From: a virus
Length of the DNA: 30,526 nt
Reading direction: 5' to 3' (one strand)
Virus record (IMG/VR): IMGVR_UViG_3300042987_000526
Span: 1 to 30,526 of that record
In this document: positions 1 to 30,526 of the stretch, piece by piece
How positions within the stretch are numbered: the stretch's first letter is position 1
How the letters are laid out: each line of letters begins with the position of its first letter
Position numbers and translations under genes: made by a program
Notes under the pieces: generated by a model
Told to the model about the DNA's origin: nothing
Databases searched by the model: none
What the model saw: only the letters and a program-made list of their open reading frames with translations

Positions 1-185
1 TTGCTCGGGAGCTCTGCGACGTACTTGGTGCCAGGCCGGCGGCGCATGCCACCCTGCGGCTGGATCAGGACATTGGTGGCCTTCGCCAGCGCGTTGTTGT
101 AGGCCTGCAGGTCGACTCGGGCCCGCAGCAGGGGATCGAGCTCGCCCGTCGAGAAGTTGCTCTGCAGGTCGACGAAGCGCGGCAT
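1..185 (-). CDS. Tail tube protein B (T7 gp12-like), N-terminal part, cut by window edge
   Basis: Only the first 61 codons are present; the frame is open to base 1. The ATG at 185-183 overlaps the TGA of the upstream tail tube A gene by one base (TGATG). The N-terminus reads MPRFVDLQSNFSTGELDPLL, followed by a QPQGGMRRRPGTKYV segment. The order 'N-F-S-x-GEL-x-P-L, then PQGG-x-x-RRPGT' is typical of the large tail tube / nozzle protein that follows tail tube A in T7-like virions. In that family it forms the lower tail tube through which DNA leaves. The C-terminal part of the same family is found at the other end of the window (30367-30526), so the gene is probably split by the window boundary. 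Confidence in the family is good; the full length cannot be seen. Confidence 0.75.
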   Translation of the reverse strand, partial: MPRFVDLQSNFSTGELDPLLRARVDLQAYNNALAKATNVLIQPQGGMRRRPGTKYVAELPS

Positions 186-799
186 CAGTACCTCACCGCC
201 ACCAGCGTGTAGTCCTCTATCACCCGATTCGGGTTGCCCTGCGCATCCATCTGGCAGGCCTGCCGGAAGTAGCCCCCGCGCATGTTCTCAACCGGGTCGC
301 CCAGCGCCACCCGCTGCCAGCGCAGAGACTTGTCCTGCTGCTCGGTGATCGCCTCGGCAATGTGCCAGGCCATCTGGTATTTCAGCAGCTGCACGAAGTA
401 TTGCGGCATCGCGTACTCAGGCACGCTGTACTGGTAATCGATGAAGACCGCGGTCAGGTTGGTGAGCAGCTGGTCGCCCTGGATCTCCCAATCCTTGTCG
501 ATCGGGGTGCCTACATTGCTGCTCGGGTATACCGCCATCGGGTTGCCCAGGCGATCGCCAGGCAACTGGTAGGCGTACTTCCAATAGCTGCCGGGTGCGG
601 TCACCAGCTGCGCCAGCGCGATCTTCTTCATCGAGAAGCTCCACCGGTACATCGTCAGGGTGGAGTCGCGAACATTGGGGTAGAGCCGGTCGCAGACCGA
701 GCTCGAGTCGGTGCCGTCGTTGAATGAGGTGATCGCCTTTGCGCCCAGCATGAGCAGCGCGTCCGAGCAGATCCTGACTCCCGTATCACCTGCAGCCAT
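185..799 (-). CDS. Tail tube protein A (T7 gp11-like), 204 aa
   Basis: This is a 204-aa protein starting MAAGDTGVRICSDALLMLGA. A CSDALLMLGAKAITSF-type N-terminus followed by DRLYPNVRDSTL and YRWSFSMKK is the usual opening of gp11-like tail tubular A / gatekeeper proteins. These form the ring that joins the portal to the tail tube. Its length is close to T7 gp11 (196 aa). It sits exactly where expected, after the capsid gene and directly before the tail tube B gene, which it overlaps by one base. Expression probably needs read-through of the hairpin at 817-857, or a promoter not seen here. No signal peptide or membrane segment is visible. Confidence 0.85.
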   Translation of the reverse strand: MAAGDTGVRICSDALLMLGAKAITSFNDGTDSSSVCDRLYPNVRDSTLTMYRWSFSMKKIALAQLVTAPGSYWKYAYQLPGDRLGNPMAVYPSSNVGTPIDKDWEIQGDQLLTNLTAVFIDYQYSVPEYAMPQYFVQLLKYQMAWHIAEAITEQQDKSLRWQRVALGDPVENMRGGYFRQACQMDAQGNPNRVIEDYTLVAVRY

Positions 800-816
800 T
801 GCGGCCCCTCAATGTA

Positions 817-857
817 AGAAAGGCCAGCCTCCGCTCGAGGCGAAAGCCGGCCCTTCT
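817..857 (-). terminator. Putative terminator downstream of the capsid unit
   Basis: Between the small head protein stop and the tail tube A start lies an imperfect inverted repeat. Outer arms AGAA/TTCT and GGCC/GGCC pair with single mismatches, and an inner GCCTC/GAGGC hairpin has a 5-base loop. Read on the - strand, the structure ends in a T-rich stretch (TTTCTTACATT). It is weaker than the terminator at 2177-2204 and may only reduce transcription. Confidence 0.45.
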
Positions 858-871
858 GGTTGCTGCTGCTA

Positions 872-1144
872 TTAGTCGCTGTCGGTCACGGTGATCGACG
901 TGCCATCCGACACATCGACAACGGTGCCACTGTTCGACACCACAACCACCAGGTTGGCGGTCGGGGTTGCCGTGTCGTAGCAATAGACCAAGTCGCCGAC
1001 TTTCATCAACGATGCCACGTCGTTGAAGTAGCCCGACGTGTTCACGGTGGCGATCGCATCAGCAGACTGGTAAGACCAGATCTGCGGTGCGTTGCCAGCC
1101 TTGGAACCGGCGACCAATGCAAGACCAGTGCTCGAAAATGCCAT
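872..1144 (-). CDS. Small head-associated protein, 90 aa
   Basis: A 90-aa protein starts at ATG 1144-1142, with an AGGAG Shine-Dalgarno a few bases upstream. It lies 10 bases after the major capsid stop. The sequence reads MAFSSTGLALVAGSKAGNAP, then a QIWSYQSADAIATVN segment and a valine-rich C-terminal half. It looks like a compact all-beta protein with no charged coiled coil. Small proteins of this style with an 'SADAIATVNTSGYF' element are often encoded next to capsid genes in podovirus and siphovirus genomes. A decoration or head-fibre role is an inference from position. It shares the promoter and terminators that frame the capsid gene, so it is probably made in large amounts. A longer frame upstream of this ATG only shadows the capsid gene. 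Confidence 0.75.
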   Translation of the reverse strand: MAFSSTGLALVAGSKAGNAPQIWSYQSADAIATVNTSGYFNDVASLMKVGDLVYCYDTATPTANLVVVVSNSGTVVDVSDGTSITVTDSD

Positions 1145-1154
1145 GATCTGCTCC

Positions 1155-1994
1155 TTATTCGCGGCAGGTGATCTGAACGATGCCCTCGGCGTCGATCGCA
1201 ACCGCGTTGGCCGAGAACACCTCGTTGACCAGCCAGCTGGTCTTTTCCGGGATGTAGTTGATCTCGGTGCGCATTGCGATGCCCTCGCCGTAGCCGATTG
1301 CCTGCTGATGGAACGCGAAGACCTTGCGGTCACTCGAACCATCGATCGGCAGCCCGCCCTCGGCACGGTCGCCCAGAACGTGGAAGGTGAAGCCCAGGAA
1401 CGTGTTGAGCTCGCCCTGAACCAGCGCCTTGACCGTGTTGAAGTCGCTGCTGGTGACCGAGGTCTCAGACAGCAGGTTCGACAGGTTGTTGGCGTGGATG
1501 ACAATGTGACGGCCCTCGGGCGGCACGTTGTTCTTGTCGAGCAGGCGCTTCGCGTCGCGGAGCTTGGCCAGGTTCAGGTTGGTGTTCGAGCCGCCGATGC
1601 TGTTCGCAACGGTGGCGCTCGTGCCCGAGTTGACCAGCGCGTCGATGATCATCTGATCCTGACGGCGGCCGACAGCGGCGGCGACAACCTGCACAAGCTC
1701 CTGGCGCTCGTCGAAGTTGACCTTGGCCTGGCTGAAGATGTCCGAGTATTCGGCAGCATTCCAGTCCTGCAGGGTCAGCGTGACTTGCGAGAAGCTCGCG
1801 TTGATGGGGGTTACGTCGGTCTGCGGAACGCGCAGGGTAGCGGTGCCTTTGCCGACCTTGGGAAACTTGACGATAGAACCTTCGACTCCGCGACGCGCCC
1901 GGGTGGCCCCGACAAGCATTGCCTTGCCTTGATAGGCTTGCTTGACCTCAGCGTCGAAGAGAGTCACGAAGGCATTGGAAAGACCAATAGCCAT
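1155..1994 (-). CDS. Major capsid protein, 279 aa
   Basis: The protein starts MAIGLSNAFVTLFDAEVKQA after a GAGGTGATCAA ribosome site. A compact 279-aa protein without a long cleaved N-terminal domain, placed after the scaffold gene and before tail tube A, fits the HK97-fold coat of this phage type. The segments DWNAAEYSDIFSQAKVNFDE, RRQDQMIIDALV and IPEKTSWLVNEVF resemble the spine-helix and axial-domain pattern of such coats. It is preceded by its own sigma70-like promoter (2140-2169) and a strong terminator (2177-2204). It is therefore transcribed apart from portal and scaffold, which suits the high copy number needed. The assignment rests on context and overall style, not on a unique catalytic motif. 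Confidence 0.85.
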   Translation of the reverse strand: MAIGLSNAFVTLFDAEVKQAYQGKAMLVGATRARRGVEGSIVKFPKVGKGTATLRVPQTDVTPINASFSQVTLTLQDWNAAEYSDIFSQAKVNFDERQELVQVVAAAVGRRQDQMIIDALVNSGTSATVANSIGGSNTNLNLAKLRDAKRLLDKNNVPPEGRHIVIHANNLSNLLSETSVTSSDFNTVKALVQGELNTFLGFTFHVLGDRAEGGLPIDGSSDRKVFAFHQQAIGYGEGIAMRTEINYIPEKTSWLVNEVFSANAVAIDAEGIVQITCRE

Positions 1995-2139
1995 TTGATC
2001 ACCTCATTCGGTTGAAAACTTGGGGTTCTCGCGCCGGTGGGCCTGCGTTGCACAGGGCCGAATGCTTGCTGGTTGCGCCAGCCACTCGTCAGCATCCGCT
2101 GCGGTGAGGGTCGGGTAAACCCGGTGGGCCTTGACGCCG

Positions 2140-2169
2140 ATTCTATTTCCTGATCGGCCCGTTTGACAA
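2140..2169 (-). promoter_or_regulatory. Sigma70-type promoter for the capsid gene
   Basis: On the - strand the -35 element TTGTCA (2169-2164) is followed after 18 bases by the -10 element TAGAAT (2145-2140). Each matches five of six consensus bases. The predicted transcript starts near 2133 and has a leader of about 140 bases before the capsid ATG. The leader includes a short hairpin (CGGGT/ACCCG, near 2110-2122). The promoter lies immediately downstream of the terminator closing the scaffold gene. Confidence 0.65.
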
Positions 2170-2176
2170 GTGGACG

Positions 2177-2204
2177 AAAAAAGACCCGGTGGGGAGACCG
2201 GGTC
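2177..2204 (-). terminator. Strong rho-independent terminator after scaffold gene
   Basis: A perfect 8-bp stem (GACCCGGT/ACCGGGTC) with a 6-base loop is followed directly by six T residues on the - strand. It begins 30 bases after the scaffold stop codon and would end leftward transcripts before the capsid gene. This explains why the capsid needs its own promoter. Confidence 0.85.
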
Positions 2205-2233
2205 AATCCATCAGGGAGGAGGAGACTACGGGG

Positions 2234-3007
2234 TTATTGTAGAACTGCTTGGAATAGTCTTTCAACCTTCTGCCGATAGGCGGCGTCGGTCTTGTATCGC
2301 GGGTCGCCCACCATCTGGTAGAGCTCTTCCTTGCTGGGCGCACCTTCCATCGGCGCGACCTCGATCGGGATCCGGCCCTCGTAAGACTCGCGCAGCTTCA
2401 TCAGCGCACGGATGCCACCCGCGGTGCCGCCCATGATCTTGAACTCTTCAAAATCGTCCTTCCCCCAGACGCCTTTATTGACCAGGCCGCGAGCCCAGTC
2501 GACCATGCCGCCGATCACCGCGTTGGCATTCGGCCCCAGCTTCTTCATCTCGACAGCCGGGTCGACCATCTCGCCCTGCATGAGCTCCTTGGCCTGCGTC
2601 TGCAGCGTGCCGACCAGGTCATCGAAGTCAGCCTGGCTGAGACCGCGCTCCCTCGCCCAGCCCGTCAGCGCGTTGGCCATCGGGTTCTCGGCGTTGCCAT
2701 CGCCGAACGCTGTCAGGTCGTACTTGCCGTCAGCCGGGGCGTTGTGCTGGCCCTTGCTGATCTTGGCTCGCAGATCGCGCCAAGACTTTGCGATGCCCTC
2801 GAGATCAGGCTCGTTCGCGTCCTTCTTCCAGAAGTTCTCTGGCCAGTAGTCCGGGCGCTCGAGGGGATCCTCGGGTGCTGGTGCGCTGGGGTCAGCGGCG
2901 CGGTGATCGATCTGCGCTGCTTGGGGGCTTGCCGGCTTGCTGTCGTCTTCAACGGTAACGCTGTCGAGTAAGCCGGTGCTGCCGGGCTCGTTTGCGGTTT
3001 CGCTCAA
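2234..3007 (-). CDS. Scaffolding / capsid assembly protein, 257 aa
   Basis: This is an acidic, soluble 257-aa protein. Its N-terminal 60 residues look disordered (rich in S, P, A, D and E). Helical segments follow, and the basic, amphipathic C-terminus ends RQKVERLFQAVLQ. The motif PDYWPENFWKKDANEPDLEG, with later helices such as MVDWARGLVNKGVWGKDDFEEF, is typical of scaffold proteins encoded between portal and coat in T7-order phages. The C-terminal helix is the usual coat-binding element of scaffolds. The gene overlaps the Bbp19-like gene by ATGA and is closed by a strong terminator 30 bases downstream. Confidence 0.8.
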   Translation of the reverse strand: MSETANEPGSTGLLDSVTVEDDSKPASPQAAQIDHRAADPSAPAPEDPLERPDYWPENFWKKDANEPDLEGIAKSWRDLRAKISKGQHNAPADGKYDLTAFGDGNAENPMANALTGWARERGLSQADFDDLVGTLQTQAKELMQGEMVDPAVEMKKLGPNANAVIGGMVDWARGLVNKGVWGKDDFEEFKIMGGTAGGIRALMKLRESYEGRIPIEVAPMEGAPSKEELYQMVGDPRYKTDAAYRQKVERLFQAVLQ

Positions 3008-3267
3008 AGGTTCCTCGCTCTTTTGATCCGCGCCTGGATGTCTCGCACCACCGACCGCTGACCGTCAGCGTAGTAAGCGTGCGAGGGGTCGGTGCCGGGC
3101 ACGGCGATCGGCACGTCGACGTACATGTGGCGCAGCCAGATCAGGAGCTTCTGGCCGTCCTCTCCGTTGAATACGCGCAGCACCAGGCGGTCTAAATCGT
3201 CGCGCTTCTGGTCTGCCTCGCGGATGTCGGGCGTCGCGAGCGCCTCGATCTCGTCCCAGCCGCTCAA
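3004..3267 (-). CDS. Bbp19-like small phage protein, 87 aa
   Basis: An 87-aa protein lies between portal and scaffold, overlapping both by ATGA. The core, RLVLRVFNGEDGQKLLIWLR followed by an aromatic/histidine segment (DPSHAYYADGQR) and a basic C-terminus, resembles the Bbp19-like family. That family is named from Bordetella phage BPP-1 and occurs at this same position. Its function is not established. The location suggests a role in head assembly or in joining the portal to the shell. No membrane segment or signal peptide is seen. Confidence 0.65.
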   Translation of the reverse strand: MSGWDEIEALATPDIREADQKRDDLDRLVLRVFNGEDGQKLLIWLRHMYVDVPIAVPGTDPSHAYYADGQRSVVRDIQARIKRARNL

Positions 3268-4856
3268 ACGGGTGCCCCTGCTGGCGCTGCAGCCTGGGCC
3301 TGCATGGCCGCCTGCTGCATGGCCATCGCTTCCATCTGCCGGTTTTGTGCCTCTTCCATGAGCACGGCACGCTCTTCGCGGGTGTTGCGCACCGTGGCCG
3401 GCACGCCGAGCTTGTCGCCGATGTAGTCGACCACCGCGTCACCCTTGAGCGCCAGCTGGCCGTCAGGCCCGAACGCCTGCATCAATTGCGCGTACTGGAG
3501 GATGGCATTAACCTCCTCCATGTTCTGCGCTTGTGCGAGCGGCGCGACGGGGGTGACTTTTACCTCGAGACCGTTGACACGCAACGGCAGGTCGATCATT
3601 CCGCGCTCGTCCATGACCTCGAGGATCTTGGCCACTAGCGGGATCATCGTCTCGTTGATGAGGCGTCCGAACGCCGAGCCCAGGTTCTGCGCGAGCTCCT
3701 TCATCCGCTCGACGATCTCGGTGGCCGAGCGGGCGCTCATGTTGTCCGGCGGCAGCGACTCGTCCAGCAGGATCCGCTTGATGCTGGCCGTCAGGTCGTT
3801 GATCACCAGCTGCGACACGTTGAAGTCGCCGGAGCGGGGCAGGGGTTGCAGGCTCGCGCCCTGGGGGCCGCCATTGCGCGCCACCGGGATGATCGCGCCC
3901 GGCACGATCTTGACCGTCGCGGGGTTCAGCACGCCATCGTCGGCAGCCGTGTAGACGCCGGCCACTGCCAGGCTCGCATTCTTGAGCAGGAGCTCCTTGG
4001 TCTTGTTCAGCGTCTTGATGTCGGGCAGCGCGGTGATGAGCGGGCCGCGACCATAGATCTCACCGGCCACCTTCATGTAGCGCGAGATCACCCAGGGGCT
4101 CGTCTTGCGCCGCCGGTAAACGATCTCCTGCTTCGAGATCTTGTCGATGACGTGGTAGCAATAGTCGCCGCGCTTGTAGTCGTGGATCGTGGCCTCGACC
4201 AGGTCGACATCATCGGTGGGCTTCTGCTCGATCCGCATCTGCACTTCAGCCGGCAGCTTCGCATCCGGCCACTGGCGCTGGATCGACTCACCCTTCATGC
4301 GCATCTTGCGGTAGACGTTGTCCACCTGGCCGTTCGCGCCTTCCTCGTAGCAGACCAGGAACAGCGGCACCGGGATGAAGTTGATCGGCGTCACGTCGTC
4401 GCCAGGCTGCACCATCATGCAGGCCGTGCCGACAGCGAGATCCAGCAGGAACTCGCCGATCGCGATGTCGAAATTCGACTGCTTGAGCACGGCGAACATC
4501 TTGTCGCCGTATGCGTCCAGGATCGCCTGCGCTTGCTGCGTGCGCTCGATCGGGATAGACGGGCCAGGCTCAAGCCTCGACCACTTGCGCTGCGGCGGGA
4601 AGACCACCGACTGCAGCCGGTTCGCAAACCGCTGGGTGCTGTTGATGGCAGTGGAGTCGAAGACGCGCTGCATCTTCTTCGTGCCGGTGCTGCCACCTTC
4701 CCAGATGCCGTACAGCTGGCGCTGCGGGAGCGCGAACTCGTAGGCGTCCTGGTAGATCTGCTGAAACTCGTCTTTCTTCTTCTGGGCCGCGTCGTGGCGC
4801 TTGAGGATCTGCTCTGGCGTCAGCCGCATCCCGCCTGTGTTCTTGTCGTATTCCAT
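3264..4856 (-). CDS. Portal (head-tail connector) protein, T7 gp8-like, 530 aa
   Basis: The chosen start is ATG 4856-4854 (MEYDKNTGG), preceded by GAGG at good spacing and one base after the stop of the upstream gene. The reading frame extends further upstream, but that part is a shadow. At 530 aa the length matches the T7 head-tail connector (536 aa). Recognisable segments are TPEQILKRHDAAQKKKDEFQ and YEFALPQRQ near the N-terminus, VFDSTAINSTQRFANRLQSVVFPPQRKW, and YMKVAGEIYGRGP in the middle. Later come RILLDESLPPDNMSARSATE and a Q/A/M-rich C-terminal tail. Twelve copies would form the dodecameric DNA channel to which terminase and tail tube A bind. It overlaps the Bbp19-like gene by ATGA. 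Confidence 0.92.
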   Translation of the reverse strand: MEYDKNTGGMRLTPEQILKRHDAAQKKKDEFQQIYQDAYEFALPQRQLYGIWEGGSTGTKKMQRVFDSTAINSTQRFANRLQSVVFPPQRKWSRLEPGPSIPIERTQQAQAILDAYGDKMFAVLKQSNFDIAIGEFLLDLAVGTACMMVQPGDDVTPINFIPVPLFLVCYEEGANGQVDNVYRKMRMKGESIQRQWPDAKLPAEVQMRIEQKPTDDVDLVEATIHDYKRGDYCYHVIDKISKQEIVYRRRKTSPWVISRYMKVAGEIYGRGPLITALPDIKTLNKTKELLLKNASLAVAGVYTAADDGVLNPATVKIVPGAIIPVARNGGPQGASLQPLPRSGDFNVSQLVINDLTASIKRILLDESLPPDNMSARSATEIVERMKELAQNLGSAFGRLINETMIPLVAKILEVMDERGMIDLPLRVNGLEVKVTPVAPLAQAQNMEEVNAILQYAQLMQAFGPDGQLALKGDAVVDYIGDKLGVPATVRNTREERAVLMEEAQNRQMEAMAMQQAAMQAQAAAPAGAPV

Positions 4857-4857
4857 A

Positions 4858-5181
4858 TCAAGCCTCGGCCTTGTACTGCTCGAGCAGATTGCGACCCTTC
4901 GCGGCCAGACGCTGCGCAGCAGCTGCGGTGCGCGGAGCAGGTTCGCCCCATGCTCGAGCCGCCAACGCAAGCCGCGTCGGCTCACCCTTGTCGTTGACCA
5001 GCGGGCCTGACGGATTGGTGTAGAACCGCGTGAGGAATGAACCCTTGCGGCGAGCACGCTGGCCGGTAGGGCTCGACTCCTTCACGCCGGGCTGGAGGTT
5101 TCCGCTCTCGCCCGTCGACTCGTAATGCCGCCTGCCGGCCTCTGTCAGCCCGCCTTCTGGATCCTTGTAGCGAGCTTTCAT
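4858..5181 (-). CDS. Conserved phage protein (DUF6321-like), 107 aa
   Basis: This 107-aa basic protein starts MKARYKDPEGGLTEAGRRHY. It carries a GNLQPGVKE segment and then a RRKGSFLTRFY ... GPLVNDKGEPTRLALAARAWG segment. The pattern 'AGR-x-x-Y, N-L-x-PGVK, RRK-S-F, GP, PTR-x-AL-x-x-WG' is like the DUF6321 family of phage proteins. Its molecular role is unknown. The stop lies two bases before the portal start, so the two are probably translated together. Its position just before portal in the late operon suggests a role in DNA packaging or virion assembly, but nothing in the sequence proves it. Confidence 0.65.
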   Translation of the reverse strand: MKARYKDPEGGLTEAGRRHYESTGESGNLQPGVKESSPTGQRARRKGSFLTRFYTNPSGPLVNDKGEPTRLALAARAWGEPAPRTAAAAQRLAAKGRNLLEQYKAEA

Positions 5182-5193
5182 CGTTGGGGCTCG

Positions 5194-5442
5194 TCAGGGC
5201 CGCGCAGCCGCCATCTGAGCCTGGTAAGCAGCGATCACCTCCGGCGTCCACGCGGCCTGGCACTGCGCCACCACGTTGGCGGGTTGGCCGGTCAGATCCT
5301 GGCCAGGCGTCAACACCCAGCGATGGAACTGACGTGCGAAGAACTCTCCGTCCTTGGTGATGGTCGTGCATTGCCGAACTTGCACGATGCCGTTGCCGAT
5401 GATTTCAATGCGATCAACTTCAGTCGTTTCTGCGAGTGCCAT
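5194..5442 (-). CDS. Conserved phage protein of unknown function, 82 aa
   Basis: The start was placed at ATG 5442-5440 because of a clear AGGAG seven bases upstream. The product begins MALAETTEVDRIEIIGNGIV and reads through VQVRQCTTITKDGEFFARQF and HRWVLTPGQDL to a helical C-terminus (WTPEVIAAYQAQMA). Short proteins of this pattern usually sit next to phage adhesin genes. This one directly follows the fibre-like gene at 5487-6134. It could be a small tail or fibre-associated protein or an assembly factor; no motif decides. Confidence 0.65.
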   Translation of the reverse strand: MALAETTEVDRIEIIGNGIVQVRQCTTITKDGEFFARQFHRWVLTPGQDLTGQPANVVAQCQAAWTPEVIAAYQAQMAAARP

Positions 5443-5486
5443 GAGTTTCTCCTGAGAATATGTCTGCATCATCCAATGCAGATCGG

Positions 5487-6134
5487 TCAGATTGTGTAAT
5501 TGATTTGCGCCCAAATGTATCGACCGGAACCAGCCGAGTGGGTTGCTGCTGTCCAAACATCGGCAGATTTGATTTCTTGAATGTCAATAGTCGTTGAACT
5601 CAACGAAATTGTGGCAATCAAGTAGGTATCTGCTGAAAACGTCGCCGTGCCGTATGACGCAGCAACACCCATTGCTCTAATCGAAGCATTGTTCGTAAAC
5701 GGAACTCCAGTAATAGTGATGAATCCGCTCGCTCCGGTTGTGTTGACGCTTTCAAATCCAACATAGAGAGTGACGACATTCCCAATTTTCGTATATCTGC
5801 ACGTCGACGTAACAGGAGTGGTTGGGTCGCTGACCGATCCTTTTAAGGTGGCAGTCCAGGTTCCCTCTTCATAATCATCCAGCGTGTTCGCATCGCTTGA
5901 TGCAGATGCCGTCGCAGGGAACGAAATACCAGCACCCGATGCTGCAGGCGTGGCACCGCCAACGCCGATCGTCGCGGGGAATGCCTTGATGTAATTCTGC
6001 AGTTCCTGCGCGGTGATCTTCTTGCTGCGGTCTGCAGCAGAAGCCTCGCTGATGTCGACGATATAGATCAGGTCGCCGGTGGCGGTGTTTGCACCCGTCA
6101 GAGACGTGAGTGCGGATACGGCTTTGTCAGTCAT
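5487..6134 (-). CDS. Fibre-like adhesin, 215 aa
   Basis: The start is ATG 6134-6132 with GGAG eight bases upstream. The first 50 residues (MTDKAVSALTSLTGANTATG, then DLIYIVDISEASAADRSKKITAQEL) form the attachment module seen at the N-terminus of many phage fibre or appendage proteins. A short linker containing SSDANTLDDYEEGTWTATL leads into a beta-rich, threonine/serine-rich C-terminal domain that probably contacts the host or other virion parts. Bases about 5490-5960, coding for the C-terminal domain, are visibly richer in A+T than the neighbours, as expected of a swapped receptor-binding tip. It is notable that this adhesin lies between terminase and portal, far from the T7-type fibre at 22322-23233. 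Confidence 0.7.
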   Translation of the reverse strand: MTDKAVSALTSLTGANTATGDLIYIVDISEASAADRSKKITAQELQNYIKAFPATIGVGGATPAASGAGISFPATASASSDANTLDDYEEGTWTATLKGSVSDPTTPVTSTCRYTKIGNVVTLYVGFESVNTTGASGFITITGVPFTNNASIRAMGVAASYGTATFSADTYLIATISLSSTTIDIQEIKSADVWTAATHSAGSGRYIWAQINYTI

Positions 6135-6136
6135 GG

Positions 6137-6442
6137 TCAACTCTCCAAAAGTAGAAGGTCAAGATCCTCAAGTAGGGCGTCGTACCCGTCCTCGAACTCA
6201 AGGTTGGTGAACAGCGATTCGTCGTTCTCAAACAGCAGATAGGACGAATCCTCTAGCAGCACATTGCCGCCATCCTCGAGCTCGACGTTGTAGGACAGGT
6301 AGTCGGTGCTCTCGAGGAGGATGTAGCCACCGTCCTCAAGCAGGATGCCGCCGCCGTCTTCCAGCTGCAGCACCGCCGGGAATTCGATCCCGTTGCCGAG
6401 TCCACCGAACCGGCCTAGCCTGAGATTGATGCCGAGAAACAC
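6137..6442 (-). CDS. Acidic LEDGG-repeat protein, 101 aa
   Basis: This 101-aa, strongly acidic protein starts with GTG at 6442. From residue 27 onward it is built of short repeats around LEDGG (residues 27-31, 35-39, 55-59, with a degenerate copy near 83-86). They alternate with ILLE and VLLED strands, and the protein ends LLLLES. The pattern predicts a stacked beta structure. Similar 'ILLEDG' repeat proteins occur beside phage appendage genes. It lies between the spike-base-like gene (one-base gap) and the fibre-like gene (stop overlaps the upstream end of that frame), so it may be a spacer or collar part of the same appendage. The function is inferred. Confidence 0.6.
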   Translation of the reverse strand: MFLGINLRLGRFGGLGNGIEFPAVLQLEDGGGILLEDGGYILLESTDYLSYNVELEDGGNVLLEDSSYLLFENDESLFTNLEFEDGYDALLEDLDLLLLES

Positions 6443-6443
6443 G

Positions 6444-6698
6444 TCACACCAGGCCGACGATGCTGGTGGCGGTCGTACCGGTCGACCAGACCCGCACCGC
6501 GGTCACCGGCAGGATTGATCCAGCCTGCACGGCGTTGAAGGTGGTTGCGTTGCCGAGCGCGTCAGTGATCTTCACGTTGCCGCTGCCGCCAACGTAGAGC
6601 GCACGCACGGGTGCCGCCAGGTCGCTGTCTGCAGGCGTGATCGCAATCGCGCCGATCGCGCATGAGTCTGGCGTGGTGGGGAAGGGTAGTTGCGCCAT
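6444..6698 (-). CDS. Spike base protein-like (RCAP_Rcc01079-type), 84 aa
   Basis: An 84-aa protein starts MAQLPFPTTPDSCAIGAIAI. The body APVRALYVGGSGNVKITDAL, then FNAVQAGSILPVTAVRVW and STGTTATSIVGLV, matches the pattern of the small 'spike base' proteins named from the Rhodobacter gene transfer agent. That pattern is PRALYVG-x-SG-x-V, a short beta hairpin, G-x-LPV, and RV-x-STGTTAT-x-I. In the gene transfer agent this protein anchors head spikes. By analogy the cluster 5487-6698 could encode a capsid or tail appendage. The gene is one base away from both neighbours, so all are probably co-translated. Confidence 0.65.
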   Translation of the reverse strand: MAQLPFPTTPDSCAIGAIAITPADSDLAAPVRALYVGGSGNVKITDALGNATTFNAVQAGSILPVTAVRVWSTGTTATSIVGLV

Positions 6699-6699
6699 G

Positions 6700-6858
6700 T
6701 CACTTTCCTTTTTGTGCTGCTCGGAGGTTATCCACCAGGTTTGGGTAGGGCCGTCCTGCTTTCTTGGCCATCATCTGCGCGGCCTTCTTCTGCATCGGCG
6801 AGAGCTCTTTAGGCTCTCCCAGGCCTTTCGGCCGCGGCTTGTCCCAGACCTCTTTCAT
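6700..6858 (-). CDS. Small basic protein, 52 aa, sharing a motif with its neighbour
   Basis: A 52-aa protein runs from ATG 6858-6856 to TGA 6702-6700. Its start overlaps the stop of the 64-aa gene upstream by ATGA. The sequence is basic and helical. The segment KKAAQMMAKKAGRPYPN (residues about 24-40) is nearly repeated in the upstream neighbour as KRVAQMMAKRAGRSKPN, so the two may be paralogues. No known domain is recognised. The basic MMAK(K/R)AGR helix could bind nucleic acid, but that is only a guess. Confidence 0.6.
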   Translation of the reverse strand: MKEVWDKPRPKGLGEPKELSPMQKKAAQMMAKKAGRPYPNLVDNLRAAQKGK

Positions 6859-7049
6859 TTCTTCGATCCGTATTCGTCGAGCTCACTCTCGAGCTCGGCT
6901 GCCATCTTCATCTCGTGCTCGTTGGGCTTACTGCGCCCGGCACGCTTTGCCATCATCTGAGCGACCCTCTTCTGGAAGGCCGTCTGCTTCATGGATTTCA
7001 TCTCGTCGCCGCCTTTGCCGTTCGACTCGATCTCGATCTCGACTTTCAT
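6855..7049 (-). CDS. Small charged protein, 64 aa
   Basis: A 64-aa protein starts MKVEIEIESNGKGGDEMKSM with a short acidic beta strand. A basic helix containing KRVAQMMAKRAGRSKPN follows, and then an acidic helix ending ELDEYGSKK. The basic helix matches the 52-aa neighbour downstream. It overlaps both neighbours by ATGA. The alternating charge suggests a structural or packaging-associated role, but nothing identifies one. Confidence 0.6.
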   Translation of the reverse strand: MKVEIEIESNGKGGDEMKSMKQTAFQKRVAQMMAKRAGRSKPNEHEMKMAAELESELDEYGSKK

Positions 7050-7216
7050 TTCTTCCTCGCCATTCCGGCCTCAGACATCGCGATCGCCACGGCCTGGTCG
7101 CGGCTGGTGACCTTGTCACCGCTCGAGCTCTTCAACTTCCCGGCCTTGTACTCGCGCATGACCTTCGAGACCTTGGCTTTCATCTTGTCGTCTTTGGATC
7201 CGTAGTGACCGGGCAT
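7046..7216 (-). CDS. DUF6496-like small basic protein, 56 aa
   Basis: A 56-aa protein starts MPGHYGSKDDKMKAKVSKVM after a clear AGGAG site. The core KVMREYKAGKLKSSSGDKVT followed by SRDQAVAIAMSEAGMARKK is the hallmark of the DUF6496 family (pattern KVM-x-E-[FY]KAGKL-x-S, K-x-V-T, QA-x-AIA-x-SEA), which is common in phages and bacteria. Its function is unknown. The small, lysine-rich form is compatible with DNA binding or packing with the genome in the head. It overlaps the 64-aa gene by ATGA. Confidence 0.75.
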   Translation of the reverse strand: MPGHYGSKDDKMKAKVSKVMREYKAGKLKSSSGDKVTSRDQAVAIAMSEAGMARKK

Positions 7217-7218
7217 GG

Positions 7219-7815
7219 TTACGCTCCTGCAAGCATGTTGCGGCTGCGACGGGACACCGCTGCCAGCCTGGCGGCGCGGCGCTCACCGAGCTCACGCTGC
7301 AGACCAGACTCCAGACCCTTGCGCTCAGTCTCAAACGCGCTGGTGTCGAACGCTGCGATCGTCGGTGCGGTCGGTGCCTTCGGCGCTGTCGGCTTTTGTT
7401 CAGTAAAGGTCGGCAGCGGCTTCGGCTCTTCGTACTCGTAGCTGCGGGTCTCGGTGGTGTAGCCCGCCAGACCGAACAGACCAAAGCGCGGAACCCGCTC
7501 CTGGTAGTAGCCCGTCTTGGTCACAGTAGGGCTCGCCTTCACGGCTGCGAGCTCACTCTCGTAGGCCTTCAACCGTTCGTTGTAGGCCGCCACCTGCGAC
7601 TCATACGCCGGGAAGCTCACCGTCTCGTAGGTAGCCTTGGCAGCCTCGAAGGGCTTCATCTGCTCTTTGACGCCGGCTTGGTAGGCAGCGAGTGAAGACT
7701 CCTGCTTGCCGGTGAGCGCCTCGATGTCTTTGCGGAACTGGGTAGATAGACGATCAATGCCAGCGGTCTTGCGACGCAGAGTGCGTTGCGCGAACTGTGG
7801 CAGTTGAGTGGCCAT
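7219..7815 (-). CDS. Coiled-coil structural protein, 198 aa
   Basis: A 198-aa protein starts MATQLPQFAQRTLRRKTAGI. Residues about 20-90 form a predicted coiled coil (repeated AAYNERLKAYESELAAVKA style). They are followed by a tyrosine-rich middle with PRFGLFGLAGYTTETRSYEY, a proline-rich linker (PKPLPTF, APKAPTAPT) and a basic C-terminal helix. The layout is that of a phage structural or minor virion protein, not an enzyme. The start overlaps the stop of the 148-aa coiled-coil gene by one base (TGATG), so the two are probably partners. Confidence 0.65.
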   Translation of the reverse strand: MATQLPQFAQRTLRRKTAGIDRLSTQFRKDIEALTGKQESSLAAYQAGVKEQMKPFEAAKATYETVSFPAYESQVAAYNERLKAYESELAAVKASPTVTKTGYYQERVPRFGLFGLAGYTTETRSYEYEEPKPLPTFTEQKPTAPKAPTAPTIAAFDTSAFETERKGLESGLQRELGERRAARLAAVSRRSRNMLAGA

Positions 7816-8261
7816 CAGAGCATCATCCCGGTGCCCAGCTGCGGGCCGGTGACGCCGAGCTCAGGCGTGAGGCGCTCTTGCGAGAGGAGGGATCGTCTGC
7901 CGCCTCGCGTCCGGGCCTTGAGGGCCGACGCTTCAGCAGCCGCGGCCTTGCGGCGCTCTTCGTCTGCAGCGGCTTGTACCTCGCGGGCCTTGTTCTCCAT
8001 CGCGAGCTTGTTCTCTTGATACTGGAGCTGGCTGGCCTGGAAGGCCTGCCGGGCGGTCTCAGCCTGCGTCTGGAGTGCTGCAGCCTGCTGGCCGTAGGTA
8101 GCGGTCTGCTGGGAGATTGCCTCGCGCATGGCGGCAGCATCACGCTCCTGTTGCTGCAGTTGGATCGCTTGCTGTTCACGCGCTGCACGGTTGGCCTGGC
8201 GTGCCTGGTTGGCCTGGTAGGCCGTCCCCAGAAGAATCGCTCCAGCAATCAAGAATGGCAT
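7815..8261 (-). CDS. Membrane-anchored coiled-coil virion-type protein, 148 aa
   Basis: A 148-aa protein has a hydrophobic N-terminus (MPFLIAGAILLGTAYQANQA). A long alanine/glutamine-rich coiled coil covers residues about 18-110, and the basic tail contains GGRRSLLSQERLTPELGVTG. The architecture resembles the smaller ejection / internal virion proteins of podoviruses (gp14-like). A second gp14-like gene lies at 29706-30365. A structural or DNA-transfer role is likely but not proven. It overlaps the cupin gene stop by one base. Confidence 0.65.
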   Translation of the reverse strand: MPFLIAGAILLGTAYQANQARQANRAAREQQAIQLQQQERDAAAMREAISQQTATYGQQAAALQTQAETARQAFQASQLQYQENKLAMENKAREVQAAADEERRKAAAAEASALKARTRGGRRSLLSQERLTPELGVTGPQLGTGMML

Positions 8262-8584
8262 CAGTCGCTCCTGACCAGCACTTCATCTATCCGATCCAGG
8301 TCTGTCTCACTCGTTGCGTGAACACAGAACCAGACCGCGTCCTCGAGCGCCTCGATCCGGTGATGCACTCCAGCTGGTATCGTGATCACGGCCGGCGCTG
8401 TGTATCGCCTCTCGACACCGTCTGCCTCGACCGTCACCTCGCCACTCGCCAGTATCGACAGGTGGTCATAGTGATGCGCGTGGGTCACCGCAAAGTGACC
8501 CCGCGGCAGCATCATCTGTCTCGCATACAAACCAGAGGAGAAGTGATGCCTGATCTGCAGATCTATGTCGATCATGCAGACCAT
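8261..8584 (-). CDS. Cupin-fold protein, 107 aa
   Basis: The start is placed at ATG 8584-8582 (MVCMIDIDLQIRHHF); the in-frame ATG at 8575-8573 is also possible, and neither has a strong ribosome site. The protein shows a single cupin barrel. The first motif is THAHHYDHLSILASGEVTVE (histidines at about residues 35-41), and the second is APAVITIPAGVHHRIEALED with an HH pair. The histidine set suggests a bound metal, though no substrate can be named. Small cupins of this style occur in phage late operons with unknown function. It follows the HNH gene by 20 bases and precedes the coiled-coil gene. Confidence 0.7.
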   Translation of the reverse strand: MVCMIDIDLQIRHHFSSGLYARQMMLPRGHFAVTHAHHYDHLSILASGEVTVEADGVERRYTAPAVITIPAGVHHRIEALEDAVWFCVHATSETDLDRIDEVLVRSD

Positions 8585-8604
8585 TCTATTGGATGTTGGA
8601 CAGG

Positions 8605-9162
8605 TCAGGAAGACGGTGATACCGGAGTGGTATTGGCAGATCGCCAGTCCGTTCTGTCCCAGTTCCCCTTGCCGTGGTTGCAGGGGTGGCAGAGGATCTG
8701 CAGGTTGTCTATGTCCAGGGCGAGGTGAGGGTAGTGCTTTCGGGGTTTTATGTGGTCGACGTTGATGGTGATACCGTCGGCCGGCGTCGCGCCGCAGCAC
8801 ATACACCTGGCACCGTACTTCTTGATGGCCAGCATCCGCAGTTGCCGCCACTCGAAGGTATCGAGGAAAGCATCGGTCTTCGGGTTGACCTTGCTCTGCG
8901 GTTTGGTTGTGACGCATCGCACCCACTCGTCGGAGCGATCGCGGACGATCCTAGCGTGGATGGCATGAACGACGTGCAGATTGCGAATCACCCAGCCCCT
9001 GGCGGTGACGCCGGGCGGCATCGGGAACCCATCCTTCGCCAGGGCTCTACAGGTCAACTCGTAGATGCTGACGTTCTTCTCGGAGGAATGGCCGATCCTG
9101 CTCTTGGTGTAAGCGTGCAGCTTGCTCTTCTTGATGGGCACCTTGTAGCGCACCTGGGGCAT
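8605..9162 (-). CDS. HNH endonuclease, 185 aa
   Basis: A 185-aa protein has an AAGGAG site before its ATG. The C-terminal half is a classic zinc-containing HNH fold. It has CMCC at residues 120-123, DHIKP at 136-140 with the first catalytic histidine, and a DNLQILCHPCNHGKGNWD segment at 151-168 with the second zinc pair and the N/H residues. The basic N-terminal 100 residues have no recognised domain; no RuvC motif or IscB-type PLMP motif is seen. HNH proteins next to the large terminase often take part in packaging or are homing nucleases. This one is preceded by a 438-base structured non-coding block, suggesting that the two entered together. Confidence 0.85.
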   Translation of the reverse strand: MPQVRYKVPIKKSKLHAYTKSRIGHSSEKNVSIYELTCRALAKDGFPMPPGVTARGWVIRNLHVVHAIHARIVRDRSDEWVRCVTTKPQSKVNPKTDAFLDTFEWRQLRMLAIKKYGARCMCCGATPADGITINVDHIKPRKHYPHLALDIDNLQILCHPCNHGKGNWDRTDWRSANTTPVSPSS

Positions 9163-9600
9163 AGTGAGGACTCCTTGAGGAGGTTCCAGGCAAAGGCCCC
9201 CTACCCCACAGACGTGAAGTAAGAGGCAGGCTCCAGGGCCCCGTAGGGCATCCCCCTAATGCCAGCTTGCGCTGCGCCCTCGACTTAGGAGATACGGCCA
9301 GTCGGCGGACTCTTACGGATTTGCACCGGGCAGGTCTTATGCGACCTCCTTACCGCTACCCTTTTCTTCCGCGCAGCCGGGTTGGGCTCTTGCTCCGTGC
9401 GGAGTACGGGTTACGGCAAAACAAAAACCCTCATGGGGAAAGGCTTTAGGCTTGGTTTGCCGCTACTTGGTTGGTCACGCCACCTTCCAAGTGCTTTGAC
9501 GAAGCCCGCCCCCATGAGGGTTCGGATAATCGCAGGCGTGTGCTGTATCGGTTTACCAGGCCGACACGCTTCGTACACTAGCCAAACGCTCCGCAGGCTG
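9163..9600 (-). other. Structured non-coding block between large terminase and HNH gene
   Basis: This 438-base stretch has no convincing gene on either strand. It is dense in inverted repeats that would fold as RNA on the - strand: GCGTGT/ACACGC with an inner CGG/CCG near the terminase end, and a 13-bp closing stem (9426-9522, listed separately). Further along are CTCCG-CA-CGGAG, AGGTC/GACCT, a CGG-TGCAAAT-CCG hairpin, CGACT/AGTCG and GGCAT/ATGCC. It interrupts a gene string in which nearly all other genes overlap, so it is either an insertion or a functional RNA or DNA site. It could also be a leader controlling HNH expression, or a packaging site. Confidence 0.6.
9418..9522 (-). ncRNA. Candidate structured RNA closed by a perfect 13-bp stem, with U-rich 3' end
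   Basis: On the - strand AACCCTCATGGGG (9522-9510) pairs perfectly with CCCCATGAGGGTT (9438-9426). The 71-base interior holds further stems: GCTT/AAGC, ACTTGG/CCAAGT enclosing GGT/ACC, and GGC/GCC. The closing stem runs directly into TTTGTTTTG, as in an intrinsic terminator. It could be a free small RNA or an elaborate terminator for the packaging operon. Confidence 0.5.
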
Positions 9601-11145
9601 TCAAGCAAACACGTCAAAGTCCGCACTGGCAGTGGTCTGATGAACCATCGGAGCACCGGCCATGTTGCTTTTCCGCACCATCCGGTTGTACTCGCCGCCA
9701 CCGAGCATCAGGTAGCCAAAGCTGTCGCCAATGTGCGAGTGCTCGTTCTTGTTGGGTGCGTCTCTGAATCTCTCCTGGCCGGCACCGATGCTGATGCGCT
9801 TGAAGTGATACCCGCCTCCCAGAGCCTTTCTGAGGAGCTTGCAGGAGCGATTGACGATCAGCCCAGGCTTACCCATTACCAGCCTCTGCATGGGGCTTGC
9901 AGCGGCCTCTCGTCTCACCTTGAAGTCGTTGCTGGCAGTGGGTTGCGCTTTCAGTCCCAGGGTGCGCAGGAAGTCAAAGGAGGTGACCTCATAGATCGCG
10001 TCTCTCGCCATACCGGCTGGGTCACCCCAGAGCATGACCTGGTGGTTGGGGTATCGCTGGTTGAGCTCTGCGAGCAGCTGCAGGCCGAACCGCTCGAGGC
10101 CCATGTCGAAGGTCACGATCTCGTGGTGGATCAGCCAGCGCCCGTTGGGCAGTCTCTGGCCGATGGTGGCTGCAGGGGTGAGACCAAAGTCCAGGCCCAC
10201 CTGGATGGGTACGCCAGGCTCGACCTCAGTCTCACCGCTCATGGTGGCGTCGTCGTACTCTGGCCAGACGGGTCTGCCCTCTTGAACGTAGGTGTACTGG
10301 CCCGCGGCATAGCACCGGATCCAGTCCAGGTTCTTACCCGGGAGCATCTGCTGGTAGTAGCCGGCGGGGAGGTTGTTGATGTTCTCTGCGGCCGGGTTGG
10401 TCTTCCACCACTTGCCGGCAGCCAGCATATGGTCGTTGGCCTCGGGGTTGTCCGGCAGGTCGTCTGCGGGAACCTCGATGACACCGCCTGGTTGCTTCCA
10501 GAACTTCCAGCCTCGGGGCTTTTCCTTCTCGGCCATGTTGTGCCACCAGTGGTCATCATCCATTGGGTTTGTATCCATCCAGATGCCGTGCCAGGACGCG
10601 CCGCCATCACGCTTCGTTGGATACCGGCCCACCCGGTGCGTGAGGCCGTCTATGACCGCTTTGGGGAGCTCACGGGCCTCGTTGACCCATGCGCCTGTGA
10701 GCTCTAGTGAGAGCAGCTTTCTAACGTCCTTGGGCTGATCGAGCGCCAGAAAGATGACCTCGCAGTCGATACCGGCAGCATCACCGCGGGCGGGCAGCCG
10801 AATGTGATGGGTGATGGGTGGCGTCCAGAGCATGTTGCCGAACGTCGACTCGGGGAACAGATCCAGCCAGGTCTTGATGGTGGTGGTCTTCAGCATGGGG
10901 TAGCTGTTGCGTACCACGGCCCAGCGCGAGTACCGGATGTTGTCGATGGGGGAGGGCTTCTGTTTGACGGCCTGGATGAAGATCTTGGCCGCGCAGGCGT
11001 AGCTCTTCCCGGATCCGACCGGCCCCATGACACCGGCCACGAACTGTCTGGATTGGATGAAGTCGTAGACCACCGGGCTCTCACTGAAGTCCAGCTTCAG
11101 TCCGGTGACGCCGACCTGCTTCGCGCTCTGTTCTTTGGTTCTCAC
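9601..11145 (-). CDS. Terminase large subunit, 514 aa
   Basis: This is the ATPase-nuclease motor that packs DNA into the prohead through the portal. It starts with GTG 11145-11143, supported by GAAGGA upstream and a GTGA overlap with the previous gene. The Walker A motif is GPVGSGKS at residues 41-48. The Walker B / catalytic glutamate region is AWVNEAREL (about 152-160). A DTNP segment at 191-194 is consistent with motif III. The RNase H-like nuclease domain shows acidic residues at GLDFG (D319), WGDPAG (D375) and HSHIGDSFGY (D474). The length and the ending ADFDVFA look complete, so the downstream structured block does not split the gene. The small subunit lies 1.25 kb upstream with four small genes between. 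Confidence 0.95.
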   Translation of the reverse strand: MRTKEQSAKQVGVTGLKLDFSESPVVYDFIQSRQFVAGVMGPVGSGKSYACAAKIFIQAVKQKPSPIDNIRYSRWAVVRNSYPMLKTTTIKTWLDLFPESTFGNMLWTPPITHHIRLPARGDAAGIDCEVIFLALDQPKDVRKLLSLELTGAWVNEARELPKAVIDGLTHRVGRYPTKRDGGASWHGIWMDTNPMDDDHWWHNMAEKEKPRGWKFWKQPGGVIEVPADDLPDNPEANDHMLAAGKWWKTNPAAENINNLPAGYYQQMLPGKNLDWIRCYAAGQYTYVQEGRPVWPEYDDATMSGETEVEPGVPIQVGLDFGLTPAATIGQRLPNGRWLIHHEIVTFDMGLERFGLQLLAELNQRYPNHQVMLWGDPAGMARDAIYEVTSFDFLRTLGLKAQPTASNDFKVRREAAASPMQRLVMGKPGLIVNRSCKLLRKALGGGYHFKRISIGAGQERFRDAPNKNEHSHIGDSFGYLMLGGGEYNRMVRKSNMAGAPMVHQTTASADFDVFA

Positions 11146-11339
11146 TTGCGTCCTTCAATCAGCATCTTCATGGCGATCACCAGATCACTGGCGGTCTGCT
11201 CGGTGATGACAATCGTCTCGCTGTCTTGTCTGATCTCAAAGTACACCGGGCCACCAGAGAGCGTTTCTGGGTCAATCTCGACCTCAATCCCAATGCCTGG
11301 CCCGTTGTCGATCTCGTAGCGTGTTGGCTTGATCTTCAT
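11142..11339 (-). CDS. Hypothetical small protein, 65 aa
   Basis: A 65-aa protein starts MKIKPTRYEIDNGPGIGIEV. It is predicted to form a small beta sheet (EVEIDPETL, GPVYFEIRQDSETIVITEQ) followed by a C-terminal helix (TASDLVIAMKMLIEG). It overlaps the upstream gene by ATGA and the large terminase by GTGA, so it is very probably translated. No family is recognised. It is too short to be a terminase subunit in its own right. Confidence 0.6.
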   Translation of the reverse strand: MKIKPTRYEIDNGPGIGIEVEIDPETLSGGPVYFEIRQDSETIVITEQTASDLVIAMKMLIEGRK

Positions 11340-11989
11340 GTGTTCTTCTCCTTCAGCTTTGCTTCAACTGCAAGCGCCAATTCCTCGTAGTTGTAGTTTT
11401 TGCTGTGAATGATCTGGTATTCCTCATCCGTCAGCCCGGCCCATTCTCTGGGCTCCGTGTACAGCGGAGTCGTATGCGGCGGGTCTGGCTCCATCACAAA
11501 GCAATCGGGCCAGCCGTGGATGCGCTCGTCAACGTAGGCGACAGGCTTCCCCGGAGCCGCCTGCTCAAGCGAGAACGCCTGTCCCATCTGCTCTGCCGTG
11601 TATGTGGCGATCGACCCGTCGGGCCATTTGACCCATGCACCACCGTCAATGGATGTCGTCCAGACCCGGCACAGTTCGTCGCTCTCCATGCACCGGACAT
11701 AGGTTCCGCGCCGGTACGGCTTCGGTGCTGCTGGCGGTACGGTGTAGAGCGGCCGCACGTTAAAACCGTTCTCTCGTGTGATGTCATCCTGCGATTGCGT
11801 TACCCAGTCTCGGATCACTTCGTTGTCTGACAAAAAGTCGTACATCCAAGCCACTGGCTCCGCAGCCTGCTCGATGGCAGCGCGGAGGGATTCAATAGCC
11901 GCATCTCGGTAATATATTTGCTGCGGATGCTTGATTGCTGTGTGGTTTTCTAACGCCTCCAACGCCTGCTTCATTGCTTCGATGCTCAT
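11336..11989 (-). CDS. Hypothetical phage protein with two related half-motifs, 217 aa
   Basis: This 217-aa protein begins with a helix of the MKQALEALENH type, followed by YRDAAIESLRAAIEQAAEPV. Phage accessory proteins with this opening are common and of unknown function. Two similar modules follow: EPVAWMYDFL...VRPLYTVPP and KPVAYVDERIHGW...TTPLYTEPRE. Each ends in a PLYT element. A middle part (RRGTYVRCMESDELCRVWTT) looks like an independent beta domain. The A+T content is somewhat higher than in neighbouring genes. It overlaps both neighbours by ATGA, placing it in the packaging operon. Confidence 0.6.
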   Translation of the reverse strand: MSIEAMKQALEALENHTAIKHPQQIYYRDAAIESLRAAIEQAAEPVAWMYDFLSDNEVIRDWVTQSQDDITRENGFNVRPLYTVPPAAPKPYRRGTYVRCMESDELCRVWTTSIDGGAWVKWPDGSIATYTAEQMGQAFSLEQAAPGKPVAYVDERIHGWPDCFVMEPDPPHTTPLYTEPREWAGLTDEEYQIIHSKNYNYEELALAVEAKLKEKNT

Positions 11990-12210
11990 ACCTCCCCCTT
12001 CAGCACTTTGGCTGCGTACAGATACTGATTGTGCTGACCGCCAGACCGCTCATGCAGGTGCTCCAGTATCAGGATGCACCGATCACGCTCGGCAGCTGCA
12101 GCACGCTCTGCAAAGCGCATCAGAAAGGCCAGATCCTTCTCTGGCGTATCTGACAACTCCCAGAACGCTCCGCAATCCAGCGCCTGGCGCAAGATCTCGT
12201 CTCGGTTCAT
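11986..12210 (-). CDS. Hypothetical phage protein, 74 aa
   Basis: A 74-aa, mostly helical protein starts MNRDEILRQALDCGAFWELS, followed by a helix with FAERAAAAERDRCI and a tail containing YAAKVLKGEV. Proteins with this arrangement are frequent among phage accessory genes, but no function is known. It overlaps both neighbours by ATGA. No signal peptide or membrane segment is seen. Confidence 0.6.
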   Translation of the reverse strand: MNRDEILRQALDCGAFWELSDTPEKDLAFLMRFAERAAAAERDRCILILEHLHERSGGQHNQYLYAAKVLKGEV

Positions 12211-12398
12211 CGCTCCAGCCTCCCATTCGGATCCCCATCATTCTCAACCTGCAGCGTCTCTGCCGGCACCTCATAGGTCGACCACCGGTGCCCACACTCC
12301 ACGCAATCCCTGAGACGCCACTTCCACCCATACCGGGTGTCGCGTCTGGACTCCTTCACCTGCGACTTCCAGCTTCCGCACTCCACACACACACTCAT
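12207..12398 (-). CDS. NrdR-like zinc-ribbon protein, 63 aa
   Basis: A 63-aa protein carries one zinc ribbon: CVECGSWKSQVKESRR (two cysteines at residues 4 and 7), then LRDCVECGHRWSTYE (two more near 32 and 35). The spacing and the flanking K-V-x-x-S-R-R and W-S-T-Y-E residues copy the zinc finger of the transcriptional repressor NrdR. The nucleotide-binding ATP-cone domain of NrdR is absent. It may be a small phage transcription factor or nucleic-acid-binding protein; the target is unknown. It overlaps both neighbours by ATGA. Confidence 0.65.
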   Translation of the reverse strand: MSVCVECGSWKSQVKESRRDTRYGWKWRLRDCVECGHRWSTYEVPAETLQVENDGDPNGRLER

Positions 12399-12817
12399 CC
12401 CTCCCCCCTGGGGGCCACCACGTTCACGTCAATCACCGAGGGCTTCTCATCGTCTTCAGGCCTGTCCAGCAGACCACTAGCCTTGGCCAGCAGCCTGAGT
12501 ACCTGAACCTTGTCGAAGAGCTCGATCTCGAGCGTCTGCTGCCCGTCCTTGCCCTTCGTCACCCTCACGTTCTTGATCGCCTGCAGGGCATGCTCAGGGA
12601 TCCTCCCCGCACCCTTGAACCTCACCGTCCCGTCATCATCCCAATCCATGATGTCCGTGATCTTCGTCTTCGCCATGCACAGCAACAGATACGCCACCGC
12701 CTCCCGGTTCTCAACGATCGTGGCTGACCTCTCAAGCCTGCGCTGTACCGACCGAATCCCTCCCCACCCATCCAGACTCGGTATCGTCGCGCTGAACTTC
12801 TGCTTACCCGTAGGCAT
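12395..12817 (-). CDS. Probable terminase small subunit, 140 aa
   Basis: The start is ATG 12817-12815 (MPTGKQKFSATIPSL), seven bases after GAGGAG; a TTG 15 bases upstream is less likely. The N-terminal half is helical and basic (RSVQRRLERSATIVENREAV). The C-terminal half, HALQAIKNVRVTKGKDGQQT followed by LEIELFDKVQVLRLLAKASGL, matches the 'VKVT...VEIKLYDKL-AL-LL-K-GL' pattern of many small terminases. The small subunit recognises the packaging site and regulates the large subunit. Its place upstream of the large terminase supports this. The separation by four small genes is unusual but not rare. Confidence 0.7.
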   Translation of the reverse strand: MPTGKQKFSATIPSLDGWGGIRSVQRRLERSATIVENREAVAYLLLCMAKTKITDIMDWDDDGTVRFKGAGRIPEHALQAIKNVRVTKGKDGQQTLEIELFDKVQVLRLLAKASGLLDRPEDDEKPSVIDVNVVAPRGEG

Positions 12818-12828
12818 CACTCCACTCC

Positions 12829-13095
12829 TCAAAACGGGATCTCTTCATCCTGCTGACCCTGGTACCCATTGCTCTTGGCCTGCTCATGCTGGGACTGCCC
12901 AGCCTGCTGCACCCGATCCCCCAGCGCCAGGCTGATCCACTTCTCCCCAGCACTCGTCTCCTTCGTCCAACCACTCACCCAATACACACTCCCGTCCGGC
13001 AGCATCAACCGACCCTTCAGATTCGGATGCTTCTCACTCGTCTTCTTCTCGTTCTTGAACAGACTGCCCTGCCCAGGCCTCATCTCGTACGCCAT
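12829..13095 (-). CDS. Small protein with SSB-like acidic C-terminal tip, 88 aa
   Basis: The start is placed at ATG 13095-13093 because AAGGAG stands eight bases upstream; the ATG two codons earlier would be too close. The body (AYEMRPGQGSLFKNEKKTSE, then HPNLKGRLMLPDGSVYWVSG and WISLALGD) predicts a small beta barrel. A glutamine-rich flexible linker leads to the ending DEEIPF, which closely resembles the DDIPF tip of bacterial single-stranded DNA-binding protein. In SSB that tip recruits repair and replication proteins. This may be a minimal single-strand-binding or SSB-mimic protein; the similarity of the tip is seen, the function is inferred. Confidence 0.65.
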   Translation of the reverse strand: MAYEMRPGQGSLFKNEKKTSEKHPNLKGRLMLPDGSVYWVSGWTKETSAGEKWISLALGDRVQQAGQSQHEQAKSNGYQGQQDEEIPF

Positions 13096-13388
13096 CGTCA
13101 TTGCTCCTTGTGAAAGAAAATCAGGGGAAATGTTTCACAGAAAATATCGGGGAAAATTTTTGGCAAGCCCCCACTCGCTACCGGTGAGGGGGAGGGGGCA
13201 AGGGTGCCTCGTCTCCGCGCCCGCATGACGCACCCCACGCGCACGCCTAGCCGTATGACACCCGGCCTCGAGCCCGCCAGACACGCGACACGGCCCTGCC
13301 TGTCCAATTCCCATACGTTCGTTTGAGTTTTGGACGGAGCCCATAGAACGGCCTACAACGCGCTGGAAGGGTGCCGGGCTATGTCCGG
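13096..13388 (-). promoter_or_regulatory. Non-coding region with operator-like repeats
   Basis: These 293 bases have no convincing gene. Next to the SSB-tip gene is a perfect inverted repeat TGTGAAA/TTTCACA (13109-13139, 17-base spacer). The spacer and the adjoining bases also contain two similar direct copies around GAAAAT-x-x-GGGGAAA. A TTGCCA element on the - strand could be a -35 box, but no good -10 is spaced correctly. Further right is G-rich sequence that can fold (CCCC/GGGG with CTC/GAG near 13160-13195). A CCTACA/TGTAGG inverted repeat runs from 13352 to 13418, into the end of the initiator gene. Promoter and operator functions are possible but unproven. Confidence 0.4.
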
Positions 13389-14303
13389 TCATCCTTGCCC
13401 CCGGTCGTGCGCTGTAGGCGATCCTGGCGCGTTCTGGGCGGTGTCATACACGCCGTCGACGATGCGGTCGGCGTTCAGGTTGATGACCGACTCGAGCAGC
13501 GAGGCCAGGCGCGGCGGCGGCAGACCCTCGGCCTTGTAACGGTCGAGCACCTCGTCGATCAACGCGCCGATCCTGTCAACCTGAACGTATTGATCGACAA
13601 CTTGCATCAAACCTTCACACTCCTTGTCTACCTGATACCCCCTAGTCTTTAGACTGATTGCACAACCCTTGAGTTGTACCTGTTCAGCCTCTTTGCATTG
13701 CGCACTCTTAAGTGCATTTTGAGAGCCCTTCTTGAGCCCTTGTCGAATCCGCTTGGTTGCGATGGTTTCGCCGTTTGCTGGCATTGTGTAGCTCCTGGTT
13801 GATGTTGCGCCGGTGACCGGCTTGATGGCCCCTGCGAGCATCTTGGCGATGAGCTCGCGTTGCTTGGCCGGTGGGATTGACTGCATCTCTTGCTCCGCTT
13901 TGACGATGAAGGGTGGACGGCAGTCCTCGTGCGTGCTGGCGATCGAGATCGCGTCCTGGGTGTTGATCGACGGGTCGTAGATGATCCGCACGGTGTCGGC
14001 TGAGACGCCTTTCCAACCCTTGCGGATGACCTGGACGTACCCGGCCTTCTTCAGCTGCTGCATGTGCCGGCTGATGACCTGCTCGCGCTGGCCGGTCATG
14101 CTGGCGATCCGCTTCTGGCTGACCCATGTGATGCCAGCCCTGTTGCACCAGGTCGCCAGCTTGCCCAGCGTCCTGATCGCGCCATCACAGACCCTCCGGT
14201 CAAGCAGGGCCGCAACCGGGATCGGTGCGAGTGGCGACCGCCTGCGCTCCGGCTGCTTCTGCTTGATCATCGGCGGCCGCTTGGGCACGCGAACCTCACT
14301 CAT
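13389..14303 (-). CDS. Winged-helix protein, probable phage replication initiator, 304 aa
   Basis: The start is ATG 14303-14301 (MSEVRVPKRPP), with GAGGACG upstream and an 8-base overlap with the previous gene. After a basic N-terminus, residues about 25-110 form a winged helix-turn-helix: VAALLDRRVCDGAIRTLGKL, SQKRIASMTGQREQVISRHM with a QVISRHMQQLKKAGYVQVI recognition-helix and wing segment. The 'S-x-x-x-IA-x-x-x-G-x-x-x-x-x-VSRH-x-x-x-L-x-x-x-GY' pattern is that of phage O-like and RepA-type initiators. The remainder is a linker and a helical C-terminal region that could bind a helicase or helicase loader. A role as a transcription regulator cannot be excluded. No phage helicase or polymerase is seen, so host machinery would have to be recruited. 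Confidence 0.6.
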   Translation of the reverse strand: MSEVRVPKRPPMIKQKQPERRRSPLAPIPVAALLDRRVCDGAIRTLGKLATWCNRAGITWVSQKRIASMTGQREQVISRHMQQLKKAGYVQVIRKGWKGVSADTVRIIYDPSINTQDAISIASTHEDCRPPFIVKAEQEMQSIPPAKQRELIAKMLAGAIKPVTGATSTRSYTMPANGETIATKRIRQGLKKGSQNALKSAQCKEAEQVQLKGCAISLKTRGYQVDKECEGLMQVVDQYVQVDRIGALIDEVLDRYKAEGLPPPRLASLLESVINLNADRIVDGVYDTAQNAPGSPTAHDRGQG

Positions 14304-14544
14304 CCCCGTCCTCGAGCCAGCCCGCACCCATGCCACGCGGCATCGGAGCCCATGCAATCACCCGCGGCCGGTCGATCGGGCTGCCTGCGCCCGCATCACG
14401 CCAGAGACGGCGCTCCCGGTCATACCAGCCGATCCAGACCTCAACCGGGTGGTCGAGCTCCACCAGCACCGTCTCATCGTCTGCCGGCAAGTGCTGCCTG
14501 GCCTTGCGCCACAGAATGAGCTCCTGCATCACTGGTCTGGCCAT
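14296..14544 (-). CDS. DUF551-like small protein, 82 aa
   Basis: An 82-aa protein starts MARPVMQELILWRKARQHLP and contains ADDETVLVELDHP, VWIGWYDRERRLWRDA and PRVIAWAPMPRGM. The order 'LP-x-DDE-x-VLV, W-x-GWYD, then I-x-W-x-PMP' is like the DUF551 family of phage and prophage proteins, whose role is unknown. It overlaps the initiator gene by 8 bases and the upstream gene by about 70 bases. No membrane segment is seen. Confidence 0.65.
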   Translation of the reverse strand: MARPVMQELILWRKARQHLPADDETVLVELDHPVEVWIGWYDRERRLWRDAGAGSPIDRPRVIAWAPMPRGMGAGWLEDGDE

Positions 14545-14833
14545 TGCGCTCCTTCCACAGTCTCAGCATCACCGCCCGCAGCTGCTCCGCTGCACGCTCC
14601 CCACGCACCCGCTGCACCTCCAGCAGGTAGCGTCGCTTCGTCCACCGTTTCGATCTCGGGCCAACACTGTCGGGCAGCCGCATTGCCCAGGTCGCTTCGC
14701 AATAGAGCCGGTACTGCTCGCTGTGGCTGCCCACCTGGCGGCCGTCCGGCAAAGTCACCAGCTTCGCGTTGTCGTGCACGTTCCCGCAGCCCATGCATGC
14801 AAGCGCCGCATTGCCACCTTCGATGCCTTCCAC
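14474..14833 (-). CDS. Conserved phage protein (DUF7696-like), up to 119 aa
   Basis: The core GNVHDNAKLVTLPDGRQVGS, HSEQYRLYCEATWAMRLP and RRYLLEVQRVRGERAAEQLR ending in MLRLWKER matches a small phage family. The family pattern is LPDG, S-E-x-YR-x-x-CEA, YL-x-x-V-x-x-x-RG-x-x-A, ML-x-LW (DUF7696-like). Its function is unknown. Translation could begin at ATG 14833 or, more likely, at the internal ATG 14794-14792 (MGCGNVHDN). The C-terminal 20 residues and the region before MGCG overlap other frames that also look coding. It lies in the early leftward string between RusA and the initiator. Confidence 0.6.
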   Translation of the reverse strand: MEGIEGGNAALACMGCGNVHDNAKLVTLPDGRQVGSHSEQYRLYCEATWAMRLPDSVGPRSKRWTKRRYLLEVQRVRGERAAEQLRAVMLRLWKERNGQTSDAGAHSVAQGQAALAGRR

Positions 14834-14912
14834 CGTTCAACATCCTCCACGCGCCGCCCTCGATCGGGTTGCGCTGCTGACAGTTGCTGCACCACCTCGG
14901 GCTGTCGCTCAC
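14529..14912 (-). CDS. CxxC-CxxC small zinc-binding protein, frame open for 127 aa
   Basis: The GTG start at 14912-14910 overlaps the RusA stop (GTGA), so it is translationally coupled. The first 45 residues form a convincing zinc motif: WCSNCQQRNPIEGGAWRMLN, then HRRWQCGACM. Two CxxC pairs are separated by an EGG-x-W core, as in short phage accessory proteins. After about residue 50 the sequence becomes alanine/glycine-rich and overlaps the DUF7696-like gene in another frame. The authentic protein may therefore be shorter in relatives, and this frame may have lost its stop or contain a frameshift. The function is unknown. Confidence 0.4.
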   Translation of the reverse strand: MSDSPRWCSNCQQRNPIEGGAWRMLNGGRHRRWQCGACMHGLRERARQREAGDFAGRPPGGQPQRAVPALLRSDLGNAAARQCWPEIETVDEATLPAGGAAGAWGACSGAAAGGDAETVEGAQWPDQ

Positions 14913-15334
14913 TCGAGCACCTCGTGCATGTAGACCTCGACGCCAGGCTCGGTCGAATAGAACTTGCTGACCGTCAGCCGGGTGACCTGCTTGTCGTCGA
15001 CGTAGGCGATGCCGTTGCAAGCGTCCAGGATGGCCTTGGCGACGTTGTCCAGGTCTGGCTTGCCCGGCACCGCCTCGCCGTTCAATGCGGCCACCTGGCG
15101 CTTCACCGTCCAACTGACAGGCACGCCGACCCGGATGTTGATCCGCACCGCCATCGGGTGCTCTGACGGCTGCCAGGTGCCCATCGCTGACCTGCAGGCC
15201 TCGGCGACCAGGCGCTCCCATGCGACGGTCTTCGCCGGCGTGTACATGCGCGGCCGCCCGCCGATCGTGCTCACTCGAGGCCGGCCCTTGCCGACCGCCT
15301 GGCCATCGACCGTGAAGTAGACCGCCAGGCTCAC
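14909..15334 (-). CDS. rusA: RusA-family Holliday junction resolvase, 141 aa
   Basis: This is a 141-aa endonuclease of the RusA family, which cuts four-way DNA junctions during recombination and can clear branched DNA before packaging. The family signature is clear: KGRPRVS near residues 16-22, and KPDLDNVAKAILDACNGIAY at 92-111 with the metal-binding aspartates (D94, D96). A DD pair follows at 113-114 (YVDDKQV). The length is close to E. coli RusA (120 aa). The ATG overlaps the ribbon-helix-helix gene stop by ATGA. It probably works with the exonuclease/annealing pair encoded on the other strand. Confidence 0.92.
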   Translation of the reverse strand: MSLAVYFTVDGQAVGKGRPRVSTIGGRPRMYTPAKTVAWERLVAEACRSAMGTWQPSEHPMAVRINIRVGVPVSWTVKRQVAALNGEAVPGKPDLDNVAKAILDACNGIAYVDDKQVTRLTVSKFYSTEPGVEVYMHEVLE

Positions 15335-15519
15335 CGCCTGCCGCCCAGCATCCGGTCGATCCGATCGCGCACGTCGCTGTAGCGCGGCTGCAGGTGCTCC
15401 CGGATCAGCGCGTCGATCAGACTGGCCTTGCTGCGCCGCTGGTCTGTCGCCGCTCGGTCGAGTAACTCATAGGTGGCCGGCCGCAGCCGCACCAGGAAAG
15501 CCTTGTTCTGTTCGCTCAT
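15331..15519 (-). CDS. Ribbon-helix-helix DNA-binding protein, 62 aa
   Basis: A 62-aa protein starts MSEQNKAFLVRLRPATYELL, with GAGGGG before the ATG. The arrangement is a short beta strand (KAFLVRLRP), helix A (ATYELLDRAATDQ), a turn with RRSKASLI and helix B (DALIREHLQ). This is the Arc/CopG ribbon-helix-helix fold, which acts as a dimer on palindromic operators. It is the first gene of the leftward string and faces the rightward early promoter, so it is a good candidate for the regulator of the divergent control region. A plasmid-type antitoxin or partition role is also possible; no toxin partner is seen. Confidence 0.7.
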   Translation of the reverse strand: MSEQNKAFLVRLRPATYELLDRAATDQRRSKASLIDALIREHLQPRYSDVRDRIDRMLGGRR

Positions 15520-15547
15520 ATTCCCCTCATCTGGAATCGCAACGATA

Positions 15548-15566
15548 CCAGTGACTTGAGAACTGG
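15548..15566. promoter_or_regulatory. Inverted repeat, possible operator
   Basis: CCAGT and ACTGG are separated by nine bases, close to the start of the ribbon-helix-helix gene. A TTGACT on the - strand (15582-15577) could be a -35 box for that gene, but a well-matched -10 box is not obvious. Regulation by the adjacent ribbon-helix-helix protein is inferred. Confidence 0.35.
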
Positions 15567-15591
15567 ACTAGCCTGAAGTCAAGGACTTGCG

Positions 15592-15607
15592 TTAGGGTTT
15601 CCCCTAA
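15592..15607. promoter_or_regulatory. Palindromic operator candidate TTAGGG-TTTC-CCCTAA
   Basis: A perfect 6-bp inverted repeat with a 4-base spacer lies 23 bases upstream of the -35 box of the rightward early promoter, in the middle of the divergent intergenic region. Its size and symmetry suit a dimeric regulator such as the adjacent ribbon-helix-helix protein. Binding is inferred. Confidence 0.45.
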
Positions 15608-15629
15608 TCTCTGAGCACCGATTGAGTGT

Positions 15630-15658
15630 TTGACAGGCTAAAAAAGACTGCGTAGCAT
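15630..15658 (+). promoter_or_regulatory. Early rightward sigma70-type promoter
   Basis: TTGACA (15630-15635, a perfect -35 box) is followed after exactly 17 bases by TAGCAT (15653-15658), with an A-rich spacer. The start of transcription would be near 15665. The first rightward gene begins at 15716 after an AGGAG site. This is the best promoter in the window and should drive 15716-19457. Confidence 0.75.
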
Positions 15659-15671
15659 TCCGTTCATGCGC

Positions 15672-15684
15672 TACCGCAACGGTA
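15672..15684. promoter_or_regulatory. Inverted repeat in the early leader
   Basis: TACCG-CAA-CGGTA is a perfect 5-bp inverted repeat just after the predicted start of the early transcript. It could be an operator placed to block the promoter, or a small hairpin in the leader RNA. Confidence 0.35.
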
Positions 15685-15715
15685 TCGCTAGACCACCGAG
15701 AAACAGGAGTCAAAC

Positions 15716-15931
15716 ATGAGCACACAAGACAAAGAGCAATTCCTCGACAAGACCATCGTCCACATGGGGGAGGTCTGGAAGGTGATCGGCGTTGGCGCTC
15801 AGCGCGACGGCAACACCTTCTGCCATCTGCTCAACCTGTACCGCGGCCGCAAGCAGAAGAACGGCTTCGTCGGTCACCAGATGGCTGACTGGGTCGACAC
15901 CGCCGTGCTGCAAGCCGCACGCAAGGCCTGA
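15716..15931 (+). CDS. Conserved phage early protein, 71 aa
   Basis: This 71-aa protein is the first gene of the rightward operon, with AGGAG before its ATG. The sequence MSTQDKEQFLDKTIVHMGEV continues into WKVIGVGAQRDGNTFCHLLN and RGRKQKNGFVGHQMADWVD. The pattern 'G-x-VWKV-x-GVGAQRDG-x-TFCHL...RG-x-QKNG...DWV' recurs in phages as a small protein of unknown function. It is likely a compact beta-rich domain. Being the first early product, it may counter or redirect a host process, but there is no direct evidence. Confidence 0.7.
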   Translation: MSTQDKEQFLDKTIVHMGEVWKVIGVGAQRDGNTFCHLLNLYRGRKQKNGFVGHQMADWVDTAVLQAARKA

Positions 15932-15933
15932 TC

Positions 15934-16047
15934 ATGCGCACCGCTGCCTTCATCGCCCTGGCGGCCGGCTTCGGTGCCGCCGCCGCAACCGGCTCACCCT
16001 GGGCGCTGCTGCCCGTTCTGCTGCTCGCCCCGTTCGTCATTCGTTGA
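15934..16047 (+). CDS. Small hydrophobic membrane peptide, 37 aa
   Basis: This is a 37-codon frame two bases after the previous stop. MRTAAFIALAAGFGAAAATG is followed by a second hydrophobic segment (WALLPVLLLAPFVIR). It probably inserts in the membrane with one or two short helices. Its place between two clear genes and the lack of extra space suggest it is real, but it is short and has no recognised family. Confidence 0.5.
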   Translation: MRTAAFIALAAGFGAAAATGSPWALLPVLLLAPFVIR

Positions 16048-16065
16048 TCCCAGAAAGAGGACGCC

Positions 16066-16713
16066 ATGACCAAGTTCGTTGCTTACTTCCGCGTGTCCAC
16101 CGAGCGCCAGGGCCAGTCCGGCCTTGGCCTCGAGGCCCAGCAAGCAGCTGTGAAACAATACGCCGACGCAATCATTCACAGTTTTACCGAGATCGAGTCA
16201 GGCAAGCACGATGACCGGCCCCAGCTGCAGGCTGCCATCGCAATGTGCAAGCGCAGTGGCGCTGCCCTGCTGATCGCCAAGATCGACCGCCTATCGCGCC
16301 AGGCTGCGTTCCTGCTGACGCTCCGCGACTCTGGCGTGCAGATCGTCGCCGCCGACATGCCGCACGCCGGCACGCTCGAGTTTGGCATCCGCGCCGTCGT
16401 CGCCCAGCATGAGCGGGAGGAGATCAGCCGCCGCACCAAGGCCGCCCTGCAGGCCGCCAAGGCCCGCGGCGTGAAGCTCGGGTGCCCGACCCCCGAGATC
16501 GGCAGCGCCGCCGGCATTGCCGTCATCCAGGCCCGCGCCAGTGCCTACGCTACACGCCTGGCACCGGTCATCGCCGACATCAAGCGTGCCGGCTGCACCA
16601 CCCTCCGCGAGATCGCTGCAGCCCTTCAGGCCCGCGGCATCTCCACCCCCCGCGGCGGCACCAACTGGGCGCCGTCGCAAGTTCGCAACCTGCTGGAGGC
16701 CTGCAATGCGTGA
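16066..16713 (+). CDS. Serine recombinase (resolvase/invertase family), 215 aa
   Basis: This enzyme cuts and rejoins DNA through a covalent 5'-phosphoserine link. The N-terminal catalytic domain has AYFRVSTERQGQSGLGLEAQ with the nucleophile S11 and R9, and AKIDRLSRQ (residues 71-79) with D74, R75 and R78. The long E helix carries EREEISRRTKAALQAAKARG. The C-terminal 50 residues (REIAAALQARGISTPRGGTN, ending SQVRNLLEA) form a DNA-binding winged or helix-turn-helix domain. At 215 aa it is in the small resolvase class, not the large serine integrases. It could resolve genome multimers, invert a segment, or integrate; no attachment sites are recognisable. AGAGGA precedes the ATG. Confidence 0.88.
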   Translation: MTKFVAYFRVSTERQGQSGLGLEAQQAAVKQYADAIIHSFTEIESGKHDDRPQLQAAIAMCKRSGAALLIAKIDRLSRQAAFLLTLRDSGVQIVAADMPHAGTLEFGIRAVVAQHEREEISRRTKAALQAAKARGVKLGCPTPEIGSAAGIAVIQARASAYATRLAPVIADIKRAGCTTLREIAAALQARGISTPRGGTNWAPSQVRNLLEACNA

Positions 16714-16900
16714 TAGCAAACCCCTGTCGAAGGTTCCCATCGGGAACAACTACCATCCCGAGCACCGCCCGAAACCAACCTGGGAGGAGCTCGAGATTCA
16801 ATATTGGCTGCTCCGCAAACCCGGCAAGCGCCGTCTGTCTGACGGGTTCATCGCGGTTGTCTGCATCGTTGCCGTCGTGCTGCTGGGGCTCGCGCTATGA
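16706..16900 (+). CDS. Small C-terminally anchored membrane protein, 64 aa
   Basis: The ATG at 16706 overlaps the recombinase stop by eight bases. The 64-aa product has a basic, proline-containing N-terminal part (GNNYHPEHRPKPTWEELEIQ). It ends in a transmembrane helix (about residues 46-64, GFIAVVCIVAVVLLGLAL). The stop overlaps the next start by ATGA. No family is recognised; it is likely a small early membrane protein. Confidence 0.6.
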   Translation: MRDSKPLSKVPIGNNYHPEHRPKPTWEELEIQYWLLRKPGKRRLSDGFIAVVCIVAVVLLGLAL

Positions 16901-17199
16901 GCCTCGACGGTCGGACAATCAAAGAGACGCAGCTGGGCCTGTTCGAGGTGCAGCATGGTGAGTTGCTCGAGCGGTGTCGGGCAGCGGCTATCGTGTACGC
17001 ACGCCGGCACGGTTTCGTCAGTATCAATGAAGTACGCGAGGCGGTCACCCTGCCGCCTGGCACTCACCCTAGCCTGCTGGGCGCGGTCTTCCGCACCCGA
17101 CAGTTCCGCGCCATCGGCTACACCGAGGCGCTTCACCCCGCGGCTCACGCTCGAGTGATCCGCGTCTACGCCCTGAAGGAGACCTCCGATGGTCAGTAA
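16897..17199 (+). CDS. Conserved phage protein, possible winged-helix fold, 100 aa
   Basis: A 100-aa protein starts MSLDGRTIKETQLGLFEVQH. Helices with ELLERCRAAAIVYARRHGFV are followed by SINEVREAVTLPPGTHPSLL, GAVFRTRQFRAIGYTEALH and HARVIRVYAL. The helix, helix-turn-helix-like and beta-hairpin order suggests a small winged-helix protein. Similar proteins lie beside recombination genes in prophages, with no known role. It overlaps the exonuclease start by 11 bases, so the two are co-translated. Confidence 0.6.
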   Translation: MSLDGRTIKETQLGLFEVQHGELLERCRAAAIVYARRHGFVSINEVREAVTLPPGTHPSLLGAVFRTRQFRAIGYTEALHPAAHARVIRVYALKETSDGQ

Positions 17200-18148
17200 A
17201 GTCACTCCGAATACGATGATGTCAGCCAGCCGGCTGCCGGCGCTCATGGGTCTGTCGAAGTATCGCAGCCCCAACGATGAGCTCACCGCCACGATCTCGG
17301 CCCTGAAGGGCGAAGACTGGCCCGACATCGGCAATGAGGCAATGGCCTGGGGCAACCAGTTGGAGCCCATCATCCTGCGTGAGGCTGCCCGCCGGCTCGA
17401 GCTCACCGACCTGATCACCGAGCACCCCGAGCCGTTCTTCCACCGCGACTTCCCGCTGGCCTGCAGCCTGGACGGCAGCGCCGATGGCCGCGGCCAGGTG
17501 CTGCACACTGACCCGGAGGTCGGCATCTACGTCGTCGGCCAGGACAGCATCCAGCTGGACGGCCTGGGCGTGCTTGAGGCCAAACTCACCAGCCAGCCCG
17601 CAGAAGACATGCCGCCGCTCTGGCGCGGCCCGATCCAGCTGCAGGCGCAGATGGCCATCCTGGGCGCGAAGTGGGGCTGCATCGCCACGCTTTACCAGGG
17701 CACCGAGCTCCGGCTGTTCCTGTTCGCCCCGCACGATCAGACCGTGTCTGCGATCCGCGCTGCCTGCGAAGACTTCCAGCGCCGACTGCTGGTCTGGAAG
17801 GAGGACGGCACGATCGACTTCTACCCGCCGCAGTCCAGCAAGGACGCCGACCGGATGTATCCCCAGTCCGAGGCCGATTCGGTCGTCCACCTGGATGACG
17901 CTGCGCAGGATCTCGCCATGCAGATCCTGGCCGCCAAGGTGAAGATCGACGCGGCCGAGGCCGAGCGGGCTGACGCAGAGAAGCGGCTCAAGGTGCTGAT
18001 CGGCGACGCCAATAAGGCGGTGGCAGGTAACTACTTGGTCTCCTGGCCGATGCGCCACTACAAGGCAGTGCCCGCAAAGACCGTTCCGGCGAAGGAGGCC
18101 TACAGCATCCGGCAGTCAACGCTCTCGATCAAGGAGATCCGGCCATGA
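17189..18148 (+). CDS. YqaJ-type (lambda Red alpha-like) exonuclease, 319 aa
   Basis: This enzyme resects double-stranded DNA ends to give 3' single strands for the RecT-type partner. The YqaJ motifs are in order: PALMGLSKYRSPNDEL near 17-32, WGNQLEPIIL with E59, CSLDGSADG with D95, and VLEAKLT with E130 and K132. A glutamine helix (PIQLQAQMAILGA, 148-160) follows. The C-terminal 100 residues are helical and acidic, with a heptad pattern about 245-275. At 319 aa it is within the family range. Pairing with RecT two genes downstream gives a full phage recombination system. The next gene overlaps by ATGA. Confidence 0.9.
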   Translation: MVSKVTPNTMMSASRLPALMGLSKYRSPNDELTATISALKGEDWPDIGNEAMAWGNQLEPIILREAARRLELTDLITEHPEPFFHRDFPLACSLDGSADGRGQVLHTDPEVGIYVVGQDSIQLDGLGVLEAKLTSQPAEDMPPLWRGPIQLQAQMAILGAKWGCIATLYQGTELRLFLFAPHDQTVSAIRAACEDFQRRLLVWKEDGTIDFYPPQSSKDADRMYPQSEADSVVHLDDAAQDLAMQILAAKVKIDAAEAERADAEKRLKVLIGDANKAVAGNYLVSWPMRHYKAVPAKTVPAKEAYSIRQSTLSIKEIRP

Positions 18149-18324
18149 CCCCCCGCGACCTGACCAGCCTGGAAGACGCGCATGCCCGCGCCGTGCGGGC
18201 AGTACGCGCAGCCACCATCACTGCCAGCGAAGACGAAGCGATGGAGCTCGTCGACTCGATCACCCTCGTCGTACTCGAAACCATCAAGGCATACCTGCCG
18301 GAAGGCGAAGCATCATGCAACTGA
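18145..18324 (+). CDS. Small helical protein between exonuclease and RecT, 59 aa
   Basis: A 59-aa protein starts MTPRDLTSLEDAHARAVRAV. It contains two amphipathic helices and ends YLPEGEASCN. The start overlaps the exonuclease stop by ATGA, and the end overlaps the RecT start by ten bases. This close coupling supports expression. No family is recognised. It might assist or regulate the exonuclease-annealing pair. Confidence 0.6.
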   Translation: MTPRDLTSLEDAHARAVRAVRAATITASEDEAMELVDSITLVVLETIKAYLPEGEASCN

Positions 18325-19457
18325 CCACCCATCGCGGGTTCGCACCCGCCACCCTCACCGAGGCCATGCAGTTCAGCGAGCACCTGGCCGCCAGCACGAT
18401 GGTGCCCAAGCAGTACCAGGGAAAACCCGCAGACATCCTGGTCTGCGTGCAGTGGGGCTATGAGATCGGCCTCGCCCCCATGCAGGCGCTGCAGAACATC
18501 GCCGTGATCAACGGCAAGCCTTCAGTCTACGGTGACGCCGCGCTCGCTCTGGTGCAGGCCTCGCCGCTCTGCGAGGGCATCGATGAGCACATTGAGAATG
18601 AAGGCACCCCGAACCCGGTGGCCGTCTGCATCGCCCGCCGCAAGGGACGCATGCCGGTGGTCGCCAGGTTCAGCGTGGAAGACGCCAAGCGTGCCGGTCT
18701 ATGGGGCAAGCAAGGCCCGTGGCAGGCCTACCCAAAGCGCATGTTGCAGATGAGGGCCAGGGGCTTTGCCCTGCGCGACGCCTTCCCGGACGTTCTCAAG
18801 GGTTTGATTACTGCAGAAGAGGCGCAGGACTATCCGAGCGACGATCGCCAGCCGGCCAAGGACATCACGCCGCGCAACCCGCTGGACGCGATCAAGCCGG
18901 CCATCCCAGCGCCACCCTTGGTCGAGCAGACCAGCGACCCGGTGGTCATCGAGCAGGTGTTCGCCGCCGACCAGGCCGCCGATGATGCTGCCGTCAGCGC
19001 AGCCGAGGCCGATGCTGGGATGTCTACCAAGGGCTGGGTCACGAAGCATGCCCAACCTGTCGAGGATCCTGGCTTGAACGATGCCGAGGCCGACGCCGAG
19101 CGCGAGGCCATCATCGCCGAGTCAGGCGAGCCGCCAGCCGAGGCTGCACCTGGTTACTTCCAGATCTGGGTGCCCGGCAAGGAGACCCCGCTCGCGGTCT
19201 ACAAGACGCTGATCGAGTGGGCCGAGGCCTACGATGCGCTGGGAGACAAGACGGCCAGGGCAGGCCGGGCAGGGGCTCGCACCAGGATGACCAAACTGCG
19301 CGAGCTCCGCGAGTGCAACGAAGAGCTCCTGCAGCGTGTCGACCTGGTGCGGAAGACCGCGCTGATGGCGAACTACAGCCAGCGTCTGGCGGCGCTGGGT
19401 GCAGCATTGACCCCCGAGGAGCGTGAGGCCGAGGCCGCCTCACGCAAGGTTGCTTGA
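18315..19457 (+). CDS. recT: RecT-family single-strand annealing protein, 380 aa
   Basis: This protein coats resected 3' strands and anneals them to complementary DNA. The N-terminal 180 residues hold the RecT core: EAMQFSEHLAASTMVPKQYQ, then KPADILVCVQWGYEIGLAPM, QALQNIAVINGKPSVYGDAA and WQAYPKRMLQMRARGFALRD. The last two carry the typical 'G-x-P-S-x-YGDA' and 'P-x-RM-x-x-x-RA' elements. The remainder is an acidic, alanine/aspartate-rich linker and a helical C-terminal domain, making the protein longer than E. coli RecT (269 aa). It ends convergently with the endolysin gene; the two reading frames overlap by 18 bases. Confidence 0.88.
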   Translation: MQLTTHRGFAPATLTEAMQFSEHLAASTMVPKQYQGKPADILVCVQWGYEIGLAPMQALQNIAVINGKPSVYGDAALALVQASPLCEGIDEHIENEGTPNPVAVCIARRKGRMPVVARFSVEDAKRAGLWGKQGPWQAYPKRMLQMRARGFALRDAFPDVLKGLITAEEAQDYPSDDRQPAKDITPRNPLDAIKPAIPAPPLVEQTSDPVVIEQVFAADQAADDAAVSAAEADAGMSTKGWVTKHAQPVEDPGLNDAEADAEREAIIAESGEPPAEAAPGYFQIWVPGKETPLAVYKTLIEWAEAYDALGDKTARAGRAGARTRMTKLRELRECNEELLQRVDLVRKTALMANYSQRLAALGAALTPEEREAEAASRKVA

Positions 19458-19970
19458 CCCGTCTGTCATCTTGCCGGCTGCGGTGGCCACCTCGGTCACC
19501 CGCCGGCCCCAGCCCTTGCCGAAAGTGTCCCAGGTCGGCAGACGCTGCAGGAAATCCAAGCGCACCGCTTGGTATTGGGACACGATTTCGTGGGCAGGCA
19601 TGGCCGCGACAGCCCGCAACGTGCCAGGCCCGATCGAACCATCAGCAGTCACGCCGACAACCTGCTGCAGCCACTTGGCCGCACGGCCTGGCCCGCTGTT
19701 GATGGCGGCATCAAAGACGCAGTAGTCGACGCCTGCCGGCAGTTCATCGCCGGAGATCTGGTTCCAATACTTGGCCTTGTACATGGGCGCAACGTCCTCA
19801 GGCGTGAGCGCACGCATCGCGGCCTCGTCGACCTCGTGCTTGACCCACTCCTCCCAGACTCGCTTGGTCACGCCCAGGTTGGTCATGCCGCCAGGGTCGC
19901 GGGGATGATTACTGAAACCGCCTTCGTGATGCAAAACGGCAGCCAATGCTTGTTCAAAGTTCTCTCGCAT
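19440..19970 (-). CDS. Endolysin, GH108-type muramidase, 176 aa
   Basis: This enzyme degrades peptidoglycan at lysis. The start ATG 19970-19968 (MRENFEQALAAVLHHEGGFS) has AGGA at good spacing; the frame upstream belongs to the HNH gene overlap. The catalytic motif HHEGGFSNHPRDPGGMTNLG contains the family's E-G-G (E16). KYWNQISGDELPAGVDYCVF and DAAINSGPGRAAKWLQQVVG are standard for the N-acetylmuramidase GH108 fold. VTADGSIGPGTLRAV is the short peptidoglycan-binding segment. No signal peptide is visible, so release would depend on the holin upstream. It is the last gene of the leftward string. Confidence 0.92.
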   Translation of the reverse strand: MRENFEQALAAVLHHEGGFSNHPRDPGGMTNLGVTKRVWEEWVKHEVDEAAMRALTPEDVAPMYKAKYWNQISGDELPAGVDYCVFDAAINSGPGRAAKWLQQVVGVTADGSIGPGTLRAVAAMPAHEIVSQYQAVRLDFLQRLPTWDTFGKGWGRRVTEVATAAGKMTDGSSNLA

Positions 19971-20460
19971 GTTCGATCCTGTGGCAGTTTGCACATAGCA
20001 ATACACATCGCTCAATCTCTGCAGCGATGCGTTCAACGCTAGCATTTGAAATCAGGGCTGAAGGGTTGTTGTCTTTGTCACCGACATGATGGAAATCAAA
20101 AGCAGCAGACGGGAAAACACCATTGCATCGTTGGCAGCTTCCGCCCATCGCGTCAATCAATGCATCCTTAATGGTCTGCTGCCGCGCCATCTTGAAATGC
20201 CTTGCGCATCTCATCCACCCGCCCTTGCCATTGACCGTATCGCCACATTCAATGCATAAACCTTTGTTGCCGAGTGCTCGCACAGGATCTGATAAACGTG
20301 CGCCACGCTTGAATCGCAGGTAGTGAGCGTTGCAGAAACCTTTTGCAATCGCATCATGAGGGCAGTCGTCAACAGTGCATGATCCGCGAGCCCCATCATG
20401 CAATCTAGACCTAGCCAAATGCAAACGGTCTTTCATTGCCTGTAATAGCTCGTCCTTCAT
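19954..20460 (-). CDS. HNH endonuclease inserted in the lysis cassette, 168 aa
   Basis: The start ATG 20460-20458 overlaps the holin stop by ATGA. The N-terminal part carries cysteine/histidine clusters (CTVDDCPHD, GFCNAHYLRFKRGARLSD, CIECGDT, MRCARHFK), typical of DNA-binding fingers in phage homing nucleases. The C-terminal part is an HNH domain: SCQRCNG, AFDFHHVGDKDNNPSALIS and ERCVLLCANCHRIEHAREL. The gene is clearly richer in A+T than its neighbours, and its end overlaps the endolysin start by 17 bases. Both points suggest recent arrival between holin and endolysin. It is most likely a free-standing homing endonuclease. Confidence 0.85.
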   Translation of the reverse strand: MKDELLQAMKDRLHLARSRLHDGARGSCTVDDCPHDAIAKGFCNAHYLRFKRGARLSDPVRALGNKGLCIECGDTVNGKGGWMRCARHFKMARQQTIKDALIDAMGGSCQRCNGVFPSAAFDFHHVGDKDNNPSALISNASVERIAAEIERCVLLCANCHRIEHAREL

Positions 20461-20870
20461 TGCTTGCCCTTCTTCATGTCGATGATCTTCTCGAGCGTGC
20501 GGCCGCCAAAGTAGAAGGACATGATCAACATGCCCCACTGACCCAGGAGCTCGACGTAGTTCTCGTTGGTGTTCTTGCCGAACGCGCTCATCATGGCGAA
20601 GGTGAAGTAGCCCGCCAGGATCGCGATCAGCGTCATCGGTCGGATGTTCTTGGACAGCCAACTGTCGCTGCCCATGTCGGCCTTGAGCCGCTCGGTCAGG
20701 TTGTTCTGCTCGACCTCAAAGAGCTTGGTCTCGTTGGCCATCTTCGCGAGCTCGCCGTCCTGGTGGAGCTTCGCGAGCTCGGCCTGGGCTCTCGCCTTGG
20801 CCTCCGGGTCAGGCAAGACCCTGTCGAGGATCTTGCCGCCGACTTCAAGCAGCGGGCCGAGTGGCAGCAT
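20457..20870 (-). CDS. Holin, three-transmembrane type, 137 aa
   Basis: A 137-aa protein starts MLPLGPLLEVGGKILDRVLP, with AAGGAG upstream. An amphipathic charged region (residues about 20-65) leads to SKNIRPMTLIAILAGYFTFA and later WGMLIMSFYFGGRTLEKI, followed by the lysine-rich tail KKGKQ. The 'N-x-RP-x-x-x-x' segment before the first membrane helix and the Y-FGGR-x-x-EK ending are typical of the 3TM holins (gene transfer agent and phage type). It would open the inner membrane so that the cytoplasmic endolysin reaches the wall. The HNH gene separates it from the endolysin. Confidence 0.8.
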   Translation of the reverse strand: MLPLGPLLEVGGKILDRVLPDPEAKARAQAELAKLHQDGELAKMANETKLFEVEQNNLTERLKADMGSDSWLSKNIRPMTLIAILAGYFTFAMMSAFGKNTNENYVELLGQWGMLIMSFYFGGRTLEKIIDMKKGKQ

Positions 20871-21135
20871 CGTCCTTCTCCTTACCGATCAGGTTGGCCG
20901 CGGCATACGCACCCTTGCGCCCGACGATTCCGCCGACCGCGCCGATACAGAGCAGCATAATGTCCTTGAGGATCGCCATGAACTGCGTGTCGATCGGCGA
21001 GATCTTGTCCATGTCGTGCTCGACGAACAGCACGCCCAGGATGATGCCGATCACGCTGGCAACAAGGATGCCGGTGAGCGATAGAGCGATCACCGCCCAG
21101 ACCCGCACCTCCACCTCTTCCGTCGTCATCTTCAT
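20845..21135 (-). CDS. Two-helix membrane protein of the lysis cassette, 96 aa
   Basis: The start was placed at ATG 21135-21133 (MKMTTEEVEVRVWAV), eight bases after GGAG and overlapping the stop of the 23-aa peptide by ATGA. Two hydrophobic helices are clear: residues about 12-36 (VWAVIALSLTGILVASVIGI) and about 55-75 (AILKDIMLLCIGAVGGIVG). The basic/acidic tail is KEKDDAATRPAA. It may be a second holin, an antiholin or another membrane partner of lysis. It overlaps the holin gene by 26 bases. Confidence 0.65.
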   Translation of the reverse strand: MKMTTEEVEVRVWAVIALSLTGILVASVIGIILGVLFVEHDMDKISPIDTQFMAILKDIMLLCIGAVGGIVGRKGAYAAANLIGKEKDDAATRPAA

Positions 21136-21203
21136 TGCGAGATCTCCGCTAGCACGCCCATCAGGAGCGTGATTCCGATCATCAAAAAGATTAGCCACTT
21201 CAT
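21132..21203 (-). CDS. Tiny membrane peptide, 23 aa
   Basis: A 23-codon frame (MKWLIFLMIGITLLMGVLAE, then ISQ) has CCAGGAGA directly before its ATG, and ATGA overlaps at both ends. It is one continuous hydrophobic helix. The perfect ribosome site and the two tetranucleotide overlaps argue that it is translated, although it is very short. It could modulate the holins on either side. Confidence 0.5.
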   Translation of the reverse strand: MKWLIFLMIGITLLMGVLAEISQ

Positions 21204-21691
21204 TCTCCTGGCCACGCGCTGATGATGTAGCTGACCAAGTGGTACATGATGATGCCGCCGGTGGCGAGCACCATCGCGATCAGCGCCCGCTCTTTCTTCT
21301 GCTTGGCCAGCCGCTCACGCTCACGCTGGGCGGCGAGCTCGGCAGCCTTGCGCCGCTGCACCACCGCGTTGTGCTCGCGCTGGATGTCATCCCAGACATC
21401 AGCCTGGCCGCTCCAGACCAGGAACTCGCGGAGCTCCTGCGTCATCTCGCGAACCTTCTTGGCCGCAATGACTGTCTCGAGCGCCTCGCTCATCGCAGAC
21501 TGCTGGCCGCCGCCGGCATCCTTCGCCTTGGCACGCTCGTCGGTCGACGCCTTCTGCAGCTGATCTTGCGCGTCGAAGAGCTTCATGAAGTCGCCGAGAC
21601 AGTCCTGCGCCTCGCGCCCAAGCTGGATCGCTTGCTTGATGCCAGCAACCGCAGCCTGCGCAGTTGCCAGAACAACCGCGACTTCGATCAC
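21200..21691 (-). CDS. Coiled-coil protein with C-terminal membrane anchor, 163 aa
   Basis: The start codon is GTG (21691-21689), one base after the previous gene's stop. The N-terminus (MIEVAVVLATAQAAVAGIKQ) is hydrophobic/helical. The centre is a charged coiled coil with REMTQELREFLVWSGQADVW and RRKAAELAAQRERERLAKQK, and the end has one membrane helix (IAMVLATGGIIMYHLVSYI). Proteins of this shape are common in marine and freshwater phages near the lysis genes, with unknown role. It is not a standard spanin, because the membrane helix is at the C-terminus and no lipobox partner is seen. Confidence 0.6.
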   Translation of the reverse strand: MIEVAVVLATAQAAVAGIKQAIQLGREAQDCLGDFMKLFDAQDQLQKASTDERAKAKDAGGGQQSAMSEALETVIAAKKVREMTQELREFLVWSGQADVWDDIQREHNAVVQRRKAAELAAQRERERLAKQKKERALIAMVLATGGIIMYHLVSYIISAWPGE

Positions 21692-21692
21692 G

Positions 21693-21860
21693 TCAGCTCA
21701 CCTTCAGCACCAGGCCGAGCAGCAGCATGATGATGAACCCTGCGCTACCGATCAGGATCGTCTCGAGCCGTTTGAGCCGGGCATTGATGCCCTCATAGCG
21801 CACCGCGCAAACCTCCTCATGCGTCATCAACCGAGCCTCCACTTCATTCGCCGTTGCCAT
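21693..21860 (-). CDS. Small XhlA/holin-like tail-anchored protein, 55 aa
   Basis: A 55-aa protein is preceded by a strong GAGGTGA site. A charged, helical N-terminal part (MATANEVEARLMTHEEVCAV, RYEGINARLKRLE) is followed by one membrane helix (TILIGSAGFIIMLLLGLVL). A short coiled coil plus a C-terminal anchor is the layout of haemolysin XhlA-like and related lysis accessory proteins. It opens the lysis cassette, 60 bases after the fibre-tip gene. Confidence 0.6.
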   Translation of the reverse strand: MATANEVEARLMTHEEVCAVRYEGINARLKRLETILIGSAGFIIMLLLGLVLKVS

Positions 21861-21920
21861 CAATCACCTCACACAAAACAAACCAGTCACGCCATTCCTC
21901 GCGAGCATTGCGTTAGATCA

Positions 21921-22325
21921 TCATGGTAACGGGGTGTCCGTAACGTAAGGGATGATCGCCACCTCGATCCATCGTTGCTGGTCAGCAGTCACGCCACTTG
22001 GGCCGAAAGCAACATACAACAGCATAATGTTGGCGTCAGCAGTCGTTACCGATCCGCTGTTGTTGATGTCGCCAAGCATCCGGCCATTGATGAGTGTGTT
22101 TTTCCAATATGCGGCATCAGGAGCACGGTTCTGCGCTGCCTTGGTAAGGCTGAGTGTTGTGGCAGCACTAGGCACATACAGCGTCTTCTGATCCCAGACG
22201 CTCGTCCACGCTCCCTTGCGAAACATGTGGATCTCGGTCGCACGCACCCAGCTGCCATCACGGTAGACATAGGCATAGCCTGGCTTTTTCCAGGCACCGC
22301 TGTCATAGACCGACAGTTCTCTCAC
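21921..22325 (-). CDS. Tail fibre tip-like protein with dockerin-type calcium loop, 134 aa
   Basis: The start is GTG 22325-22323, overlapping the fibre stop (GTGA). The N-terminal third repeats tryptophan/aromatic beta elements common in phage fibre tips: DSGAWKKPGYAYVYRDGSWV, then EIHMFRKGAWTSVW. Residues 85-97 (GDINNSGSVTTAD), with the following ANIMLLYVAFG helix, match the F-hand calcium-binding loop of dockerin type I repeats. Only one loop is present, whereas cellulosomal dockerins have two. A calcium-stabilised receptor-binding or fibre-cap role is likely. The direct coupling to the fibre gene supports a joint structure. Confidence 0.65.
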   Translation of the reverse strand: MRELSVYDSGAWKKPGYAYVYRDGSWVRATEIHMFRKGAWTSVWDQKTLYVPSAATTLSLTKAAQNRAPDAAYWKNTLINGRMLGDINNSGSVTTADANIMLLYVAFGPSGVTADQQRWIEVAIIPYVTDTPLP

Positions 22326-23233
22326 GATGCGACCCGCAGCCAGAGTGCGCCGTTGTCAGCAGACCCGCTCGGTTCAGCAGTGCTGACGGTGATCGGCACG
22401 GCATACGCGATCTGGTTGGTGCTGATCACGGTGATTTCGTCATTGAGAGTCAACGCCGACACCGTGATGCTGGTGCCGTTGGTTGCGGTGAACTCAGCCG
22501 AATGCAAGAGCGACCCATTGATGTAGACCTGCACGCTGCCGATGACGTAGTTGGTCGTGATCGTGGTCTGCCCAGATGTTGCCAGGGCGCGATAGATCGA
22601 ATAGGTGCCTGTCCCAAGGTTCACCCAACCGGTCGCCGTGTAGATGCGCACCAAGGCGCTCACGGTGTTGTAGTACAGATCGCCAGCCACGCGAGCATTG
22701 CCGTCCGGCCTGGCGGTCGGATCGGTTGCATAGCTTCCGTAGTAGGTCGTGTTGGGAGCGCCGGCCGTTGTGGTGACGTTGCCGTTCGAGTCGAAGCTCA
22801 GATACTTGTTGGCCCTGGTGGTGCGGCCAGGCAGCGTCATGTTGATCGTGGTCGGGTCAGTCTGCGGTGCCTGCAGCGCACGCCCGAGACCCTCGGCGTT
22901 CTGCTGCGCGAAGATCGTCTGCTGGTCGAGCTCGTCGTTCAGCGTGTTGGCGAAAAAATCGCCGCCGGTCACGAAGTCGGTAGTGCGGCTGATCGTCCGG
23001 TTGCCGACGATCGCGATCTGCGTCGCACCGGTAGGCGTGGCAGTCAGCGTGACGAAACCGGTGCCGTTGGCGTTGATCGTTACCGTGTAGTCGGTGGTCA
23101 GCACCAGCAGCGTATTGTCCCGATAGACCGCGATGTCGCCCGCCGCCAGGATCTCGAACGTAAAGTTGTACGGGCCGGTGCCGCTGGCCGTGTAGACCAC
23201 GCGCCGGGTGACGTTGTTGATTTGTATGGCCAT
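22322..23233 (-). CDS. Tail fibre protein with T7 gp17-like N-terminal domain, 303 aa
   Basis: Residues 1-150 match the virion-anchoring domain of T7 tail fibres: MAIQINNVTRRVVYTASGTG, YNFTFEILAAGDIAVYRDNT, a TDYTV strand, a TDF...GDFFANTLNDELDQQTIF segment and LGRALQAPQTDP. A glycine/threonine-rich linker leads to a second beta domain (residues about 170-300). That domain contains ARVAGDLYYNTVSALVRIYT, GWVNLGTGTYSIYRALATSG and a QVYINGSLLHSAEFTATNG segment. It is short compared with T7 gp17 (553 aa). The receptor-binding end may therefore be supplied by the coupled 134-aa gene or by other adhesins. Confidence 0.85.
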   Translation of the reverse strand: MAIQINNVTRRVVYTASGTGPYNFTFEILAAGDIAVYRDNTLLVLTTDYTVTINANGTGFVTLTATPTGATQIAIVGNRTISRTTDFVTGGDFFANTLNDELDQQTIFAQQNAEGLGRALQAPQTDPTTINMTLPGRTTRANKYLSFDSNGNVTTTAGAPNTTYYGSYATDPTARPDGNARVAGDLYYNTVSALVRIYTATGWVNLGTGTYSIYRALATSGQTTITTNYVIGSVQVYINGSLLHSAEFTATNGTSITVSALTLNDEITVISTNQIAYAVPITVSTAEPSGSADNGALWLRVAS

Positions 23234-23243
23234 CGTTCAGTCC

Positions 23244-26081
23244 TCAGTCAGGTTTGTAATACCGGCCATTGGCCCTGCGCAACTCTTTGAGCTCGTCGAT
23301 CTTCGCTCGTAGATTTGGATCTTCAGCGAGCAGCATCTTCTTTGCAGTGTCCATGTATGTGGAATGAACACTCAATATTCGCTGTTGCTGGTCACCAGTA
23401 TCAAGTAGATCAAAACCTGGTGTCTGTACCAAGTCCAAGAGCTTCTGCTTCGACGGGAGCTCTTTGCCGTAGATCGTCAGCAGCCGGTTGTACTGCATGG
23501 CATCCATCTCGATGCCATCGATCTTGCGCTCCGGCATACCGACCGGCGATCCCATGCGCACCAGCGCGTCATCGACCTCGCTGAACTGCGACGGGCTCAC
23601 GCGAGTCGGCAGCACAAGTTCGTAGGCCTTGCCCTGGCCAGAGAGCACTGGGTCACCCCACAGGTTCAGCGCGGGCGGCAGCGCCTCGCTTGCATACGGC
23701 AGGCGCGAGCGGTAGCGGTTGAACGCTTCATAGAACCCGCGCACGCCCATCGGCAGATCCGGGTTGGTGCGCACGTCGCGCTGCATTGGATCGATCAGGC
23801 GCTCGATGCTGGCCACCAGCGAACCATATGCGCCAGCCGGAGAGCCGCCGATCACGAAGCCGCCGTACTGCTTGGCGAGCTCGTTGACGATCTTCTTGCC
23901 GTCGACCTGGCCCTGCTGGTTGGTGCCGATCAGCTTGGCAATGTCTGCGATGCCCTGCAGGTAGGGTTGCTCTTTCAGGTACTCATAGAGCCCATAGGTC
24001 GCACCCAGAAAGACCTGCTCGATCTTTGTTGAGTCCTTCTCATGCCTTGCATATTCAGCATAGTCGGCGGCAATCGCGAGCAGAGCAGACACCGGCTCGA
24101 GGCCTGCATAGCTGTAGTATTCGTCGCCGATCTTGAAAGAGTAAGGCTTCCACCCGTCGCGCAGCAGCGCCTCGCGGTCGGCCTTGCGCTCCGGGCCGCG
24201 GCCAGTCAATAGGCCTTCGGATGCTATCGCTCCGAATGTGGCCAGCACCGCAGATCCGAGCGTTACTTTGGCGAGCGCCATGTCGCGGTAGATGCCACCC
24301 TGCGCGATCTCGTTCCTCCACTTGCTGGATAGCGGCGCGAACGGGGTGCGCTCAATCACCTCAAGGCCGATGTTGGCTGGCGTCTTGAAAAACGGCACCA
24401 CCACTTTGAGGGCCGGTGTGTTGAACACGCGCTGCAGGCTGGCAAGAGCAGGCGGCAGATCGGAGGTGAATGTGCCGCGCCTGGCGAAGTCCATCGCCGC
24501 CTCGTCAAGATCTCGCGGCGGGTTTGCCAGCAGATCGGTCACCTCGTTCTGGGCCTTGGCAATCGCATCAGCTTCCGGCATGCCGGCATCGATCGCCTCG
24601 CGGTAGACCTGCTTGCCGCGCCTGGTCACCAGCGTGTTGATCTGCATCCGGTAGAACACGCCCTTGAAGAACTCGTCCTCGGTCATCAGGGCGCGGCCGG
24701 GGAGGGTTACCGCCGTGCCGTAGTAATCGAAGGCCTTGCCCATCCAGGTGTTTTGATCGACGCCCGTCACGCGCTGCAGCGTTTCGCCCATGCTCTCCAT
24801 CGGCGTGCGCTGCATCTCGAGCTTCGACTTCAGATCGCTGGGCTGATTCTTCTTGAACGCTTCAGCCGCCAGTTGCATGCCCTCGACTACGCCATTGCGC
24901 AGCGACTGCACCATCGTCAGCGCCTCGTCGTAGCCGATCTTCTCAGCCTCAGTACCAGGCACCAACTGCTTCCAACTGCGCACGCCAGCCGGCAGAGTGT
25001 TGGAGTAGAACGCAGCCACCAGGCGCTCGGGGATCTGGTAGATCCCGAACATGCTGTTGCCCAGAATGTTCTTCGCATGCGATACCGGGCTCGACAGCAG
25101 GCCGTTGATGAACGTCGAGAACCAGATGTCCTTGACGCCGGACAGCATCGACTTCTCGACCAACTGGTTGCGTGCAGCGCGGGTCTCAAGCGACAGATAG
25201 GCACGGGCCATGTCGGTCAGAGAGCCTTCGCCGCCAAACTCGTCGAGCACCCCGCGGATTACGTCGGCGCTGCTGTCACGCGGGATGCGGAACACCGCAA
25301 GCGCACGGGCAGTCTCGGTCTGGATACCCTTCACGCCCTTCTGGATCATGCCGTGCAGCGCGACTTGCTGGCGCAGCTGCAGCTTCTGGGCGTCGGTGGC
25401 CTGGCCATCAGCCACCAGCTTGAACAGCCGGTCGAGTTCGATGGCGCTGGCATCAAGGGTGTCCAAGGCCCGCTTGGTATCAACGGCATTGGCCATCATC
25501 TTGCCGTTGCTGTCGACCAGCCTAGACAAAAACTTCTCGTCAATCCCGGCAGCATTTGCCTGGGCGCTGATCTCTTTGAAAGTGACTCTCTCGGTCTTGA
25601 TGCCAAGAGCGTCAGCCACGCCACCAATGACGCCTGCAGCATCACGGTTTGAGTACATGCTCAGATTAAAGGCTTCCTCGGGCGGCTTGCCGGTCAGCGG
25701 GCTGAACTTCTGGCGGCGGCTGACCGCAGCTTCGACCTGCTCGGTGAGCTCCTGGCTGGCCTCTGGGATAACCCGGAACCGGCCCTCGGTGGCCATCGGC
25801 GGGAGCTCGTCGACCGGAGCCCTGGCGGCTTCCGGGACAATGTTGCGCACGGCCTTGGGCTCGGCCTGCCTGGCAGCCCTGCGGATGATGGTGCCCAGGC
25901 CTGCAACCTGCAGCGGGTCTTCCATCGATGGGGTGCCGGGCTGGTCGGCGACCTCCGGCATTTCGATCGGCTGAGCCTGCTCACCCGGCATGGGCTCGAG
26001 CGGCATCTCGCCAGGCGGCGAGGCCTCCGGCAGGATCTGCTCGAGGCGCTGTTCGAGGGGGGTGTTGGGGATGGCCATCAC
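23244..26081 (-). CDS. Large internal virion / ejection protein, 945 aa
   Basis: This is the longest gene in the window. The first 110 residues are proline/glutamate-rich and look disordered. A helical region follows (NRDAAGVIGGVADALGIKTE, RALDTLDASAIELDRLFKLV). The central part has FSTFINGLLSSPVSHAKNIL, VTLPGRALMTEDEFFKGVFY, ANPPRDLDEAAMDFARRGTF and VVPFFKTPANIGLEVIERTP. Such 'LSSP-x-[ST]HA-x-N' and 'FKTP-x-N' elements are common in large polyvalent and internal virion proteins of podoviruses, which are ejected into the host with the DNA. One hydrophobic stretch (LAKVTLGSAVLATFGAIAS) may cross the membrane. It occupies the place of T7 gp16 and overlaps the previous gene by ATGA. No lytic transglycosylase motif is seen. 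Confidence 0.7.
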   Translation of the reverse strand: MMAIPNTPLEQRLEQILPEASPPGEMPLEPMPGEQAQPIEMPEVADQPGTPSMEDPLQVAGLGTIIRRAARQAEPKAVRNIVPEAARAPVDELPPMATEGRFRVIPEASQELTEQVEAAVSRRQKFSPLTGKPPEEAFNLSMYSNRDAAGVIGGVADALGIKTERVTFKEISAQANAAGIDEKFLSRLVDSNGKMMANAVDTKRALDTLDASAIELDRLFKLVADGQATDAQKLQLRQQVALHGMIQKGVKGIQTETARALAVFRIPRDSSADVIRGVLDEFGGEGSLTDMARAYLSLETRAARNQLVEKSMLSGVKDIWFSTFINGLLSSPVSHAKNILGNSMFGIYQIPERLVAAFYSNTLPAGVRSWKQLVPGTEAEKIGYDEALTMVQSLRNGVVEGMQLAAEAFKKNQPSDLKSKLEMQRTPMESMGETLQRVTGVDQNTWMGKAFDYYGTAVTLPGRALMTEDEFFKGVFYRMQINTLVTRRGKQVYREAIDAGMPEADAIAKAQNEVTDLLANPPRDLDEAAMDFARRGTFTSDLPPALASLQRVFNTPALKVVVPFFKTPANIGLEVIERTPFAPLSSKWRNEIAQGGIYRDMALAKVTLGSAVLATFGAIASEGLLTGRGPERKADREALLRDGWKPYSFKIGDEYYSYAGLEPVSALLAIAADYAEYARHEKDSTKIEQVFLGATYGLYEYLKEQPYLQGIADIAKLIGTNQQGQVDGKKIVNELAKQYGGFVIGGSPAGAYGSLVASIERLIDPMQRDVRTNPDLPMGVRGFYEAFNRYRSRLPYASEALPPALNLWGDPVLSGQGKAYELVLPTRVSPSQFSEVDDALVRMGSPVGMPERKIDGIEMDAMQYNRLLTIYGKELPSKQKLLDLVQTPGFDLLDTGDQQQRILSVHSTYMDTAKKMLLAEDPNLRAKIDELKELRRANGRYYKPD

Positions 26082-28009
26082 TGCGCTCCAGGCTGCGGAG
26101 CGCGGCCGCCCCGATTCACGCGAGTCGGATTTCCGGCGGCAGGCTCAACTCGTCCAGGTCGTCCGGCACCCCCTCCGGGTATGCCAGCCCCAGATAGTTC
26201 TCCCGCGTTACCGGTAGCCCCGCCTTCTGCAGCAGCTTGACCACGAAGTCCACCTGACTCCCACTCTGGGGCGCGGATTCCACCGGCTGCTTTGAAGACT
26301 TCATTTCGGGCCTCATCGATTGAGAGATCACCATTCCGATATTTTACCCAGATGTCGTCGATGCGGCGAGCGTTGGCTGCCGTTTTGAACGTGTCCGGGA
26401 ACAACCCGCGCACCGCTTCCCAGGTGATCGACTGCATCTCACGCGGCAGCACGCCACGCTCTGCAGCTGCTCTGCGATACGCCTCGGTATACAGGCCGTA
26501 GGTTCCCTGCACGCCAGTGATGCTGCTGTTCTTCGGGCCGACCTCTCCCTTCATTCCAGAACCGAAATTGTGGAGCACCTCGCGGCTGTTGCCTGACAGC
26601 GGGCGCAGCAGGCCAGCCGCCACCGCATGCGTGTCGATCGTGACGTGGCCAGCAGGATCGGTCGGCGCGTAGATGTTGTTGTAGAAGTTCCGCACTTTGT
26701 GCTGGCCGCCGAGCATCGTGCTGATGTTCGCCTTGCTCGGATCATCCAGGATGGCGATCGCCTTGCCGATCTCGTTGAGCGAGCCCCAGGCGACGCTGTA
26801 ATCCTTGCCAGACTGAGTGCGCCTCAGACCCGCCAGATCGCCCTCAGGCGTGACGATCTGATGGCCGCGGGGGTTGAATGCCTGGTCGAACGTGCGCAGC
26901 CACAGAGCCCGTTCTTCCGGCCCCTCGAGCTCGGCGAAGCTCTTGTTGCGCACCAGGTCGAGCACCGGCTTGTACTTCGGATCCTTCCAGATCTCTCCGG
27001 CGATCTTGTCCATGTCGGCGTCCCACTTGAACGCCCACTGATTCTGCGAGATGTCGATCACGCGCTGCGCGAGCGACACGTTCATGAACCAGTCCTTCTG
27101 CGGCGACAGCACGGCAAGCACTCCGGCCAGCGCCTGGTCGGGCTGGTTGTACTCGCGGCCCCAGCGATCGACGATGTTGCGAGCGCCGTCGTACCAGAGC
27201 TTGCTGCGCTGGCGCGTGGCTTCCGGCACCTGGTCGTACAGGTAGAGCAGGTTGTCCTTCACCTCGTTGATGAAGTCCTCGGACACCTGGTTGACATCGG
27301 TGGCATCTGTCTTGATGTTGGGGTAGGCCTTCACCAGATTGACGTTGTGCGTGAACGCTGCCGGGTCTGCCTTGGCTGCGTCCAGGCCGATTACCAGATT
27401 CTGCGTGAGCGGGTTCTCGGTGGCCTTCACTGCGGTCGGCAGCCTGGTGCTCACCACGTTTGCGCCGATCTTCCTGGCAAGCGACCCGACACCACCCTCG
27501 GCCTCGGTCGGCGTAGCGGCGACCGCAGCAGCAGCGGCAGGCAGCGCACCAGGGATCGCCTTTGCCACCGTGCCGGCAGCCTTGGCAGCGGTGCCAACGA
27601 TCGGCAGGTTGAGGAGCTCGGCAGCCTCGGGCTTCAGCCCTGCGGTGCCGCCAATACCGCCAGCGCCACGGGTCGGCATGAACCCGTAGCTCATGTCCTC
27701 GATTACTTTGCCGGCCTCGCCGACCGTCAGATCCTTGAGCGTCACCCGGCCCAGCATCGGGATGTCGAGCCCGACCTTGTCCAGCTGCACGCCCGCAGCG
27801 GTGAGCGCCTCGCCGAACCGGCCGAGCGCCTGCTGAAACATGTTGCGCGGGATCTCGCGGATCGAGCCGGAGTCGGCCGGCACGTTGGTCATCGTCTGCG
27901 CGGGAGCCTGCGCCACCTGCATCGGCTCCGGAGCGGGCTCGGCCACCGGCTCGCCTGGGAACTGCAGATCGGCCATGCGCTGCAGGTAGGAGCTCTCGAC
28001 TGACATCAT
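26078..28009 (-). CDS. Internal virion protein with putative HhH/DUF7178-like domain, 643 aa
   Basis: The start is ATG 28009-28007, overlapping the upstream gene by ATGA. Residues 1-50 are proline/alanine-rich. Residues about 140-170 are alanine-rich and could touch membranes. The region about 260-520 looks like an enzyme-type domain: RWGREYNQPDQALAGVLAVL with SPQKDWFMN, then GGQHKVRNFYNNIYAPTDPA, GHVTIDTHAVAAGLLRPLSG and YGLYTEAYRRAAAERGVLPR. The order 'AGVLA-x-x-SPQ-x-x-W, K-VRNFYNNI-x-x-P, VTIDTHA' recalls HhH-GPD-like folds and DUF7178-like phage domains. The C-terminus is glycine/proline-rich and basic. It is likely carried in the head and ejected; any catalytic activity is unproven. Confidence 0.6.
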   Translation of the reverse strand: MMSVESSYLQRMADLQFPGEPVAEPAPEPMQVAQAPAQTMTNVPADSGSIREIPRNMFQQALGRFGEALTAAGVQLDKVGLDIPMLGRVTLKDLTVGEAGKVIEDMSYGFMPTRGAGGIGGTAGLKPEAAELLNLPIVGTAAKAAGTVAKAIPGALPAAAAAVAATPTEAEGGVGSLARKIGANVVSTRLPTAVKATENPLTQNLVIGLDAAKADPAAFTHNVNLVKAYPNIKTDATDVNQVSEDFINEVKDNLLYLYDQVPEATRQRSKLWYDGARNIVDRWGREYNQPDQALAGVLAVLSPQKDWFMNVSLAQRVIDISQNQWAFKWDADMDKIAGEIWKDPKYKPVLDLVRNKSFAELEGPEERALWLRTFDQAFNPRGHQIVTPEGDLAGLRRTQSGKDYSVAWGSLNEIGKAIAILDDPSKANISTMLGGQHKVRNFYNNIYAPTDPAGHVTIDTHAVAAGLLRPLSGNSREVLHNFGSGMKGEVGPKNSSITGVQGTYGLYTEAYRRAAAERGVLPREMQSITWEAVRGLFPDTFKTAANARRIDDIWVKYRNGDLSIDEARNEVFKAAGGIRAPEWESGGLRGQAAAEGGATGNAGELSGAGIPGGGAGRPGRVEPAAGNPTRVNRGGRAPQPGAQ

Positions 28010-29706
28010 GGCGTTACCCCATCGGCCTGGTCGAGCAGGCGGCGCACGTTTCTCAATTCGTTGGCATTCAGCTTGCCGCTCTTCTCCAGAGCAGGCAGTG
28101 AGTCGCGGGTGATCTTGCCGCCGGCCTTCTTCTCCCAGACCGTCTCGAGCGACTGGCGGGCCTGCCGCGCACCCTCACTATTGCGGCGCTTCTCGAGTCC
28201 GTCTTCCATCTGCTGCAGGATCTGGCGGGGAGTAACAACTTTGCCCTCGCGTGCGGCCTGCGCCTGGATGTCGAGCGCCTGCGCCTGGAGCTCACTGCGG
28301 CGCTTGAACTCTTCGCCTTTTGGATCGAGCACCACCACGCTGCCAGGGATCACCGGAATGCCAGCCAACCGGCTGATGCCGCGATCGAGCTCCGACTGGT
28401 CGCGGCGATCTTCGGAGTTCAGCAGCTTGAGCGCGCCCACCGCGTCCTTCGGGTGTAATCCTTTGCCGACCATCGACCAGATCTGATCCGGCTGCGTGAT
28501 CGTGTTGTTGTATATGCCCTGCGTGACATTGAACAGCACGCTGGCATTGCTCTCGGCTTGACTTGGAGAGAGCAGATCTTTCAGCGTACCGATTGGAACC
28601 GCTCCAGCCGGCAAATCGATGAGCCTGCCTATCAGTGCTTGGCGATTCGGATCATCTACTGGCAGCGGAAAGATCTGCTCCAATAGATTGATCGCTACTC
28701 TTTCTGCATTACGGTTAATCCGATCACGCTCGTTCTTAGCCAGCGTCTCGCGCTGGTTCACCGCCACCATGAAGTTGGCCGTGACTTTGGCCACTGCGTC
28801 AAAGTCGTTGGCGATCAATTGCCGCAACACTGGGCTCATTTTCCCGGCGTCGCCATTACGCAGACGCTGGAGAGTTGTTTCTGGGCTGACCGAGTTCTCG
28901 CGCTCTACCAGGTAGCGCGTCAGTGCGTTGATCTTGGCATTGCGCAGCGCCGTCTCGAACTTGGTGCTGTACTCCTTCTGCAGGGCGGCATCGCCCAGCA
29001 GCACCGCCTGCATGGTTACGTTTCGCCTGAACACGTCGGCGAGCTCGTCGATCCGATCCGGTTGCTGCGACACCGTGGCCTCAAGCAGGCGCACGCCGTT
29101 GTCGAAGTCCATGTCGAACTTGGCAATGCGCTGCGCCTTCTCTCGCTTGAGCTCGGCCTCATAGGCGGCGTTGAGCACGGTGTTGCCGTGCGTGGCCATC
29201 GTCGCCCGGAACTTGATGGCAGCCTCTGGATCCTGGCTGGCCAGCGCCTTGCTGTATCCATCGGTGAATGTGGCGATCTTCTGGCTGATCTGCTCGCCAG
29301 TTGCCTTGCCGCTCTGGATCTCAGTCAGCATCTTCGAGAGCTCGTTGCGGCCCTCGATCTCAAAATGGCTCGCCAGCTGCAGCCCGCGGGCCTTGCGCAG
29401 CGCATCGGTGTAGATGTTGCCGGCCAGGCCAGGGACGATCGTCGCGCCGTTCTTGGCGAGCTCGATTTGCTCCGGCGTGATCGGGTTGTCGGCGGCGAAC
29501 TGCAGCGCCTCCTGCTGCGCGAGCTTGCCGGCCTGCTGAAATGCGCTCTCGCTCATGCGGTCGAGCATCTGCGCCAGCGTGCCTGCTTGCTGGGCTGCAG
29601 CGCGTGCGGCGATCGGCTCGGCAACCTGCAGCTGCGGCTGCGCCATCGGCACGCCACCCTGCGCACCGCGCAACATGATCTGACCGGATTCGAGCATCGT
29701 CGCCAT
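28006..29706 (-). CDS. Internal virion protein, T7 gp15-like position, 566 aa
   Basis: This 566-aa, almost wholly helical protein has long charged coiled-coil stretches. The N-terminus has ARAAAQQAGTLAQMLDRMSE and QQEALQFAADNPITPEQIEL. The middle has RLLEATVSQQPDRIDELADV, ALRNAKINALTRYLVERENS and RQLIANDFDAVAKVTANFMV. The C-terminus is rich in Q, R and K, and ends LLDQADGVTP. The content and the place between the gp14-like and larger internal proteins match T7 gp15-type ejection proteins, which form a tube in the periplasm. The identification is by architecture and order, since such proteins diverge quickly. It overlaps both neighbours: four bases downstream and one base upstream. Confidence 0.65.
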   Translation of the reverse strand: MATMLESGQIMLRGAQGGVPMAQPQLQVAEPIAARAAAQQAGTLAQMLDRMSESAFQQAGKLAQQEALQFAADNPITPEQIELAKNGATIVPGLAGNIYTDALRKARGLQLASHFEIEGRNELSKMLTEIQSGKATGEQISQKIATFTDGYSKALASQDPEAAIKFRATMATHGNTVLNAAYEAELKREKAQRIAKFDMDFDNGVRLLEATVSQQPDRIDELADVFRRNVTMQAVLLGDAALQKEYSTKFETALRNAKINALTRYLVERENSVSPETTLQRLRNGDAGKMSPVLRQLIANDFDAVAKVTANFMVAVNQRETLAKNERDRINRNAERVAINLLEQIFPLPVDDPNRQALIGRLIDLPAGAVPIGTLKDLLSPSQAESNASVLFNVTQGIYNNTITQPDQIWSMVGKGLHPKDAVGALKLLNSEDRRDQSELDRGISRLAGIPVIPGSVVVLDPKGEEFKRRSELQAQALDIQAQAAREGKVVTPRQILQQMEDGLEKRRNSEGARQARQSLETVWEKKAGGKITRDSLPALEKSGKLNANELRNVRRLLDQADGVTP

Positions 29707-30365
29707 CAGAGCGTCCTCGCAGCGCCAATAAGGCCTTGTGTCAACGTCGCGCCAGCAAGTAGACCGCCAGTCCGGCGAGCAGTGGCTGCAGCGAACTCAA
29801 GCCCGCCAGCCTGTCGCTGGGCCTGGAAGCGCGAAAGGGTCGCCTGCAGTTCTGTCGACTGCAGCATGGCGCTGGCATCCTCAAATCCGAGCACCTGCGC
29901 CGTCAGCGCGTTGAGCTCGGCGATGTCCACGTCGCGCATCACAGCCTGCACGTTGGCATTCTGGATGCCCTGGATGCTGCCCTCGCCAAGCGCCACCCCA
30001 GAGGCTGCAGCCCGAGCACGCGCCGCCGCGTTGGTCTTGCGGAGATTGCGCAGCAGCGTGTTGCCAGCGATCTTGTAGTTCATCGCCTCCATGTCGGCAC
30101 GCCGCAACATGCGGCCGGCCTGGATGGTTGCGTACTGCTCCGACATGTCGGCCCTGATCTCGGCCACCGCGAGCGTGTCGCGGGCCTGCACCAGGTAGGC
30201 TGTCTGCTGGTTGATTGCCTGGGCCTGCTGCGCCTGCGCTGCGCCATACGCGCCGATCAGGCCAGCAACGCCATACATCTGCCCAGTGGACAGGAACGGA
30301 GCGGCTGCGGCTGCAGCTGGTGCGCCTCCTACAGAACCCGGATCGTAGCCACCAACGTCGGCCAT
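29706..30365 (-). CDS. Internal virion protein, T7 gp14-like, 219 aa
   Basis: The start is placed at ATG 30365-30363 (MADVGGYDPGSVGGAPAAAA), two bases after the stop of the tail tube B fragment. A hydrophobic segment (QMYGVAGLIGAYGAAQAQQA) is followed by long alanine/glutamine/arginine-rich helices. NAAARARAAASGVALGEGSI, followed by QGIQNAN, is the typical 'A-R-AA-SGV-x-x-GEGS' element of gp14-like ejection proteins, which form the outer-membrane part of the DNA ejection channel. The length is close to T7 gp14 (196 aa). It follows tail tube B as in T7. Confidence 0.75.
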   Translation of the reverse strand: MADVGGYDPGSVGGAPAAAAAAPFLSTGQMYGVAGLIGAYGAAQAQQAQAINQQTAYLVQARDTLAVAEIRADMSEQYATIQAGRMLRRADMEAMNYKIAGNTLLRNLRKTNAAARARAAASGVALGEGSIQGIQNANVQAVMRDVDIAELNALTAQVLGFEDASAMLQSTELQATLSRFQAQRQAGGLEFAAATARRTGGLLAGATLTQGLIGAARTL

Positions 30366-30366
30366 C

Positions 30367-30526
30367 CTATGTCCCCGAATAAACCGCGATGCGGTAGTCA
30401 AGACCCAGCAGCGTCATCTTGAGCGGCAGCGTCTGCGAGATCTCAATCGCCTGCTCGCGGTCATAGCCCAGCACGCCGTTCACGCGCTTGATGCCGGTGA
30501 AGGTCGGCACCGGCTCGTCGAGCAGC
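30367..30526 (-). CDS. Probable C-terminal end of tail tube protein B (T7 gp12-like), cut by window edge
   Basis: The frame is open to the window edge and gives 52 codons before TAG 30369-30367. The sequence LDEPVPTFTGIKRVNGVLGY is followed by DREQAIEISQTLPLKMTLLG and LDYRIAVYSGT. The ending 'R-x-x-x-I-x-x-x-Q-x-x-PL-x-x-TLLGL-x-x-x' is the usual C-terminus of large tail tube / stabilisation proteins. T7 order also places this gene just before gp14. The N-terminal part of the same family ends the window on the other side, so the two fragments probably belong to one gene. Confidence 0.65.
   Translation of the reverse strand, partial: LLDEPVPTFTGIKRVNGVLGYDREQAIEISQTLPLKMTLLGLDYRIAVYSGT

Follow-up and report, generated by a model that had tools for sequence, protein, structure and literature searches.

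Methylophilales phage MEP301 (MW452941) has a 34.8-kb genome with a GC content of 40%, which was assembled as one circular contig and was read by its authors as reflecting circular permutation or terminal repeats (PMC8024684). Burkholderia phage BcepC6B (Ryyoungvirus) is a 42-kb phage carrying integrase, repressor and DNA polymerase genes, in which the virion genes run from portal through capsid, tail A and tail B to the internal proteins. In T7, the gene for tail tubular protein B (gp12), whose family is represented by PHROG 376, follows that for gp11.

The window, that is, the whole stretch of DNA analysed here, is the entire IMG/VR virus record IMGVR_UViG_3300042987_000526 (30,526 bases). 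By its genes, the phage can be placed within the known MEP301 kind: the genome is colinear with that of MEP301, and the genes for TerL (74% amino acid identity), the major capsid protein (MCP, 80%), portal (72%) and tail tube A (57%) are homologous. Once the window ends are joined across the gap between them, the two genomes have in common the order TerS, TerL, portal, scaffold, capsid, tail A, tail B, internal proteins and tail fibre, together with a single divergent and a single convergent region, so that the T7-like virion order and the single regions of each type anticipated in the original prediction agree with the MEP301 map. The window differs from MEP301 in its GC content (~62%), genome size (~32.5 kb here), lysis genes and annealing protein. 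With BcepC6B it has in common the order from portal to internal proteins and a TerL of 41% identity, but not the 42-kb size or the integrase, repressor and DNA polymerase genes. Its terminase, resembling those of MEP301 and BcepC6B, sets it apart from T7, as does the lack of a T7-type RNA polymerase among the window genes scanned. A megablast search with window bases 1-25000 retrieved no close match from the genomes of isolated phages. The features considered are as follows.

1-185, minus strand: gp12-like tail tubular protein B, N-terminal part (ATG at 185; 61 codons and 2 further bases; truncated at the left end)
185-799, minus strand: gp11-like tail tubular protein A, encoded immediately upstream of gp12 (match to the tail protein family phrog_394, E 1.6e-34; the MEP301 tail tubular protein A homologue of 57% identity)
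1155-1994, minus strand: major capsid protein (PF19821, E 2.1e-76; the MEP301 MCP homologue of 80% identity)
3264-5057, minus strand: portal/head-tail connector (PF12236, E 3.1e-97; the MEP301 portal homologue of 72% identity)
9601-11145, minus strand: terminase large subunit (the MEP301 TerL homologue of 74% identity)
23244-26081, minus strand: internal virion protein (phrog_6651, E 8.6e-33)
28006-29706, minus strand: virion-position gene, homologue of MEP301 gp26 (25% identity, E 5e-15)
29706-30365, minus strand: open reading frame after gp12, with the same neighbour order in relatives
30367-30526, minus strand: gp12-like tail tubular protein B, C-terminal part (52 codons, stop and 1 base; runs off the right end)

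A family search with the gene at 29706-30365 (minus strand) gave no match; it holds the T7 gp14 position and, by position only, we take it to encode an internal virion protein. The virion-position protein encoded at 26078-28009 (minus strand; 643 aa) has a DUF7178 domain (PF23802, E 1.1e-25). An HNH endonuclease gene (8605-9162, minus strand; PF01844 and PHROG matches) occupies the portal to terminase interval, and a small serine recombinase of the resolvase/invertase type, also found in MEP301, is encoded at 16066-16713 (plus strand). At the convergent point, the 3' ends of the genes for a lysozyme (GH108; 19440-20045, minus strand) and a RecT-like protein (18315-19457, plus strand) overlap by 18 bp. 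Scans of the window for tRNA genes and Rfam families returned no match.

At the level of sequence comparison, the fragments at 1-185 and 30367-30526 (both minus strand) were confirmed as the start and end of one gp12-like gene. This gene lies directly downstream of the gp11-like gene, as gp12 does in T7, and its stop codon (30369-30367, minus strand) is followed by the next gene, starting at 30365 (minus strand). The original prediction had placed one gp12-like tail gene at both window ends, to be checked by comparing the fragments with gp12-like proteins. In a PHROGs profile scan, the N-terminal fragment alone matched positions 6-59 of the 712 in phrog_376 (tail protein; E 1.2e-17) and the C-terminal fragment alone positions 663-709 (E 3.1e-4), the two thus being opposite ends of one family profile in the correct order. 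The MEP301 tail tubular protein B (gp28, 660 aa) gave the same picture, with residues 1-59 aligning to window positions 185-9 (66% identity, E 7e-22) and residues 614-660 to positions 30510-30370 (51% identity, E 2e-11). Among IMG/VR relatives, two protein ends in each of L004, L009, L012 and L022 match both window fragments at 100% amino acid identity, which for L004 and L009 amounts to 61/61 N-terminal and 52/52 C-terminal residues.

The extent of the absent part was determined from relatives collected by searching IMG/VR with the neighbouring gp11-like protein, which yielded 80 loci, 55 of them with both flanks alignable. The gp12 gene is continuous in 55/55, and the interval between the sites equivalent to window bases 1 and 30526 measures 1,626-1,941 bp, a multiple of 3 every time. 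In the nearest relatives (L003, L004, L009, L010, L011, L012, L013 and L022) it is 1,929 bp and the whole gp12-like protein has 757 aa, or 769 in L012, where the script took an earlier start codon; across the 55 relatives the protein length is 656-769 aa, always within the 600-800 aa of the gp12-like family, the window gene lacking the middle. MEP301 gp12 differs, with 660 aa compared with 757 aa and 48% identity to the full L004 protein. L012 also carries a gene for a 175-aa HNH endonuclease (8617-9144; PF13392, E 1.2e-12) between gp11 and gp12, which the window does not have. Of the two alternatives originally offered, the relatives show the first to hold: a multiple-of-three stretch in the range of ~1.5-2.3 kb would lie outside the window, its length being 1,929 bp by comparison with the nearest relatives.

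It is very probable that the contig derives from a MEP301-type podovirus with a circular map and that the assembly has a gap within gp12. The window would then be one linear contig produced by de Bruijn-type assembly of a metagenome, spanning the whole of a ~32.46-kb circular map except 1,929 bp within the gene for the 757-aa gp12-like protein. We infer that the likeliest cause of the break is co-occurring strains splitting the de Bruijn assembly. The sample would have held several strains with runs longer than the k-mer in common at the gp12 ends and with differing middles and next genes, and the assembly graph would branch because strains share the gp12 ends but differ in the middle and the next gene. 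Shared blocks beside divergent neighbours are fragmentation points for de Bruijn assemblers (PMC11443906). In nine close relatives, identity at the right end is 0.992 over the final 150 columns of gp12 and 0.759 just beyond, with exact runs common to strain pairs (median 125 bp, maximum 515 bp); at the left end it is ~0.956 across the 150 columns preceding the end and 0.877 after, falling to 0.778 in the missing part, with exact runs in some strain pairs only (up to 613 bp, median 4). A conserved-variable boundary with shared runs is present at the right window end and partly at the left. The same 1.9 kb would also be absent if the break stemmed from low coverage or a random contig end instead of strain variation, which we regard as rather unlikely: the contig ends of the family are indeed widely scattered, and those of relatives fall within 500 bp of the gp12 start in 10/80 loci compared with 6/80 and 8/80 beside the terminase, with no clear enrichment, but the window ends, at least the right one, lie on conserved-variable boundaries with long exact shared runs.

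The second original alternative, a genome closed at the window ends with a large in-frame deletion in gp12, did not fare as well and is judged highly improbable. Base 1 joined straight to base 30526 does continue the reading frame and gives 114 residues, the frames and coordinates having been reproduced as predicted, but chance alone preserves the frame in one of three joins and an absent in-frame stretch gives the same outcome. A 114-residue product would retain only a small part of a tail-tube protein kept by every relative, none of the 55 having a gap below 1,626 bp. A closed circular assembly would, moreover, carry an end overlap of k-mer length, such as the exact 127-bp direct repeats at the ends of the relatives G003 (32,837 bp), G004 (32,362 bp) and G016 (33,958 bp). 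The two window ends share no exact overlap of 8-199 bp, nor the direct repeat of 20 bp or longer by which a DTR contig is recognised, as expected for an unclosed contig. The deletion is thus disfavoured because no relative has one and because the window is without an end overlap.

Complete relatives assemble as circles cut outside gp12. The sum of 30,526 and 1,929 is 32,455 bp, similar to complete close relatives (32,362 and 32,837 bp). In addition to the three relatives with 127-bp repeats, G005 (32,937 bp) has an end repeat of 117 bp and G007 a near-terminal repeat, and their cut points on the window's map lie at about 17.1 and 15.1 kb (G003 and G004), 11-12 kb (G005), 4.5 kb (G007) and 1.3 kb (G016). 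End repeats of odd length have been described in CheckV as k-mer overlaps from the random breaking of circular templates (PMC8116208). A circle of ~32.46 kb is supported because complete relatives carry such assembler-type overlaps at cut points that differ from one another, which sustains the circular-map part of the earlier "circular or permuted" proposal; the virion DNA would be circularly permuted or terminally repetitive, a cyclic assembly looking alike for both. As the overlaps of k-mer size fall at unrelated places, the cut in gp12 is not a physical genome end. That the virion genome is linear and has its true, fixed ends at the window ends within gp12 has a negligible probability: an end repeat is absent from the record, but relatives with 96-98% DNA identity traverse gp12 uninterrupted, the cuts in complete relatives lie at five positions elsewhere, and a split tail gene would not be expressed whole.

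The last ~195 bp of gp12 form a block, comprising positions 30368-30526 and ~40 bp beyond as seen in L003-L022. Identity over this block is 98.5-100% for the strain pairs that were compared, and some of these pairs diverge by ~20% on its upstream side and by 13-31% on its downstream side. For L003 and L008, identities are 99.8% (gp11), 80.5% (the gp12 middle absent from the window), 99.0% (C-terminal block) and 87% (following gene); for L022 and L004, the middle, the block and the following gene give 95.8%, 99.0% and 69%, respectively. By this pattern, the block reads as a mosaic junction at which tail-tube alleles meet internal-virion alleles. Mosaicism of this kind is usual in tailed phages. 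Recurrent recombination at the block, shuffling these alleles between the phages, is a tentative reading that we would not favour over its negation. There is no sign of a special DNA element in the block, since among 21 diverged cluster representatives its identity at 4-fold sites is 0.517, the overall value being 0.447, and equally high values occur elsewhere in gp12.

The record amounts to about 94% of a circular map of ~32.46 kb and contains gp12 in two parts; the analysis predicts both the place and the size of the absent piece. Users of the record should not infer a truncated tail protein: the split gene is an assembly gap and not a new biological feature, and the phage is otherwise ordinary. 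Its gp12 is most likely intact and would, like its T7 counterpart, form the lower tail tube.
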